This document shows, piece by piece, positions 1 to 64,000 of a DNA stretch of 64,000 nt (within the stretch, counting starts at the first letter, position 1; the number at the start of each line of letters is the position of its first letter). The DNA comes from Gammaproteobacteria bacterium (lineage in GTDB: Bacteria > Pseudomonadota > Gammaproteobacteria > Steroidobacterales > GCA-2729495), in NCBI GenBank assembly GCA_030583605.1, contig CP129466.1, positions 937,001 through 1,001,000 of the forward strand. Reading direction: 5' to 3'. The notes below the pieces were generated by a model. The model made no database searches, was not told where the DNA came from, and worked only from the letters and a program-made list of their open reading frames with translations. Both the position numbers and the translations under genes were made by a program.

Positions 1-819
1 GTCAGCCGGCCGCTGGCGGACGTGGTCGCGGAAGTGAGCCTGCTCGCCCGGCAAGGCGTGCTCGAGGTCAATCTGCTCGGCCAGAACGTCAATGCCTGGC
101 GCGGCGCCGGACGCGACGGCGGCAAGGCCGATCTCGCCGCGCTACTGCACGAGGTGGCCGCCGTTGCGGGCATCGAACGCATCCGCTTCACCACCTCGCA
201 CCCGCTCAACTTCGGCGAGCGCCTGGTACACGCATATGCCGGCATTCCGAAGCTGGCGAATTTCCTGCACCTGCCGGTGCAGAGCGGCTCGGACCGGATC
301 CTCGCCGCCATGCGTCGCGGGTACACGGCGATCGAGTACCGGCAGAAGATCCGCGCGCTGCGCGCGGTGCGTCCCGGCATCAGCGTGTCTACGGATTTCA
401 TCGTCGGGTTTCCGGGAGAAACCGACGCGGATTTCGAGTCGACCATGAGTCTCATCGCGGACGTCGGCTTCGACCAGTCATTCAGCTTCATCTACAGCCC
501 GCGGCCGGGTACGCCGGCGGCAGACTATCCTGGGCAGGTGCCCGATGACGTCAAGCATCGGCGCCTGGAGCGCCTGCAGGAGCAGGTCAATGCCCAGGCG
601 GGGTCCATAAGCCGCGCCATGGTCGGCACCGTGCAGCGGGTCATCGTGACCGGCCCGTCGAAAAAGAGCCCATTGCAGCTTGCCGGGCGCACCGAGAACA
701 ATCGCTGGGTGAATTTCGATGCAGATGCGGGCCTGGTCGGGCGCCTGATCGACGTGGTTGTCACGGAGGCGCTTCCGAACTCACTGCGCGGCCAGCTGGC
801 AACGCCGGCCGCTGCCTGA
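1..819 (+). CDS. miaB: tRNA-2-methylthio-N6-dimethylallyladenosine synthase, 3' part
   Basis: Radical-SAM methylthiotransferase that adds a methylthio group at C2 of i6A37 in tRNAs reading UNN codons. The reading frame is open from base 1, so about 272 C-terminal residues are present. The N-terminal UPF0004 domain and the CxxxCxxC iron-sulfur cysteines lie outside the window. Visible are the radical-SAM barrel segments [27 protein letters not shown] and [12 protein letters not shown]. The last 65 or so residues ([18 protein letters not shown]) form the RNA-binding TRAM domain. It sits directly upstream of phoH, the usual miaB-phoH-ybeY arrangement, which supports MiaB over the paralogue RimO. 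Confidence 0.95.
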
Positions 820-834
820 GGTTGTCCGTTCATC

Positions 835-1878
835 GTGAGCACGACCATCGAGACCGAGGAGCTGATCCTCGAGCCGGCCGACAACCGGATCCTCGCCAAT
901 CTCTGCGGTCAGTGCGATGAGCATCTGCGACAGCTCGAGCAACGCATCGGCGTCCAGATCGGCAACCGCGGTAACCACTTCCGCGTCATGGGCCCCGGTG
1001 GCACTGCGCGGCTCGGCGCGCGGCTGCTGCGCGAGCTGTTCGAACGCGCCGCTGGCGAAAGGCTCGATCCGCAGCGGGTGCATGTGTTCCTCCAGGAGGC
1101 GGCCGTGCAGGAAAGTCAGGAAGCGCCGCGCGGCGCAGGCACCGGCGAGGAAGAATCCGATGCGGTGCGCACCCGTCGGGCTCATATCCGGCCGCGGGGG
1201 CCCAACCAGCGCGCCTACATCGCCAGCATCCGCCGTGATGATCTGTGCTTCGGCATCGGGCCAGCCGGCACCGGCAAGACCTACCTCGCCGTGGCGAGCG
1301 CCGTGGAGGCGCTCGAACAGGACCGGGTGCGCCGTATCGTGCTGGTGCGCCCGGCGGTGGAGGCAGGCGAGCGGCTTGGATTCCTTCCCGGCGATCTCGC
1401 GCAGAAAGTCGATCCCTACCTGCGCCCCATGTACGACGCGCTCTACGAGATGCTCGGATTCGACCGCGTCGCGCGCCTGATCGAGCGCAATGTGATCGAA
1501 GTAGCGCCGCTCGCCTACATGCGGGGGCGTTCACTCAACGAGAGTTTCATCATTCTCGACGAAGCGCAGAACACCACCGTGGAACAGATGAAGATGTTCC
1601 TGACGCGCATGGGTTTTGGCTCGCGGGCGGTCGTGACGGGCGACATTACCCAGGTAGACCTGCCACGGCGCCAGCTGTCCGGGTTGCGCCACGTGATCCA
1701 GGTCTTGCGGGATCTCCCCGGCGTAAGCTTCACATTCTTCACGCCTCGTGACGTGGTGCGTCACGCGCTCGTACAGCGCATCGTCGAAGCCTACGAAGAG
1801 CGCGAGCAGGCCGAACGTGTGGCGCACGAGCAGGACGGCCCGGACGGTGGCGGTCGCGCCGGCCCCGAAAATACGTAG
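835..1878 (+). CDS. ybeZ: PhoH-family ATPase (YbeZ)
   Basis: Cytoplasmic P-loop ATPase of the PhoH family, the usual partner of the YbeY RNase in ribosome and RNA quality control. The protein has 347 residues. Walker A GPAGTGKT is at about 142-149 and Walker B FIILDEAQ at about 238-245. A KH-like N-terminal segment precedes the ATPase domain, as in other YbeZ proteins. The GTG start at 835 lies 15 bases after the miaB stop and opens on the expected N-terminus. A longer start would run back into miaB. ybeY follows at once, so co-transcription is likely. The exact biochemical role of YbeZ in the family is still incompletely defined. Confidence 0.95.
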   Translation: MSTTIETEELILEPADNRILANLCGQCDEHLRQLEQRIGVQIGNRGNHFRVMGPGGTARLGARLLRELFERAAGERLDPQRVHVFLQEAAVQESQEAPRGAGTGEEESDAVRTRRAHIRPRGPNQRAYIASIRRDDLCFGIGPAGTGKTYLAVASAVEALEQDRVRRIVLVRPAVEAGERLGFLPGDLAQKVDPYLRPMYDALYEMLGFDRVARLIERNVIEVAPLAYMRGRSLNESFIILDEAQNTTVEQMKMFLTRMGFGSRAVVTGDITQVDLPRRQLSGLRHVIQVLRDLPGVSFTFFTPRDVVRHALVQRIVEAYEEREQAERVAHEQDGPDGGGRAGPENT

Positions 1879-1888
1879 CCGACGCGCG

Positions 1889-2371
1889 GTGCGGGTTGTG
1901 CTCCAGGTGGCAACGCGGGCTGCCCGCCTGCCGCGCGGCACCGACCTGCAGGCCTGGGTCGAGGCGGCCGGCGCTGCGGGTGGCGGTGAGCTTACCGTGC
2001 GACTGGTCGGCTGGCCGGAGAGCCGGCGTCTGAACGAGCGGTTTCGTCGCGGGAAGGGAGCGACGAACGTACTGGCATTCCCGCCGGGCGCCGGCCAAAA
2101 AGCGACGGCGGAACTCGGCGATCTCGTGATATGCCTGCCGCTGGTCTATCGCGAGGCGACGGAGCAGGGCAAGCCGCCGCTCCAGCACCTGGCGCACCTG
2201 GTGGTGCACGGGGTCCTGCACCTGCGCGGATTCGACCACGAATGTGCGGCATCTGCCCGTAGAATGGAGCGGATTGAAGTGAAGGTTCTGGCGCGGCTGG
2301 GGTTCCCCGATCCTTATCGGACCGAGGCGCAGCGGCGCGTCGACGCCGCAGGCAGTCGCCGACGAGCATGA
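1889..2371 (+). CDS. ybeY: Endoribonuclease YbeY (rRNA maturation factor)
   Basis: Zinc-dependent endoribonuclease for 16S rRNA 3'-end maturation and 70S quality control. The metal site is the HGVLHLRGFDH motif, with His at about 107, 111 and 117 of a 160-residue protein, close to the usual 150-160. GTG at 1889, ten bases after the phoH stop, gives an N-terminus (VRVVLQVATR) matching the family's first beta strand. An in-frame GTG at 1847 would overlap phoH by 32 bases and add residues unlike the family. The stop overlaps the corC start in an ATGA arrangement, which implies translational coupling. Confidence 0.93.
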   Translation: MRVVLQVATRAARLPRGTDLQAWVEAAGAAGGGELTVRLVGWPESRRLNERFRRGKGATNVLAFPPGAGQKATAELGDLVICLPLVYREATEQGKPPLQHLAHLVVHGVLHLRGFDHECAASARRMERIEVKVLARLGFPDPYRTEAQRRVDAAGSRRRA

Positions 2372-3231
2372 ACGAGAACGACCACGAAGCGGAAATGCAG
2401 GACGAGGAGCCGACGCTCTACAGGCGCCTGCGGCGCCTGCTCGGCGGTGATCCGGCGACGCGTGAGGACATCCTGGAGTTCCTGCGCGAGGGGCGCTGGG
2501 GTGCGGTGCTCGACACCGACGAGCTGGCCATGCTCCAGGGTGTGCTCGAAGTGGCGGAGACCCAGGTGCGCGACGTCATGGTGCCGCGCTACCAGATGGT
2601 GGTGCTCGAGCGCGATGCGTCGAAAGCGGACATCTTCCACACCATCGTCGAAAGCGGCCACTCCCGTTACCCGGTGATCGGCGCCGACCGTGACGACGTC
2701 GTCGGCGTCCTGCTCGCCAAGGACATCCTGCGCTACTTCGTGGAGACGCCGCAGGAGGAGTTCGATCTTCGGAAGTTCATCCGGCCGGCCATCGTGATCC
2801 CGGAAAGCAAGCGGCTCAACACCCTGTTGAAGGAGTTCCGCATCAACCGCAATCACCTGGCCATCGTGGTCGACGAGTACGGCGCGACCGCGGGCCTGCT
2901 CACCATCGAGGACGTTCTCGAGGAGATCGTCGGAGAGATCGGGGACGAACACGATGCGCAGGAGGCCGAACCGATCCAGCAGCAGGACGGCGACCGCTTC
3001 CAGGTGCTGGCGCAGACGCGCATCGAGGACTTCAACCGATACTTCGAATCGGAATTGAGCGACGAGGATTACGACACGGTGGGCGGGCTGGTGATGTACG
3101 AGCTCGGCCGCCTGCCGCGACGGGGCGAGAGCGTCAGCTACGGCGGTTTCCGGTTCAAGGTGCTGCAGGCCGACCGTCGCAGGCTCCACACGCTGGAGGT
3201 CACCCGCACGCCGCCGGCCGACGCCGGCTGA
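2368..3231 (+). CDS. corC: CorC/YbeX CBS-domain protein
   Basis: CBS-domain protein of 287 residues, historically linked to magnesium and cobalt efflux and, as YbeX, to ribosome metabolism. Two CBS repeats lie at roughly 68-127 and 135-190 (RDVMVPRYQM, HLAIVVDEYG). A CorC/HlyC transporter-associated domain follows at about 210-280. There is no membrane segment, so this is the soluble short form and not the CNNM-type transporter. Its ATG overlaps the ybeY stop by four bases, and lnt follows 16 bases downstream, continuing the conserved ybeZYX-lnt operon. Which of the proposed functions applies cannot be told from the sequence. Confidence 0.93.
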   Translation: MNENDHEAEMQDEEPTLYRRLRRLLGGDPATREDILEFLREGRWGAVLDTDELAMLQGVLEVAETQVRDVMVPRYQMVVLERDASKADIFHTIVESGHSRYPVIGADRDDVVGVLLAKDILRYFVETPQEEFDLRKFIRPAIVIPESKRLNTLLKEFRINRNHLAIVVDEYGATAGLLTIEDVLEEIVGEIGDEHDAQEAEPIQQQDGDRFQVLAQTRIEDFNRYFESELSDEDYDTVGGLVMYELGRLPRRGESVSYGGFRFKVLQADRRRLHTLEVTRTPPADAG

Positions 3232-3247
3232 TGGCCGGGAAGGCTGC

Positions 3248-4744
3248 TTGAGCCGGTTGCATACCGTTTCCCCGGCAGTCCGTGGCCGTCTGTTCGCAGG
3301 CCTGGCCGGAGCGGCGCTGCCGCTTTCGTTTGCGCCCTTCGCGCAGTTTTTCATCGCGCCCGTCTCGCTGGCGATCCTGTTCTGGAGCTGGCAGGCACCG
3401 GCACGCGAAGCCGCCTGGCGAGGGTTCATCTACGGGGCCGCAGCGTTCGCGGCCGGAACCTGGTGGTTGTACGTGAGCGTGCGGCTGGTCGGCGGCACGC
3501 CGCTGCCCGTGGCGGTGCTGCTGCTCGCAGGCCTGGTGTGCCTGATGGCCGGCTGGCTGGCACTCGCCGGTTACCTCAGCGCGCGGTTCCGCGGTCCATC
3601 GCTCGCGTTCAACGCTTGCCTGCTGGCCCCGGCGACCTGGACGCTGGTCGAGTGGTTGCGTGGCTGGGTACTGACCGGGTTTCCATGGCTCAGTCTCGGC
3701 TACGGACAGATCGACGGCCCGCTCGCAGCCTGGGCGCCCGTGGGCGGCGTCTACGCAGTGACGTTTGCCACCGCGGTCCTGGCCGGATCATTGCTGGCCG
3801 TGGTGCTGGGTGCCTGGCGCGATCGCGCTATCGCTGCAGCGGCATTGCTCGCCCTGGTGCTGGGGACCTGGCTCCTCGGCGTGCGAACCTGGACGGCGCC
3901 GAGCGGAGCGCCGCTGCGGGTCAGTCTCGTGCAGGGCGCTATTCCGCAACTGCTGAAATGGCTGCCGGGCGAGCGGCGCGCCACGATGGATCTCTACTAC
4001 TCGATGACCGCGAGCCTGACCGGCCAGGATCTCATCGTGTGGCCGGAGGCGGCGATTCCCGTCCCCGACGTGGACGTTCCCGTCTATCTCGAAGAACTGT
4101 CCGGACTCGCCGCCCGCCTCGGCACACAACTCATCGTCGGGATCATCAGTTATGACGAGCAGCGCGATGAGTACCGCAACTCGCTGCGGGCGCTTGGCAG
4201 CCCTGCAGGCGTCTATCACAAGCGGCACCTGGTGCCGTTCGGCGAATTTTTCCCCGTCCCCGCGTTCGTCCGTAGCTGGATGCGCATGATGAATCTGCCG
4301 TACTCGGACATCACGCGCGGTGGCGCAGACCAGGCGCCCTTGCGCGCGCAACAGGTTCCGCTGGCGCCGACCATTTGTTACGAAGACGCCTACGGGGCCG
4401 AGCAACTCGGGTTCCTGCCCGAGTCCCGGTTGCTGATCAACGTCAGCAACGACGCATGGTTCGGCGACACCATGGCGCCACACCAGCACCTGCAGATGGC
4501 GCGCATGAGGGCGCTGGAAACCGGCCGTTTCCTGGTACGCAGCACCAACACCGGCATCACGGCTGTCATCGACGAGCGCGGCGCCGTGCGCGCGACCATT
4601 CCCCAGTTCGAGCCGGGCGTGCTGTCTGCCGAGGCGCAACCGTTCGCGGGCGCCACGCCCTATGTGCGCGCCGGCAACTATCCGGTGGTCCTGATCTGTC
4701 TGACGGTGATCGCGGTTACGATGGTATTGCGGTTGCGGCGATGA
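3248..4744 (+). CDS. lnt: Apolipoprotein N-acyltransferase
   Basis: Inner-membrane enzyme that adds the third acyl chain to the N-terminal cysteine of lipoproteins, which is needed for Lol-dependent export. It has 498 residues. About six hydrophobic segments fill the first 215, then comes a periplasmic nitrilase-fold domain with the catalytic triad visible as Glu267 (VWPEAAIP), Lys325 (YHKRHLVPFGEFFP) and Cys377 (PTICYED). A last membrane helix lies near the C-terminus. The start is a TTG at 3248 preceded by a GGGAAGG Shine-Dalgarno at about 3237. lptE, whose lipoprotein product depends on Lnt, lies about 5 kb downstream. Confidence 0.95.
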   Translation: MSRLHTVSPAVRGRLFAGLAGAALPLSFAPFAQFFIAPVSLAILFWSWQAPAREAAWRGFIYGAAAFAAGTWWLYVSVRLVGGTPLPVAVLLLAGLVCLMAGWLALAGYLSARFRGPSLAFNACLLAPATWTLVEWLRGWVLTGFPWLSLGYGQIDGPLAAWAPVGGVYAVTFATAVLAGSLLAVVLGAWRDRAIAAAALLALVLGTWLLGVRTWTAPSGAPLRVSLVQGAIPQLLKWLPGERRATMDLYYSMTASLTGQDLIVWPEAAIPVPDVDVPVYLEELSGLAARLGTQLIVGIISYDEQRDEYRNSLRALGSPAGVYHKRHLVPFGEFFPVPAFVRSWMRMMNLPYSDITRGGADQAPLRAQQVPLAPTICYEDAYGAEQLGFLPESRLLINVSNDAWFGDTMAPHQHLQMARMRALETGRFLVRSTNTGITAVIDERGAVRATIPQFEPGVLSAEAQPFAGATPYVRAGNYPVVLICLTVIAVTMVLRLRR

Positions 4745-4874
4745 CCGCTGCCAGCAAGGGCTTGCCGGGCTTGCGCCGCTCGATCAGGTGACGGAACTCG
4801 CTCACCCTGGTCTTATCGGGGACGTCCACCACAGCATGATCGAAATCAGGAAAAACCGTTTGTTGCCACAAAGC
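4745..4874 (-). pseudogene. Possible transposase N-terminal remnant
   Basis: Read on the minus strand, this stretch is open for about 45 codons without a start codon. It contains VPDKTRVSEFRHLIERR, which resembles the N-terminal region of IS5-type transposases (DETTILxFRHLLE). It begins at the lnt stop and runs toward the foreign-looking genes that follow. No terminal inverted repeats or catalytic DDE region remain. It may be a scar of the event that inserted the 4.9-6.7 kb module. The assignment rests on pattern resemblance only and could be chance. Confidence 0.3.
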
Positions 4875-4940
4875 AAGAAACCCAAGTGCTCTGCGATTTC
4901 AGCGTCACTCCCATTTTTCCATCCCACTGAGGTAATCCCC

Positions 4941-5360
4941 ATGAAACTCCACAAGCTGATCACCGCTGCCGTGGCAGCCGCCACCCTTTGCCTGACCGTC
5001 AGCCTGCCGGTTCAGGCTCATAATGCTGGGACTGTTACACCAAATTTTTCTGCGCCCATCCCCAATCTTCCTGGAAAATCGTTGATTGCTGTGGAAGTTG
5101 AATTTGCACCGGGGCAGGCCGGCGATCCACATATGCATGCCAATTCGGCGTTCATCTATGCCTATGTAGTTTCAGGGGCTATCGAATCCAGGGTGGACAA
5201 CGAAGAAACCCGCATTTATCGCGCTGGTGAAAGCTGGTCTGAGCGTCCTGGTGCCATTCATTCGGTCAGCCGCAATGTCAGTCAGACCGAGCCAGCGAAG
5301 CTGCTCGCAGTTTTCGTTGTTGATACTGACGATACGGAGCTGGTCAAACCCGTCAAATAA
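4941..5360 (+). CDS. Secreted cupin-domain protein
   Basis: A 139-residue protein with a typical Sec signal peptide (MKLHKLITAAVAAATLCLTV, cleavage probably after VQA at residue 26) and a single cupin barrel. The metal-site motif is GDPHMHANSAF, followed by YVVSGAIES and a second motif around GAIHSVSRN. It is predicted to be periplasmic. Its substrate is unknown; small cupins of this type often accompany oxidoreductases. The ATG at 4941 has a TGAGG ribosome-binding site about ten bases upstream, and the much longer open frame starting at 4788 lacks one. Codon use is clearly more AT-rich than in lnt or leuS, suggesting horizontal acquisition together with the next two genes. Confidence 0.8.
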   Translation: MKLHKLITAAVAAATLCLTVSLPVQAHNAGTVTPNFSAPIPNLPGKSLIAVEVEFAPGQAGDPHMHANSAFIYAYVVSGAIESRVDNEETRIYRAGESWSERPGAIHSVSRNVSQTEPAKLLAVFVVDTDDTELVKPVK

Positions 5361-5435
5361 GGTTGCGAGAGCACAAGCTGTCGTGCTGTCCGGCAAAATC
5401 CGGGCGGCAGCACAGGCGTTTCAAGAAAGAGTTTT

Positions 5436-6170
5436 ATGACCACACAGGCTGATAAACGTATTTTTCTCGCAGGCGCGGCTGGCGCCATCGGCCGTCTGCT
5501 GGCTCCCATGCTGCGCGCCAATGGCTGGACGGTGCTTGGAACAACACGTTCTGCAGCCAAACTGCCGATGCTGCAGCAGTTGGGCATTGACGGCGTGGTG
5601 GTCGATGTATTCGATGCAGAAAAACTGTCCGCCATCGTTTGTCAGTTTCAGCCAGAAGTGGTCATTCACCAGCTTACCGATCTACCCTACGGGCTGGATG
5701 AAAATCAGATGCAAGACGCCCTCAAGCGCAATGCTCGTCTGCGTGATGAAGGTACGCGTAACCTGGTCAATGCCGCTGCAGCAGCGGGAGCGAAACGCCT
5801 GATTGCCCAGAGTATTGCTTTTGTTTACGCCCAAGGGCAGCCGCCTTATCACGAAGAGCATCCGTTACTATCAGCCGCCGATCCCGTCTATGGCGAAACG
5901 GTCGACGGTGTGCGCAGTCTGGAGCGCCAGGTCATGGAGGGTGTAGCGCAGGGTCTCGTGCTGCGCTACGGCCTGCTGTATGGCGAAAATACAGGTTTCG
6001 ATACCCCGATTGCACCGGGTTCGATTCATGTCTTTGCTGCTGCCAGGGCTGCCGCACTAGCGGTCACCAGGGGGGAGCCAGGAATTTACAACATTGCTGA
6101 TCACGATGGCCTTGTCGCTATCGACAAAGCACGTCAGCAACTTGGCTGGGAGCCGGATCTACGCAGGTGA
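5436..6170 (+). CDS. NAD(P)-dependent epimerase/oxidoreductase, extended SDR fold
   Basis: A 244-residue Rossmann-fold protein. The dinucleotide-binding motif GAAGAIG lies near residue 13, and the family segments LRYGLLYGENTGFDTPI and GIYNIADHDG are recognisable. The C-terminal DKARQQLGWEP is the normal end of NAD-epimerase/dehydratase proteins, although the protein is somewhat shorter than the usual 280-300. The substrate is unknown. It lies 75 bases after the cupin gene and 97 before the CMD gene, on the same strand and with the same AT-rich codon use. Epimerase and CMD genes are typical members of the modules controlled by ECF41 sigma factors, but no sigma factor gene is present here. Confidence 0.8.
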   Translation: MTTQADKRIFLAGAAGAIGRLLAPMLRANGWTVLGTTRSAAKLPMLQQLGIDGVVVDVFDAEKLSAIVCQFQPEVVIHQLTDLPYGLDENQMQDALKRNARLRDEGTRNLVNAAAAAGAKRLIAQSIAFVYAQGQPPYHEEHPLLSAADPVYGETVDGVRSLERQVMEGVAQGLVLRYGLLYGENTGFDTPIAPGSIHVFAAARAAALAVTRGEPGIYNIADHDGLVAIDKARQQLGWEPDLRR

Positions 6171-6267
6171 GTGTGCATGCGATCCAACGGTCCGGATGGC
6201 GCCGCGCTGCCCCTTTTTGCCTGTAGCCAGGGGCGTCGGTAGCAAATGTATGGAGTCAGGATTTCGT

Positions 6268-6720
6268 ATGACTGAAAGAGTAAACCTTGGAAAATCAGCG
6301 CCTGCCCTGTATCAGGCAGTCTCTGAGCTTGAGCGACTTGTCTCTGATGCCTTGGCCCGTGCAGGAATTGCTGTTGGCTTTTCTCACCTCTTGCGCTTGC
6401 GTGCATCTCAAATCAATCAATGTGCTTTCTGCGTTCGGCTGCACGCACGGGATGCGCTGGCCTGTGGAGAATCTGCTGATCGTGTAGCCGTTCTTTCTGC
6501 CTGGAAAGAGACCGGATATTTCAGCTCAAAAGAGCGCGCCGCATTGGAGCTTGTGGAGGGAATGACGCTGATCTCTGACGGCCAACTTCCTGACGCAATT
6601 TACGAACAAGCCACAGTCAGTCTTTCCGAAGAAGAGTTGTCGGCCATTGAGTGGCTTGCGGTTGTCATCAATGCATGGAATCGCATTGCCATTTCCAGTC
6701 GTTATCCTGTCAAGCCGTAA
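6268..6720 (+). CDS. Carboxymuconolactone decarboxylase/AhpD-like protein
   Basis: A 150-residue alpha-helical protein with the AhpD-type redox motif CAFCVRLH (Cys52, Cys55, His59). This implies alkyl-hydroperoxide or other thiol-disulfide redox activity, not true lactone decarboxylation. I chose the ATG at 6268 because a TCAGGA sequence lies seven bases upstream; an in-frame ATG at 6250 would add six residues. It closes the lower-GC three-gene block inserted between lnt and leuS. The natural reductant and substrate are not evident. Confidence 0.85.
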   Translation: MTERVNLGKSAPALYQAVSELERLVSDALARAGIAVGFSHLLRLRASQINQCAFCVRLHARDALACGESADRVAVLSAWKETGYFSSKERAALELVEGMTLISDGQLPDAIYEQATVSLSEEELSAIEWLAVVINAWNRIAISSRYPVKP

Positions 6721-6950
6721 AGGTGCCGGGTTTGGCTTTTTGGCTTATTTCCAATTTCAGGCGCCGGGTCGAGGGTTTCGAAGTTGTTGGCGCACCAGGC
6801 GGTGGCGCCCCGTATTCGACAAGTTCCCGGTAACCTGATACCGGTGATGGTTGCGGGAGTGAAGGCCGCGCCCCGCGCGCTTTCCGCGCCGCTCCGAAGG
6901 CGCCGTTTGGTATCCTTTTCAGCCCTGAATCAGCCGGCTGGTGCCGCAAC

Positions 6951-9539
6951 GTGACCGATATCGCCTACCACCCCGCCCAGGTCGAGGCCGAGGCTCAGCA
7001 GTACTGGGAGGATCATCGGTCGTTTCGCGCCACCGAGGAGCCCGGACGAGCGAAGTACTACTGCCTGTCCATGTTTCCGTACCCGAGCGGGCGGCTGCAC
7101 ATGGGGCACGTCCGCAACTACACGATCGGCGACGTCATCAGCCGCTATCAACGCATGCGCGGCATGAACGTCCTGCAGCCGATGGGCTGGGACGCCTTCG
7201 GTCTGCCGGCGGAGAACGCCGCCATGGCGAACGGCGTGCCGCCCGCGAAGTGGACCTACGACAACATCGCCTACATGCGCCGGCAACTGAAGGCGCTCGG
7301 CTTCGCCATCGACTGGAGCCGCGAGCTCGCGACCTGCGCGCCGGAATACTACCGCTGGAACCAGTGGTTGTTCCTGGCGATGCGCGCGAAGGGTATCGCC
7401 TACAAGACCACGGGGATCGTCAACTGGGATCCGGTGGACCAGACGGTGCTCGCCAACGAACAGGTGATCGACGGCCGCGGCTGGCGCACCGGCGCGGTGG
7501 TCGAGAAGCGCGAAATACCGATGTACTACCTGCGCATCACCGCGTATGCCGCCGAGCTCCTGGAGGCGCTCGAACGCCTGCCCGGCTGGCCGGAGCGCGT
7601 GCGCACCATGCAGGCCAACTGGATCGGCCGCTCCGAAGGGCTCGAGATCGATTTTCCGGTGGAGGACAGCGACGAGCGGCTGCGGATATTCACGACGCGG
7701 CCGGACACGCTCTACGGCGTGACGTACATGGCGATCGCGCCGGAGCATCCGCTGGCACTCGCCGCGGCGCGCTCCAACCTGGAACTGCAGGTCTTTCTCG
7801 ACGAATGCCGGCGCCAGGGCGTGACGGAAGCCGCGCTCGAGACCGCCGAGAAGCGCGGGATGCCAACCGGGTTTCATGCGATCCATCCGCTCACCGGCCG
7901 GCGGGTGCCGATCTGGGTCGCCAACTTCGTCCTGATGAGTTACGGCACCGGCGCGGTCATGTCGGTGCCGGCGCACGACCAGCGCGACTGGGAGTTCGCC
8001 CGCCGCTTCGGTTTGCCGATTCACGAGGTCATCCGGCCGCAGGATGCCAGCTTGCCGGACCTCGACGCAGGCGCGTTCACGGATTACGGCCTGTGTATCA
8101 ATTCGGGGACATTCGACGGTCTGGATTTCGCGGGCGCCTTCGACGCGATCGCATCTCACCTGGAGGGTCTTGCGGCCGGGCGGCGTCGCACCCACTGGCG
8201 GCTGCGCGACTGGGGCATCTCGCGCCAGCGTTACTGGGGATGCCCGATCCCGCTGGTGCACTGTGAGGGCTGCGGAGAAGTGCCGGTTCCGGAAGAGCAA
8301 TTGCCGGTGCTGCTGCCGGAGAACCTGGTGCCCGACGGCAGCGGCAGTCCGCTCGCGAAGCTGCGTTCGTTCTACGAGTGCGAGTGTCCGCAATGCGGCA
8401 AGCCGGCCCGCCGCGAGACCGACACCATGGACACCTTCGTCGACTCGTCGTGGTACTTCCTGCGTTACGCCTGCGCCGACCAGCACCAGCGGATGCTCGA
8501 TGAGCGGGCTGCGTACTGGCTGCCGGTGGACCAGTACATCGGCGGCATCGAGCACGCGATTCTGCACCTGCTGTATTCACGCTTCTGGACCCGGGTGATG
8601 CGCGATCTCGGTCTCGTCAGGCTCGACGAGCCGTTCAGGAATCTGCTGACACAGGGCATGGTGCTCAACGAGATCTTCTTGCGCCGCCCCGCCTCCGGGC
8701 GCATCGAGTACTTCAATCCTGCCGACGTGCGGATCGAAAACGACGAGAAAGGCCGCCGCCTGTCCGCTGTGCTCCTGAGCGACGGGCGGCCGGTGGAGAG
8801 CGGGGGTATCGGCACGATGTCGAAATCCCGCAACAACGGCGTCGACCCCAACCGCCTCGTCGAGGAGTACGGGGCGGATACCGCCCGGTTGTTCATCATG
8901 TTTGCCGCGCCGCCCGAGCAGTCGCTCGAATGGTCGGAGGAGGGTGTGCAGGGCGCCTTCCGGTTCCTGCGCCGGCTGTGGCGGACCGTGCACCAGCATG
9001 CGGCGGGCGGCGGGCCGGGCGAGGTGGCGATCGACGCGCTCGATGCCCGGCAGAACGCCCTGCGCCGTGCCCTGCACCAGACCATCGCCAAGGTCACTGA
9101 CGACGTCGGCAGGCGTTACACCTTCAACACGGCCATCGCGGCCCTGATGGAACTGCTGAACGAGATCGGGCGTTACGAGATGCAGGCCGATGGCGATCGC
9201 GCCGTGGTGCAGGAGGCGCTCGAGAGCGTGGTCCTGATGCTCGCGCCGATCGTCCCGCACATCTGCCATCGCCTGTGGCATGTGCTCGGGCACGCGCGTG
9301 CGGTGGTGGATGAGCGCTGGCCCGCGGTGGACGAGGCGGCGCTTGCCGCCGACCGCGTCGAGATCGTGGTGCAGGTCAACGGCAAGGTGCGCGGGCGCGT
9401 CTCGGTGCCCGCGGCCGCGAACGAGGACGAGGTGAAGGCCGTGGCTCTCGCGGAGGAAAACGTCAGCCGCCACGTCGCCGGCAAGCCGGTGCGCCGGGTC
9501 ATCGTGGTGCCCGGCAAGCTGGTGAATGTCGTGGTGTAG
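6951..9539 (+). CDS. leuS: Leucyl-tRNA synthetase
   Basis: Class I aminoacyl-tRNA synthetase charging tRNA-Leu, 862 residues as is usual for bacteria. The HIGH signature appears as [11 protein letters not shown] at about 43-53 and the KMSKS loop as TMSKSRNN near 622. The CP1 editing domain contains the conserved TTRPDTLYG segment (about residue 247 onward), and a zinc-ribbon-like CEGCGE/CPQCG region is present near 440-485. The GTG start at 6951 gives MTDIAYHP, the normal N-terminus. In most gammaproteobacteria lptE and holA follow directly; here a minus-strand membrane gene intervenes before lptE. Confidence 0.98.
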
Positions 9540-9569
9540 GCTGAGCCCGGCGTGGAACCGGCTCAGGCG

Positions 9570-9962
9570 TCAGGCCCCGCCACCGGCCACACGCTGCACG
9601 CCGAGCACGACACCGGTGATGTACGAACCGACCCAGATGATCCAGATCGGCAGGGCGAGCTTGTGGAACCCGGCCAGCCATTCTTTGCGGCGCCGGATCA
9701 GTGCGAGCGTTCCATAGACAGTCAGCAATGCCATCAGGCCAAGCGCCGCGTAACCGCTGATCGTGTGCAGGTCCCAGCGGATGGTTTCGACCCGGGCGCC
9801 CATGAACTTGGTGGCGAGCGCGTCGGCGGCGACCGCGCACCAGAAGATGAGGATATGGGCAGGCACCAGCATTTTTGTGCGCCAACTGAGCCACACGCCG
9901 GTGGTGTACAGGATCAGGGCCAGGGTGATGAGGACGACGGAGAGCAGTATCAGGCTGGTCAT
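9570..9962 (-). CDS. Small integral membrane protein, HsmA/TIGR03987-like
   Basis: A 130-residue protein with four predicted membrane helices (starting MTSLILLSVVLITLALILYT, then around 33-50, 70-90 and 104-124). The conserved-looking segment between helices 2 and 3, ATKFMGARVETIRWDLHTISGY (given here by its ends ATKFMG and LHTISGY), and the final WVGSYITGVVLG resemble the HsmA-like family of unknown function. The ATG at 9962 has a GGGAG ribosome-binding site six bases upstream, which rules out the much longer upstream extension. It is inserted in reverse orientation between leuS and lptE, genes that are normally adjacent. Confidence 0.65.
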   Translation of the reverse strand: MTSLILLSVVLITLALILYTTGVWLSWRTKMLVPAHILIFWCAVAADALATKFMGARVETIRWDLHTISGYAALGLMALLTVYGTLALIRRRKEWLAGFHKLALPIWIIWVGSYITGVVLGVQRVAGGGA

Positions 9963-10142
9963 GGCGACTCCCGCAGTGGTTGTTACGGGGAAAGTCCGGC
10001 CCGGGCGCGTCGGGCCGGGACCGGGTTCTGACATGGGCGGGCATGTTCCCGGGTGGTGCAGGATTCCGGCAATCGTGGAATCTGCGCATGACGGGCGGCC
10101 GCGGTGATTTGCGAGGCACCCCCGAGGTGCGAAAATCGACTG

Positions 10143-10652
10143 ATGCGATTCTATCTCGATGCGCTGCGCTCGGCAGCCCTTGCAGCCGCCGTCGTACTGG
10201 GGGTGCTGCCAGCCGCCTGCGGTTTCCACCTGCGCGGGGATGTGGGCTATCCACCGGCCATGGCGGTTACCTATATCGATACGGCGGACCGTTTCACGCC
10301 CTTCTACCGCAAGCTCAGGACGACTCTGCGCCAGGGCGGCGTACGGGTGACCAGCAATCCCGCCGATGCGCAGGCGGTATTGCGCATCCATCACGACGAA
10401 TCGGGCCAGCGGGTGCTGTCGGTATCTGCGCGCAATACGCCGGTGGAGTTCGACGTTTTCTACCTGGTTCGCTATTCGCTGGAGATCGGCGGCAGCGAAG
10501 CGCTCGCGACCCAGCAGCTCGTGCTCACCCGGGAATACACCTATGACGAGACCCTGGTGCTCGGCAAGGGTGCGGAATCTGATGTCATCCGCCAGGCGCT
10601 CGCCAGCGACCTGGTGGGACTGGTGACGCGCCGGCTGAGTTCGGTGGAGTAG
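10143..10652 (+). CDS. lptE: LPS-assembly lipoprotein LptE
   Basis: Outer-membrane lipoprotein that plugs the LptD barrel and assists lipopolysaccharide insertion. It has 169 residues. The signal peptide ends LPAACGFHLRG, with the lipidated Cys followed by the GFHLRG segment diagnostic of LptE; the proline at position -3 of the lipobox is slightly unusual. The protein continues with the LptE-type fold (SLEIGGSEALATQQLVLTREYTYDE). Position downstream of leuS matches the usual leuS-lptE order. The holA gene that normally follows is displaced by about 3 kb. ATG at 10143 is the only start that leaves a proper signal peptide. Confidence 0.92.
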   Translation: MRFYLDALRSAALAAAVVLGVLPAACGFHLRGDVGYPPAMAVTYIDTADRFTPFYRKLRTTLRQGGVRVTSNPADAQAVLRIHHDESGQRVLSVSARNTPVEFDVFYLVRYSLEIGGSEALATQQLVLTREYTYDETLVLGKGAESDVIRQALASDLVGLVTRRLSSVE

Positions 10653-10679
10653 GCGCGGAAATCGCGACCCGCGCTGCTC

Positions 10680-11174
10680 CTACAGCCTGGTCGGATTCGG
10701 CGCGTCGCCGTAGACCTGTTCCGGATCGAAGACTTTCTCGGTGATCGTGAACCGCAGCGGCAGGGGACCCTGGGCGGCGATGCGCACGGCGCTCGCGCCG
10801 GTCGGAATCGCGCGGTAGAAGCAGGAGCGGTAGCCGACGTGGCAACTCGCGCTGCCGGCGACGTCTACCCGCAGCCAGACGCAGTCCTGGTCATCGTCGA
10901 TCAGCAGTTCCTTCACACTCTGCACCAGTCCGCTGGTGGCGCCCTTGTGCCAGAGCACCTGGCGGCTGCGGCTGAAGTAGTGCGCCTGCCCGGTCTCGAT
11001 GGTCTTCGCCAGCGCTTCGGCGTTCATGTAGCCGACCATCAGCAGCTCGCCGGAGGCGAAGTCCGTGGTCACTGCCGGAATGAGCCCGTGCTCGTCGAAC
11101 TTCGGCGCGAGTTCGTGGCCTTCCTCGACCTGGGCGACGCTGCGGCGCAAGCCGAAAATTTTCCCTGGATCCAC
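10680..11174 (-). CDS. hisI: Phosphoribosyl-AMP cyclohydrolase (HisI)
   Basis: Zinc enzyme for the third step of histidine synthesis, opening the adenine ring of PR-AMP. The 164-residue protein has the metal-site residues [12 protein letters not shown] and [11 protein letters not shown] and the W-H-K-G-A-T-S-G substrate segment (LWHKGATSG). It is longer than the usual 110-130 residues of free-standing HisI, with extra residues at both ends, and lacks the HisE domain. No other histidine gene is nearby. It points away from cysS and converges with lptE. The start is a GTG at 11174. Confidence 0.9.
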
Positions 11175-11295
11175 CGGCGGTTCTCCGTCATCGGACGCCG
11201 GACCCGGGATCTGGCGCGATTTACGCGACCGGGCCCGGCCCCTTGGTCCTGCAAGCCTCTATTATTATAGCGAGGCTACGTCAGGCGCCCGATTT

Positions 11296-12675
11296 ATGTC
11301 GATACAGCTGTACAACACACTGACCCGCCACAAGCACGAGTTCATCCCGATCGATCCCGGCCGGGTGACGATGTACGTGTGCGGGCCGACCGTTTACAGC
11401 TTCCCTCACATCGGCAACGCCCGCCCGGCGGTGGTCTTCGATGTGCTCGCGCGGCTGCTGCGACGGCGCTACCGGCTCATCTACGCGCGCAACATCACGG
11501 ACGTGGACGACAAGATCAACAAAGCCGCCCGGGACGAAGGCGTGACGATCGGCGCAATCGCGGCGCGGTTCGCCGCGGCCTATCACGACGACATGCGCTC
11601 GCTCGGCGTGCTGCCGCCGGACGTCGAGCCGCGCGCCACCGAACATATCGCAGACATGATCGGGATGATCCGGGAACTGGTCGAGCGCGGTCACGCCTAT
11701 GCGGCAGAAGGCCATGTCCTGTTCCGGGTGGCGACTTTCCCGGCTTATGGGCAGCTGTCACGCCGTGATCAGCGTGAGTTGCTCGCGGGCGCCCGGGTGG
11801 AGGTGGCCCCATACAAGGAAGCCGCCGGCGATTTCGTGCTCTGGAAGCCCTCGGGCCCCGACTTGCCCGGCTGGGACAGCCCCTGGGGCCGGGGCCGGCC
11901 CGGCTGGCACATCGAATGCTCGGCCATGTCGGCGCGACATCTCGGCGTGACCATCGACATACACGGCGGCGGCAACGACCTGATTTTCCCCCACCACGAG
12001 AACGAGATTGCGCAGAGCACCTGTGCGCACCACGGCACCGCGTTCTGCCACTACTGGGTGCACAACGGTTTCGTGAATGTCGATCACGCGAAGATGTCGA
12101 AATCGGTCGGCAACATCGTGCTGGTCCGCGATCTGCTCGAACAGGCGCCGGGGGAGGCCGTACGCCTCGCGCTGCTGTCGGCGCACTATCGTCAGCCCCT
12201 CGACTGGACCGAGGACGTCCTCACCGAGGCGCGCCGCAAGCTCGACCGGCTCTACGGCACGTTGCGGGACGTTTCCGGTTGGCAGGAGGCGTGGCCGGAG
12301 TCTCCTCCGGATGCGGCGTTCCTGGCGGCGCTGGAGGATGACCTCAACACCCCGCGGGCGCTGGCGGCCCTGTTCGACCTGGCGCGCGACGCCAATCGCA
12401 GCGAGGACCCGGACGATCGTGCAGGGCTTGCCGCCCGGCTGCGCGCGAGTGCCGGCCTGCTTGGTCTTCTGGCCGCTGAGCCGCAGGCATGGTTTACGGC
12501 AGAGACTGCGACCTCGCTCAGCAATGACGACGTCGAGAGCCTGATCCGCGCTCGCCGCGAGGCGCGCGGGCGGCGCGATTTCGCCGCGGCGGACCAGATC
12601 CGCTCGCAGCTCGTGGAGGCGGGTATCGCCATCGAGGACGGACCCGAGGGCACGCGCTGGCGGCGTGTCGGTTGA
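11296..12675 (+). CDS. cysS: Cysteinyl-tRNA synthetase
   Basis: Class I synthetase charging tRNA-Cys, 459 residues, the usual size. Zinc ligand Cys29 (YVCGPT), the HIGH-type motif PHIGN at 37-41, the zinc segment HIECSAMS with HHENE, and KMSKS at about 265-269 are all visible. ATG 11296 is preceded by an AT-rich stretch (CTATTATTATAG, about 11259-11270) that probably holds the -10 element of its own promoter, since the upstream gene hisI runs the other way. sufE follows and overlaps if its alternative GTG start is used. Confidence 0.97.
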
Positions 12676-12688
12676 CCGGGGCGGGCTC

Positions 12689-13111
12689 ATGAACGAGGTT
12701 GAACAGGCCGGGGAGGAGTTGGTCGAGGAGTTCCGGTTTCTGGACAACTGGATGGATCGCTATCAGTACCTGATCGATCTCGGCAGGAAGTTGCCGCCGT
12801 TTCCACAGGAATTTCGCACTGATGACTACCGGCTGCACGGCTGCCAGTCGCAGGTGTGGCTGAAGACCGAGCCGCACGGCGACCGGCTCGCCTTCCAGGC
12901 CGTGAGCGACTCGGCGATCGTCTCGGGTCTGATCGCTCTGCTGATGCGCGTGTACAACGGCAAGCGCGCCGGGGAGATCCTCGCGTCTCCGCCCACGTTC
13001 GTCCAGGCGATCGGGCTCGATGAGCACCTGTCGCCGACCCGCAGCAACGGCCTGCGGGCCATGATTGCAGCGATCCGCGACGCCGCCGCTGCCATTGCCG
13101 GTGCGACGTGA
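12689..13111 (+). CDS. sufE: SufE/CsdE-family sulfur acceptor
   Basis: Small cytoplasmic protein that takes persulfide sulfur from a cysteine desulfurase (SufS or CsdA) and stimulates it. The 140-residue sequence carries the family core LPPFPQEFR and the active-site cysteine loop LHGCQSQVW with Cys52. No desulfurase gene is in the window, so whether it serves SufS or CsdA is open. I chose ATG 12689; a GTG at 12665 would overlap cysS by eleven bases. Its stop overlaps the yidD GTG by four bases. Confidence 0.88.
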
Positions 13112-13401
13112 ACGCGACGGCGCAAGGGGCCGAAGCGCGCCGGCCAGGGCCCGCGGCGCGTTGCGCCTTGTGTCTCATTCGTGGCTATCAACTGTTTTTG
13201 TCGCCGTGGCTGGGTGCTCGTTGCCGGTTTCTGCCCACCTGCTCCGAGTACGCAGCCGAGTCGATCCGCCGTTTCGGGTTCGTGCGCGGTCTCGGCCTCG
13301 GGTTGCGGCGGATCATGCGCTGTCACCCGTTCTGCAGCGGGGGTTACGACCCCGTGCCGGAACGCGACGCCGCGCCACCGCCCGGGCCGCACAGCCACTG
13401 A
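13108..13401 (+). CDS. yidD: Membrane protein insertion factor YidD
   Basis: Small membrane-associated protein that aids insertion of inner-membrane proteins together with YidC. The family signature is unmistakable: [25 protein letters not shown] and [14 protein letters not shown]. At 97 residues it carries an extra hydrophilic N-terminus and a proline-rich tail. yidD normally lies between rnpA and yidC next to the replication origin; here it is coupled (GTGA overlap) to sufE and followed by a Trm112-like gene, so it has been relocated in this lineage. Confidence 0.92.
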
Positions 13402-13478
13402 AACGCCCTGTGCTATAGTCAAAATCCAGAGGCGGTTACGGCGCGGACCGTGCCGCGCCGCGAACGGCCCCGAACCTG

Positions 13479-13736
13479 ATGGACAAGCGCCTGCTCGACA
13501 TAATCTGTTGTCCGATTACCTGCCTGCCGCTCGAGCTCATGGATGCGGGGCGCCTGAGTCGCCTGAACGCTGCGATCAGCGCCGGCGGGTTTCGTAATCA
13601 GGCCGACCATGAGATCCCGGCGATCCTGTCCGAGGCGCTGGTGACGCGCGATGGCCGCCTCGCGTATCCCGTGCGTGACGGCATTCCAATCCTGCTGGAA
13701 GACGAGTGCATCGATCTGAACAAGCTGCCCGCTTGA
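13479..13736 (+). CDS. Trm112-family protein (YcaR-like)
   Basis: An 85-residue protein beginning MDKRLLDIICCPITCLPLEL and ending RDGIPILLEDE, the hallmarks of the Trm112/UPF0434 family. E. coli YcaR is about 60 residues; here an insertion of about 25 residues (around SRLNAAISAGGFRNQADHE) separates the two halves, a form seen in some gammaproteobacteria. In eukaryotes and archaea Trm112 activates methyltransferases; the bacterial role is unsettled. A TATAGT hexamer at 13413-13418 could be the -10 of its own promoter. Confidence 0.82.
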   Translation: MDKRLLDIICCPITCLPLELMDAGRLSRLNAAISAGGFRNQADHEIPAILSEALVTRDGRLAYPVRDGIPILLEDECIDLNKLPA

Positions 13737-13791
13737 GCGCTTGCCGGCCATGCCGGTTGGCCGCAACGTTCGTGCACACGCGGCGACGCGG

Positions 13792-14820
13792 ATGAAGCTG
13801 GCCTCGGGCAGCCTTGCGGCGCGCCTCGGCAAAGGGCTCGAGCCGCTCTACGTGCTGTGCGGAGATGAACCCCTGCTCGCCGACGAGGCGCTCGAACTCA
13901 TTCGTGAGGCTGCGCGCCGGGATGGTTGCGGCGAGCGTGAAGTTCACGTCGCGGAACGCAGCTTCGACTGGGACGCGTTCGCTGGTGGTCTGCAGAATCT
14001 GTCGCTGTTTGCCAGCCGCCGCCTGATCGAGCTGCGATTGCCGAGCGGCAAGCCGGGCGAGGCGGGCGGGCGATTCTTCACGGCCCTGGCCGAACGCCCC
14101 GCCGCAGAAACGGTCATGGTCGTGGTGCTGCCGGCGCTCGACTCGAAAAGCAGCCACAGCAAGTGGGCGACAGCGCTGGCGAAAGCCGCCGTCTGGGTCG
14201 AGCTCAGACCGCCGCCGCGCGGGCAGTTGCCACAATGGTTGCGCGGGCGGCTGGCCAGACTCGGTCTCGATGCCGGGGATGAGGCGCTGGACCTGCTCGC
14301 CGCCCGCGTCGAAGGCAACCTGCTCGCCGCAAAACAGGAGATCGACAAACTGGCGCTGCTGGCCGGCGGCGGAACGATCACGGCCGAGGCAGTTCGTGAG
14401 GCCGTTGCCGACGGAGCGCGTTTCGACGTGTTCCAGGTTGCCGACGCGGCCCTGTCGCGCGATGTGGCGCGCACGGTGCGTGTGCTGCACGGCTTGCAGC
14501 GCGAGGGCGAAGCCGGGGTGCTGGTGCTCTGGAGCCTCGGCCGCGACATTACGAGCCTTGCTGCCCTTGTAGCGGGATTGCAGCTGGGCCGCAGCGCGGA
14601 TGCGGCGCTCGCCGATGCGGAGATCTGGAGCAGCCGGGCAGAGCTTTTCCGGCGTGCTGCGCGCGGGCGCAGCGCAGCGGACGGGCGGCGTCTGCTGCAA
14701 CGCGTGGCGCTCGCGGACCGGATCGTCAAGGGCGCGCGGCCGGGTGACTCCTGGAGGGCGTTGTTCGAGGTCGCCCTGGATCTGAGCAGTGCTCAAGTCA
14801 TGGCTGCCGAGACCGCATGA
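13792..14820 (+). CDS. holA: DNA polymerase III delta subunit
   Basis: Clamp-loader subunit that opens the beta sliding clamp. The start at ATG 13792 gives 342 residues, matching the E. coli length of 343, and an N-terminus MKLASGSLAARLGKGLEPLYVLCGDEPLL that aligns with HolA (given by its ends; the core is LYVLCGDEPLLADEAL). Typical later segments are LSLFASRRLIELRLP, RVEGNLLAAKQEIDKLALL and DGARFDVFQVADA. An earlier TTG at 13741 is possible but would add 17 atypical residues. The stop overlaps the nadD start by four bases, the conserved holA-nadD coupling. Confidence 0.93.
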   Translation: MKLASGSLAARLGKGLEPLYVLCGDEPLLADEALELIREAARRDGCGEREVHVAERSFDWDAFAGGLQNLSLFASRRLIELRLPSGKPGEAGGRFFTALAERPAAETVMVVVLPALDSKSSHSKWATALAKAAVWVELRPPPRGQLPQWLRGRLARLGLDAGDEALDLLAARVEGNLLAAKQEIDKLALLAGGGTITAEAVREAVADGARFDVFQVADAALSRDVARTVRVLHGLQREGEAGVLVLWSLGRDITSLAALVAGLQLGRSADAALADAEIWSSRAELFRRAARGRSAADGRRLLQRVALADRIVKGARPGDSWRALFEVALDLSSAQVMAAETA

Positions 14821-15515
14821 ACCCAACCGTCGCCGTTTCGTCCGGCACGCGCGCGATCGGGATCCTTGGTGGCACGTTCGATCCGGTGCACTTCGGGCAC
14901 CTGCGCACCGCGCTGGAAGTGCTGGCCGGGTGCCGGCTCGCGGCTGTGCACCTGATGCCCTGCGGTTTGCCGCCGCACCGGGACCCTCCGGTTGCCTCGA
15001 CCGAGTTGCGCTTGCGCATGCTGCGCGCCGCGGTCGCCTCCGAGCCGCGCCTGATCATCGACGAGCGCGAACTGCGCCGGCCGGGGCCATCCTACATGGT
15101 GGATTCGCTCGCGCAGTGTCGCGACGAGGATCGCGCGCGGCCCCTCTGTCTGGTGCTGGGCGCCGACGCTTTTCTCGGCTTGCCATCGTGGCACCGCTGG
15201 CGCGACATCCTCGGCCTCGCTCACATCGTCGTGGTGCAGCGCCCGGGATGGGACCTTCGCGCCGCCGGTGAGCTCGGCGATTTGCTGGCTGAAAGACGGG
15301 CTGACGACCCGGCCGCGTTGCACCATGCGACGGACGGGCTGATTCGCGTGCAGGCGGTGACTGCACTGGACATCGCATCCTCGCAGATCCGGGCGCTGGT
15401 CGTGCAGGGCGGCGACCCCCGCTTCCTGGTGCCGGACCCGGTGCGCGATCTCATCCTTGCTACGGGCTGTTACCGCCAGCCCCCGGGACCGAAGGAGAAC
15501 CGACTGCGTGCATAG
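14817..15515 (+). CDS. nadD: Nicotinate-nucleotide adenylyltransferase
   Basis: Transfers AMP from ATP to nicotinate mononucleotide in NAD synthesis. The 232-residue protein has the nucleotidyltransferase signature GGTFDPVHFGHLR at about 18-30 and the C-terminal ISSSxIR-type motif as IASSQIRALV. It has about ten extra residues before the first strand. The ATG overlaps the holA stop, and the 3' end overlaps the rsfS start by eight bases, so holA-nadD-rsfS-rlmH-maf-rng is probably one transcript. Confidence 0.95.
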   Translation: MNPTVAVSSGTRAIGILGGTFDPVHFGHLRTALEVLAGCRLAAVHLMPCGLPPHRDPPVASTELRLRMLRAAVASEPRLIIDERELRRPGPSYMVDSLAQCRDEDRARPLCLVLGADAFLGLPSWHRWRDILGLAHIVVVQRPGWDLRAAGELGDLLAERRADDPAALHHATDGLIRVQAVTALDIASSQIRALVVQGGDPRFLVPDPVRDLILATGCYRQPPGPKENRLRA

Positions 15516-15858
15516 CAAGAAACTGGCGACCCAGGCGGAAGCTGCGCTCGAGGATATGAAGGCCCGTGACGTACGGGTCATCGATGTCCGCAAGCTCACG
15601 ACCGTCACCGACTACATGATCGTCGCGACGGGCACCTCGGACCGGCACCTGCGCTCGATCGCGGGCAGGCTCGTCGAGCGCCTGACCGAGGCGGGCCGCA
15701 AACCCCTTGGCGTCGAGGGCGAGGATTCCGGCGAGTGGGTGCTCGTGGACTTCGATGATGTGATCGTGCACGTCATGCTCGGCAGGGTCCGCGATTTCTA
15801 CAAGCTGGAAAACCTCTGGGACATGCAGGCGCCGGCGGTCGAATCCGCCGGCGCGTGA
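15508..15858 (+). CDS. rsfS: Ribosome silencing factor RsfS
   Basis: Binds ribosomal protein L14 and blocks subunit joining when nutrients are scarce. The 116-residue protein has the family core ALEDMKARDVRVIDV, TTVTDYMIVATGTSDRH and GEDSGEWVLVDFDDVIVHV (given within limits), ending with FYKLENLW. The GTG at 15508 lies ten bases after an AAGGAG ribosome-binding site at 15492-15497 inside nadD, which makes it the preferred start over earlier in-frame codons. Confidence 0.94.
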   Translation: MHSKKLATQAEAALEDMKARDVRVIDVRKLTTVTDYMIVATGTSDRHLRSIAGRLVERLTEAGRKPLGVEGEDSGEWVLVDFDDVIVHVMLGRVRDFYKLENLWDMQAPAVESAGA

Positions 15859-15960
15859 GGCCGGGCGGGTCGGCGCGCGCCGCGGTCCGTCGGCCGGTGG
15901 TGCCGCGACGCGTGTGCCCCGGTATGCTGGCAGCCTGAGCGGCTGTCCCGGGCTTTTTCC

Positions 15961-16431
15961 ATGCAGATCAACGTCGCCGCGATTGGTACGCGGCTGGAGC
16001 CCTGGGTCTACCAGGCATTCGACGCTTACCGGCGCCGGCTGCCCGGGCACCTGAAGCTGGCGCTGACGGAAATCCCCGCCGCCAGACGGACCGTCGCAGC
16101 CGACACCGGCGCGGCCGTGACGGCCGAGGGCGAGCGCCTGCTGCGCCAGCTCCGGCCGGATGGCCTGGCGCTGGCGCTCGACGAACGCGGCCGCCAGTGG
16201 AGTTCGGTCGAGCTTGCTGGCGAACTGGATACGTGGCTCGGGCGCCATCGGGAGGTCGTGATACTGATCGGTGGCCCGGACGGTCTGTCGGAGGCATGCC
16301 GCGCCAGGGCTGACCGGCTGTGGTCGCTGTCCCGACTGACTTTCCCGCACGGTCTGGTGCGGGTGCTCGTGGCCGAGCAGATCTACCGCGCCTGGACCAT
16401 ACTGCGCGGCCATCCCTACCATCGCGCATGA
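15961..16431 (+). CDS. rlmH: 23S rRNA pseudouridine-1915 N3-methyltransferase RlmH
   Basis: SPOUT-class methyltransferase acting on the 70S ribosome at pseudouridine 1915 of helix 69. The 156-residue length is the family norm. Trefoil-knot motifs are visible as LALDERGRQWSS, LIGGPDGLS and LTFPHGLVRVLVAEQIYRAW, with the final HPYHRA. The gap from rsfS is 102 bases. Its stop overlaps the maf ATG. In many relatives mrdA and rodA follow rlmH; here maf does. Confidence 0.95.
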   Translation: MQINVAAIGTRLEPWVYQAFDAYRRRLPGHLKLALTEIPAARRTVAADTGAAVTAEGERLLRQLRPDGLALALDERGRQWSSVELAGELDTWLGRHREVVILIGGPDGLSEACRARADRLWSLSRLTFPHGLVRVLVAEQIYRAWTILRGHPYHRA

Positions 16432-17051
16432 CCACGAGCAGTCCTTCGCCGCCCTCGTTTGTGTACCTGGCGTCCGCATCGCCGCGACGCCGGGAACTGC
16501 TGCGCCAGATCGGCGTGCAATGGCAGTTGCTCCCCGCCCGCATCGATGAGTCGAGCCGTGCCGGCGAAGCCGCCGCCGATGTGGCGCGCCGGCTGGCGCT
16601 CGACAAGGCGCGCGAGGCTGCCAGCCGCGTGCCGCCCGACCGGCCGGCGCCGGTGCTGGCGGCCGATACCGTGGTAACCGTCGCTGGCGAACTGCTGGGC
16701 AAACCGGCGGACGAAGCGGACGGCATGCGCATGCTGCGCCTGTTGTCCGGGCGAACACACGAGGTGTTCAGCGCGGTCGCCGTCATCTCGGGCGACAGCG
16801 AGACACAGGCGGTCAGCCGCACCGAAGTCGTCTTCCGCAAGCTCGCCGCCGAGGAGATCTCCGCCTACTGGCGCAGCGGGGAACCGGCCGACAAGGCGGG
16901 CGGGTACGCGATCCAGGGCCTCGGCGCGATGTTCGTCCGCGGGATCCGCGGCAGCTATTCGGGCGTGATGGGATTGCCCCTGTTCGAGACGGCTGAACTG
17001 CTGGTGCGCCACGGCTGGCGCCTGTGGTCATCGCCGCGGAGTTCGGCATGA
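16428..17051 (+). CDS. maf: Maf-family nucleoside triphosphate pyrophosphatase (YhdE type)
   Basis: House-cleaning pyrophosphatase, predicted to act on dTTP/UTP and modified nucleotides. The 207-residue protein has the SASPRRRELL phosphate-binding loop near the start, LAADTVVTVAGELLGKP, SGRTHEVFSAVAV and the YAIQGLGAMFVRGIRGSYSGVMGLP tail (in two pieces of the same motif). The gene precedes rng as in most gammaproteobacteria and overlaps both neighbours by four bases, implying a tightly coupled unit. I assign the YhdE subfamily from this context and sequence; the YceF subfamily is the alternative. Confidence 0.93.
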   Translation: MTTSSPSPPSFVYLASASPRRRELLRQIGVQWQLLPARIDESSRAGEAAADVARRLALDKAREAASRVPPDRPAPVLAADTVVTVAGELLGKPADEADGMRMLRLLSGRTHEVFSAVAVISGDSETQAVSRTEVVFRKLAAEEISAYWRSGEPADKAGGYAIQGLGAMFVRGIRGSYSGVMGLPLFETAELLVRHGWRLWSSPRSSA

Positions 17052-18514
17052 AGGCGGAGATCCTCATCAACGTGACCGCGCGTGAAGTGCGGGCGGCCGT
17101 GGTCGAAAACGGCGTGCTGCAGGAGGTCTTCATCGAGCGAAGCTCCCGGCGCGGCCTGCTTGGCAACATCTACAAAGGCCGGGTTTCTCGCGTTCTGCCG
17201 GGCATGCAGGCGGCGTTTGTGGATGTGGGCCTGGAGCGTACCGCCTTCCTGCACACCTCCGACATCGCGTTGCCCCCGGGAGTGCCAGCTGAGATGCGGG
17301 GGCGTGCTGCCGCCATTCGCGATCTGCTGCGCGAGGGCGACGAAGTTCTCGTGCAGGTTCTCAAGGACCCGATCGGCACCAAGGGAGCGCGCCTCACGAC
17401 CTTCATCACGGTGCCGTCACGCTACCTGGTCCTGCTGCCGATGGGCCACGGGATCGGCATCTCCTCCCGTATCGAGGATGAAGGGGAGCGGGAGCGGCTG
17501 AAGTCGGTGCTCGCCGCGCTCCTCGATCCCGCCCCGGAGTGCGGATTCATCGTCCGCACGGCAGCGGAGGGCGCTGGCGATGAGGCGCTGCGGGCCGACA
17601 TGATGTTCCTGCTCAAGCTGTGGAACCTGATCGGCGCGAACGCTCGTACGACCGCTGCGGGCCAGCTGGTTCACGAGGACCTGCCGCTGGCGGTGCGCGT
17701 CGTGCGCGACATCGTGCATGCCGGCATCGAACGGGTCCGGGTGGATTCCGAGGAAGCCTATCAGCAGCTGCGAGAATTTGCCGGGGCTTTCGTGCCAGGA
17801 CTTGCTGCGGTCATCGAGCTGTACACGGACGCGCGACCCATCCTCGATCTGCACGGCGTCGAAGACGAAATCCAGAAGGCGCTCGGCAGTCGGGTGCTGC
17901 TCAAGTCCGGCGGTTATGCCGTGATCGAGCAAACCGAGGCGATGATCACGGTGGACGTGAATACCGGCGGCTACGTCGGCCACCGCAATCTCGAGGAGAC
18001 CATATTCCGCACCAATCTCGAGGCGGCGGTGGCGATTGCCCGCCAGCTGCGCCTGCGAAACCTCGGCGGGATCATCATCATCGACTTCATCGACATGCAG
18101 GAAGAGCCGCACCGCCAGCAGGTGTTGCAGGCGTTCCAGGATGCGTTGCGGGCCGATCACGCGCACACGCAGATCACACAGGTCTCCCCGCTGGCGCTGG
18201 TCGAGATGACCCGCAAGCGCACCCGTGAGAGCCTGGAACACATCATGTGCCGGCCCTGTCCAACCTGCCAGGGCCGCGGCTCCGTGAAGACCGCGGAGAC
18301 AGTCTGTTATGAGATCTTCCGGGAGATCCTGCGCCAGCACCGCCAGTTCAGCGTGCGTGAGCTGGTGGTCCTCGCACACCAGGACGTGATCGAGATGCTG
18401 CTCGACGAGGAATCCGCCAGCCTTGCGGAGCTCTCCGACCTGACCGGCAAGCCGATCCGGCTGCAGGCGGAGGCGCAGTACACACCCGACCAGTTCGATG
18501 TCGTCCTGATCTGA
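17048..18514 (+). CDS. rng: Ribonuclease G
   Basis: Single-strand-specific endoribonuclease for 16S rRNA 5' maturation and mRNA decay, 488 residues. An S1 domain lies in the first 120 residues (RRGLLGNIYKGRVSRVLPGM). The catalytic DNase-I-like region contains MITVDVNTGGYVG and IIIIDFIDM with the metal-binding aspartates, followed by the zinc-link motif CRPCPTCQGRG near residue 400. It lacks the long C-terminal degradosome scaffold, which separates it from RNase E. ATG 17048 overlaps the maf stop by four bases. Confidence 0.96.
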   Translation: MKAEILINVTAREVRAAVVENGVLQEVFIERSSRRGLLGNIYKGRVSRVLPGMQAAFVDVGLERTAFLHTSDIALPPGVPAEMRGRAAAIRDLLREGDEVLVQVLKDPIGTKGARLTTFITVPSRYLVLLPMGHGIGISSRIEDEGERERLKSVLAALLDPAPECGFIVRTAAEGAGDEALRADMMFLLKLWNLIGANARTTAAGQLVHEDLPLAVRVVRDIVHAGIERVRVDSEEAYQQLREFAGAFVPGLAAVIELYTDARPILDLHGVEDEIQKALGSRVLLKSGGYAVIEQTEAMITVDVNTGGYVGHRNLEETIFRTNLEAAVAIARQLRLRNLGGIIIIDFIDMQEEPHRQQVLQAFQDALRADHAHTQITQVSPLALVEMTRKRTRESLEHIMCRPCPTCQGRGSVKTAETVCYEIFREILRQHRQFSVRELVVLAHQDVIEMLLDEESASLAELSDLTGKPIRLQAEAQYTPDQFDVVLI

Positions 18515-18520
18515 GCCCGC

Positions 18521-21500
18521 ATGACTACCGGACGACCTGCCTGGCGGTGGCTGCTGTATTTCGCGGCGGCCGGAGTCATCGCGCTCGCGATGCTCGTCGG
18601 CATCCTGCGGCTGCTGTTGCCGCTGGCGACGCAGTACCAGGAAGACATCCGCGCCTGGGCCAGCACGGCCACCGGCTACGACATCCGCTTCGAGCGCATC
18701 AGCGCCGGCTGGCCGCTCGCCGGGCCGCAGCTGTCCTTTTTCTCGGTCACCTTCACCCGTCCAGGTGAAAGCGCGCCCATATTCTCCGCGCGGGAGGTGT
18801 CCGCCGGGGTCAGCCTGCTGCACCTGCTGTCCGACCGCCGCCTGTCGCTCTCGCACCTGGCAGTGCGCGGCGCCCAACTTGAGGTCGAACGCCTCGCGAG
18901 CGGCGAGATCCGGATACAGGGCCGGCGGCTCGAGGAGCTGATACCGGCGCCAACCCGGGCGCGCGGGCCGCGCCTGCGGCTGGACCTCGCCGACATCGCG
19001 ATTACCTTCATCGATCCGGCGCGCGAGCCCGGGAGCGTTTCAGCTACGGTGGAGCGCCTGACCGCCCGGCTGGAACCCGAGCAACTCGAGGGCCAGGCCC
19101 GGATCGGGCTCCCCGCGGCGTTCGGCCGGCAGCTGGCCATCGACGTGACCTTGCCTCTGCCGTTGCCCACCCCGCTGGCCGTGCCGCCGGACTGGGATAT
19201 CCGCGTCGCTGGCAGCGGCCTCAACCTGGTCAACGCAGCCGTCTTCGGCTTCGGCAGTGCCGGGCCCCTGCGCTCGGCTGGCGGTGACCTCGTCCTGGGC
19301 GCCGGTTTCAGAAACGGGCGTGCTGCCGATGTCAGCTTAGAGGTCGATCTGCAGAATACGGCGCTCGATGCGCCCGGCGTGCTGGCGATGTATGAGCGGC
19401 TCGCCGGGCGTGCCCGCTGGACGCGCACCGAGGGCGGCTGGCAGGCCGGCCTGAGCGGGCTGCGCATCCGCCGCGAAGGGCGCGACTCCCCGGAAGCAAA
19501 CGCGGAGCTGCGTCACGTCGCTGCCGCCGGGCCGAACGCTGAACAGTGGAGCGGCCGCGCGGCATTCCTGCGGCTGGAGGACCTGTTCCCGCTGGTTCGC
19601 GTCGCTCTTGCCGGCAGCGAGTTCGAACCCAAGCTGCCGCAGGTCCTGCGCGGCGACGTGCGGGACCTGGATGCCTGGTATTCGGCGAGCGCGACAGAAC
19701 CCGCGGCGTACCGGCTGCAGCTCGCATTCGAACGGCTGGGCGTCATTTCTGCCGCCGGCGACATCGCGGTGGATGGCCTCAGTGGCACGGCAACGGCGGA
19801 TGGCGATGGGGGCCGGCTCGAACTCGCCACCGGCGAATCGAGCGTGGAACTCGAGCAATGGTTCCACGGGCCGCTGCAGGCGCAGGCGTTGCGCGGACTG
19901 CTGGTCTGGCGCTCCGGGCCTGCCGGCTTGCGGCTGTTGAGCGATGACATCGTCGCTCAGGCGGCCGGCATCGAGATCAACTCGCGGCTCGAACTCCATT
20001 TCCCGGCCGACGCGACCTCGCCATTGATCGATCTCAAGGCGACCGCCAGCGCCAGCGAGGCGCGCCAGGTGCTGCGTTATCTGCCACTGCGCCGGTTTCC
20101 GCCCGAGGTGGTGGGTTGGCTGGAGCGCGCAGTGGTTGCCGGCACGGTGCCGCACGCCACCGCGGAGTTGCGCGGCCCGCTGCGCGAATTTCCCTTCGAC
20201 CACGGCGAGGGCGTGTTCCGCGTTGCGCTCGACCTGAAAGACGGAACACTCGATTACGCCAAGGACTGGCCACGTGTCGAGGGGCTCGATGCCGAGGTGG
20301 TGTTCGACGGGGTCAGCATGTACTCCACCCGCAACCAGGCACGCATTGGTGCCTTCTCGGTGCGCGATTACGCGGTGCGCATCCGCGACCTGCGGGAGGG
20401 CGTCCTCGCGTTGTCCGGCAGCCAGCGGGTCGGCCTCGACCAGGTATTCGGGTTTCTGCGGGCCACACCCCTGGCCCGCAAACTCGAGCCGACACTCGGG
20501 CGCGTCACCGCGGGAGGCCCGGTGGATGCCTCGCTGCGCCTCGCATTGCCAATCAAACGCATCGAAGACTACCGCCTCGACATGCTGTTCGATGCCCGTG
20601 GATGTCGCCTCGGGCTGCAACGCCTGCCCCTCGACCTGAGAGAGCTTCGCGGTCGGGTACGCCTGCAGAACACCCACCTGTCGGGCGATGGCCTCGAAGC
20701 CGTGATGCTGGGCGAGCGCGTCGGTATCCGCCTGGCACCGGAACTGAACGAGCCGGGGGTCAGCCACGTTGCGGAGCTGACTGGCGCCACGCCCATCGCG
20801 CGCGTGACGTCGACCTTCAGCCTGCCGCTGCGGGAGTACTTCGAGGGTCAACTCGCCTGGCAAGCCAGGGTGCATGTGCCGGCGCCACGGCAGGAAGGAG
20901 GTCGGGCGCTGCGGGTGGAACTGGCCTCCGACCTGGTCGGAGTGACCAGCGCCCTGCCGCCGCCACTGCGCAAGAGCGCCGAGGCGCTCTGGCCTGCGAC
21001 GCTGAACCTGGCCTTCCCGGACGATGGCCGCATCGACGTTTCCGGGCACCTGCAACCGCCCTTCTCGTGGGCGTTGCGACTGGTCCCTGACCAGGATGCG
21101 TGGCGAATCGAGCGCGGCATGCTGCGAGCGGGACCGGGTGAGGCGCATGTGCCGCAGCAAGGCGGCGTCGAAGTGGTCGGCCGCGTCGGCGACCTGCGGC
21201 TGTCTGATTGGCTGGTTGTCGGTGGGGGCGATGGGCCGGGGCTGCAGGAAACCTACCGGGACCTGAATCTGCAGGTCGACCGGTTCGCCGCGATCGGGCA
21301 GGTGTTCCGTGACATGGAGATCAGCGCGCGTCGCGGGGCCGAGGACTGGCTGGTGAGCGCGCGCGGGCCGGGCGCCGAGGGCGCGCTGAGCGTGCCGTTC
21401 GATCTGCAGAACCGGCCGCTTCGTGCCGACATGAAGCGGCTGTGGCTGCTGGAGCCGGAAACCGGCCACGACAACGAGATCACTGATCCGCGTAACGCGC

Positions 21501-22435
21501 CGGCATTCGAATTCAAGGGCGCGGACGTGACGCTTGGCGACTGGCGCCTGGGCGCGGTCGAGATGAGCGTGGCGAAGGCCTCCGACGGGCTGCTCGCCCG
21601 GCGAATTGCCACGCATGCCGCGAGTTTCAGGTTGGAGGGTGACGGTGCGTGGCGGGTCGACGGCGCCGGTCCCGGCCGGCAGTACACGCAGGTACGCCTG
21701 ACACTGCAAAGCAACGATGTGGCCGACACGCTCCGGGATCTCGGCTTCGAGCCGGTGGTGAGCGGGGAGGATATGCGGGTCGCAGCGGGCCTCACCTGGC
21801 CCGGCAGCCCGGCGGCAGACTTCAGGGCGGCCGCATCGGGCCAGATCGAGATTCAGTTGAAGAACGGTCAGGTCGCGGACGTGGAGCCGGGCGGCGGACG
21901 ATTGCTCGGCCTGCTGAGCGTCACCGCATTGCCGCGACGCCTGAGCCTCGATTTCCGCGACGTCTTCGACGAGGGCCTGGCGTTCGACTCGATCAAGGGC
22001 ACGTTCCGCGTCGAAACCGGCGTCGCCTATACCTGCAATCTCGGGTTGACCGGGCCGGCCGCGGATATCGCCATCATCGGCAGCGCCGGGCTCGGCGAGC
22101 GGACCTACGATCAGCTGGCGGTAGTCCGGCCGCAGATGTCGAGCATGCTCACCGTCGGGGGCGCAGTGTTGGGCGGTCCGGTGGGTGGTGTTACGATGGC
22201 ATTGATTTCGCAGATCTTCCGCAAACCCCTGAGCACGCTGGGCGAGTCCTATTACCGCGTATCAGGCGGCTGGGACGACCCGGTGGTGGTGCGAATCCAG
22301 CGCGGCGACGTGGATGCCTCGGCATTCAAGGACTGCGAACGCGAATTGGCCGAGACGCTGCAAGCTCTCGACGCTGCTGCGACGGCCGAGCCAGAACCCG
22401 GACCGGAAAAAGCGGCGCCCGCAGGCCCGCATTGA
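18521..22435 (+). CDS. yhdP: YhdP-family AsmA-like envelope protein
   Basis: A 1304-residue protein with one N-terminal membrane helix (about 8-32, LLYFAAAGVIALAMLVGIL) and a very long periplasmic part made of repeated beta strands. This is the TamB/AsmA-like group thought to bridge the periplasm and carry phospholipids to the outer membrane. DUF3971 and the C-terminal AsmA_2-like region (SVTALPRRLSLDFRDVFDEG) are recognisable. Length and position between rng and the nitrilase/tldD genes match YhdP. Its stop is directly followed by the next gene's ATG. Confidence 0.92.
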   Translation: MTTGRPAWRWLLYFAAAGVIALAMLVGILRLLLPLATQYQEDIRAWASTATGYDIRFERISAGWPLAGPQLSFFSVTFTRPGESAPIFSAREVSAGVSLLHLLSDRRLSLSHLAVRGAQLEVERLASGEIRIQGRRLEELIPAPTRARGPRLRLDLADIAITFIDPAREPGSVSATVERLTARLEPEQLEGQARIGLPAAFGRQLAIDVTLPLPLPTPLAVPPDWDIRVAGSGLNLVNAAVFGFGSAGPLRSAGGDLVLGAGFRNGRAADVSLEVDLQNTALDAPGVLAMYERLAGRARWTRTEGGWQAGLSGLRIRREGRDSPEANAELRHVAAAGPNAEQWSGRAAFLRLEDLFPLVRVALAGSEFEPKLPQVLRGDVRDLDAWYSASATEPAAYRLQLAFERLGVISAAGDIAVDGLSGTATADGDGGRLELATGESSVELEQWFHGPLQAQALRGLLVWRSGPAGLRLLSDDIVAQAAGIEINSRLELHFPADATSPLIDLKATASASEARQVLRYLPLRRFPPEVVGWLERAVVAGTVPHATAELRGPLREFPFDHGEGVFRVALDLKDGTLDYAKDWPRVEGLDAEVVFDGVSMYSTRNQARIGAFSVRDYAVRIRDLREGVLALSGSQRVGLDQVFGFLRATPLARKLEPTLGRVTAGGPVDASLRLALPIKRIEDYRLDMLFDARGCRLGLQRLPLDLRELRGRVRLQNTHLSGDGLEAVMLGERVGIRLAPELNEPGVSHVAELTGATPIARVTSTFSLPLREYFEGQLAWQARVHVPAPRQEGGRALRVELASDLVGVTSALPPPLRKSAEALWPATLNLAFPDDGRIDVSGHLQPPFSWALRLVPDQDAWRIERGMLRAGPGEAHVPQQGGVEVVGRVGDLRLSDWLVVGGGDGPGLQETYRDLNLQVDRFAAIGQVFRDMEISARRGAEDWLVSARGPGAEGALSVPFDLQNRPLRADMKRLWLLEPETGHDNEITDPRNAPAFEFKGADVTLGDWRLGAVEMSVAKASDGLLARRIATHAASFRLEGDGAWRVDGAGPGRQYTQVRLTLQSNDVADTLRDLGFEPVVSGEDMRVAAGLTWPGSPAADFRAAASGQIEIQLKNGQVADVEPGGGRLLGLLSVTALPRRLSLDFRDVFDEGLAFDSIKGTFRVETGVAYTCNLGLTGPAADIAIIGSAGLGERTYDQLAVVRPQMSSMLTVGGAVLGGPVGGVTMALISQIFRKPLSTLGESYYRVSGGWDDPVVVRIQRGDVDASAFKDCERELAETLQALDAAATAEPEPGPEKAAPAGPH

Positions 22436-23305
22436 ATGACCATGACCACGACCAAGATCGGACTCGCCACCATCCAGATGACATCGGTGGCGGAGACGGC
22501 TGCCAACCTGCACGAGGCACGCCGCTTCATCGAACTGGCCGCGCGCCAGGGCGCGAAACTCGCCGTGCTGCCGGAGAATTTCGCCTTCATGGCGGCCGAC
22601 GAGGGTGCGCGCTCCGCGATGGCCGAGGTCGATGGTAGCGGCCCGATACAGGACAGCCTGGCTGCGGCGGCACGCGAGTGCGGAGTGTGGATCGTCGGCG
22701 GAACGATACCGCTGGCGAGCGCCGAACGTGAGCGCCCGTTCGCGGCCTGCTGCGTCTGGGACGACCAGGGCCGGCGCGTCGGCCGTTACGACAAGATCCA
22801 CCTGTTCGATGTGCGGGTGCCGGGCAGCTCCGAGGCGTATCGCGAGTCGCGGCGGACCATGGCCGGCTCGACGCCGCTGGTCATTGCGACGCCATTCGGC
22901 AATCTCGGGATTGCCGTCTGTTACGACCTGCGCTTCCCGGAGCTGTTTCGCGCGATGCTCGACCGCTCGGTCAACATCATCGCCGTACCCGCGGCGTTCA
23001 CGCAGCGCACCGGGCAGGCGCACTGGCACACCTTGCTGAAGGCGCGTGCCATCGAGAATCTCTGCTACGTCGTGGCGGCCGCCCAGACCGGCGAGCACCC
23101 CGGCGGGCGGCTGACTTACGGACACTCGATGATCATCGGCCCCTGGGGTGAGGTGCTGGCCGAAGCAGCCGAGGGCCCGGGCGTGGTCAGCGCGACGATG
23201 GACGAAGACTACCTGCAGCGGTTACGCGTGCAGTTCCCGGCGCTCAATCACCGGCGATTGCCGGGTCCGGGGCTGCCGGTTTCGAACGGGATGACAGTCG
23301 CATGA
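22436..23305 (+). CDS. Nitrilase-superfamily amidohydrolase (Nit1/deaminated glutathione amidase-like)
   Basis: A 289-residue carbon-nitrogen hydrolase with the catalytic triad Glu47 (LPENFAF), Lys120 (YDKIHLFD) and Cys162 ([11 protein letters not shown]). The sequence resembles the Nit1/YbeM group, which hydrolyses deaminated glutathione. A gene of this family commonly sits between yhdP and tldD. Two in-frame ATGs (22436 and 22442) are possible starts; the first immediately follows the yhdP stop. The 3' end overlaps the tldD start by four bases. The substrate is inferred from family, not shown. Confidence 0.9.
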
Positions 23306-24756
23306 GTTCCGGTACAGCCATAGAAATCGCCCGACGGTCCCTGTTTGCGCCTGGCGGGCTCGAGAACCGCGATCTCGATCGCGCCCTTGGCGAGCTGCTG
23401 CACGGCGGGGTGGATGCCGCTGACCTGTATTTCCAGGTTTCGCGCCACGAAGGCTGGTCGCTCGAGGACGGCATCGTCAAGGACGGCAGCCACAGCATCG
23501 AGCAGGGGGTCGGTGTGCGCGCGGTGAGCGGCGAGAAAACCGGCTTCGCGTACTCGGATGAGATCGTCGTGCCGGCGCTGATGCAGGCGGCGCGTTCCGC
23601 CGGCGCCATTGCACGCGCCGGCGAGCGCGGTGCGCTGCAGGCCTGGGTGTCCCGGGCGGGCCACGAGCTGTATGGCATGGCCGACCCGATCGCTTCGCTC
23701 AGCGATGACGACAAGGTTGCGCTCCTGCAACGCGTGGACCAGGCGACCCGTGCCATCGATCCGCGTGTCCGCCAGGTCATGGCGAGCCTGGCCGCCGTGC
23801 ACGAGGTCATGCTGGTCTGCTCGAGCGACGGCGTGCTGGCCGCGGATGTCCGCCCGCTGGTGCGGATGAATGTCTCGGTGATCGTGGAGCAGGGCGGGCG
23901 CCGGGAGCAGGGGTACGCCGGCGGCGGCGGGCGCGTCGACCTGCAGTATTTCCTGGAGAGCGACCGAGCATTCGAGTTCGGGCGCGAAGCGGTACGCCAG
24001 GCGCTCGTGGCACTGGAGGCGGTGCCGGCACCGGCCGGCGAAATGGTGGTGGTGCTCGGTCCCGGCTGGCCGGGCGTGTTGCTGCACGAAGCGATCGGCC
24101 ACGGGCTCGAGGGTGATTTCAATCGCAAGGGCACCTCGGCCTTCAGCAACCGCATCGGCGAGAAGGTGGCCTCTGACCTGTGCACCATCGTCGATGACGG
24201 CACCCTGGCGCTGCGGCGCGGTTCGCTGAACATCGATGACGAGGGGACGCCAACGCGACGCACCGTCTTGATTGAGAACGGCCGACTGGCCGGTTACATG
24301 CAGGACAAGCTCAATGCCCGGCTCACCGGGTCTCCGCCGACGGGCAATGGCCGGCGTCAGTCCTTCGCGCACCTGCCGCTGCCGCGCATGACCAACACCT
24401 ACATGCTGCCTGGGCCGCATGCGCCCGAGGAAATCATCGCTTCCGTGGAAAAGGGCGTGTATGCCCGCAATTTCGGTGGCGGCCAGGTCGACATCACCTC
24501 GGGCAAGTTCGTCTTTTCCGCGAGCGAGGCTTATCTCATCGACAAGGGGCGCCTCGGCGCGCCGATACGCGACGCCACCCTGATCGGCGACGGGCCATCG
24601 GTGCTGCAGCGCGTATCGATGGTCGGCAACGATCTTCGGCTCGACGACGGCGTCGGTACCTGCGGCAAGGACGGGCAGTCGGTGCCGGTCGGGGTGGGCC
24701 AACCCACGCTGCGCGTGGACCGGCTCACCGTCGGTGGTACCGCCGGGGCATCCTGA
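23302..24756 (+). CDS. tldD: Metalloprotease subunit TldD
   Basis: Zinc protease subunit that pairs with TldE (PmbA) and degrades unfolded or leader peptides, including microcin and CcdA substrates in E. coli. The 484-residue protein has the metal motif [11 protein letters not shown] at about 262-272, and the further ligand region around [18 protein letters not shown]. The N-terminal domain starts at about 15-200. Its partner pmbA lies only about 860 bases downstream (25615), with purE between them on the other strand, so both subunits are encoded here. Confidence 0.95.
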
Positions 24757-24778
24757 CCCGCCCGCAGGCAGGCGCATC

Positions 24779-24976
24779 GTGGCCCTGTGGCTGTCGAAAC
24801 CGCTGTACGAGTTCCTGCCGTATTTCTACGTGTTGGTGGGCCTGCTGCTCGTGGGCGGCTCGCGCTCGCTCGATGCCGGCCTCTGGCGCGCGTCGTGCGC
24901 GTTCCTGGGGCTCGCCTTCGTGGTCGGCGGAGGGCTCCTGTGGTGGCGCCGGCGCGTCTATCGACGAACCCGCTGA
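24779..24976 (+). CDS. Small hydrophobic protein
   Basis: An open frame for 65 residues from a GTG at 24779: two membrane helices (about 8-25 and 40-57: FYVLVGLLLVGGS, FLGLAFVVGGGLLWW) and a strongly basic end RRRVYRRTR. It starts 22 bases after tldD on the same strand. I know no function for it. The positive-inside arrangement and location make a real membrane protein plausible. No clear ribosome-binding site is seen, and an earlier start inside tldD at 24734 cannot be excluded. Confidence 0.55.
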   Translation: MALWLSKPLYEFLPYFYVLVGLLLVGGSRSLDAGLWRASCAFLGLAFVVGGGLLWWRRRVYRRTR

Positions 24977-25002
24977 GGCGCCAGGCCCGCGGGGGCCAGT
25001 CG

Positions 25003-25497
25003 TCAAATCGCGCGCGGATCGGTATTGGCGAGCACGGTGGCGGTTTGCTTTGCCCGATACGCATCCAGCGCGTCGCGGATGCGTTCGTCGCCGAGCGCAA
25101 GAATGGCTGCTGCGAGCAACGCGGCGTTGATCGCACCCGCCTTGCCGATCGCGAGCGTGCCGACCGGAACGCCTGGCGGCATCTGCACGATCGAGAGCAG
25201 CGCGTCCATGCCACCGAGGGCCGGCGATGGCAGCGGCACGCCGAGCACGGGTAGCGGGGTTTTTGCGGCTGCCACTCCCGGCAGCGCCGCTGCCAGGCCG
25301 GCGCCTGCGATCAGCACCTTGAGGCCGCGCTCACGGGCAGTCTCGCAATAGTCCGATACGCGATCCGGGGCCCGGTGGGCGGAAATGGCATTGACTTCAT
25401 GGGGGATGCCGAGCGCGTCGAGCGTCGCCGAGGCATGCGACATCAGTTCCCAGTCGGATCGGGAGCCCATCAGAATGCCAACCAGAGGTTTGCTCAT
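25003..25497 (-). CDS. purE: N5-carboxyaminoimidazole ribonucleotide mutase (PurE class I)
   Basis: Converts N5-CAIR to CAIR in purine synthesis. The 164-residue protein begins [16 protein letters not shown] and has SAHRAP, the substrate loop [22 protein letters not shown] (shortened: PLPSPALGG) and [10 protein letters not shown], all typical of class I PurE. The partner purK is not adjacent, unlike the common purEK pair. The gene diverges from pmbA across a 117-base intergenic region, where TTAGAAT at 25575-25581 may be the -10 of the pmbA promoter. Confidence 0.95.
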
Positions 25498-25614
25498 CGG
25501 CCGCACGGCTCCGATGCAGAAAAGGTGCCCGGATCATACCATCCGTCGGCGCGCCGGAACCGCGCTGCGCCCCTGTTAGAATGCCGCGCGATTTCTGCAG
25601 GAGCGTCTCCGGGC

Positions 25615-26955
25615 ATGGCACAGGGAAACAGCGAACCCGGTCTCGAGGAACTGAAAGGCCGCGTGGCCGATGCGCTCTCGCTGGCGCGACGCCTCGGTGC
25701 TTCGCAGGCGGAGGCCAGCGCGAGTTTCGGTTCCGGGCTTTCGGTCAGCGTGCGCATGCGGTCGGTCGAAACACTCGAGTACCAGCGCGACCAGGGTCTT
25801 GGGATAACCGTATATTTCGGCCAGCGAAAAGGCGCAGCGAGCACGTCCGACCTCGGTGCGCAGGCGATCGAGGAGAGCGTGCGCAAAGCCTGCTCGCTTG
25901 CGCGTTACACGGCCGAAGATCCCTGCGCGGGCCTGGCGGACGCCGCGCGACTGGCGCAGGACATTCCGGATCTCGATCTCTGGCACCCTTGGTCGCTGGA
26001 TGCGCCTGCTGCGATCGAGCTGGCGACCACCTGCGAAGCCGAGGCGCTGGCGGCGGATTCGCGGGTGACGAACTCCGAGGGCGCGGCGGTGAGCAGCCAT
26101 GATGGCGGTCGGGCCTACGGCAATAGTCACGGCTTCCTCCATGGCTATCGCGACACGCATTACAGCCTCTCCTGCGCCGTGCTCGCCGGCAGAGCCGGGC
26201 AGATGGAGCGCGATTTCGAGTTCACCACGGCACGGGATCCGGCCGACCTGGAGTCGGCAATACGCGTCGGGCGGGAGGCAGCCCGTCGCGCGGTAGCGCG
26301 GCTCGACGCCGTCAAGCTCGACACCCGGAGCGCATCGGTGCTGTATCCGGCGCGCCTCGCCCGCGGCCTGCTGGGCCACCTGATCGGCGCAATCAGCGGG
26401 GGTGCGCAGTATCGCCGCGCGTCATTCCTGCTGGACAGCATCGGCACACCGGTGCTGGCCCGGTGTGTCAGCATCGACGAGCGACCGCATCTCGCCAAGG
26501 GCCTTGCCAGCGCGCCTTATGACGACGAAGGCGTGGCCACGACCGATCGCCGCCTGGTCGATCAGGGAGTCCTGCAAGGCTACGTGCTCGGCAGTTATTC
26601 GGCGCGCAAACTTGGGCTGAGCAGCACCGGCAACGCCGGTGGCGTGCACAACCTGGTGGTCGCCGACACCGGCATCGACTTTGAAGGGCTGCTGGCCGCG
26701 ATGGGCACGGGGTTGCTCGTCACCGAACTGATGGGCAGCGGGGTGAACCCGGTGACCGGTGACTATTCGCGCGGGGCGACCGGCTTCTGGGTCGAAAACG
26801 GCGCGATCAGTTACCCCGTCAGTGAAATCACGATTGCCGGCAATCTGCGCGAGATGTACCAGGGCATCCAGGCGGTAGGCACGGATGTCGATGTTCGCGG
26901 CGGAATCCGCAGCGGTTCCATCCTGGTGCGCGAGATGACGATCGCCGGCAACTGA
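25615..26955 (+). CDS. pmbA: Metalloprotease subunit TldE (PmbA)
   Basis: Non-catalytic partner of TldD in the heterodimeric peptidase. The 446-residue protein lacks the HExxxH zinc motif of TldD, as expected, and has the TldE-type segments SVRMRSVETLEYQRDQGLG, STGNAGGVHNLVV and GSGVNPVTGDYSRGATGFWVENG (here represented by VNPVTGDYSRGA). The ATG at 25615 follows an AGGAG about twelve bases upstream. It converges with the YihY-family gene 16 bases downstream. Confidence 0.94.
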   Translation: MAQGNSEPGLEELKGRVADALSLARRLGASQAEASASFGSGLSVSVRMRSVETLEYQRDQGLGITVYFGQRKGAASTSDLGAQAIEESVRKACSLARYTAEDPCAGLADAARLAQDIPDLDLWHPWSLDAPAAIELATTCEAEALAADSRVTNSEGAAVSSHDGGRAYGNSHGFLHGYRDTHYSLSCAVLAGRAGQMERDFEFTTARDPADLESAIRVGREAARRAVARLDAVKLDTRSASVLYPARLARGLLGHLIGAISGGAQYRRASFLLDSIGTPVLARCVSIDERPHLAKGLASAPYDDEGVATTDRRLVDQGVLQGYVLGSYSARKLGLSSTGNAGGVHNLVVADTGIDFEGLLAAMGTGLLVTELMGSGVNPVTGDYSRGATGFWVENGAISYPVSEITIAGNLREMYQGIQAVGTDVDVRGGIRSGSILVREMTIAGN

Positions 26956-26971
26956 GCCGCTCCGGATTGCG

Positions 26972-28303
26972 TCACGATCCGATGCCGCGAGTGTCGGCTG
27001 CGCTGCCCGCGGGATGATCGAGCAGATCGGCCAGCGTGCCACCCCCGAGGGAGGCCGTGATGCCCGACTCCAGTTGGTGGTTCACCGTCGCCAGCTGCGC
27101 AGGCCAGCGGACTGGCGGGCGCGAATCGGCGTTCGCCGGATGGCGCACGGCTTGCAGGATCTCGCTGAGGCTGATGCGAACCGGCTCGCGCTGCGGCAGG
27201 AGCCGGTCGTCGGCGGTGCGCGTCAGGAGCCCGGCATCGATGAGGCGCGCGATCACGGGCGCCAGTGACAGCCCCGGCAATCCGGTGGCGCGGGCGATGT
27301 CGTCGGGCGTCGTGCCGCTGCCACGCCGGAATGCGTCGCCCGCGAGGACCATGACCGCCAGCGCGGATTGTTCCTGCTCGGCCGTGCCGATGACCGGCGT
27401 GCGATAACCCGTGCGCAGGTATTCCGGGTGCTGCGTGTAGAACGCCACCTGGCCGCCGACCATGACAATGAGCCAGCACAGGTAGAGCCAGAACAGTGCG
27501 CTGATGACGATGGCGAAGGTCGCATAAATACTGATCGTCGTGGTGGCGTTCACGACAAAGGCCGCAAACAGCGCGCCGGTGCCCGCCCACAGCACGCCGC
27601 CGATCAGCCCGCCGGAGAGAGCCGCCAGCGGCCACACCCGGGTGTTCGGTACGAACCAGTAGACGAACGAAAACCCCGCGCAAACCAGCAGATAGGGGAG
27701 GAGTTCCGCGGTTGCGGTGCCGCTGTCGCTCAGTCCCGGCAGTCCGCGCGCGAGCGCTGCGCTGCGCAGGCTCGCAATCAGCGTCATCGCCGTCACCATG
27801 ACCACGGGTCCGATGAGTATCAGCGAGAGGTACTCGCTCATCCGCCGGCCGATGCTTCGTGGCCGGTCAACCCGCCAGATCTGATTCAGGCTGCCCTCGA
27901 CCTGATCGGCCATCGAGACGGCCGTGAGCAGCAGGAACAGCAGGCCGACACCTGCGAGCACGTCTCCCTGCGCGTTGTCCACGAATCCGACGACCCGGTC
28001 GGCGAGTTCCACTCCGCGCTGGCCGAGAGGCTCGAGGAACTGGTAGAGCAGCGGCTGCAGCTGGCGATGAAACCCGAACGCTCTCAGCACCGAGAAGCTC
28101 ACCGCGAGCAGCGGCACCAGTGACAGGATGGTCACGTAGACCAGGCCCATCGCCCGGAGCGTCAGCGGCCCCGAGGCGACATCCCGCAGGACCGCATAGA
28201 TCAGGCGAGCGACACTGGCCCCGGCCCGCATCACCGCAGGCAACTGCGCCAGACGCGGGTGCCACAGCAGCGATTCGATGCGGCGCGTCGGGCTGGCGGG
28301 CAT
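26972..28303 (-). CDS. YihY/BrkB-family inner-membrane protein with C-terminal wing domain
   Basis: A 443-residue protein. Residues about 1-300 form the YihY/virulence-factor BrkB domain with six membrane helices (LTLRAMGLVYVTILSLVPLLAV, AGFSFVYWFVPNTRVWPLAALSGG and TTTISIYATFAIVISALFWLYL, each only partly quoted). The last 120 residues contain a winged-helix-like segment (TTPDDIARATGLPGLSLAPV, IDAGLLTRTADDRLL). The family was once misnamed RNase BN; its function is not settled. It lies eleven bases downstream of purC on the same strand, so the two may be co-transcribed. Confidence 0.88.
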   Translation of the reverse strand: MPASPTRRIESLLWHPRLAQLPAVMRAGASVARLIYAVLRDVASGPLTLRAMGLVYVTILSLVPLLAVSFSVLRAFGFHRQLQPLLYQFLEPLGQRGVELADRVVGFVDNAQGDVLAGVGLLFLLLTAVSMADQVEGSLNQIWRVDRPRSIGRRMSEYLSLILIGPVVMVTAMTLIASLRSAALARGLPGLSDSGTATAELLPYLLVCAGFSFVYWFVPNTRVWPLAALSGGLIGGVLWAGTGALFAAFVVNATTTISIYATFAIVISALFWLYLCWLIVMVGGQVAFYTQHPEYLRTGYRTPVIGTAEQEQSALAVMVLAGDAFRRGSGTTPDDIARATGLPGLSLAPVIARLIDAGLLTRTADDRLLPQREPVRISLSEILQAVRHPANADSRPPVRWPAQLATVNHQLESGITASLGGGTLADLLDHPAGSAADTRGIGS

Positions 28304-28314
28304 CTCCGTTGGGC

Positions 28315-29220
28315 TCAGCCCGAGGCGGCCAGCAGTTCGAAGGCCTGGCGGTATTTCTCGGCGGTGCGGCGAATGACTTCGGGCGGCAACCGTGGCCCCG
28401 GAGCCTTCTTGTCCCAGTCCAGGGTCTCCAGGTAGTCGCGCACGTATTGCTTGTCGAAGCTCGGTGGGCTGATGCCGGTCCGGTAATCGGCGGCCGGCCA
28501 GAAGCGCGAGGAGTCCGGTGTCAACACCTCGTCGATGAGGTAGAGCTTGCCAGCCTGGTCGAGGCCGAACTCGAACTTCGTGTCCGCGATGATGATGCCC
28601 CGTGTGCGCGCGTACTGGGCGCCGCGGCGGTAGATCTCGAGCGCCAGCGACCGCACCTGGCGTGCAAGCTGCGCTCCGACCAGAGCCTCCATCTCCGCAA
28701 AGCTGATGTTCTGGTCATGCTCCCCGATCTGCGCCTTGGTGGCCGGCGTAAAGATCGGCTCCGGCAGCTGTGCGGCGAGCGGTAGCCCCGCCGGCAGCGC
28801 GATGCCGCACACCGTGCCCGTGTCCTTGTAGTCTTTCCAGCCCGAGCCGATCAGGTAGCCGCGCACGACGGCCTCTACCGGCAACGGCGCCAGGCGGCGC
28901 ACGACCACGGCGCGCCCGGCGACGATGGCGCGCTCGGCCGGGTCGCTGACCACGTCCTGTGGGCGGCGGCCGGTGAGGTGATTCGGCACGATCTCCTGCA
29001 TGCGGGCGAACCAGAAGTTCGACAGCTGGGTCAGTACCGCGCCCTTGCCGGGGATCGGGTCCGGGAGCACGACGTCGAATGCGGACAGGCGGTCCGACGT
29101 TACGATCAGCAGGTGTTCGCGATCGACTTCGTAGATGTCGCGAACCTTGCCTTGACTGATCCGTCGCAGCCCTGCCAATCTGGATTCATACAGGACGGTA
29201 TCCGCGTCTGTGCTGCTCAT
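28315..29220 (-). CDS. purC: Phosphoribosylaminoimidazole-succinocarboxamide synthase
   Basis: SAICAR synthetase, which ligates aspartate to CAIR at the expense of ATP in purine synthesis. With 301 residues it is the longer form found in many proteobacteria and yeast, compared with 237 in E. coli. Visible motifs are [48 protein letters not shown] and [13 protein letters not shown]. The start ATG at 29220 removes the long upstream extension, which is antisense to djlA. Its substrate is made by PurE, encoded about 3 kb away. Confidence 0.95.
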
Positions 29221-29334
29221 TCTCGCTGTTCCACTCCGGTGGTCAGGCAGGGCGGTCATTGTAAGCCGGCGCCGCCATGTCCGTAACGGCTGGCAGCCGG
29301 CGGAAAAACGGGCGCAAAGGCGCGGCGACACGGC

Positions 29335-30141
29335 ATGGCTTGGATCGGAAAAATCGCCGGCGGGCTGCTCGGCTACGCGGTAACCCGCAACATCGTCGGG
29401 GTGGTCGTCGGCGTCATCCTCGGGCATCAGTTCGACCGCGGCCTCTCGGCGGGGCGCAACGGTTCGCGACGACGCGCCCGGCAGGCGCCTTCGGTCGACC
29501 GCCAGCGGCTGTTCTTCGAGACGACCTTTCTGGTGATGGGGCACCTGGCCAAGGTGGACGGCCGTGTGTCGGAGGCCGAGATCGGCGCCGCCCGCGGCGT
29601 GATGCGGCGCATGCGGCTTGGCGAGCACGAAATGCGTCTGGCCATCGACCTGTTCAATACTGGCAAGAAGCCGGATTTCCCGGTGGACGAGCAGGTGCAC
29701 CGGCTGCAGCAGCGTTGCGGCAATCACCCGGAGTTGCTGCGGCTGTTCCTGGAAATACAGGTCGATCTTGCCCTGGAGAAGGGGGCGATCACGCCGGCGG
29801 AACGGGTGCTGCTCGGGCGGATTGCCACCGCTCTGGGCGTCAGCCGGATCGGGCTTGCACACATCGAGGCGCTGCTTCGGACGCGGCGCGGCTTTGGCGC
29901 TGACGCGGCGACACAGGCTCCGGAGGATACGCTCGACAATGCCTATCACGTCCTCGGCGTGCCATCCACGGCGAGCGACCGCGAGGTCAAGACCGCTTAT
30001 CGTCGGCTCATGAACGAGCATCACCCGGACAAGCAGATGGCGCGGGGGCTGCCGGATTCGATGCTGGAGCTTGCCGAGGAGCGTACGCGCGAGATTCGCG
30101 CGGCCTACGAGAAGATCAGGGAGCGCCGGGGCTTCCGTTAG
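29335..30141 (+). CDS. djlA: Co-chaperone DjlA
   Basis: Membrane-anchored DnaJ-like co-chaperone of DnaK. The 268-residue protein (E. coli 271) has an N-terminal glycine-rich transmembrane segment ([20 protein letters not shown]), a central TerB-like region (about 55-175, [17 protein letters not shown]) and a C-terminal J domain from about 198 with the HPD tripeptide in [12 protein letters not shown] 29335 starts at the membrane helix. It diverges from purC and is followed by rpe 42 bases downstream. Confidence 0.93.
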
Positions 30142-30183
30142 GCCGTGCTACCATGCGGCCCGGTACCGGGAAGGAGGCCGGAC

Positions 30184-30867
30184 GTGGCACGGAAAAACCC
30201 CGCGCTCATTGCGCCGTCCATCCTTTCGGCCGATTTCGCCAGGCTCGGTGATGAAGTGGATGCGGTGCTGGCCGCCGGTGCCGACGTGATCCACTTCGAT
30301 GTGATGGACAACCATTACGTCCCGAACCTCACCATCGGGCCGCTCGTCTGCAAGGCCCTGCGCCGGCACGGGATCAGGGCGCCCATCGACGCGCACCTCA
30401 TGACCCGTCCCGTGGATCGCCTGGTGGAGGATTTCGCGGCGGCCGGCGCCAGCTGGATCAGCTTCCATCCGGAGGCGAGCGATCACGTCGATCGCACCAT
30501 CGAACTGATTCGCCGTCTCGGTTGCAGCCCGGGCCTGGCGATCAACCCGGCCACACCGATCGATTACCTGGACTACACGCTCGAAAAGCTCGATTTCGTA
30601 CTGCTGATGTCCGTGAATCCCGGCTTTGGCGGCCAGTCGTTCATTCCCGGCGTCCTGCCGAAAATTCGCCAGGTGCGCCGGCGTATCGACGAACTGGGCA
30701 AGCCGCTGCGGATCGAGGTCGACGGCGGCATCAAGACGGACAATATTCGCGCAGTGGCGGAGGCGGGCGCGGACACGTTCGTGGCTGGTTCTGCGATATT
30801 CGGCGGCGGCAACTACGCCGAAACCATTCGTACGATGCGAAAAGAACTGGCGGCGGCGTCCGGCTGA
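30184..30867 (+). CDS. rpe: Ribulose-phosphate 3-epimerase
   Basis: Interconverts ribulose 5-phosphate and xylulose 5-phosphate in the pentose phosphate pathway. The 227-residue TIM barrel shows [48 protein letters not shown] and [10 protein letters not shown]. The GTG at 30184 is preceded at seven bases by AAGGAGG (30171-30177), one of the best ribosome-binding sites in the window. It converges with crp; the intervening 32 bases contain GCCGAC...GTCGGC, a possible weak terminator stem. Confidence 0.96.
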
Positions 30868-30899
30868 GGCCGACAGCCGCCGCCTGATTCGGTCGGCGC

Positions 30900-31592
30900 T
30901 TACTGGCCGTTGGCTGCTGCAGCCGGCGCGGGCACCGCGCGGATCTTGGGCTGCGGCCGCGCGTTGAATACCACGATCGTCTTGCCGCTGGCCGAAACGA
31001 GACCCTCGTCCTCGAGGACCTTGAGTACCCGGCCGGCCATTTCGCGGGAACACCCGACCAGGCGCGACAGTTCCTGCCGGCTGACCTTGATCTGCATGCC
31101 CTGCGGGTGCGTCATCGCATCCGGCTCGTTGCACAGGTCCCGAATCGCATGAGCTACCCGGCCAGTGACATCGACGAACGCCAGGTCGCTCAACTTGCGA
31201 TTGGTGCGCGTCAGGCGGGTTGCCATCTGGGTGGCCAGTTCGAAGACGAGCCCGGGGCTCTCGCTCGCGATCTGGCGGAAGCGCGGGTATGTCATCTCGG
31301 CGATTTCCGATGACACGCGGGTCCTCACCCACGCGCTGCGGCTCGGCTGCTCGTTGAACAGCCCCATCTCACCGAAGAACTGACCCTTGTTCAGGTAGGC
31401 GAGCACCATTTCGTTGCCGTCTTCGTCCTCGATCATCACTTCGACCGAGCCGCTCATGATGTAGTAGAGCGTATCGGGCATGTCGCCGGCGTGGATCATC
31501 ACCGTCTTGCCGGGGACCGTACGCACGCGGCAGTAGGTCAGGAACCGGTTGATTGCCGGGATGTCACTCAGCGTTCTGCCGTTCGTAGCCAT
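30900..31592 (-). CDS. crp: cAMP-responsive global regulator CRP
   Basis: Transcription factor of 230 residues. The cyclic-nucleotide pocket includes GEMGLFNEQPSRSAWVRTR, with the Arg-Ser pair that binds cAMP phosphate. The following helix reads TRTNRK: the Thr that contacts adenine is kept, and the next residue is Asn where E. coli has Ser. The recognition helix VGCSREMAGRVLK matches CRP/Vfr. The Arg-Ser pair argues for cAMP and against the c-di-GMP-responsive Clp type of Xanthomonas. A proline/alanine-rich tail of about 20 residues is extra. GGGAGGGTGAG precedes the ATG at 31592. Confidence 0.93.
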   Translation of the reverse strand: MATNGRTLSDIPAINRFLTYCRVRTVPGKTVMIHAGDMPDTLYYIMSGSVEVMIEDEDGNEMVLAYLNKGQFFGEMGLFNEQPSRSAWVRTRVSSEIAEMTYPRFRQIASESPGLVFELATQMATRLTRTNRKLSDLAFVDVTGRVAHAIRDLCNEPDAMTHPQGMQIKVSRQELSRLVGCSREMAGRVLKVLEDEGLVSASGKTIVVFNARPQPKIRAVPAPAAAANGQ

Positions 31593-31689
31593 TGGCTCAC
31601 CCTCCCCAAAAAAAACCACACAACAACAACTCTGCAAACTACACGCTTCGCGAGAACTTCAGCGTGGCGATATGTTCAATTGCGAGGCA

Positions 31690-31720
31690 GTGTAAGGGCA
31701 AACCCGGCGAAGTATGTCAA
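31690..31720 (-). promoter_or_regulatory. Predicted crp promoter
   Basis: On the minus strand a perfect -35 hexamer TTGACA (31720-31715) is followed by TTACACT (31696-31690) as the likely -10, with a long 18-20 base spacing. Long spacing is usual for activator-dependent promoters. With a start near 31683, the CRP palindrome upstream would be centred near -60, the class I activator position. Confidence 0.5.
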
Positions 31721-31735
31721 GTCGGTTTTCAGAAC

Positions 31736-31751
31736 TGTGAGCTGCCTCACA
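31736..31751 (-). promoter_or_regulatory. CRP-binding site upstream of crp
   Basis: TGTGAGCTGCCTCACA, a perfect match to the TGTGA-N6-TCACA half-sites of the CRP consensus. It is palindromic, so strand is assigned from the crp promoter. Its centre at 31743.5 lies 26 bases upstream of the centre of the TTGACA element, fitting class I activation or autoregulation of crp. Confidence 0.75.
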
Positions 31752-32059
31752 CGGCTGCGCGGCGCGGCACCGGGACTCGCCGACAGATCCGGGCTCGAGG
31801 GGGGATCTGACGGGTTTCGTTACCGGGTACTCAGTACCGTCGTGTAGCGGTTGTTCGGCTGCTGTGATGGCCGGTCAGAGATCGTGTTACCCCTGACACG
31901 CGCGCCCTGGTCCATCGGCCTTCCCGGCGATCGCCCGGGCCGGGCGGTTCGACCCTGGTCCGTGCGCGTCCTGGTGCTGCCGCCAGGGTTCCCGGCACCG
32001 GTCCCGGATGATCTGGCCCGCGGCAGACCCGCCGGCCGCCGTGCCCGCACGGTTTTCGA

Positions 32060-32088
32060 TTGAAAAGACCCGGGTGGGCCATTAGAAT
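32060..32088 (+). promoter_or_regulatory. rplM-rpsI promoter
   Basis: TTGAAA (32060-32065), a 17-base spacer and TAGAAT (32083-32088), a near-consensus sigma-70 promoter. It would give a leader of about 45 bases before the rplM ATG. Confidence 0.7.
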
Positions 32089-32138
32089 CGCGGCCTTTCC
32101 GCCTGCGGCGGGCCTGCGGGCCCGATCCGAAAAGCCCC

Positions 32139-32567
32139 ATGAAAACGATTTCCGCAAAAGCACAAGACGTTCAGCGCGGCTGGTATCTCGTCGATGCAGA
32201 TGGTCGTACGCTCGGCCGCCTCGCAACGGAGCTGGCTCATCGGCTGCGTGGCAAGCACAAGCCCGTTTACACCCCCCACGTGGATACCGGGGACTACCTG
32301 GTGGTGGTCAATGCGGCCAAGATCCGCGTCACGGGCAACAAGCTGAAAGACAAGACTTATTATCGCTATACAGGCTACGTCGGTAACCTGAAGTCCGAAA
32401 GCCTGGAGTCCCTGATGGCGCGTTCCCCCGAGCAGGCGCTGCGCCTGGCGGTAAAGGGAATGCTGCCGAAGAACCGGCTCGGCAGCGCGATGCTGCGCAA
32501 ACTCAAGGTTTTCCCCGGCGCGCAACACGACCACGCAGCCCAGCAACCGCAACCTCTAAAGATCTGA
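32139..32567 (+). CDS. rplM: Large-subunit ribosomal protein L13
   Basis: Early-assembly 50S protein. The 142-residue length and motifs [21 protein letters not shown] (partly quoted), [19 protein letters not shown] and [10 protein letters not shown]-type [22 protein letters not shown] identify L13. The C-terminus ends [13 protein letters not shown], a normal tail. rpsI follows after 20 bases, the universally conserved rplM-rpsI operon. Confidence 0.98.
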
Positions 32568-32587
32568 AGCACCCAGGACAGAGCAGG

Positions 32588-32980
32588 ATGGCGACCCAGG
32601 CTTTCTACGGCACCGGCCGGCGCAAGAGTTCTACGGCCCGCGTTTATCTGCGCCCGGGCAAGGGCACGATCACGGTCAATGACCGACCGCTCGACGAGTT
32701 CTTCGGGCGCAAGACGGCGCGGATGATCGTGCGTCAGCCGCTGGAACTGACGCAGTTGGCCACACGATTCGACATCGACGTCGCCGTCAACGGCGGCGGC
32801 ACCACGGGGCAGGCGGGCGCGATCCGTCACGGACTTACCCGCGCACTGATGGCGTACGACGACAGCCTGCGCAGCGCGCTGCGTCGCGCCGGTTTTGTCA
32901 CGCGCGATGCTCGCGAAGTCGAGCGCAAAAAGGTCGGTGTGCGCAAGGCCCGCCGCGCGACCCAGTACTCCAAGCGCTGA
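32588..32980 (+). CDS. rpsI: Small-subunit ribosomal protein S9
   Basis: 30S head protein whose C-terminal tail reaches the P-site tRNA. The 130-residue sequence has the standard start [20 protein letters not shown] and the basic end [14 protein letters not shown], whose last Arg contacts tRNA. It is encoded directly after rplM and followed by a tRNA gene 42 bases downstream. Confidence 0.98.
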
Positions 32981-33022
32981 GCCGGGTCGGCGGATACCTG
33001 CGACGGCCCGGTCCGCCTGTAT

Positions 33023-33096
33023 TGGGGGATCGTCTAGTGGTAGGACAGCGGACTCTGACTCCGTTAACCTAGGTTCGAATCCTAGTCCCCCAGCCA
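33023..33096 (+). tRNA. tRNA-Gln (anticodon CTG)
   Basis: A 74-base cloverleaf with encoded CCA. Acceptor stem TGGGGGA pairs with TCCCCCA, discriminator G. The anticodon stem GCGGA/TCCGT encloses the loop CTCTGAC, so the anticodon is CTG and it reads CAG. The T arm is CTAGG-TTCGAAT-CCTAG. The gene is 42 bases after rpsI and is followed at once by a strong terminator. Confidence 0.96.
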
Positions 33097-33106
33097 ACAC
33101 CAGCGA

Positions 33107-33135
33107 AAAGGCCCACGAGAGTGGGCCTTTTTTTT
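33107..33135 (+). terminator. Rho-independent terminator after tRNA-Gln
   Basis: AAAGGCCCAC, loop GAGA, GTGGGCCTTT, continuing into TTTTT: a ten-pair stem with an eight-base T run. It ends the rplM-rpsI-tRNA transcript. Confidence 0.93.
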
Positions 33136-33670
33136 GGTTCTTCTCCCACCGGCGGGTGCCGGACTCTGCGCCAATCTGGCGGAATGCAGCGGATCATCGG
33201 TGGACGGTGTTGGGGCGGTGGTCGTGGCCCCGGCGCGTGCCGCTCCTCGCACGTCCCTGTGCTCGTCGCTATGGGTTGCGCCGGTTGCTGCCCTCCTGGC
33301 AACCGGCTCCACACATGCCCGCGCCGGGGCCGCGCCCACCGCTTCTGCGTAACGAGGCGCGTGGTCTCAGGCGACGACTGCAGTGCGAATGCGCTGGCCT
33401 GACGGCCGCGACTCAGCCCGTCTCCGGGCCGAGCCCATCAGCCGGTTGGCCGAGCAGGCGTAGCGAGCAAGGCTAAGCTCGCAGAGGCAGCGGCAGGGAT
33501 GCCGCTGCTGCGCGCCCACGAGATCCAAGGACGTCGAGTGGCGCGCCCTGCGCAGCGAGCACGCCGGCGAGGGCACCCGCAGGGCCAGCCGGCGGCGAGA
33601 CCCGGGGATGGGCGGAGTCCTATACAGCCTTCGCCGCATGATGACCCCGCAGATCGGCGAAGAACCTTTT
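33136..33670 (+). other. Structured intergenic region, possible small RNA
   Basis: 535 bases with no accepted gene. Between 33441 and 33593 an outer stem GCCGGTTGGCC...GGCCAGCCGGC encloses three successive hairpins: 33463-33482 (stem GCGAGC/GCTCGC), 33487-33508 (GCAGCGGCA-GGGA-TGCCGCTGC, perfect nine pairs) and 33510-33546 (loop containing CAAGGAC). The GGA-containing loops resemble CsrA/RsmA targets. A terminator-like hairpin follows. The first 300 bases show nothing I recognise. Whether it is transcribed is unknown; no clear promoter was found. Confidence 0.4.
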
Positions 33671-33672
33671 TT
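33629..33672 (+). terminator. Terminator-like hairpin upstream of the rpiA 3' end
   Basis: CTTCGCCG (33629-33636) and CGGCGAAG (33655-33662) form a perfect eight-pair stem with an 18-base loop, followed by AACC and six T residues at 33667-33672. As oriented it would end a rightward transcript from the structured region; it does not fit the minus-strand rpiA transcript, whose stop codon overlaps the T run. Confidence 0.5.
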
Positions 33673-34333
33673 ATTTCCGGTCCAGCCGACGGATGCCCGT
33701 GTTCTCAGCAATCAGAATCACGTCGGCCGGTCGTTGCGCAAAGATGCCGACCGAGACGACGCCTGGAATCTGGTTGAGTCGCGCTTCCATCTCCAGCGGG
33801 TTCGTGATGACGAGGTTGTGCACATCGAGGATCAGGTTGCCGTTGTCGGTGACAAAGCCCTTGCGCAGGATCGGCTGGCCCCGTGAGCGCACGAGTTGCC
33901 GTGCGACATAGGCCTGGGCCATGGGGATGACTTCCACCGGCAGCGGGAAGCGGCCGAGCACGGCAACCCACTTGCTGTCGTCGATCATGCAGACGAAGCG
34001 GCGCGAGGCTGCCGCGAGCACCTTCTCGCGGGTCAGTGCCCCGCCTCCGCCCTTGACGAGGTGGAAGTGCTTGTTGGCTTCGTCCGCGCCATCGATGTAC
34101 AGGTCGAGGTCACCCGACTGGGGCAGCTCCGTGACCTCGATCCCGGCTGCCCGCAGCCGCGTCTCGGTATCCACTGAGCTGGCGACGACCTGCGTAATGC
34201 GGTCCCGCAGTCCCGCGAGTTCTTCTATGAAGAATCCGACAGTAGAGCCCGTGCCGACCCCGAGCCGGATGCCCGGTTCGATCAGTGCGGCCGCGGCGCG
34301 TGCCGCCTGTCGCTTCTTTTCCGCCTGGTCCAT
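33671..34333 (-). CDS. rpiA: Ribose-5-phosphate isomerase A
   Basis: Interconverts ribose 5-phosphate and ribulose 5-phosphate. The 220-residue protein has LGVGTGSTVGFFIEEL, SSVDTETRLRAAGIEV, DLYIDGADEANK, LVKGGGGALTREK and NLILDVHNL, all standard for RpiA. ATG at 34333 matches the E. coli length of 219; the longer upstream frame is not supported. rpe, the other ribulose-phosphate enzyme, lies 3 kb away. rpiA is also near zapA/ssrS/fau in E. coli. Confidence 0.96.
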   Translation of the reverse strand: MDQAEKKRQAARAAAALIEPGIRLGVGTGSTVGFFIEELAGLRDRITQVVASSVDTETRLRAAGIEVTELPQSGDLDLYIDGADEANKHFHLVKGGGGALTREKVLAAASRRFVCMIDDSKWVAVLGRFPLPVEVIPMAQAYVARQLVRSRGQPILRKGFVTDNGNLILDVHNLVITNPLEMEARLNQIPGVVSVGIFAQRPADVILIAENTGIRRLDRK

Positions 34334-34450
34334 GCGCAGCTCCGTGACAGCAGCGCGGTCGATAAACCGATCCCCGCGGCCATTATAGCGGTGCTGACCG
34401 GGCAGGTGCCGTTGCGGCAGGAGAGGGCGGCGAATCGACAGGTCCACAAA

Positions 34451-34482
34451 AGAATATGCCCGCCAGAGGCGGGCACATTCTT
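34451..34482 (-). terminator. Hairpin terminator downstream of the microprotein gene
   Basis: TGCCCGCC-AGA-GGCGGGCA (34457-34475) extended after one mismatch by AGAAT/ATTCT. Read on the minus strand it ends in ATTCTTTTGT, a T-rich tract suitable for termination of the lysine-rich gene's transcript. Confidence 0.65.
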
Positions 34483-34505
34483 CGAATCACTTCCCTTTGG
34501 GAAGC

Positions 34506-34531
34506 CGCGGGAACCGTTGCCGGTTCCCGCG
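34506..34531 (-). other. Perfect hairpin in the 3' untranslated region of the microprotein gene
   Basis: CGCGGGAACCG-TTGC-CGGTTCCCGCG, an eleven-pair perfect stem with a four-base loop, 17 bases after the lysine-rich gene's stop. It has no T run and lies before the terminator, so it may stabilise the mRNA 3' end. Confidence 0.6.
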
Positions 34532-34547
34532 TTTCAGCTCTCAAAAG

Positions 34548-34622
34548 CTATTTCTTCTTCTTAGCCTTCTTCTTAGCCTTCTTCTTCGTAGCCTTCTTCT
34601 TCGAAGCAGTCTTCTTAGCCAT
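34548..34622 (-). CDS. Lysine-rich 24-residue microprotein
   Basis: ATG at 34622 begins MAKKTASKKKATKKK and continues AKKKAKKKK, then TAG: 24 residues, 16 of them lysine, in an A-(K)3 repeat. A CGGAG ribosome-binding site lies six bases before the ATG, a TATATACT -10-like element and a palindrome lie further upstream, and a terminator follows. Those signals argue for a real gene. The repeat resembles the C-terminal tails of bacterial histone-H1-like proteins, so nucleic-acid or polyphosphate binding is conceivable; this is inference. Codons (GCT, AAG) are unlike the GC-rich neighbours. Confidence 0.55.
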   Translation of the reverse strand: MAKKTASKKKATKKKAKKKAKKKK

Positions 34623-34653
34623 GTTGGTCTCCGTGTCGGGGTAACCGCCGTTG

Positions 34654-34661
34654 AGTATATA
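34654..34661 (-). promoter_or_regulatory. Likely -10 element for the microprotein gene
   Basis: TATATACT on the minus strand, about 32 bases before the start codon. A weak -35 (TTCTGG) with 17-base spacing to TATATA would fall inside the palindrome at 34672-34689. Confidence 0.45.
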
Positions 34662-34671
34662 CATCCGAAAT

Positions 34672-34689
34672 GAAAATTCCAGAATTTTC
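34672..34689 (-). promoter_or_regulatory. Operator-like perfect palindrome
   Basis: GAAAATTC-CA-GAATTTTC on the plus strand: two perfect eight-base arms with a two-base centre, strikingly AT-rich for this genome. It overlaps the presumed -35 region of the microprotein gene, the position of a repressor site. I do not recognise the cognate regulator. Confidence 0.6.
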
Positions 34690-34832
34690 GTTTGATCGTC
34701 AGTGACCTGTTCCTCAGATTCAGTCGTCCGTCATTGAGTGTCACCCGTGAGGTGGCATCGCTCGTTCGATCAAGCCGAGCGCAGGAGACTGCATCGACAT
34801 CACCGGCAGGAAGCTCCGGCGGTGCGTCAGGT

Positions 34833-35423
34833 TCAGAAAAAACTGGCGCCGCATTCGTTGACTACGGCGTGCAACGAAACGTCCCAGTCGTGTACAGCGA
34901 TCGACTCGACGCGCTGGAATCGGTAGGCAATCCCGACAAGAAGTGGCCGGCGCCAGCGCCCGCGGTGGCGCAGGAACGCGAAGCTGCGATCGTAGAATCC
35001 GCCGCCCATGCCGAGTCGGTGTCCGTGATCGTCGTAGGCCACCAGTGGCGTGAGCACCACATCGAGATCCCGGCCACGCAGACAGGGGCCGGCGTCCGGC
35101 CCGGGCTCGGGGATCCCGAACCGGTTGCTGACCATCCGTTCGGGCGCCTGCGCCGGGGCGAACACCAGCGTCTCCCCGTGGATCACCGGCAGATAAGTCT
35201 TTCGCCCCCTGGCGGTTGCCTGGGCGAGGAACGCGGCGCAGTCGACCTCGCCACCGACGGCAACATACCCGGCGATGCGGCCGGCACGGGCGATCGCGGT
35301 CAGGCTCCAGAGGTGATGCGCGATTCGCGCCGAGGCGTCCTGGATCTGCGCCGGGGTCAACCCGGCGCGCTGGCGGCGCATTGCCGAACGCAGGCGGATC
35401 ATGTGGACGCTCTGGTCAGGCAT
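34833..35423 (-). CDS. fau: 5-formyltetrahydrofolate cyclo-ligase (YgfA)
   Basis: ATP-dependent conversion of 5-formyl-THF to 5,10-methenyl-THF, one-carbon metabolism. The 196-residue protein begins MPDQSVHMIRLRSAMRRQR and contains the signature LVAYDDHGHRLGMGGGFYDR (key part GMGGGFYDR). ATG 35423 lies just outside the 6S RNA; longer starts would run through that RNA and are rejected. Location next to ssrS-zapA is conserved in gammaproteobacteria, and Fau is linked functionally to the glycine cleavage genes 6 kb away. Confidence 0.92.
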   Translation of the reverse strand: MPDQSVHMIRLRSAMRRQRAGLTPAQIQDASARIAHHLWSLTAIARAGRIAGYVAVGGEVDCAAFLAQATARGRKTYLPVIHGETLVFAPAQAPERMVSNRFGIPEPGPDAGPCLRGRDLDVVLTPLVAYDDHGHRLGMGGGFYDRSFAFLRHRGRWRRPLLVGIAYRFQRVESIAVHDWDVSLHAVVNECGASFF

Positions 35424-35439
35424 TGCGCCGGACGGGGTC

Positions 35440-35630
35440 GGGATGGCGCTCCCGCCAGTGCCGTATCGAACCGTCGCTCTCGGACCCGAGCGAAAGGTGG
35501 GATCGACCGTAGCAGAGCAGGCATTCCGCGCGAGGCGGTCGTGCACAAAGCTGCCGACAGGCCCAGATCCCTGAGGTGCATTTAAGGGTCGAAGGCAGTC
35601 AGCTCTTCTCGAACACCGCAGGATGCGCCG
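35440..35630 (-). ncRNA. ssrS: 6S RNA
   Basis: Regulatory RNA that traps sigma-70 RNA polymerase in stationary phase. On the minus strand the 5' part GGUGUUCGAGAAG parallels GAUGUUCGCAAGC of E. coli 6S. The 5' end GGCGC...GGUGUUCGA pairs with the 3' part UCGAU...CAC...GCGCC (plus 35445-35450). A UCGCUCGG/CCGAGAGCGA hairpin sits where the central-bubble hairpin lies in E. coli. A perfect TATAAT precedes the 5' end. Its place between zapA and fau is the conserved ssrS locus. The ends are estimates. Confidence 0.75.
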
Positions 35631-35636
35631 TCAGGA

Positions 35637-35642
35637 ATTATA
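35637..35642 (-). promoter_or_regulatory. -10 element of the 6S RNA promoter
   Basis: A perfect TATAAT on the minus strand, placed so that transcription would start near 35630. The -35 region (around TCATTT, TTTTTTCC) is weak. Confidence 0.65.
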
Positions 35643-35697
35643 CGGCGACGAGGTGGAAAAAATGAGACCGGTAGCGCCGTTTCGGTTCGCCGGGCCG

Positions 35698-36009
35698 TCA
35701 GATTTCCATTTGCCGGCCCGACTGCAGGACGCTTTCGACCCGTTCGCGCATGGCCCTGACTTTTGCCTTGGCCTTGGTCTCGAGATTTTCGCCCCGGTCT
35801 CTGGACCGGAGCAGTTCGTTGGCCATGTTGAGGGCGGCCATTACCGCGATGCGTTCAAGGCCGACCACCCGGCCCCCATCACGGATTTCCTTCATCTTGG
35901 TATTCAGCAATTCGGCGGAATCCAGCAGGGCGCCACGTTCGTCCGGAGAGCAGGCCACCTGGTATTCCTTCTCGAGAATCCGGATGTTGACTTTGGCCGA
36001 CTCGCTCAT
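35698..36009 (-). CDS. zapA: Cell division protein ZapA
   Basis: FtsZ-ring-associated protein that cross-links FtsZ filaments. The 103-residue protein begins MSESAKVNIRILEKEYQVAC and continues into the coiled-coil region (ERIAVMAALNMANELL, then basic helix to the end). It overlaps the upstream zapB-like gene by four bases and precedes 6S RNA, as in E. coli. Confidence 0.92.
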   Translation of the reverse strand: MSESAKVNIRILEKEYQVACSPDERGALLDSAELLNTKMKEIRDGGRVVGLERIAVMAALNMANELLRSRDRGENLETKAKAKVRAMRERVESVLQSGRQMEI

Positions 36010-36236
36010 GCCCCATGCTCCATCGCCTTCAGTCGTCCGATCATGGCTTCTACCCGCGCCCGAACCTGCTCATTCTTCTGCAGCAGTGTCGCCCGCTCCG
36101 CAGTAAGAGCATCCTGGCGCTGGCGCAAGGAGCGGTTTTCTTCCTTGAGCTGATTGCAGGTCAGGACGAGGTCATCAAGGCGTTTGGCGAGGCGCTCGAG
36201 CTCGTCGCCGAAAGACTTTTCAGTGGCGGTAGTCAC
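36006..36236 (-). CDS. ZapB-like/TIGR02449 coiled-coil protein
   Basis: A 76-residue, almost entirely alpha-helical protein (FGDELERLAKRLDDLVLTC, QLKEENRSLRQRQDALTAER, leucine heptads to the end). It belongs to the short coiled-coil family regularly encoded before zapA in gammaproteobacteria without an E. coli-type zapB, and may act with ZapA at the division ring. The start is taken as GTG 36236 (VTTATEKSF); the ribosome-binding site is poor and the start uncertain. Translationally coupled to zapA. Confidence 0.75.
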   Translation of the reverse strand: MTTATEKSFGDELERLAKRLDDLVLTCNQLKEENRSLRQRQDALTAERATLLQKNEQVRARVEAMIGRLKAMEHGA

Positions 36237-36370
36237 CGGAAAGAATATAGTTCCGGGCCCTGCAACGGTCAAATGCGGGAGCGGCCGTGCGATGCTAGGA
36301 TACCGGCGTTCCCGGTTGCGCCGCCCGGTTATGAAAAGTACGGCGGGCGGCGGGTCCTGCGGGCGGTCGG

Positions 36371-36952
36371 ATGAACAGCTGCAATCCACCCAATTTCGAC
36401 ATGGTCGACGGCGTGCTCCGTCGCATTGGCGCTGCCGGGGGCGCCCCCGAAGCCCACGGCAGTTTATGCGGGCTGGCGTGTTTCCTGGGTGCGCAGGCGG
36501 GTCGCGTGTGGGTGGCGGGACTGGCTTCCCCGGATGCGGGGCCACCATCGGCTGCCGGCAGCGACGCTGGCGTTCTCGGCGACCTGGCGATGGTCACCGT
36601 CGATGCGCTTTCGCAGGGCGACATGTCCTTCTCGCCGCTTCTGCCACCGGATGATCGTCCGTTGTCGCTGCGCACCGCCGGGCTGGCCGACTGGTGCGCA
36701 GGCTTCATGCACGGGCTCGGCGAGGCGGCTGGCCACCGGGCCGCGCAGGAGGCGCTCGGCGGCGACATCACCCAGGAGGTGATGGCGGACTTCGGCGAGA
36801 TCGCGCGCGTGACGCTCGACGATGAGGAGACCGATCTCGAGGCCGAGACGGCCTATACGGAACTGGTGGAGTTCGTCCGGGTGAGTGTCCAGCTGGTCTT
36901 CGAGGAACTGCACACGGTGCGCGAGAACCTGCCGTCGGCGAGCGTCCACTGA
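36371..36952 (+). CDS. ygfB: UPF0149 protein YgfB
   Basis: A 193-residue UPF0149 protein, helical and acidic, with GSLCGLACFLGAQAG near the start, LADWCAGFMHGLG in the middle and ETAYTELVEFVRVSVQLVFEEL near the end (quoted in part). In Pseudomonas YgfB dampens expression of a cell-wall amidase gene; in general its biochemical activity is unknown. The gene diverges from the zapB-like gene across 134 bases and is followed by pepP, as in E. coli. Confidence 0.9.
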   Translation: MNSCNPPNFDMVDGVLRRIGAAGGAPEAHGSLCGLACFLGAQAGRVWVAGLASPDAGPPSAAGSDAGVLGDLAMVTVDALSQGDMSFSPLLPPDDRPLSLRTAGLADWCAGFMHGLGEAAGHRAAQEALGGDITQEVMADFGEIARVTLDDEETDLEAETAYTELVEFVRVSVQLVFEELHTVRENLPSASVH

Positions 36953-36962
36953 CGTCCTGTCT

Positions 36963-38273
36963 GTGAACCTGGACGAGTTCGCCAAGCGGCGACGACAACT
37001 CATGCAGATGATCGGCCGGGCCGGCATCGCCATCCTGCCGGCTGCGCCGAGTCGCGTTCGCAGCCGCGACGTCGAGTATCCGTACCGGCAGGACAGCGAC
37101 TTCTACTACATCACCGGTTTCGCGGAACCCGAAGCCATCGCGGTGCTGGCGCCGGCGCGCTCGAAGGGCGAATACATTCTCTTCTGCCGCGACCGGGACC
37201 CCACGCGCGAGACCTGGGATGGCGTGCGCGCCGGCCCGGATCGGGCCGTCGCGGATCATGGCGCAGACGATGCTTTTCCCGTGACCGACGTCGACGAGAT
37301 CCTGCCCGGACTGATCGAGCAGTCCGAGCGTGTCTACTACACCATGGGGGCCAACCCCGACTTCGATACCCGGTTGATCGGCTGGGTCAGCGCCCTGCGC
37401 AGCCGGGGCAGCCCGGGCGCGCACACGCCGGACGAGTTCATTGCGCTCGACCACCTGTTGCATGACCTTCGCCTGTACAAAAGCCGCGCCGAGATCGCTA
37501 GCATGCGGCGGGCCGCGGCGGTCGCGGTGAATGCCCATCTGCGGGCCATGGCTTGCTGTCGGCCGGGCCTGTACGAGTACGAAATCGAGGCGGAGTTTCT
37601 CCACGAATTCCGGCGCAACGGCATGCGTCCGTCGTACCTGCCGATCGTCGGTTCAGGGCCGAATTCCTGCGTGCTGCACTACTCGGCCAACGGGCGACAG
37701 ATGCAGAGCGGCGACCTGTTGCTGGTTGATGCCGGCTGCGAGTACGACTGTTATGCGTCGGATGTGACGCGGACCTATCCGGTCAATGCCAGGTTCAGCC
37801 CTGCGCAGCGGGCGATCTACGACATCGTGCTCGAAGCGCACGGGGCGGCGCTCAAGGCGGTTCGTCCCGGTAATCACTGGAACGACCCGCACGATGCAGC
37901 GGTGCGGGTCATCGCCCGTGGACTTCGTCGCCTGGGCTTGCTGGAGGGGACGGTCGCCTCCATCATTCGCTCCGGCGCCTATCGGCAATTTTTCATGCAC
38001 CGCACGGGGCACTGGCTGGGGATGGATGTGCACGACGTTGGTGACTACAAGGTCGGTGACCAGTGGCGCGTCCTGGAGCCGGGGATGACGCTTACGGTGG
38101 AGCCAGGCATCTACATTGCGCCTGGCAGCAAGGGGGTCGCCCGCCGCTGGCAAGGCATAGGTGTGCGCATCGAGGACGACGTGCTCGTGACCAGGGAGGG
38201 CGCGGAGGTGCTGACGAGCGGGCTGCCGCGCAAGCCCGAGGAGATCGAGGCGCTGGTGGGCGCCAGATCATGA
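36963..38273 (+). CDS. pepP: Xaa-Pro aminopeptidase (aminopeptidase P)
   Basis: Manganese enzyme removing N-terminal residues that precede proline. The 436-residue protein has the N-terminal domain (YPYRQDSDFYYITGF) and the pita-bread metal site: DAGCEYDCYASDVTRTYP with two Asp, HRTGHWLGMDVHD with His, TVEPGIYI with Glu and GVRIEDDVLV with Glu. The GTG start at 36963 is ten bases after ygfB. In E. coli ubiH and ubiI follow; here different genes do. Confidence 0.95.
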   Translation: MNLDEFAKRRRQLMQMIGRAGIAILPAAPSRVRSRDVEYPYRQDSDFYYITGFAEPEAIAVLAPARSKGEYILFCRDRDPTRETWDGVRAGPDRAVADHGADDAFPVTDVDEILPGLIEQSERVYYTMGANPDFDTRLIGWVSALRSRGSPGAHTPDEFIALDHLLHDLRLYKSRAEIASMRRAAAVAVNAHLRAMACCRPGLYEYEIEAEFLHEFRRNGMRPSYLPIVGSGPNSCVLHYSANGRQMQSGDLLLVDAGCEYDCYASDVTRTYPVNARFSPAQRAIYDIVLEAHGAALKAVRPGNHWNDPHDAAVRVIARGLRRLGLLEGTVASIIRSGAYRQFFMHRTGHWLGMDVHDVGDYKVGDQWRVLEPGMTLTVEPGIYIAPGSKGVARRWQGIGVRIEDDVLVTREGAEVLTSGLPRKPEEIEALVGARS

Positions 38274-38354
38274 AAGCGGCGATCGTTCCCGGCAGCGCCA
38301 GCGAATGGCTAGACTGGCGCACGCAGAGCATTTGAACCAAGCAGACAGCGGCCC

Positions 38355-39881
38355 GTGTCAGATTACAAGGTTTCCATTTTTGCGTTGCTGCTCGCCGTCG
38401 TGGGCCTGGGCATTTTCGCGTACAAGCTGCGGGTCCTCGGTTTCCCCTTGCAGCCTCATGTGGAAACGCAGACCTGGACGGTGGAGACCCGGGTGGCGTT
38501 CAAAGCCGCCGGCGGGCCGGTCAAGGCGAGCCTGTTCATTCCCGGTCTCACGCCGGGTTTTTCGATCATGGCCGAGAACTTCGTCTCCCGCGGCTTCGGC
38601 TTCACGACCCCCTATGTCAGCGGCGGCCGCCAGGTGCAATGGGCGGTGCGCCAGGCGGAGGGAGCGCAGACTCTCTATTACCGGGCGGTGGTCTATCGGG
38701 ATCCGACACGCCTGCAGAGTGACACGACGCCGCCGTTTCCGCCGGTACCCAAGCTGGCAGAGCCGTTCAACACCGCCATGGAGACGCTGGTCGAGCGGGT
38801 GCGCACCCGCTCGGCGGATCCCACCTCATTCACAGCCGAGTTGCTGCAGCAACTGGCCAGGCCCAATGGCGACCAGGAGGTGGAGCTGTTGCTCGGCGAT
38901 GCGCCGGATTCCGTTGATCGCGCCCGAACCGCGATGACGATTCTGGCTGCTGCACGCATCCCCTCGCGGCTGGTGCGCGGCGTGCAGATGACCGCGCGCG
39001 AACGCAATGTCGATGTCGTCCCCTGGCTTGAAGTTCACGATGGCGAGCGCTGGCTTTACTTCGATCCGGTGACGGGCAACGAAGGACTGCCGCCCGATTT
39101 CCTGGTGTGGTGGCGTGGCGAGGATCCGCTGGTGCAACTCGACGGCGGTAGCGACCTCGATGTCGCGGTCTCCATACAGAGCACCGCTGCGGACCCGATC
39201 GTGGTCGCGCGGCGCCGGGCCGAGGCTCACCAGGACCGCATCGGCGAGTTCTCCCTGTTCTCCCTGCCGATTGAGAGCCAGGCCGTGTACGGCGTGTTGC
39301 TCGCAGTGCCGATCGGGGCCCTCGTGGTCGTCATCCTGCGCAACATCATCGGCGTGCAGACTTTCGGGACATTCATGCCGGTGCTGATCGCGCTCGCCTT
39401 CCGCGAGACCAAGCTGCTCTGGGGCGCGCTGCTGTTTTCCGTGCTGGTCGCCATCGGCCTGTCGATCCGCTTCTACATGGAACGGCTACGCCTGCTGCTG
39501 GTGCCACGTCTTGCGGCGGTGCTGACCATCGTCGTGCTGCTGATGGTGTTCGTCAGCCTGGTCAGTCATGAGCTGGGCTTCGAAACGGGGTTGTCCGTCG
39601 GGCTGTTCCCCATGGTGATCCTCACCATGACCATCGAACGCATGTCCATCGTCTGGGAGGAACGCGGGCCCGGCGACGCCACCAAGCAGGGTCTCGGCAG
39701 CCTGATGGTGGCAGCGATCTGCTACCTCGTCATGGGTATAGAACTCGTCGAGCACCTCGTGTTCGTATTCCCGGAGCTGCTGCTGGTGACGCTCGCGGCC
39801 ACGCTGCTCCTTGGGCGATACACCGGCTATCGCCTGACCGAACTGCTCCGGTTTCGCGAGATGCGCAGCGGAGAGGGTTGA
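38355..39881 (+). CDS. Inactive transglutaminase-like domain fused to 7TM region (UUP1-type)
   Basis: A 508-residue membrane protein. An N-terminal helix (VSIFALLLAVVGLGIFAY) precedes a periplasmic transglutaminase-like domain (about 40-290; ILAAARIPSRLVRGVQMTA) that lacks the Cys-His-Asp triad. Seven hydrophobic segments from about 305 to 490 follow (YGVLLAVPIGALVVVILRN and later). This matches proteins annotated as inactive transglutaminase with seven transmembrane helices. Such genes occur beside a RimK-like ATP-grasp gene and often a retropepsin-like protease gene. Here the ATP-grasp gene overlaps its stop (TGATG) and no protease gene is adjacent. The function is unknown. Confidence 0.82.
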   Translation: MSDYKVSIFALLLAVVGLGIFAYKLRVLGFPLQPHVETQTWTVETRVAFKAAGGPVKASLFIPGLTPGFSIMAENFVSRGFGFTTPYVSGGRQVQWAVRQAEGAQTLYYRAVVYRDPTRLQSDTTPPFPPVPKLAEPFNTAMETLVERVRTRSADPTSFTAELLQQLARPNGDQEVELLLGDAPDSVDRARTAMTILAAARIPSRLVRGVQMTARERNVDVVPWLEVHDGERWLYFDPVTGNEGLPPDFLVWWRGEDPLVQLDGGSDLDVAVSIQSTAADPIVVARRRAEAHQDRIGEFSLFSLPIESQAVYGVLLAVPIGALVVVILRNIIGVQTFGTFMPVLIALAFRETKLLWGALLFSVLVAIGLSIRFYMERLRLLLVPRLAAVLTIVVLLMVFVSLVSHELGFETGLSVGLFPMVILTMTIERMSIVWEERGPGDATKQGLGSLMVAAICYLVMGIELVEHLVFVFPELLLVTLAATLLLGRYTGYRLTELLRFREMRSGEG

Positions 39882-40834
39882 TGCTCGGCTGGGCACGGCA
39901 GCTTCGTGAGCGCGGCGTGCTCGGCATGAACGAGCGCAATACCGAGTACATCATGCGGTTCAATCCGCGGCGCCTGTACCCGCTCGTCGATGACAAGCTG
40001 CTGACCAAGGAACTGGCGCTCAAGGCGGGAATCGCGGTGCCGGAGCTCTACGGCGTCATCCGGGCGGAACATGACATCGCCGGCCTGGGGGAACTGGTCC
40101 GCGACCGGCAGGATTTCGCGATCAAGCCCGCACACGGCTCGGGCGGCGACGGCATCATGGTGGTGACCGGGCGCAGCCCGCGCGCGCCGGGGCTGTACCG
40201 CCTGGCCGACGGCAGCGTCATCAGCGAGTCCGAGATCGGCTTTCATCTCTCCAACATCCTGAGCGGGCAGTTCAGCCTCGGCGGGCATCGTGACGTCGCA
40301 CTGCTCGAGTACTGCATCAAGGTTGATCCGCTGTTCTCCGAGTACAGCTTCCAGGGCGTGCCCGATATCCGGGTGATCGTGCTGCGCGGCTATCCGGTCA
40401 TGGCGATGATCCGCCTGCCGACACGGCGGTCGCGCGGCAAGGCCAATCTGCACCAGGGTGCCATTGGTGCCGGGATCGACCTCGCGAGCGGTGTGACCAC
40501 CTACGGCGTACACGGCAACTCACGGGCGATCGAGCATCCCGATACGGGCGCGACCATCGCCGGGCTCGCGATTCCGCGCTGGGAGTATCTGCTCACGCTG
40601 GCGGCGCGATCGTACGAACTCACCGGCCTCGGTTATGTCGGCGTGGATATCGTGCTCGACCGGCGTTTCGGACCGCTCATACTCGAACTGAATGCGCGGC
40701 CCGGGCTGAATATCCAGATCTGCAATCGCGCCGGACTGCGGCTCCGGCTGGAACGGGCGGTGGCGCTGCCGGCAGAGCCAGACATTGCGGCCAGGGTGGC
40801 GAAATCCCGGGAATTGTTTGCCACTGCGGCCTGA
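39881..40834 (+). CDS. Alpha-L-glutamate ligase-like ATP-grasp protein
   Basis: A 318-residue RimK-related ATP-grasp protein. Visible are the central-domain segment DFAIKPAHGSGGDGIMVV with the ATP-binding Lys, the IRVIVLRGYPVMAMIRLP core, and the metal-binding end YVGVDIVLDRRFGPLILELNARPG. It is predicted to join an amino acid to a peptide or protein carboxylate. It starts within the stop of the 7TM gene, so the two are translationally coupled. A membrane-linked peptide-tagging role has been suggested for such gene pairs; the substrate is not known. Confidence 0.85.
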   Translation: MLGWARQLRERGVLGMNERNTEYIMRFNPRRLYPLVDDKLLTKELALKAGIAVPELYGVIRAEHDIAGLGELVRDRQDFAIKPAHGSGGDGIMVVTGRSPRAPGLYRLADGSVISESEIGFHLSNILSGQFSLGGHRDVALLEYCIKVDPLFSEYSFQGVPDIRVIVLRGYPVMAMIRLPTRRSRGKANLHQGAIGAGIDLASGVTTYGVHGNSRAIEHPDTGATIAGLAIPRWEYLLTLAARSYELTGLGYVGVDIVLDRRFGPLILELNARPGLNIQICNRAGLRLRLERAVALPAEPDIAARVAKSRELFATAA

Positions 40835-40935
40835 GCGGCCGTTCCTGTGGCGGCCTGCGCCAGGTCCATGGCGCAGATGCGGTGTTGCTGGTGAGTCGCT
40901 GGCGGTTTCGCTTACACTTGCACGCCTGATCAGGC

Positions 40936-41125
40936 GCGATCGCGGGAGAGAGCCGGTTCACCAGCCGGCCGCCGAAGGCGCAACCCGCCCGGAAACGCTC
41001 AGGCAGAAGGGACCGGGATCGCGGATTGGCTCTGGAGAGTGGCCGGCACGCCGGCCCACCGAAGGGGAGAGGTGGAGGTCGCCGGCCGGCCAGCCACCCG
41101 ATCTCTCAGGTATCAGGACAGAGGG
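40936..41125 (+). ncRNA. Tandem glycine riboswitch
   Basis: Two consecutive glycine aptamers upstream of gcvT. The first spans about 40936-41027 (GGGAGAGAGCC...CCGCCGAAGGCGCAA...CGCTCAGGCAGAAGGGACCG). The second spans about 41028-41125 (GGAGAGTGGCC...CACCGAAGGGGAGAG...CTCTCAGGTATCAGGACAGAG). The paired signatures (GGAGAG, CCGAAGG, CTCAGG, GGACAGAG) are diagnostic. An intrinsic terminator follows directly, so glycine binding should prevent termination and turn on the glycine cleavage genes. Confidence 0.93.
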
Positions 41126-41155
41126 GCGGCAGGCTCGGGCCTGCCGCTTTTTTTT
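41126..41155 (+). terminator. Riboswitch expression-platform terminator
   Basis: GCGGCAGGC-TCGG-GCCTGCCGC, a perfect nine-pair stem, followed by eight T residues. It ends only 12 bases before the gcvT ATG, so termination silences the whole operon. Confidence 0.9.
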
Positions 41156-41167
41156 CGGACGGACGCA

Positions 41168-42259
41168 ATGACCAGGCGCACTCCGCTCTACGAACGCCAC
41201 GTCGCCGCCGGCGCGCAGATGGTGCCCTTCGGTGGCTGGGACATGCCGCTGCGTTACGGTTCGCAGATCGACGAGCACCACGCGGTACGGCGGCGTGCGG
41301 GGGTCTTCGACGTATCGCACATGACCGTGGTGGACGTGAGCGGCGCCGGCGCCGCCGACTTCCTGCGCCGCCTGCTGGCGAACGATGTCGCGCGCCTCGC
41401 CCCGGGCCAGGCCTTGTACAGCTGCATGCTCAATGACAGCGGCGGCGTCATCGACGATCTGATCGTCTACCGGCGGGCGTCGCGCGGTGGCGTGGCCTAT
41501 CGGCTGGTGGTGAATGCAGCGACGCGGGAGAAGGACCTGGACTGGATGCAGGCGGTGGCCGGAACGTTTGCGGCCGAGCTGCGCACGCGCGAGGACCTGG
41601 CGATGATCGCGGTGCAGGGTCCTTCCGCCTGCGACCTCGCCGGTCCGCTGCTGCCGGACGCCGTCACCACCGCTGCGCGCGAACTGGCGCCGTTCAGCGC
41701 GATCGAGGTGGGCAATCTTTTCGTCGCCCGCACCGGCTACACGGGCGAAGACGGCTGGGAGATCCTCCTGCCGGCGGACGAGGCCGCACGGTTGTGGGAT
41801 GCGCTGCTCGAGGCCGGCGTCACGCCCTGCGGTCTCGGGGCGCGAGACACGCTGCGACTGGAGGCCGGCATGAACCTGTACGGCCAGGACATGGACGAAT
41901 CGGTCTCGCCGCTGGTGTCGGCTCTTGCCTGGACGATTGCCTGGGAACCGGCCGGGCGTGAGTTCATCGGCCGCGCGGCGCTGGATCGCGAGCGCGTCAC
42001 TGGCCCTGCGGCGCGCCTCACGGGGCTGGTACTCGCCGAACGTGGTGTGATGCGGCGCGACCAGCGGGTCGTGACACGCGCGGGCGAGGGGCGCATCACC
42101 AGCGGCGGCTTCTCACCGTCCATGAACTGTTCGATCGCCCTGGCGCGCGTGCCGGTCGCAGCAGCGGGCGAGTGCGAGGTGGAGATCCGAGACGTGCTGC
42201 GGCCTGCCCGACTGGTGCGACCGCCGTTCGTGCGCCACGGGCGCGTGCTCGTTACCTGA
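41168..42259 (+). CDS. gcvT: Glycine cleavage system T protein (aminomethyltransferase)
   Basis: Transfers the one-carbon unit from the lipoyl-bound aminomethyl intermediate to tetrahydrofolate and releases ammonia. The 363-residue protein has PFGGWDMPLRYGS, RAGVFDVSHM, LNDSGGVIDDLIVYR, GYTGEDGWEI and GLGARDTLRLEAGMNLYG. The start ATG at 41168 lies right after the riboswitch terminator; longer upstream frames run through the riboswitch and are rejected. gcvH follows. Confidence 0.97.
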   Translation: MTRRTPLYERHVAAGAQMVPFGGWDMPLRYGSQIDEHHAVRRRAGVFDVSHMTVVDVSGAGAADFLRRLLANDVARLAPGQALYSCMLNDSGGVIDDLIVYRRASRGGVAYRLVVNAATREKDLDWMQAVAGTFAAELRTREDLAMIAVQGPSACDLAGPLLPDAVTTAARELAPFSAIEVGNLFVARTGYTGEDGWEILLPADEAARLWDALLEAGVTPCGLGARDTLRLEAGMNLYGQDMDESVSPLVSALAWTIAWEPAGREFIGRAALDRERVTGPAARLTGLVLAERGVMRRDQRVVTRAGEGRITSGGFSPSMNCSIALARVPVAAAGECEVEIRDVLRPARLVRPPFVRHGRVLVT

Positions 42260-42292
42260 CAACGCGGATTAAGAGACAGAGGAACGCAGACC

Positions 42293-42682
42293 ATGGGTGC
42301 ATTGCCCGGCGACCTGAAGTACACGAAGGACCACGAGTGGATCCGCCCCGAGGCGGACGGATCGGTCGTGGTCGGCATTACCGATCACGCCCAGCAGCAA
42401 CTGGGCGAACTCGTATTCGTTGAGCTGCCCGAACCCGGGCGCGCCGTAGCGGCCGCGCAAGCCTGTGCGGTGGTCGAGTCCGTGAAGGCCGCCTCCGATG
42501 TCTATGCGCCGCTGGCAGGCACGATCATCGCTGCCAACGAAGCCCTGGCCGCGGAGCCCGGTCTGGTGAACAGCAGCCCGTACGAACAAGGCTGGCTGTT
42601 CCGGTTGCAGACGGCAAACGCGGGCCTGGAAGGTCTGCTCGATGCCGCTGCGTATCAGCGGCTGCTCGACGCAGAAGGCTGA
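42293..42682 (+). CDS. gcvH: Glycine cleavage system H protein
   Basis: Lipoyl-carrying shuttle protein of the glycine cleavage complex. The 129 residues include [12 protein letters not shown], the lipoylation site [13 protein letters not shown] with the modified Lys, and [13 protein letters not shown]. It is placed 33 bases after gcvT and 14 before gcvPA. Confidence 0.97.
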
Positions 42683-42696
42683 TCGGGTAACCGTCC

Positions 42697-44070
42697 GTGC
42701 CTTTCATCCCCCATACCGGCGAAGAAATCGCGTCGATGCTCGGTGCCATTGGTGCCGGCAGCATCGAGGATCTCTTCGATGAGATTCCCGCCCGCCTGCG
42801 CGTGCCCGGGTTGCCGCAGATCGGGCCGGGGCTCACGGAGGCGGAGATCACCCGGCTCATGACCGCGCGGGCCAGCGCGGATGCGCGTGCGCTGTGCTTC
42901 ATTGGCGCCGGCGCCTACGATCACTACATCCCCGCGGCGGTCTGGGAGTTGACCACCCGCGGTGAGTTCTACAGCGCCTATACCCCCTACCAGGCCGAGG
43001 CGAGCCAGGGGACGCTGCAGCTCCTCTACGAGTTCCAGTCCATGATCGCGAGCCTCACCGGGCTCGACGTGTCCAATGCGTCGCTCTACGACGGCGCAAC
43101 GGCATTCGCCGAGGCCTGCCTCATGGCGGTGCGGGCCAATCGCGCCACGCGCTCGCGGCGAATCCTGAGTACCCGCGCCATGTCGCCGTTGTACCGCTCG
43201 GTTGCCCGGGCGATTCTTTCCGGCCAGGGTGTGGAGCTGGTCGAGTTGCCGCAGCAGCAGGGTGTTACCGCCCGCGAAGCGCTCGCTGCGATCAGCGGCG
43301 AGTTCGCCGCGCTGGCGATCCAGCAGCCGACCTTTCTCGGCGGGCTGGAGGCCGTGGACGAACTGACGGACTGGGCGCACGAGCGCAACATGCTGGTGAT
43401 CGGCGTCTGCCATCCGACCATGCTCGCGCTGCTCAGGCCGCCGGGAGTCTGGGGGCGCAGCGGCGCCGACATTGCCTGCGGCGAGGGGCAGCCACTTGGT
43501 ATCCCCCTGTCCTCCGGCGGCCCGTACTTCGGCTACCTCGCCTGCCGCATGCCGCTGGTCCGGCAGATGCCGGGGCGCATCGTCGGCCGGACTCTGGACG
43601 TGGACGGGAGGCCGGGCTTCACGCTGACCCTGCAGGCGAGAGAGCAGCACATCAGGCGCTCCAAGGCGACGTCCAATATCTGCACGAACCAGGGCCTGAT
43701 GGTGACGGCGGCGACGATCTTCATGTCGCTGCTGGGGTCCGAGGGGCTGCGCCGGCTGGCCGCGCAATGCCACGCCAACACGCGCGCGCTGGCGAACGCG
43801 CTCTCCAGGCTGCCCGGCGTGAACGTGGCGTTCGAGCCCTATTGCCATGAGGTGGTGCTGCGCTTCGATCGACCCGTTGCCCCGATCCTGCAGGGTCTGG
43901 CAGCGCGTGACATTCTCGGTGGCTTCGATCTTTCGGCCGACTACCCGGAGTTCGGGCCCGCATTGCTCGTGTGCGCCACCGAGACACGTACCGCAGCCGA
44001 CATCGAACATTACGCCGCGACTCTGCGGGGGCTGCTGGCCGCCCCGATGCGCGCGCGCGGCGGTGCCTGA
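42697..44070 (+). CDS. gcvPA: Glycine dehydrogenase (decarboxylating) subunit 1
   Basis: Alpha subunit of the split P protein that decarboxylates glycine and loads the H protein. The 457-residue sequence begins [19 protein letters not shown] and has the typical [30 protein letters not shown] and the [18 protein letters not shown] loop (split in two for length). The pyridoxal phosphate lysine is in the other subunit. The use of split gcvPA/gcvPB, not the fused GcvP of E. coli, is a useful lineage marker. Confidence 0.96.
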
Positions 44071-44079
44071 GGGAGTGAC

Positions 44080-45561
44080 ATGAAGGGCGAAGCACTGATC
44101 TTCGATCTCTCGCGCTCCGGCCGGCGCGCGACTTCGCACGCGCCGGCCGTGATGGCCGACATCGGCGCTCTGCCGGCTGCCGCGCTGCGCCGTGATCCGC
44201 CGCTGCTGCCGGAGGTGTCGGAGCTGCAGGCGGTACGGCATTTCACGCGCCTCTCGCAGCTCAATTTTTCCATCGACACGCACTTCTACCCGCTCGGCTC
44301 CTGCACGATGAAATACAACCCGCGGGCCTCGAACACGCTCGCGATGCTGCCCGGGTTTCTCGCGCGCCACCCTCTCGGTGCGGTGGAGCACGGCCAGGGC
44401 TTTCTTGCCTGCATGCACGAATTGCAGGAGATGCTCAAGGCGGTAACCGGCATGGCAGCGGTGTCACTGACGCCCATGGCCGGGGCGCAGGGCGAGTTCG
44501 CGGGCGTGGCCATGATCCGGGCTTATCATCGCGCGCGCGGTGACGAGGCGCGCCGGGTCATCATCGTCCCCGACGCGGCTCACGGCACCAATCCGGCCAC
44601 CGCCACGATGTGTGGCTTCGACGTGCGCGAGATCCCGACGGACGACGCCGGCGATGTGGACCTCGATGCCCTGCGCCAGGCGGTAGGCGCGGATACCGCG
44701 GGCATCATGCTCACGAATCCCTCCACGCTGGGTGTCTTCGAGCGCCGTATCGAGGACCTCGCCGGGATCGTTCACGCCGCCGGCGGGTTGCTCTACTACG
44801 ACGGCGCCAACCTGAACGCGATCCTGGGCCGCGCGCTACCCGCCGCGATGGGATTCGACGTCGTGCACATCAACCTGCACAAGACGTTCTCGACTCCGCA
44901 TGGGGGCGGCGGTCCCGGTTCGGGCGTTGTGGCGGTGAACACGAAGCTCGAGCCGTACCTGCCGGTGCCGATCGTCGGTTGCGAAGCTGGCCGCTACGGC
45001 TGGCTCACCGAGGCCGAGCGCCCGCAGACGATCGGCCGGCTCTCCGCATTCATGGGCAATGCGGGGATCCTCCTGCGCGCGTACGTCTATATGCGGCTGC
45101 TCGGAGCCTCGGGCATGCGTCGTGTTTCGGGGTTCGCTACGCTCAACGCGAACTACCTGATGGCGCAGTTGCGTGCAGCGGGTTTCGAGATTGCCTTCCC
45201 GCAGCGTCGCGCGAGCCACGAGTTCATCGTTTCGCTGAAGGGCATTGCCCGCGAGACCGGAGTCACCGCGATGGATTTCGCCAAGGCGCTGCTCGACCAC
45301 GGCTATCACGCGCCGACGACCTACTTTCCGCTGCTGGTGCCCGAGTGCCTGTTGATCGAGCCCACCGAGACGGAAAGCCGCGAGGAGCTCGACGGCTTTG
45401 CTGCGGCACTCATCGCGATCCGCGATCTCGCGCAGCGCGACCCGGCGGCGGTCAAGGCCGCACCGCGCAGCACGCCGGTCCGCCGCCTCGACGACGTGCG
45501 TGCCGCCAGGGACCTGGACCTCACCTGGCAGGCCAGGCGCGCGCGACCCGACGGGCCATGA
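44080..45561 (+). CDS. gcvPB: Glycine dehydrogenase (decarboxylating) subunit 2
   Basis: Beta subunit of the split P protein, 493 residues, carrying the pyridoxal phosphate lysine in [20 protein letters not shown]. Other segments are [28 protein letters not shown]-type [11 protein letters not shown] and [11 protein letters not shown]. It starts nine bases after gcvPA and ends the riboswitch-controlled operon; the kinase gene follows after 25 bases and may be read through. Confidence 0.96.
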
Positions 45562-45586
45562 TGCTGCGTTCCGCAAGGAGACTGAT

Positions 45587-46525
45587 GTGACTGCGCTGAT
45601 CTGCGGTTCGATTGCCTATGACAACATCATGGTGTTCCGGGGCCGGTTCAGGGAGCAGATCCTGCCCGACCAGATCCACATCCTGAACGTCGCCTTCCTC
45701 GTGCCCGACATGCGCCAGGAACTCGGTGGCTGTGCGGGCAACATCGCGTATAACCTGCGGTTGATCGGCGGTGAACCGCTGATCATGGCCACCGTAGGCC
45801 GCGATTTCGGCCGGTACCGCGAACGGCTGCGGGAGCAGGGCCTGTCGGAACGCTACGTGACCGAGATCCCGTCGGCGCTGACCGCCCAGGCGTTCATCAC
45901 CACCGACCTCGACGCCAACCAGATCACTGCATTCCATCCCGGTGCCATGGACCATGCGCACGTCAACAAAGTCCCGCGCGATGCAGGCATTTCGATCGGG
46001 ATGGTTTCTCCGGACGGCCGCCAGGGAATGATCGAGCACGCCGGGCAGTTTGCTGCGGCTGGGATTCCATTCATCTTCGATCCCGGCCAGGGTCTGCCGA
46101 TGTTCGGCGGCGAGGAATTGCGCCATTTCGTCACCCAGGCGAGCTGGGTGGCAGTCAACGATTACGAGGGCCGGATGCTGTGTGAGCGCACCGGCTGGTC
46201 ACTGCAGGATCTCGCGCGGCAGGTGCAGGCGCTGATCGTGACCCGCGGGGCGATGGGCTCGACCATTTTCACCGCCGGCGGCGCCGTGGAGATACCGCCG
46301 GTGTTGCCGTCAAAGGTGACCGACCCCACCGGATGCGGTGATGCCTATCGAGCCGGGTTGCTGTACGGGCTGATGCGCAAGTGGTCGTGGGAGGACACGG
46401 GCCGGCTGGCTTCGCTGCTCGGCTCGATCAAGATCGCCCACCAGGGAACGCAGAATCATCGCTTCACGTCCGAGTCGCTGACCGCCGGCTTCAGGTCCGC
46501 GTTCGGCGCCACGATCAAACTGTAA
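45587..46525 (+). CDS. PfkB-family carbohydrate/nucleoside kinase (adenosine kinase-like)
   Basis: A 312-residue ribokinase-fold protein. The substrate region GGCAGNIAYNLRLIGGEP and the catalytic anion-hole motif DPTGCGDAYRAGLLYG identify PfkB; overall it resembles bacterial adenosine-kinase-like proteins. An AAGGAG at 45574-45579 precedes the GTG at 45587. Placement directly after gcvPB suggests co-expression with one-carbon metabolism. The true substrate is not evident. Confidence 0.85.
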   Translation: MTALICGSIAYDNIMVFRGRFREQILPDQIHILNVAFLVPDMRQELGGCAGNIAYNLRLIGGEPLIMATVGRDFGRYRERLREQGLSERYVTEIPSALTAQAFITTDLDANQITAFHPGAMDHAHVNKVPRDAGISIGMVSPDGRQGMIEHAGQFAAAGIPFIFDPGQGLPMFGGEELRHFVTQASWVAVNDYEGRMLCERTGWSLQDLARQVQALIVTRGAMGSTIFTAGGAVEIPPVLPSKVTDPTGCGDAYRAGLLYGLMRKWSWEDTGRLASLLGSIKIAHQGTQNHRFTSESLTAGFRSAFGATIKL

Positions 46526-46546
46526 GGCGACTCCGGAGCAAGCCGC

Positions 46547-49375
46547 ATCAACAGGCACATCTTCCTTCTGCCGTTGGCCGTGCTGGCGCTTGCCGGTGCG
46601 CCGCACGGTCTTGCCGACAACGCGGTTACCGAGCCCGATCGGGCCGAATCGGCCGCGTGGCGGCGGACTCTCGAGCGCATCGCCTCCGGCGTGGTCGCCA
46701 TCAAGGTCGATGCGACCCGCGCCTTCGACACGGAGTGGAACGAGTCGAGCCAGGCCACCGGCTTCGTGGTGGATGCGAAGCGCGGGCTGATTCTCACCAA
46801 TCGCCATGTGGTTTCGTCCGGGCCGGTGCGGGCGGAGGCTCTGTTCATCAACCAGGAGGAAGTCGAACTGACACCGGTCTATCGCGATCCCGTGCACGAC
46901 TTCGGATTCTTCCGCTACGACCCGGCGAAACTGCGCCACATCGTCCCGGCCGAGCTGCCGCTGGCGCCGCACCGCGCGCAGGTCGGCCGCGAGATCCGGG
47001 TCGTCGGCAATGACGCCGGGGAGCAGCTTTCGATCCTCTCCGGCACCATTGCCCGCCTGCGCCGGCCGGCGCCGGGCTACGGTCGCGGCAAGTACAACGA
47101 CTTCAACACGTTCTATCTGCAGGCTGCGTCGGGCACCTCGGGAGGGTCCTCGGGATCACCGGTGATCGATATCGATGGCCGCGTGGTCGCATTGAACGCT
47201 GGGGGCAGCAACGAAGCGGCCAGCAGCTTCTTCCTGCCGCTGGACCGGGTAACCCGGGCACTCGAGTTGCTGCGTGAGGGGCGACCAGTCACCCGTGGAA
47301 CCCTGGGGGCGATCTTCACGCACCAGCCTTTCGACGAGTTGCGTCGTCTGGGGTTGCGCGAGGAAACTGAAGCGACAGTGCGCCGGCAATTCCCGAACCA
47401 GATCGGGATGCTGGTGGTCAACCAGGTCATTCCGGGCAGTCCCGCCGACAGCCAGCTGCGTGTTGGCGACATCCTCGTGCGGATCGGCGACGACTATGTG
47501 ACGGAGTTCGTGCCGCTGGAGGCCGCGCTCGACGACAGCGTCGGCGAGCGGCTTCGCCTCGGTGTCGAGCGCAACGGGCAGGCCCTCGCCATCGAGGTGC
47601 CGGTGCAGGATCTGCACGCGGTGACGCCCGATGAGTACCTGCAGTTCGGCGATGCGGTGGTGCACGCGCTGTCATTGCAGCAGGCGAGGCACTTCAACCG
47701 GCCGGTGGACGGCGTGTATGTCGCCAACCCGGGTTACGTGTTCGGTACCGCCGCGATTCCGCGCTCGAGCATCATCGTGAGCGTGAACGAGACACCGGTG
47801 CACACCCTGGATGACTTCGAGGCCGTACTGTCGGGCCTGGCCGATCAGCAGCGCGCGGCCGTGCGCTTCTATACCTTCGATGACCCGGCCACGAGCCGCC
47901 TGCGTGTGATCCGCATGGACCGGCGCTGGTTTCCCGCCGAACGCTGTCGGCGCGATGATGCCTCCGGCGTCTGGCCTTGCCGCGCGCTCGCGCCGGGACC
48001 GCCACCGCCGCCGCCGGAGGTCGGTTCGACGCGGCTCGCGGCGCAGGGCGACCGGCGGCTCGAGGAGGTCGCCGCGTCACTGGTACTGGTCAATTTCGAC
48101 ATGCCGTACACGGTGTCCGGCGTCGTGGACCGTCATTACTTCGGCACCGGAGTCATCGTCGATGCCGAGCGTGGTTTCGTGGTCGTGGACAGAAACACGG
48201 TCCCGGATTCCATGGGCGACGTGCAGATCACTTTTGGCGGCAGCCTCGAGGTTCCCGGTCGCGTGGTCTACATCCATCCGACCCATAATCTCGCTCTGGT
48301 TGCCTATGACCCGGCCCTGATCGGGGACACGCCCGTGCGCGCCGCCCGCCTGAGCGAGCGCCTGCCGCAGCCGGGCGACGAGGTTCGGGTGGTGGGACTG
48401 CGCAGCGATTTCAAGCTCGTCTACCGGACCACGCAGGTCGCCTCGATCGAGCCTGCCCAGTACCCGTTGTCCAGGACGATCCGATTCCGCGAGACCAATC
48501 TCGAAACCCTTGCCCTGGTCGCCGGACCGGGCGACATCGACGGCGTGATTCTCGATCGACGCGGTGACGTCGTTGCCCTCTGGTCGAGTTTCTCCTTCCA
48601 GAACGGCGGTGACACGGCGCAGGAGAACCGGGGCCTTCCGGCCGATCTCGTACTCGAGCTGACGAATCTGGCGCGCGCGGGCGGGGAACTTCGGTCGCTC
48701 GAGGTCGAGTGGACCCAGATTCCGCTCGCCAGCGCCCGCAAGCTCGGGCTGCCGGACGAATGGGCGAGGCGGATGCAGGAGCATGCTCCCGAGCGTCCGC
48801 AGGCTTTGAGCGTCGTGCGCACGGTAGCGGGAACACCGGCTGCACAACTGTTGCAGCCCGGCGATCTGTTGTTGTCGATCGACGGGCAGATAGCCACGCG
48901 CCCGCGCGAGGCAGAGAAGGCGGCGCGAGCCGAGCACGTCGAGTTGCTGATCCTGCGCGATGGCCAGCCGCTGTCCCGCTCCGTGCCGACAACGGCACTC
49001 AATGGCCAGGGCGTGAACCGTGCCCTGATGTGGGCCGGTGCGCTGCTGCAGGCGCCCTACAGGGACATGGCGGCCCAGCGCGGCGTGGAACCGTACGGTG
49101 TCTACGTGGCGTTTTTTGCCTATGGTTCGCCGGCTTCGCGCTACGGTCTGCTCGCCGGTCGACGAATTGTCGAAGTCGATGGCCGCCCTACGCCCGATCT
49201 CGACAGCTTCATCGCCGCGGTGAGCGGCAAGCTCGACCGGGAACCCGTGCGCCTGACGACCGTCACCTGGAACAACCTGACGGACGTGCTGACGCTGAAG
49301 ATGGACCGGATTTACTGGCCCACGTACGAGATTTTCAGGGACGCGGACGGCTGGCGCACCCGCTCGCTCGAGTAA
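46547..49375 (+). CDS. Large secreted HtrA-type serine protease with duplicated protease-PDZ architecture
   Basis: About 942 residues. A signal peptide (HIFLLPLAVLALAGAPHGLA) precedes a trypsin-like domain with catalytic His (LTNRHVVSS), Asp (DPVHDFGFF) and Ser (TSGGSSGSPVIDID), then two PDZ domains (GMLVVNQVIPGSPAD, VYVANPGYVFG). A second half repeats a protease-like domain that lacks the triad (DRHYFGTGVIVDAERGFVVV) plus further PDZ-like regions. This resembles the Nma111/HtrA group. No ATG, GTG or TTG gives a full signal peptide; an ATC at 46547, eight bases after GGAG, does. TTG 46574 is the alternative. Confidence 0.8.
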   Translation: MNRHIFLLPLAVLALAGAPHGLADNAVTEPDRAESAAWRRTLERIASGVVAIKVDATRAFDTEWNESSQATGFVVDAKRGLILTNRHVVSSGPVRAEALFINQEEVELTPVYRDPVHDFGFFRYDPAKLRHIVPAELPLAPHRAQVGREIRVVGNDAGEQLSILSGTIARLRRPAPGYGRGKYNDFNTFYLQAASGTSGGSSGSPVIDIDGRVVALNAGGSNEAASSFFLPLDRVTRALELLREGRPVTRGTLGAIFTHQPFDELRRLGLREETEATVRRQFPNQIGMLVVNQVIPGSPADSQLRVGDILVRIGDDYVTEFVPLEAALDDSVGERLRLGVERNGQALAIEVPVQDLHAVTPDEYLQFGDAVVHALSLQQARHFNRPVDGVYVANPGYVFGTAAIPRSSIIVSVNETPVHTLDDFEAVLSGLADQQRAAVRFYTFDDPATSRLRVIRMDRRWFPAERCRRDDASGVWPCRALAPGPPPPPPEVGSTRLAAQGDRRLEEVAASLVLVNFDMPYTVSGVVDRHYFGTGVIVDAERGFVVVDRNTVPDSMGDVQITFGGSLEVPGRVVYIHPTHNLALVAYDPALIGDTPVRAARLSERLPQPGDEVRVVGLRSDFKLVYRTTQVASIEPAQYPLSRTIRFRETNLETLALVAGPGDIDGVILDRRGDVVALWSSFSFQNGGDTAQENRGLPADLVLELTNLARAGGELRSLEVEWTQIPLASARKLGLPDEWARRMQEHAPERPQALSVVRTVAGTPAAQLLQPGDLLLSIDGQIATRPREAEKAARAEHVELLILRDGQPLSRSVPTTALNGQGVNRALMWAGALLQAPYRDMAAQRGVEPYGVYVAFFAYGSPASRYGLLAGRRIVEVDGRPTPDLDSFIAAVSGKLDREPVRLTTVTWNNLTDVLTLKMDRIYWPTYEIFRDADGWRTRSLE

Positions 49376-49386
49376 CCGTCCCGGCG

Positions 49387-49408
49387 TGCACCGGTGGTCG
49401 CCGGTGCA
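49387..49408. terminator. Possible bidirectional terminator hairpin
   Basis: TGCACCGG-TGGTCG-CCGGTGCA, a perfect eight-pair stem in the gap between the convergent protease gene and the YgdD gene. There is no T run, so it may act with Rho or simply protect 3' ends. Confidence 0.4.
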
Positions 49409-49424
49409 GCATCAGCCTGGCGAA

Positions 49425-49823
49425 TCAGGCCCGACTGCCAGCGCCCGTGCGAAAACCCGCAATGCCCAGCAGCAGCCAGCCGAGCATGAAGGAGCTGCCA
49501 CCGAGAGGAGCGACACCACCGATGGTTTGTGGCGCTCCCAGCACCTCGGCGTAGATGCTGCCGGAGAACAGCACCAGGCCGGCGAGAAACAGCGCGGCAG
49601 CGGCCCGCAGCAACAGTGACCCGGGAGCATGCTGTAACAGCAGGCCGACGATGATCAGGCCGAGGGAGTGGAAGAACTGAAACTGCGTCGCCCAGGCCCA
49701 CGAAGCGAGCTTCGCATCGGGCACCTTCCCCGGAAGACCGTGGAAACCATAGGCGCTCAATGCGGCAGCGGTCATCAGGCTGACGCCGGCAATCAGGAAG
49801 AGACACCGCGACAACAATGGCAT
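49425..49823 (-). CDS. DUF423 membrane protein (YgdD-like)
   Basis: A 132-residue protein with four membrane helices. It has the family signatures AALSAYGFHGL (N-terminal), QFQFFHSLGLIIVGLLLQ and FSGSIYAEVLGAPQTIGGVAPLGG (middle part GSIYAEVLG), and GWLLLGIAG at the end. DUF423/YgdD is a common inner-membrane protein of unknown function. ATG at 49823 has a GAGCGTCTC region upstream (GAGCG); a longer frame to 49880 is not needed. Confidence 0.88.
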   Translation of the reverse strand: MPLLSRCLFLIAGVSLMTAAALSAYGFHGLPGKVPDAKLASWAWATQFQFFHSLGLIIVGLLLQHAPGSLLLRAAAALFLAGLVLFSGSIYAEVLGAPQTIGGVAPLGGSSFMLGWLLLGIAGFRTGAGSRA

Positions 49824-50332
49824 GAGACGCTCCTCGTGCGGCTGCGCGGTCCGAGTATACGGGTGTGCGGGATGCAGCACGGAGGCAGCGGTGAGGCAAA
49901 ACGCCGCGATGCGTCGCAGCCTGGCGACGGTTCACCTCCCACCAGTGCCGCTCGCGCCGGCCCGGTCGGCGGTTCACTGGCGAATGGCCGGAGCGCGGAG
50001 CCGTAATCGGGACGGCCTGCAACGGGCGTGTGAAGCAAGCGGAGCAGGATGCGGAGCGCAGCGGAACCCGAGCGAGCGAAGGACATGGATGTCTGGCGCG
50101 AGCGTCCCGGCGCAGGCCGTCCCGATTACGACCGGATCAGCGGTGCCGGGCGTATGGCACCGCGCCCGCGGCCCGCCGGCATCGCGCACAACGCAGCAGA
50201 TCGATGAGCCGGTCACCGGCCTGGCAAATCCGGGGGCGGTGCGGGGTCGGCAGTGCGCCCGGTCCGCGCTTATAATGGCGCCGGCCGTAACCGCACAACA
50301 ACCATCACCGACGTCCGGAGGCTCCGAATTCC
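49824..50332. other. Intergenic region with a long inverted repeat
   Basis: 509 bases between divergent genes with no accepted coding frame. It contains a perfect 19-base inverted repeat (see the repeat entry) and, near 50270-50300, an AT-richer stretch (GCTTATAATGG, TATAAT at 50271-50276) that is a likely -10 for the downstream hypothetical gene. Confidence 0.6.
50002..50130 (+). repeat. Inverted repeat of 19-base arms enclosing a CsrA-like hairpin
   Basis: CGTAATCGGGACGGCCTGC (50002-50020) is the exact reverse complement of 50112-50130. The 91 bases between contain GACAT-GG-ATGTC (50082-50093), a small hairpin whose sequence ACATGGATGT fits the CsrA/RsmA consensus ACAnGGAnGU. No target duplication is evident at the ends. 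It could be a miniature mobile element, a dispersed intergenic repeat or a structured RNA. Confidence 0.7.
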
Positions 50333-50896
50333 ATGACCCAGCAAGTACCTCTTCGCGAGCGTGTTGCCAACGAGCGTCGGCGGTTGAAGGCCGTCCGTGA
50401 GGCGCTCTCCACCGCGCTCGCGCAGGGCGCCGGCGGCGATGCCGGATTCGTGCCGTTCTACATCGCGGCAGCCGATTACATGGAGGCTGCCATGCACCGC
50501 CTGCACATCCAGGACGTGCGGATGGGCGAGATGATCCGGAGCAAGCTCGGCACGGCCGACGCGAGTGCGAAGAAAGCGATCGCGGAGCTCGACGAGCGCC
50601 TCGGCGGCAACCAGCATCATCTCAACCAGTTCCTGGCGGCGCGCAATGCGCTCAAGCAGGAAGGTGCGGCTGCCCTGGAACGCTTCGAGAAGGTGAGTCG
50701 CGACTACACCGGCTTCATCACCGCCAACATGGGCCACCATGGGGCCACGACCGAGCTGGCGCAGAAGCTGTTCTCGCTCGACGACTGGGCCTACATGGCC
50801 GGCATCACGGACGAAGAGACCCGCAACGAGCAGGTCCTGCACCAGCGCGTGTTCGCCGCCGTGCCGAAGAGCCTGAAGTTGCCCGCCCAGGCCTGA
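50333..50896 (+). CDS. Hypothetical helical protein, possibly hemerythrin-like
   Basis: A 187-residue soluble protein predicted to be all alpha-helical. Histidines cluster in the helices: MHRLHIQD near 50, NQHHLNQF near 92 and GHHGATTEL near 130, a spacing reminiscent of a four-helix diiron bundle, although the classical hemerythrin motif is not complete. I do not recognise a named family with certainty. ATG 50333 is preceded by GGAGGC, and a TATAAT lies about 57 bases upstream. Function unknown. Confidence 0.6.
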   Translation: MTQQVPLRERVANERRRLKAVREALSTALAQGAGGDAGFVPFYIAAADYMEAAMHRLHIQDVRMGEMIRSKLGTADASAKKAIAELDERLGGNQHHLNQFLAARNALKQEGAAALERFEKVSRDYTGFITANMGHHGATTELAQKLFSLDDWAYMAGITDEETRNEQVLHQRVFAAVPKSLKLPAQA

Positions 50897-50951
50897 GCGA
50901 GGGCTCTGTGCCCGCCCGCGGCGACGGGTCGGGCCGTACGCGCGGTGAGAT

Positions 50952-53348
50952 TCAGATGGCCTGGATGAACGCAGTCAGGGATTGCGCCTCGACGGCAGCG
51001 GTGCCGGTGGCGTGGTACCGGTTCACCCATTCCCCGAAGGCCTCGGCGGGCATCGGCCGGCTGATGAGGAAGCCTTGCGCGCACTCGCAGCCATGCTCGG
51101 CCAGCCAGCGCAATGCCGCCGGGGATTCGATGCCCTCGGCCACGACCTGCAGACCGAGATCGTGCGCCAGATCGACGGTGGCCCGCACGATCGCAGAATC
51201 GGCGCGATCACGTGGCAGGCCCATGACAAAAGAGCGGTCGATCTTCAGTTCATCGACCGGCAGGTTCTTCAGCTGGGACAGCGAGGAGTAGCCGGTGCCG
51301 AAATCATCGATCGCGATCCGCACCCCGAGGTCGCGCAGGCATTGCAGCACGAGCGTCGCACGGGAGAAGTCGCGGACCAGCGCTTCTTCGGTGATCTCCA
51401 GTGTCAGGTGCCGCGCCGCGAGGTCGTGATCGCGGAGCAGGGAGAGGATGAACAGCGGCAGCTCCTGATCCAGCAGGTCGCGGCTGGAGAGGTTCACCGC
51501 GACCGAGAGGTCCAGTCCGTCCTCGACCCACAGGCGGCATTCCCGGACGGCAGCGCTCAGTGCCCAGCGCGTGATGAGCGAAATGTTGCCGAACTGCTCC
51601 GCGATGCCGATGAATTCGCCCGGGGACAGCCAGCCGTACGCCGGATGGTCCCAGCGCACCAGCGCTTCGGCGCCACAGACGCGGCCGTCCGCCAGCGAGA
51701 CCTTCGGTTGCAGGTACAGTCGCAGTTCGTCGTAGCGCGCTGCGCGGCGCAGGTCACCGAGGATCGCAAGCTGGCGCACGCGGCGTTCCTCGCGCCCGTC
51801 CTGGTACACGTGGATGCTCTGGTGCGTACTTCGCGCGTCGTCCTTGGCCACGGTCGCACGCAACAGCAGCTGCAGCGGATCGCGCGCATGTTGCGGCCAG
51901 CACGCCATGCCGATGACGACACCGAGGCTGATGTTGACGTCGCGCACGGAGAGCCCTGGCCCGAACAGTCGCAGCAGGTCCTCGGCGAGTTCCCGCGCGC
52001 CTTCCGATCCTACGCCGTCGAGGATGACCGCGAACTCGTCGCCCTCGATGCGTGCCACCGTGTGGCGGGCATCGACGCTGGCGCGTAGCCGCTCGGCCGC
52101 CTGGGCGAGGAGGGCGTCGGCAATTTCGTGTCCGAGCGCCGAAGCGATATTGCCGAAACTGCCGAGGTCCACCACCAGCAGGCTGACTGTCGCGTCCGGG
52201 TCGGTCGCTCCCGATAGCGCCTGATCGAGGCGTTCGAGGGCCAGCAGGCGGTTGGGCAGCCCGGTGAGCGTATCGAACTGCGCCTGGTAGCTGATGCGAT
52301 TCTCGCGCTCGGCGATACCGTTCTGCATGGTATTGAACGCGGTCGCCAGCATGCCTAGGTCGTCGTCGGCCGTGGGCTCCACGGCTTCGCTGTAGTCGCC
52401 GTTGCGGATACGCAGAGCCGCGATGGCCAGCTGCCTGACCGGGCGTGTTATGGCGCGCGCAACCAGTGCAGCGCAAGCGAGACCGGCGCCGAGCGCCAGC
52501 AGGCCGAGTCCGATCACCGACAGCCGCAGGACCCGATAGGGTGCGAGCGCCTTGTCGAGGGATTGCAACAACAGCACGCTCACCGCGTCTTCCCCCGGCA
52601 CCAGCGGGCGTTGCATGGCAAGAAACCGCGCGCTGCCGATGGTCAATTGCCGCAGGCCGTCCGGGTCGGTCGCCCGTGACTGCAAGGCGCGTGCGATCAC
52701 ATCGGCTTCGCTCCGGGCGAACGAGCTGGCCACGATCCCGGGACCTGAATCGCCGGTGGCCACGATGGCGATCTGCAGGTTGGTGAGTTGTTCGATGCGA
52801 CGGATGCGTCGCTCATCGAGCGCGATGCCCATCGACAGCCACTCGCGCTGTGGCTTGCCCGCCAGCCTGAGCGGAATGGTCACCAGTTCGAACGTGCGCT
52901 GGCCGATGCGAACCGCGCTGCGGCCGGCTGCCGGGGCGGTGCCGGACTGGTGGACGATCGCCGGCATGGCCGCCGGCAACGGCGCCTGTGCGCCGGTTTG
53001 CGCATAACCCGCCAGGACCCGGCCATGCTCATCGAGGACTACCGCGAGGTCGGTCTGGACGCGCTCCACGGATCGCGCCAGTGCGGCGGTCACCGCTCCG
53101 GAATCGCGCCCCATCAGCCCTGCGACGAACACGGGATCGGAAGCGAGCACGAGCATCGAACTGCGCAGCTGATCTGCGCGTAGCCGCAGCACGCGGTCGA
53201 GGACTTCCCCGGACTTGAGCAGACTGTTCCGCGCGGCCTGCTGTACGTCCCGGTTGGCGGAGTACAGGACGGCGCTGATGGTGCCGAGCTGGGTCAGGAT
53301 CACCAGCAATCCGGCGAGCACGAGAATTTTCAGCCGCAAACTCCGCAT
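50952..53348 (-). CDS. Membrane c-di-GMP phosphodiesterase (sensor-HAMP-degenerate GGDEF-EAL)
   Basis: A 798-residue signalling protein. Two membrane helices (about 7-29 and 273-297) flank a periplasmic sensor domain. HAMP spans about 297-350 (RAITRPVRQLAIAALRIRNG). A GGDEF domain spans about 360-515, but its site reads EGDEF and the usual GHxxGD is GHEIAD, so cyclase activity is doubtful. The EAL domain (about 530-780) keeps EALVRW, NLSSRDL, LEITEEAL, IDDFGTGYSSL and VAEGIES, so hydrolysis of c-di-GMP is expected. The membrane sensor ligand is unknown. Confidence 0.9.
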   Translation of the reverse strand: MRSLRLKILVLAGLLVILTQLGTISAVLYSANRDVQQAARNSLLKSGEVLDRVLRLRADQLRSSMLVLASDPVFVAGLMGRDSGAVTAALARSVERVQTDLAVVLDEHGRVLAGYAQTGAQAPLPAAMPAIVHQSGTAPAAGRSAVRIGQRTFELVTIPLRLAGKPQREWLSMGIALDERRIRRIEQLTNLQIAIVATGDSGPGIVASSFARSEADVIARALQSRATDPDGLRQLTIGSARFLAMQRPLVPGEDAVSVLLLQSLDKALAPYRVLRLSVIGLGLLALGAGLACAALVARAITRPVRQLAIAALRIRNGDYSEAVEPTADDDLGMLATAFNTMQNGIAERENRISYQAQFDTLTGLPNRLLALERLDQALSGATDPDATVSLLVVDLGSFGNIASALGHEIADALLAQAAERLRASVDARHTVARIEGDEFAVILDGVGSEGARELAEDLLRLFGPGLSVRDVNISLGVVIGMACWPQHARDPLQLLLRATVAKDDARSTHQSIHVYQDGREERRVRQLAILGDLRRAARYDELRLYLQPKVSLADGRVCGAEALVRWDHPAYGWLSPGEFIGIAEQFGNISLITRWALSAAVRECRLWVEDGLDLSVAVNLSSRDLLDQELPLFILSLLRDHDLAARHLTLEITEEALVRDFSRATLVLQCLRDLGVRIAIDDFGTGYSSLSQLKNLPVDELKIDRSFVMGLPRDRADSAIVRATVDLAHDLGLQVVAEGIESPAALRWLAEHGCECAQGFLISRPMPAEAFGEWVNRYHATGTAAVEAQSLTAFIQAI

Positions 53349-53607
53349 CGATGCGAACGGCGGACCGGTCTCCTTATGACAAGAGGACTGTTATCGTAGT
53401 GAGCCGGCGCTGTGTATTATGTGTAATGCGTCACGAAGCGCACTGCGGTTCGGGCCGTCGCCGCAGATGCAGGGGATTATGACAAGCGGCAAGCGGTGCC
53501 GCGTTGGCCCTGCAGGCAGCGCGCCGGCAACGTCGGAATGCCGTAACAGGCGATTTTCCTAGGGTGCTGATGATCGGGCGAGCCGCACGGGCCGCCAGGG
53601 AGTGCTG

Positions 53608-54549
53608 ATGACCAAGATTTCGACCATGAAGCCGTTCGCGGCCGGGGACATCTTTCTCGGCTGCACCTATCTCAATCACCCGACCGACGATCACGCCGGC
53701 GAAGGTCGCATCCTGCAGTTTGATCGCAACCTCGTTCCGAAGGGCACGTTGTACACCGAGGGCACATCGCACCTCGTGATCAACCTGAGCTTTGCTCCCG
53801 ACGGTGTGCTGTGGGCCTTCGACCCGTTCGAGCGCGTCGTGGTGCGCGTCGGGCGCGACGGCAGGCAGATGCCCAACCACGACTTCGGCCAGCGCGGCTG
53901 GGGAAGCGTCGTGTTCGGCAAGGACGGGAGCATTTATCTCTGTGAGTACCTGAAGGGCAGCAAGCCCTACCAGGGCGGGCAGATGCGCCTGCTGGAAGGC
54001 ACCGAGGTAGTCGGCTACGGGCGCATCCAGAAGCGTGGTCCGGATCTCGGTGTGGTCACCGAGTACGACAACGAGACGGCGGCCTCACTGACCGGCTTTC
54101 ATGGCGTGACGCACTCCGCCATGCACCCATCCGGGCAGTTCATCACCTATATCACCGACCTCAGCAACCGCGTCATGCGCTTCGACGTGCAGGCTGGCCG
54201 CCAGCTGCCCGACCTCGTGACCTACGAGCCCGGTGCAGAGCTGGCACGCAAATGGACGACCGGGGTGGCATACCTCGCCGACGGCACCCTGCTGCTGCTG
54301 CGCGGGAGCTTCATCGACTTGCTGGACGACGCGGGCCGGTCCCTGCGTACGATCCCCCTCGACGAATATGGCTACGCCATGATCCGGATCTGCCGTGATC
54401 AGCGTTACTGTCTCGTCACCAATATTTTCACCGGCGTGATGTCCAGGGTCGATCTCGCGGAGAGCCGCATCGTCGGCCAGATCGATACCGGTTTCGCCAA
54501 GCCTTTTCGCAGCCTGGCGGGCGTCGCGGAGTTTCCTGGCGGAGGCTGA
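53608..54549 (+). CDS. Beta-propeller protein of unknown function
   Basis: A 313-residue protein without a signal peptide. Repeated strands of the type LSFAPDGVLWAFDPF, VVFGKDGSIYLCEYL, AMHPSGQFITYITDLSNRVMRFD (partly quoted) and VAYLADGTLLLLRG indicate a six- or seven-bladed propeller similar to SMP-30/YncE folds. The start ATG 53608 has GGGAG five bases upstream; GTG 53602 is an alternative. The 259 bases upstream, shared with the divergent phosphodiesterase gene, hold a possible promoter (TATTAT near 53416). Its 3' end faces NnrS. Substrate or partner unknown. Confidence 0.65.
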   Translation: MTKISTMKPFAAGDIFLGCTYLNHPTDDHAGEGRILQFDRNLVPKGTLYTEGTSHLVINLSFAPDGVLWAFDPFERVVVRVGRDGRQMPNHDFGQRGWGSVVFGKDGSIYLCEYLKGSKPYQGGQMRLLEGTEVVGYGRIQKRGPDLGVVTEYDNETAASLTGFHGVTHSAMHPSGQFITYITDLSNRVMRFDVQAGRQLPDLVTYEPGAELARKWTTGVAYLADGTLLLLRGSFIDLLDDAGRSLRTIPLDEYGYAMIRICRDQRYCLVTNIFTGVMSRVDLAESRIVGQIDTGFAKPFRSLAGVAEFPGGG

Positions 54550-54637
54550 ACGTCGCCGGCGATGTCCGCAGCGGGCTGAGTATCGGCGCGCGCGGGTTCG
54601 TCGTCGGCGCTGGCGGTTGGTGACGAGGCTGGCCGGA

Positions 54638-55834
54638 TTACCGCCGTCGTTCCGGTTTGCCGTCCGCGCGCGGGCCGGTCAGGATCGGCCAGTACACCCA
54701 CAGGAATAATCCATAGGCGGCGATCCAGCCCGTGGCCGCCACATCGATCAGCGACAGATAAGCGCCAACCGGGCTGAGGATACGCACCAGCACGGCGGCG
54801 TTGAGTGCGACGTAGGCCGCCACCGTCAGAGGCGCGGCCGTCAGCGCACGACCCGTGTGGCCGAGCGACACGCGGGTCGTGACGGCGAGCACCATGACAC
54901 CGACGCAGCCCATGGTCAGGGCATGGAGCGCGGCGGACCGGGGCATCGGCAGGCCGAGGTAGGTGAGGGCGAGCAGCAGGAAACCGATGGGCAGCCACGC
55001 ATAGGCAACGTGCAGTATGCCAACGAGTGGTTCTGCCCGGGCCGCCATGCCCCGCCAGCCGGCCAGGCGGGAGGCGTGCAGGACACTGGTGGCGAGCGCC
55101 AGTCCGGCCACTGCGACCGGCGGAATGCCGACACCGTTCACGGCCAGCGTATCGGCGATGCCCGCCGCAGCCATGACCGCGAGCAGCGTGCGCTCGATCC
55201 AGGGACGTCCCACCGGCAGGTCCTTTCCTCCGTTGCTGCGCAGCCAGTTGGCGGTAAAGCTGGGGATGATGCGGCCGCCGATCAGGGTGATGAGCAGCAG
55301 CAGCAGGTACGCGCTCAGCGTGATGGCGACTGCGTCGGCCCCGGGCCAGATCGCAGCGCGCCCAAGGTGAAAGAGCAGGTTGAGACAGGCGAACAGCGCC
55401 ATCGCCGCGGCGATCCCGAAGTTCCTGCGGCTGGCGCCCCCGAGGATTTCCCGGGCGGCAAGGGCTGCGAAGAGCAGCGGGAACAGCATGTCGGCCACTG
55501 CAACGGCCGCGTCGGGCAGTTGTACGCCGGGCGCCATCGCCAGGCGGCCGGCGAGCCAGGTCATCACGAGCGCCCCGAGCAACGGCCCGGACAGCGCTGG
55601 CCGGTTGGTCCAGGTCGCGACCGCGGTCATCAGGAACCCGGCGACGATGGCCAGCCCGAAACCAAACAGCATTTCGTGGGCGTGCCACAGGACGGGATCC
55701 GGTGAGGCCTGTGCCCATGTCCCGCCGTGGAGCGATACGATCCAGAGTATGAGGGCCACGATGCTGAACAGGGCCCCGAGGAGAAAAAACGGGCGGAATG
55801 CGTAGTTGAGAATCGTCCAGGGGTGTCCGGTCAT
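54638..55834 (-). CDS. nnrS: NnrS-family membrane protein
   Basis: A 398-residue protein with about twelve membrane helices, beginning FRPFFLLGALFSIVALILWI after the initial TGHPWTILNYA. Conserved NnrS pieces are HAHEMLFGFGLAIVAGFLMTA, LIGGRIIPSFTANWL and AALHALTMGCVGVMVLAVTTRVSLGHTGR (core HALTMG...SLGHTGR), whose histidines bind haem and copper. NnrS protects against nitric oxide and iron nitrosyl stress. No nitric-oxide reductase or NnrR gene is nearby. ATG at 55834 removes the long antisense extension. Confidence 0.92.
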   Translation of the reverse strand: MTGHPWTILNYAFRPFFLLGALFSIVALILWIVSLHGGTWAQASPDPVLWHAHEMLFGFGLAIVAGFLMTAVATWTNRPALSGPLLGALVMTWLAGRLAMAPGVQLPDAAVAVADMLFPLLFAALAAREILGGASRRNFGIAAAMALFACLNLLFHLGRAAIWPGADAVAITLSAYLLLLLITLIGGRIIPSFTANWLRSNGGKDLPVGRPWIERTLLAVMAAAGIADTLAVNGVGIPPVAVAGLALATSVLHASRLAGWRGMAARAEPLVGILHVAYAWLPIGFLLLALTYLGLPMPRSAALHALTMGCVGVMVLAVTTRVSLGHTGRALTAAPLTVAAYVALNAAVLVRILSPVGAYLSLIDVAATGWIAAYGLFLWVYWPILTGPRADGKPERRR

Positions 55835-55999
55835 GATTACTGCGCCTGCACTCGAGAGCCCGCGCATGTTACCCCGCACCGCCGACGAACGACATCTGCG
55901 GCTTTCCGCCATCCACGACACATGCTGGCTTGCAACGGCTGCAGATTCCACTAGGCTGTGCCGCCACAGCCCCGCCCGGCGCGGGCTCCGGGAGCCTCG

Positions 56000-56725
56000 A
56001 TGTACAAGCGGCTGCACTTCCAGATCGCCGCTCAGCCGGACCTGGTTACCTGCGGGCCGACCTGCCTGCATGGTATCTACCGCTACTTCGGTGATGACAT
56101 CAGTCTCGGGGAAGTGATCGGCGGCGTCGACATGCTCGCGGAGGGTGGCGGCACGCTCGATGTATTCCTGGCCAATCATGCCCTGAGCCGCGGCTACCGC
56201 GCGACGCTGCACACCTACAACCTCTACATGTTCGATCCCACCTGGGTGCACCTGCCGGTGCCTGAGCTGATCGCGCGCCTGCATGCGCAGGCGGAGGCGA
56301 AGGAGGATCCGAAACTTCGCACCGCCACTGCCGGCTACGTGCGATTCCTGGAACTCGGCGGCCGGCTGCGCTTCGAGGAACTGCGTCCGGCGCTGTTCCG
56401 GCGCTTCCTCGGCCGGGGTATCCCCATCATGACGGGGCTCTCGGCAACCTATCTCTACCAGTCGCGCCGCGAGATCCCCGACACGAGCACACCAGATGAC
56501 ATCCGCGGCGTGCCGGCCGGTCACTTCGTGGTGTTGTCGGGCTATGACCGCGCGACGAAGCTGGTCGATGTCGCCGACCCTTACGAATGGAATCCATTGA
56601 GCGGTCAGCGGTATTACTCGGTGGACCTGCACCGGCTCGTCGGTGCGGTGCTTCTTGGCAGTCTTACCTATGACGCGAACCTGCTGGTGATCGAAGTGCC
56701 GAGGCGGCTGCGATGGCGACGCTGA
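56000..56725 (+). CDS. C39-like cysteine peptidase of an amide-ligase operon
   Basis: A 241-residue papain-fold protein with the C39-type active site: Cys18 in LVTCGPTCLHGIYRYF, His175 in AGHFVVLSGYD and Asp193 in DVADPYEW. There is no transporter domain and no signal peptide, so it acts in the cytoplasm. GGGAG six bases before ATG 56000 fixes the start. It overlaps the RLAN/ATP-grasp gene by 13 bases, and a GCS2 ligase gene follows. The peptidase may trim or remove a peptide product made by the two ligases. The biological substrate is not known. Confidence 0.82.
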   Translation: MYKRLHFQIAAQPDLVTCGPTCLHGIYRYFGDDISLGEVIGGVDMLAEGGGTLDVFLANHALSRGYRATLHTYNLYMFDPTWVHLPVPELIARLHAQAEAKEDPKLRTATAGYVRFLELGGRLRFEELRPALFRRFLGRGIPIMTGLSATYLYQSRREIPDTSTPDDIRGVPAGHFVVLSGYDRATKLVDVADPYEWNPLSGQRYYSVDLHRLVGAVLLGSLTYDANLLVIEVPRRLRWRR

Positions 56726-58176
56726 TCGTTGTCGACGAGCCGCGGGACTGGCCGCTGCAGATCCCGTCCGCTGAAGTAGTGGCGGCGCGCTCCTATCTCA
56801 CCGATGGGCGTTTCAGCGGGCTGCGTCGACCGCGTGTCTACAATCTCTGCGAGTCCTACGCCTACCAGGCCACCGGCTATTACGTGTCCCTGCTGGCCGC
56901 GGCGCGCGGGCACCGTCCGCTTCCCGATGTCCTGACCATGCAGGACATCAAGTCTCCGGCGCTCATTCGCCCGACCGAAGAGCTCGAGGAACTCATGCAG
57001 AAGGCGCTGCAGGAGCGCAACGAGGAGCGCTTCGACCTGAGCGTCTACTTCGGCCATCACCCGGAACCGCGTTTCCAGCGCCTGGCCCAGGCGCTGTTCA
57101 ACGTTTTTCCGGTGCCCCTGCTGCGGGCGAGTTTCCTGCGCCGGCCGAAGTGGCGGCTGCAGGGGCTGCGGCCGATTCCGGTGGGCGATATTCCGGCGGA
57201 GCAGCGCGAGTTCCTGCGCGGCGCCATCGAACAGCACTTCGCGCGCCGCATGCCCGCGCCCAAGGCGCCGGCAGTACGCTACGAGCTTGCCATCCTGGTG
57301 AATGCGGCCGATCGTTCGCCACCGTCCGACCCGCCGGCCATACGCCGGTTCGAGCGGGCGGCCGAGGCGCACGGCTTCGAGGTCGAGGTGATCGGGCCGG
57401 ACGATTTCGGACGCCTCGCCGAATTCGACGCGCTGTTCATCCGCGAAACGACCCAGGTCAATCACCACACCTACCGGTTTGCGAGCCGTGCGCGTAACGA
57501 AGGGTTGATCGTGATCGACGACCCCGACTCGATCGTGCGCTGTGCGAACAAGGTCTATCTCGCTGAGTTGATGACCAGGCTGGGCATTCCGATGCCGAAG
57601 ACCCTGATCGTCCACCGTAACAACATCGATCGCGTCGAGGCCGAGCTCGGTTTGCCCTGCGTGCTGAAGAAGCCCGACAGCAGCTTCTCCCAGGGCGTGG
57701 TGAAAGTTCAGGATCCGGTCGCCTTGCGGCTTGCGCTGAGACAGTTGCTCGAGCGCAGCGATCTTGTGATCGCGCAGGAATACCTGCCCACTCCATTCGA
57801 CTGGCGGGTCGGAGTCCTGGATCGCAAACCGCTGTACGTGTGCCGCTATTACATGGCGCGCAACCACTGGCAGATCTACAAGCAGCAGGCCGGCGGCAGG
57901 CTCACCGGCGGGCGCTGGGACACGCTGCGGGTCGACGAGGCCCCGCCCGCCGTAGTGGAACTCGGGATGCGCGCGGCCGACGCCATCGGCGACGGCTTCT
58001 ACGGCGTCGATATCAAGGAAGTGGACGGCCGGTGTCTCGTGATGGAGGTCAACGACAATCCGAGCGTCGAGCGCAGCGTGGAGGACCAGGTGCTCGGTGA
58101 CGCGCTCTATGAAGCGGTAATGCGGGTGTTCCGGACGCGGCTCGAGCTGGCGCGAGTCAGCGGGAATGGCCGCTGA
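56713..58176 (+). CDS. RimK-like ATP-grasp ligase with RLAN N-terminal domain
   Basis: A 487-residue protein in two parts. Residues 1-about 200 match the RimK-like ATP-grasp N-terminal (RLAN) region (RPRVYNLCESYAYQATGYYVSLLA, partly quoted). Residues about 210-480 form a RimK-type ATP-grasp module: FIRETTQVNHHTYRFA, PCVLKKPDSSFSQGVVKV with the nucleotide Lys, DWRVGVLDRKPLYVCRYYM and the metal site YGVDIKEVDGRCLVMEVNDNPS. It should form amide bonds between an amino acid and a carboxylate using ATP. It overlaps the peptidase gene and precedes the GCS2 gene by 15 bases. Confidence 0.9.
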   Translation: MATLIVVDEPRDWPLQIPSAEVVAARSYLTDGRFSGLRRPRVYNLCESYAYQATGYYVSLLAAARGHRPLPDVLTMQDIKSPALIRPTEELEELMQKALQERNEERFDLSVYFGHHPEPRFQRLAQALFNVFPVPLLRASFLRRPKWRLQGLRPIPVGDIPAEQREFLRGAIEQHFARRMPAPKAPAVRYELAILVNAADRSPPSDPPAIRRFERAAEAHGFEVEVIGPDDFGRLAEFDALFIRETTQVNHHTYRFASRARNEGLIVIDDPDSIVRCANKVYLAELMTRLGIPMPKTLIVHRNNIDRVEAELGLPCVLKKPDSSFSQGVVKVQDPVALRLALRQLLERSDLVIAQEYLPTPFDWRVGVLDRKPLYVCRYYMARNHWQIYKQQAGGRLTGGRWDTLRVDEAPPAVVELGMRAADAIGDGFYGVDIKEVDGRCLVMEVNDNPSVERSVEDQVLGDALYEAVMRVFRTRLELARVSGNGR

Positions 58177-58191
58177 GGGGCCGCCCAGGTC

Positions 58192-59430
58192 GTGCTGCGG
58201 CTCTTCCAGGGGTTTGGTATCGAGCTCGAGTACATGCTCGTGGATGCGGCGACGCTCGATGTCGCGGCGCAGGCCGACTGGTTGCTTGCCGAGGCAGCCG
58301 GCACGATCACCGGCGAGTATTCGAGCGGACCGCTCGCCTGGAACAACGAGCTGGCGCTCCATGTGATCGAGTTCAAGCTGGCGGAGCCAAGCTCCACGCT
58401 GGCTGGAGTGGCGGCACTGTTCCAGGCGGACATCGGCACGGCGAACGCCTTGCTGGCGCGCCGCGCCATGCGCCTGATGCCCGGCGGCATGCACCCGTGG
58501 ATGGACCCGGCGGGAGAGTTGCACCTGTGGCCGCACGACAATCGCGAGGTGTACGCCGCGTTTGACCGGATCTTCTCCTGCAAGGGCCACGGCTGGGCGA
58601 ACCTGCAGAGCATGCACCTGAACCTGCCCTTCGAAGGCGAGGCCGAGTTCGGCCGGCTGCACGCCGCGATACGTTTTCTGTTGCCGATCCTGCCCGGGCT
58701 GGCGGCCAGTTCACCGGTGATGGACGGACAGCTGACCCGCTGTGCGGACAATCGGCTGGCGGTTTATGCGACCAATTGTGTGCGCATCCCGTCAGTAACC
58801 GGATCGCTCGTGCCCGAGGCGGTGTTCGGTATCGACGCCTACCGCAGGGAGGTCCTCGGACGGATCCAGGGCGATCTCGTGGCCCACGATCCTGAGGGTG
58901 TGCTCGATGCGGAATGGGTCAATGCGCGCGGAGCGATTCCGCGGTTCGAGCGCATGGCGATCGAGATCCGCGTGCTCGACGTCCAGGAATGCCCGATGAT
59001 GGACCTTGCCTATGCGAGCCTGATCGTTGCAGCCTTGCGCGCGCTATGCGCCGAATCCTGGGCCGATCACGCTGCGCTTGCCGGCTGGCGCACGGAAGAT
59101 CTCGCGCGCCTGCTCCGCGTCGCCATAGAAGGCGCCGAAACCGCCGAGATCAACGACGGGCGTTACCTGGCCGCGCTCGGCTATCGTGGCCGCCAGGCGT
59201 CCGTGGCGCAGGTTTGGGGGCACCTGGCCGATCACGCCGCGGCCAGTGGCCAGATCGAGGCCGCCGACGAACGCGCGATCGAGCACTACCTGCGTCATGG
59301 CTCGCTCGCGACCCGCATCAGCGCCGCGCTGCCGGCCGAGCCCGACCGCACGGCCCTGCAGCGGGTGTACGCAGAACTCTGCGCCTGTCTCGCCGAGGGT
59401 CGGCCGTACGCGCCGCGAATCGCCGGCTAG
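58192..59430 (+). CDS. GCS2-family carboxylate-amine ligase
   Basis: A 412-residue member of the glutamate-cysteine ligase family 2 (glutamine-synthetase-like fold). Visible are FGIELEYMLVD near the start with the metal-binding glutamates, SMHLNLPF, IEIRVLDVQECPMMDLA with the second metal-site region, and NDGRYLAALGYRG. It should activate a carboxylate with ATP and join it to an amine; gamma-glutamyl chemistry is usual in the family. GTG 58192 directly follows the ATP-grasp gene. Having two different ligases and a peptidase in one operon implies a peptide-like product. Confidence 0.88.
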   Translation: MLRLFQGFGIELEYMLVDAATLDVAAQADWLLAEAAGTITGEYSSGPLAWNNELALHVIEFKLAEPSSTLAGVAALFQADIGTANALLARRAMRLMPGGMHPWMDPAGELHLWPHDNREVYAAFDRIFSCKGHGWANLQSMHLNLPFEGEAEFGRLHAAIRFLLPILPGLAASSPVMDGQLTRCADNRLAVYATNCVRIPSVTGSLVPEAVFGIDAYRREVLGRIQGDLVAHDPEGVLDAEWVNARGAIPRFERMAIEIRVLDVQECPMMDLAYASLIVAALRALCAESWADHAALAGWRTEDLARLLRVAIEGAETAEINDGRYLAALGYRGRQASVAQVWGHLADHAAASGQIEAADERAIEHYLRHGSLATRISAALPAEPDRTALQRVYAELCACLAEGRPYAPRIAG

Positions 59431-59939
59431 GCAGACCTGCGCGAGCCGTTCGCCCGCAGCCGCAATTGGTGTGCCGGAACCCGGCGGTCATCCGTCGGCT
59501 GGTACCAGGTCGCGAACTCGCGCTCCGCGGTGCGCCAGGCGCCCAACGGGTCGGCGCTGACCACGTGGAATGAATCGAATCCGGCCCGACGCATGAAGGG
59601 CATCTGTTCCAGCAGCACCACGCCCGTGGCGCGCAGCTCACCGTGAAATCCCCATTGTTCGCGCAGCAGCCGCGCGTAATGGTAGGGGCGCCCGTCCCGA
59701 AGCGCCGGGAACTCGAGTTCGATCACGGCAAAGCAATCGAGATCGTCGGCGATCACCTCCGGGTGCTGGTCGCTGCGTAGCCGGATACCGAGCGGATCGC
59801 GCCGGATGCTGAGTTGGTGCACGTTGTCCAGCCACTGGAGGAGCCCGACGATGACGGCGCCTTTCGCAGGAATGAGCGCTGCACCGACGACATCGGTGAA
59901 GTGGTCATCGACTAACCGGCCGTGGCGGATCAGGGCCAT
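59427..59939 (-). CDS. DUF934 protein
   Basis: A 170-residue protein with the DUF934 core FPALRDGRPYHYARLLREQWGF (quoted by its part GRPYHYARLLREQWGF), GELRATGVVLLEQMPFM and RRAGFDSF. DUF934 is normally encoded next to cysI and cysH and is thought to help sulfite reduction. Here no sulfur assimilation gene is near. The 3' end overlaps the GCS2 gene by four bases, convergently. Function unproven. Confidence 0.85.
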   Translation of the reverse strand: MALIRHGRLVDDHFTDVVGAALIPAKGAVIVGLLQWLDNVHQLSIRRDPLGIRLRSDQHPEVIADDLDCFAVIELEFPALRDGRPYHYARLLREQWGFHGELRATGVVLLEQMPFMRRAGFDSFHVVSADPLGAWRTAEREFATWYQPTDDRRVPAHQLRLRANGSRRSA

Positions 59940-60144
59940 TACGCAGCCTCCCGGCCGGGGGCGACACGGTCGCGGCGGGTGAACGGCGTGAGGAAGCCGG
60001 TGCGCAGGCGATTTGCAATCGCCGTTCTGGGCGTTCTGGCCATAGGCATGCGGGCTCGTTGCGTGGCAGCCCGTGGGCCGGGCTGCGGGAAAATCACCAA
60101 GGGTCAGCTTAGCGGAGCCCCAAAGGCGTGGTTAGACGAGCTGC
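59940..60144. other. Intergenic region with hairpins
   Basis: Contains GCGATT-TGC-AATCGC (about 60007-60021) and GCAGCCCG-TGGGC-CGGGCTGC (about 60067-60087). The second, on either strand, could be a terminator stem of the minus-strand small membrane gene; the trailing tract is not T-rich. No gene was accepted. Confidence 0.4.
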
Positions 60145-60339
60145 TTAGATGGATATGTCGTCGGGCTTCGTGTCTGCCTGCGGGCCGGGTCGGCGCGCAA
60201 GTCGCCGGCGCTTGATGAGTTCCATCACCACTGGAATGAATGGCAGGGCCGCCCCGAATGCCATGATGCTCCAGTGGGTGAAGAGCCCGAGGAAGACAAG
60301 GCACAGGCCGATCGCGAGCAGCAGGGACCAGGCACCCAT
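60145..60339 (-). CDS. Small membrane protein
   Basis: A 64-residue protein starting MGAWSLLLAIGLCLVFLGL with two membrane helices (about 3-19 and 24-42) and a basic-polar tail (LIKRRRLARRPGPQADTKPDD). It lies between the ABC exporter gene and DUF934 gene on the same strand. I do not recognise a family. The start ATG at 60339 is inside a longer frame; the ribosome-binding site is weak. Confidence 0.5.
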   Translation of the reverse strand: MGAWSLLLAIGLCLVFLGLFTHWSIMAFGAALPFIPVVMELIKRRRLARRPGPQADTKPDDISI

Positions 60340-60420
60340 GTCAGGCGTCCGGCTCGCGGGTCGTGGGGGAGCAGGCAGGAGTCCTGCGGCACATCGACGC
60401 ACGTGTTCCGCGCTGCCCGC

Positions 60421-62250
60421 TCATCCGCGCGCGCGCAGCGGGTCGGCCGTGCCGGGCGACTCGGCGGCAGTCGCCTCGCCGAACTGCAGCTCCGCGAGTC
60501 GCGCGTATAGCGGATCGCGTCCGACCAGTTCCTCGTGCGTCCCGATGTCGACGATTCTGCCCCGATCCATCACGACAATCCGGTCGGCCTTGAGCACGGT
60601 CGCCAGCCGGTGGGCGATGATGATCGTAGTGCGGCCGTGCATGAGATGGTCGAGTGCGGTCTGCACCTGCCGTTCGTTTTCCGAGTCGAGCGAGCTGGTC
60701 GCCTCGTCGAGGAGCAGGATCGGCGGGTTGCGCAGAATTGCGCGCGCAATTGCAATGCGCTGGCGCTGCCCTCCGGAAAGTCGCGTGCCACGCTCGCCGA
60801 GAAACGTGTCGTAGCCCTGCGGTAATTCGCCTATGAAGCCGTCTGCCACGGCGGAGCGGGCCGCCGCCCGCATCTCGTCTTCATCTGCGCCGGGCCTGCC
60901 GAAACGGATGTTTTCGCGTGCAGTGGCTCCGAAGATCACCGTCTCCTGGGGCACCAGGCCGATGCGTGCGCGCACATCCTGCGGGCTCGCCCGCGCGATA
61001 TCCGCGCCGTCGATCAGTATGCGTCCCGCCTGCGGGTCGTAGAAACGCTGCAGCAGCTGGAAGGTGGTGCTCTTGCCGGCGCCGGACGGCCCGACGAAGG
61101 CCACACGCTCCCCCGGCCGGATGTCGAGGTGGAAGTTGTCGAGGGCCTTTTGTCCGGGGCGCGAGGGGTAACTGAAGCTCACGTGCTCGAAGCGTATGCG
61201 TCCTGCGCCCGGGGAAGGCATTGGCACCGGATCTGCCGGCGCTTTTATCCCCGGAGTGGTGCCGAGCAGTTCCACGATGCGTTCCATGGCGCCCGATGCA
61301 CGCTGCACCTCGCCCCACATCTCGGTCAGGGATCCTGCCGAGGTGGCCGTGAACATGGCATAGAGCAGGAACTGACCGAGTTCGCCGTAGCTCATGGTGC
61401 CGGCCAGGACGGAGCGTGCACCGATCCAGATCACGAAGGTGATGCCGCCGAATACACACACGAACGTCACGAAGGTCATCACTGCGCGCACGCGCGTACG
61501 GCTGATCGCCGTGGCGAAGCTCGCCTCGACCGCCTCGTGAAAGCGGCGCGTCAGTACCGGCTCGGCCGTGAACGCCTGGACGATCTGCACCGCGTTCAGC
61601 GATTCGGCGGCCATGGCGCTGGTGTCGGCGATGCGGTCCTGCGAGGCACGCGAGAGTCGACGTACGCGCCGGCCGATCAACACGATCGGCAGGATCACCG
61701 AGGGAATGAACAACACGATCATTCCCATGAGCTCGAGGTTGGTCACCGCCAGCATCACCAGCGCGCCGGGCAACTGCAGCAGAGAGCGCAGGACCAGCGA
61801 AAAACCGACGCCTGCGATCGACTGGATGAGCGTCGTATCGGCCGTCAGGCGGGACAGCACCTCGCCGGTGCGCGTGACCTCGAAGAAGGCCGGATCCATG
61901 CGGATCACGTGGGAATAGACGGCATCGCGCACGTCCGCGACCACGCGCTCGCCGATCCATGCGATCAGGTAGTAGCGCAGCGAGGCGAATGCGCAGAAGA
62001 CGACAATCAGCAGGCCGAACAGCAGGAAATAACGGTTGATGGTCGCCCCGCTGCCGGAGGCGAAGCCGTGATCGATCACGAAGCGCGCTGCCACCGGCAG
62101 CGAGAGCAGCAGCGCGGACGCCATGAGCAGAGCCGCGACCGCAAGCAACAGCATGCCGCGGTACGGGCGCAGAAACGGCGCGAGATGCAGCAGCGGCCTG
62201 AGCGAACGGCCCTTCGGCCGGTTCCGGGCTTCGTCCTCCGGGGTTGCCAT
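60421..62250 (-). CDS. MsbA/ABCB-type lipid or drug exporter
   Basis: A 609-residue half-transporter with fused membrane and ATPase domains. Six helices occupy about 28-320. The ATPase domain has Walker A VGPSGAGKST, signature LSGGQRQRIAIARA, Walker B PPILLLDEATSSLD and the switch His in IIIAHRL. It resembles the ABCB group that includes MsbA and drug exporters; no lpxK or other lipid A gene is next to it, so the substrate is undetermined. It ends 81 bases before the small membrane gene. Confidence 0.92.
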   Translation of the reverse strand: MATPEDEARNRPKGRSLRPLLHLAPFLRPYRGMLLLAVAALLMASALLLSLPVAARFVIDHGFASGSGATINRYFLLFGLLIVVFCAFASLRYYLIAWIGERVVADVRDAVYSHVIRMDPAFFEVTRTGEVLSRLTADTTLIQSIAGVGFSLVLRSLLQLPGALVMLAVTNLELMGMIVLFIPSVILPIVLIGRRVRRLSRASQDRIADTSAMAAESLNAVQIVQAFTAEPVLTRRFHEAVEASFATAISRTRVRAVMTFVTFVCVFGGITFVIWIGARSVLAGTMSYGELGQFLLYAMFTATSAGSLTEMWGEVQRASGAMERIVELLGTTPGIKAPADPVPMPSPGAGRIRFEHVSFSYPSRPGQKALDNFHLDIRPGERVAFVGPSGAGKSTTFQLLQRFYDPQAGRILIDGADIARASPQDVRARIGLVPQETVIFGATARENIRFGRPGADEDEMRAAARSAVADGFIGELPQGYDTFLGERGTRLSGGQRQRIAIARAILRNPPILLLDEATSSLDSENERQVQTALDHLMHGRTTIIIAHRLATVLKADRIVVMDRGRIVDIGTHEELVGRDPLYARLAELQFGEATAAESPGTADPLRARG

Positions 62251-62351
62251 GACGTCAATCTACCCTATCGGCAACGCGCAGCGGCGGCGGGGCACCGGCT
62301 TTCCGGTCCGTGCTTCGGCAGTTGCGGGACGGCAGTCTGCCGCCAGGCCAG

Positions 62352-62702
62352 TCAACCGGCGGCGGTGCCGACGCTGTAGGTCATCGACAGGTAACGACGG
62401 AGGTGAGCGTCATTCACAATGAACCGCCGACCGTTCGCCTCACGGACCTCGAGCGAGGTGTCGAGGATCCTCCGGCCGTCGGCCAGGATCAGCACCGGAC
62501 AACCCTGGTTTGCTTCGCCGAGTTCCGCCACGATCGCGCCGCGTGGTTTGTCGAATTCGACGTACTGCACGTCGAGTTTGTGTCGCAGCTTCGGGTAGTA
62601 GGAGAGCATGCCCTCGACCAGGGCGCATTCCGGGCAGTAGAACGGGCCTTCGCTGCCCTTGTGAAAATCCGGTTTCAGCAGGAAAAGGCGGTCCTTCGTC
62701 AT
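62352..62702 (-). CDS. DUF3088 thioredoxin-fold protein
   Basis: A 116-residue protein beginning MTKDRLFLLKPDFHKGSEGP and containing FYCPECALVEGML, a CxxC redox motif in a thioredoxin-like setting, then VQYVEFDKPR and GCPVLILADGRR. This is the DUF3088 family, of unproven function, probably a glutaredoxin-like redox protein. It lies between the exporter and typA. Confidence 0.85.
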   Translation of the reverse strand: MTKDRLFLLKPDFHKGSEGPFYCPECALVEGMLSYYPKLRHKLDVQYVEFDKPRGAIVAELGEANQGCPVLILADGRRILDTSLEVREANGRRFIVNDAHLRRYLSMTYSVGTAAG

Positions 62703-62758
62703 GGAGTTACCCTCCGTTTCGTCAGGTTCCAGTCACGCGATGAGTGTGATGCCGGGCG

Positions 62759-64000
62759 CTATGCATGGAGACGCGATACGCGCTTGCGATCGCTCTCCAG
62801 CAGCAGCTTCTTGCGCAGTCGGATGCTCGTCGGCGTCACCTCGACGAGTTCGTCGTCGTCTATGAACTCCAGCGCCTGCTCGAGGGAGAAACGCACCGGT
62901 GGCGTCAGCAGGATATTCTCGTCGGATCCTGCCGCCCGGATGTTCGTAAGTTGCTTGCCCTTGGTGGGATTGACCACGAGATCGTTACCGCGGCTGTGGA
63001 TTCCCACGATCATGCCCTCGTAGACCGGTTCGCCGTGGCCGATGAACAACCGGCCACGTTCCTGCAGGTTGAAAAGGGCATAGGCGAGCGCCTTGCCCGC
63101 GACGTTCGACACCAGCACGCCGTTGATGCGCTGGCCGATCGCGACCGGGACGCGCGGAGCGTAGCGCTCGAAGACATGATAGATGAGGCCGGTGCCGGCG
63201 GTGGCGGTCAGGTACTCCGTGCGGAACCCGATCAGCCCGCGGGCCGGAATACGGTAATCGATCCGCATGCGGCCGCGACCGTCGCTCTGCACGGCAAGCA
63301 ATTCGCCCTTGCGCTCGGCGAGCCGGCTCATCACGGCGCCCTGGTGCTCCTCAGCGAAATCCACGGTGAGCTGTTCCCAGGGCTCGCAACGCACACCGTC
63401 GATGTCATGCTCGATGACTTCGGGTCTGGAAACGGCGAGTTCGTAACCCTCGCGGCGCATGGTCTCGATCAGCACGGACAGATGCAGTTCCCCGCGCCCG
63501 GAGACCTTGAACTTGTCGGCGTCGTCGGTGTCCTCGACGCGCAGCGCCACGTTGTGCAGCAATTCCTGGTCAAGTCGGGCGCGAATCTGGCGGCTGGTGA
63601 GGAAACGACCTTCGCGCCCGGCCAACGGCGACTTGTTGACCTGGAAGTTCATGCTGATCGTCGGTTCATCGACCTGCAGCGGTGGCAGGCCGGAAGGCTG
63701 GTCACGGTCGCACAGGGTGTCGGAAATACGCAGATCCTCGACTCCGCTGAAGGCGACAATATCGCCCGCGGTTGCCTGCGAAATCCGTTGGCGTCCGAGG
63801 CCCATGAAGGCGAACAGATCGCCGATCCGCCCGTGACGAATCGTGCCGTCGCTCGCGACCACGCTGACGGACATGCCCGCGTTGGCGACTCCGCGGGTAA
63901 CCCGGCCGATACCGAGCACGCCGACATACGAATCGTAGTCGAGGCTGGAGACCTGCAGCTGCAGCGGTCCCGACTCATCGACCGCCGGAGCCGGCACGTG
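62759..64000 (-). CDS. typA: Ribosome-associated GTPase TypA/BipA, C-terminal part
   Basis: The frame stays open to the window edge, so 413 C-terminal residues are present and the GTPase P-loop lies outside. Visible are domain II (SVVASDGTIRHGRIGDLFAF), LPPLQVDEPTISMNFQVNKSPLAG, the EF-G-like domain III (GRGELHLSVLIETMRREGYEL, part quoted), domain V and the BipA-specific end (NPTKGKQLTNIRAAGSDENILL, part quoted). TypA is a translational GTPase acting in 50S assembly and in stress and cold responses. Confidence 0.96.
   Translation of the reverse strand, partial: HVPAPAVDESGPLQLQVSSLDYDSYVGVLGIGRVTRGVANAGMSVSVVASDGTIRHGRIGDLFAFMGLGRQRISQATAGDIVAFSGVEDLRISDTLCDRDQPSGLPPLQVDEPTISMNFQVNKSPLAGREGRFLTSRQIRARLDQELLHNVALRVEDTDDADKFKVSGRGELHLSVLIETMRREGYELAVSRPEVIEHDIDGVRCEPWEQLTVDFAEEHQGAVMSRLAERKGELLAVQSDGRGRMRIDYRIPARGLIGFRTEYLTATAGTGLIYHVFERYAPRVPVAIGQRINGVLVSNVAGKALAYALFNLQERGRLFIGHGEPVYEGMIVGIHSRGNDLVVNPTKGKQLTNIRAAGSDENILLTPPVRFSLEQALEFIDDDELVEVTPTSIRLRKKLLLESDRKRVSRLHA

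Follow-up and report, generated by a model that had tools for sequence, protein, structure and literature searches.

In the window, by which we mean the whole 64,000-nucleotide stretch of gammaproteobacterial DNA analysed here, a C39-like peptidase, an ATP-grasp ligase with an RLAN domain and a ligase of glutamate-cysteine ligase family 2 (GCS2) are encoded side by side, and comparison across genomes supports this trio as a functional unit composed of two ligases with conserved active sites and a papain-type hydrolase. A fourth gene, for an N-formylglutamate-amidohydrolase-type protein (FGase, PF05013), often joins them. We put forward, tentatively, the possibility that the C39, RLAN-ATP-grasp, GCS2 and FGase proteins constitute a widely conserved four-enzyme pathway by which a new metabolite or cofactor, a glutamate-containing peptide, is made and recycled in the Pseudomonadota, Planctomycetota, Bacteroidota, Balneolota, Thermodesulfobacteriota, Verrucomicrobiota, Chlamydiota and other phyla. 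If this is true, many bacterial phyla possess a dedicated make-and-recycle pathway for a peptide metabolite that has been overlooked, and a common, testable function can be given to four enzyme subfamilies that are so far uncharacterised.

The three genes of the window are intact and lie on the same strand in the order C39>RLAN>GCS2 (Table 1), the first two overlapping by 13 bp and the last two being separated by a gap of 15 bp, which bears out the reading frames and the tight packing described in the original prediction. The upstream neighbour is a divergent NnrS gene; the downstream neighbour, a DUF934 gene, is convergent and shares 4 bp with the GCS2 gene at its stop. The domains that had been predicted are also confirmed, all of them scoring over the Pfam gathering scores: Peptidase_C39_2 (E 4e-7) in the peptidase, RLAN (PF14401, E 8e-45, 152.6 bits against a curated cut-off of 25) and RimK (E 4e-7) in the second protein, and GCS2 (PF04107, E 2e-22, 80.6 bits against a cut-off of 21) in the third, in which the GhExE signature is present. 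The scores fall short of narrower assignments, with 24.8 bits where 331 are needed for RimK sensu stricto (the 30S S6-L-glutamate ligase equivalog PRK10446), and 52 bits against 176 for TIGR02050, the other canonical YbdK or glutamate-cysteine ligase subfamily and equivalog models scoring lower. No signal peptide is apparent by eye on the C39-like peptidase, and a promoter and terminator scan of the operon returned matches at chance level. Measured against three congeners, dN/dS is 0.12-0.18 for the C39 gene, 0.08-0.10 for the RLAN gene and 0.22-0.25 for the GCS2 gene, and all three are therefore under purifying selection.

Table 1. Genes and domain of the operon in the window, with the gene that follows it
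Feature	Position	Strand	Start and length	Basis or remark
C39-like (papain-fold) cysteine peptidase	56000..56725	+	ATG, 241 aa ORF	Pfam, catalytic residues
RLAN domain + RimK/LysX-type ATP-grasp ligase	56713..58176	+	ATG, 487 aa ORF	Pfam, invariant residues
RLAN domain (PF14401), ligase residues 25-169	56785..57219	+		Pfam E 8e-45
GCS2 (glutamate-cysteine ligase family 2) carboxylate-amine ligase	58192..59430	+	GTG, 412 aa ORF	Pfam, residues
DUF934 gene, convergent; outside the system	59427..59939	-		Occupies the FGase slot of most congeners

In the peptidase, Cys18, His175 and Asp193 are found at the positions first proposed for them and Gln12 fills out a papain tetrad, each member of which is conserved across phyla, in 68-69 of 69 sequences. 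The RLAN ligase has five invariant residues (Lys280, Lys319, Asp433, Glu445 and Asn447, in 75/75 sequences), and in the GCS2 protein G9-x-E11-x-E13, N52-E53, E60, H133, R251, R254, E258 and R260 are invariant or nearly so, G9, E11 and E13 being present in 83 of 85. The ATP and metal residues noticed earlier in both ligases are thus conserved across phyla, and a lack of conservation at the active sites, which had been named as an outcome that would tell against the system, was looked for and conservation was found.

A GCS2 query made from an alignment of six Pseudomonadota loci was used to scan 84,980 species genomes, giving at least 567 relatives, of which the best 80 loci were kept, selection being by GCS2 only. 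Contiguous C39>RLAN>GCS2 order is seen in 63 of these best 80 loci; the median spacing between successive genes is 2 and 0 bp, and 4-bp overlaps are frequent. According to protein models of both partners, an RLAN ATP-grasp reading frame lies within the fetched stretch at 75 of the 80 and a C39 gene at most, some absent C39 genes falling past contig ends; the five loci without a nearby RLAN all belong to genomes that encode one elsewhere, with about 50% identity by whole-genome search. Hosts of the trio include Planctomycetota, Desulfobulbaceae, Bacteroidota, Balneolota, Verrucomicrobiota, Hydrogenedentota, Myxococcota, Chlamydiota and Nitrosovibrio, and this GCS2 is present in 27 of 119 Planctomycetota genomes in an even sample. 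The neighbourhood search that had been suggested for the triplet therefore returned it as a contiguous unit in many phyla, and not as the scattered homologues that had been named as the contrary outcome. Two Nitrosovibrio loci (L166, L203) have C39, GCS2 and FGase together and the RLAN gene elsewhere in the genome. Two metagenome-assembled genomes (MAGs) labelled Planctomycetales and Candidatus Kuenenia stuttgartiensis (L165, L169) have near-identical RLAN genes and common neighbours, and one of them is therefore probably mislabelled or contaminated.

Six GCS2 genes from the Planctomycetota scored lower, and most of these are located in long open frames. Four are single ORFs of 974-1022 aa comprising RLAN, ATP-grasp and GCS2 domains (two confirmed by Pfam), and in a fifth, where the contig end cuts the ORF, an ATP-grasp tail is joined to GCS2; at the sixth locus (L222) the genes are separate. 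One of the loci (L221) has the gene order C39, RLAN-ATP-grasp-GCS2 fusion, FGase. Since such a natural fusion occurs in several genomes, the two ligases very likely share one substrate, and the earlier idea of consecutive amide formation is strengthened. The fused protein also provides a single-protein entry point for assay.

Clustering of the neighbours revealed the FGase gene, of about 240 aa, directly 3' of GCS2. Among the 76 testable loci, defined as those with at least 700 bp of sequence 3' of GCS2, it adjoins GCS2 downstream on the same strand in 47, members of the window's genus included. The order of the trio is thus kept as originally predicted, but the description as a triplet was incomplete, as the genes often form a four-gene unit with FGase. 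Most congeners retain FGase in the operon, in the slot that DUF934 has taken in the window, and the nearest relative of the window genome (L102) likewise has no FGase beside the operon. The window genome encodes an FGase of the operon subtype about 675 kb away, outside the window (C1:318858-319559, equivalent to L201:2859-3560; E 2e-88), between genes that we take, by eye, to be argS and priA, whereas its other FGase reaches only 2e-4 with the operon-type model. In two related genomes (L210:5621-7936 and L211:6476-8474) a second GCS2, with a YbdK-type score, adjoins a different FGase, which suggests a wider association of GCS2 with FGase.

Among solved structures, the C39 model (pLDDT 94) matches C39 peptidases with a Z score of 16.6 (PCAT C39) and, tied with these, the glutathione acyl-enzyme of phytochelatin synthase (Z 16.4 over 163 aligned residues). 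In the RLAN model (pLDDT 92), the best fold matches of the ATP-grasp half are ArgX-LysW, LysX, RimK and D-Ala-D-Ala ligases, with the graspetide ligase PsnB also among the matches; ArgX, LysX and RimK add amino acids to carboxyl groups. A sequence search with the GCS2 profile returned no solved relatives.

We give an even chance to the view that these proteins form a glutathione-like cytosolic pathway in which two ligases build a small peptide and hydrolases process or recycle it. GCS2 would activate a carboxylate, which by precedent in the family would be the gamma-carboxyl of glutamate, and couple it to an amine to give a glutamyl-type amide; the RLAN ATP-grasp enzyme would extend this molecule by coupling another amino acid to one of its carboxylates. 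The C39 enzyme may then cleave, trim or transfer what has been formed, much as phytochelatin synthase acts on glutathione, while the FGase-type amidohydrolase, assuming that it acts on such a product, would hydrolyse an N-acyl or glutamyl amide and so return its glutamate for reuse. We infer the substrates, the order of the steps and a free small peptide as the product; the co-occurrence of the trio, the adjacency of FGase at 47/76 loci, the ligase fusion and the conserved catalytic residues all support the scheme. Against it, transporter-type C39 peptidases match the C39 model equally well (Z 16.6), FGase is non-adjacent in 29 of the 76 loci, and the nearest ATP-grasp structures belong to enzymes with protein substrates (LysW for ArgX/LysX, RpsF for RimK), so a protein-borne substrate is possible.

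That last point leads to protein tagging, a rather unlikely alternative in which the ligases would attach glutamate-type residues to a cellular protein, at its C terminus or on a side chain, and the C39 enzyme, the FGase or both would remove them. The RLAN domain could in that case serve as a target-recognition module, and the nearest fold structures do include ArgX with LysW and RimK with RpsF. On RpsF, RimK adds glutamates and RimB removes them (PMC12239564). A protein target is made less likely by the lack of any carrier or tag linked to the operon, there being no conserved carrier or tag gene beside it and no target candidate; within 900 bp on either side, no Pup-like, precursor or tag small ORF is conserved, and only low-complexity, antisense or genus-local pieces were seen. 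In these families, moreover, the GCS2 members whose activity is known have small-molecule substrates, and so do FGases, whose substrates are of the N-acyl-glutamate type. The absence of a Pup-like gene has previously been used to argue for glutathione-like roles of GCS2 relatives (PMC2588565).

It is improbable that the operon provides a second route to glutathione itself or to a closely similar thiol (gamma-Glu-Cys-X), in which case the C39 enzyme would play the part of a phytochelatin synthase under metal stress. This reading is disfavoured because the window genome encodes an ordinary, separate GshA (E 5e-153) and GshB (E 1e-68) elsewhere, and the RLAN ATP-grasp domain is nearest to RimK/LysX and not to GshB, even though the pairing of GCS2 with ATP-grasp is of the glutathione type, the fusion of both ligases in one protein is reminiscent of GshF, the C39 model matches the phytochelatin synthase fold and GshA (PF04262) is unmatched in some carriers (Blastopirellula, Roseivirga). 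Very improbable is a graspetide-like RiPP maturation operon with C39 as the leader peptidase: C39 peptidases are known for cleaving double-glycine leaders and ATP-grasp enzymes for making graspetides, and PsnB is among the fold matches, but no precursor ORF is conserved within 900 bp on either side, the gaps between the operon genes are too short for a precursor gene, the C39 protein has no transporter fusion and the ATP-grasp domain is closer to RimK/ArgX.

RLAN was found in 60 of 299 sampled Pseudomonadota genomes, and the sampled genes outside the window's order almost always adjoin a GNAT or GNAT-DUF3335 protein; 45 such GNAT-type loci gave no matches to GCS2 or FGase. In a maximum-likelihood tree the 79 GCS2-type RLANs form one group (SH-aLRT 100) apart from the 45 others. 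A DUF3335-GNAT fusion has been reported (PMC10318531). DUF3335 proteins are weakly similar to the window C39 protein (best E 8e-5), and the GNAT-DUF3335/RLAN-RimK system likewise sets an RLAN ATP-grasp enzyme beside a papain-like C39-related protein; it has GNAT, however, where the window operon has GCS2 (and many relatives FGase), and no GNAT or DUF3335 gene lies beside the window operon, the RLAN partner being a stand-alone C39. At one locus (L088:7053-9032, minus strand) a GNAT domain is N-terminal to RLAN-ATP-grasp in one 659 aa protein, next to a GNAT-DUF3335-like gene. This fusion parallels that of RLAN with GCS2, and the RLAN enzyme may thus take either GNAT or GCS2 as its amide-forming partner. 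A family of related proteins, some 261-263 aa long and presumably RMD1/DUF155-like to judge by eye, recurs 3' of GNAT-type RLAN operons (L074:9279-10070, L092:10641-11426).

Iyer et al. are said to have described in 2009 RLAN neighbourhoods with GNAT-papain proteins and with GCS2 as predicted amidoligase or peptide-forming operons, and the Pfam entry PF14401 reportedly mentions these neighbourhoods too. The system was thus not as undescribed as first thought with respect to RLAN and GCS2, while for the four-gene unit, the ligase fusion or a tested function we found no description in open-access papers.

Single components also have known relatives. HutG-type N-formylglutamate amidohydrolases belong to the same Pfam family as the operon FGase, which is nevertheless a distinct subtype, as the scores of the operon model for the two FGases of the window genome indicate. 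Phytochelatin synthase Alr0975 has the papain fold in common with the window C39 protein, a likeness seen in the model, with 13% identity. Glutathione synthesis by GshA and GshB, or by the fused GshF, also combines a glutamate-cysteine-ligase-type enzyme with ATP-grasp, sometimes in one protein, but the ATP-grasp enzyme of the window type, unlike that of GshB/GshF, is RimK/LysX-like and has an RLAN domain, and the domain order of GshF is the reverse of that in the RLAN-ATP-grasp-GCS2 fusion. RimABK and RloABC pair an ATP-grasp ligase with a peptidase, as the window operon does (PMC12239564); their peptidase is a retropepsin rather than a cysteine peptidase and their operons do not contain GCS2 or FGase, whereas the ATP-grasp enzyme of the window type carries an RLAN domain.
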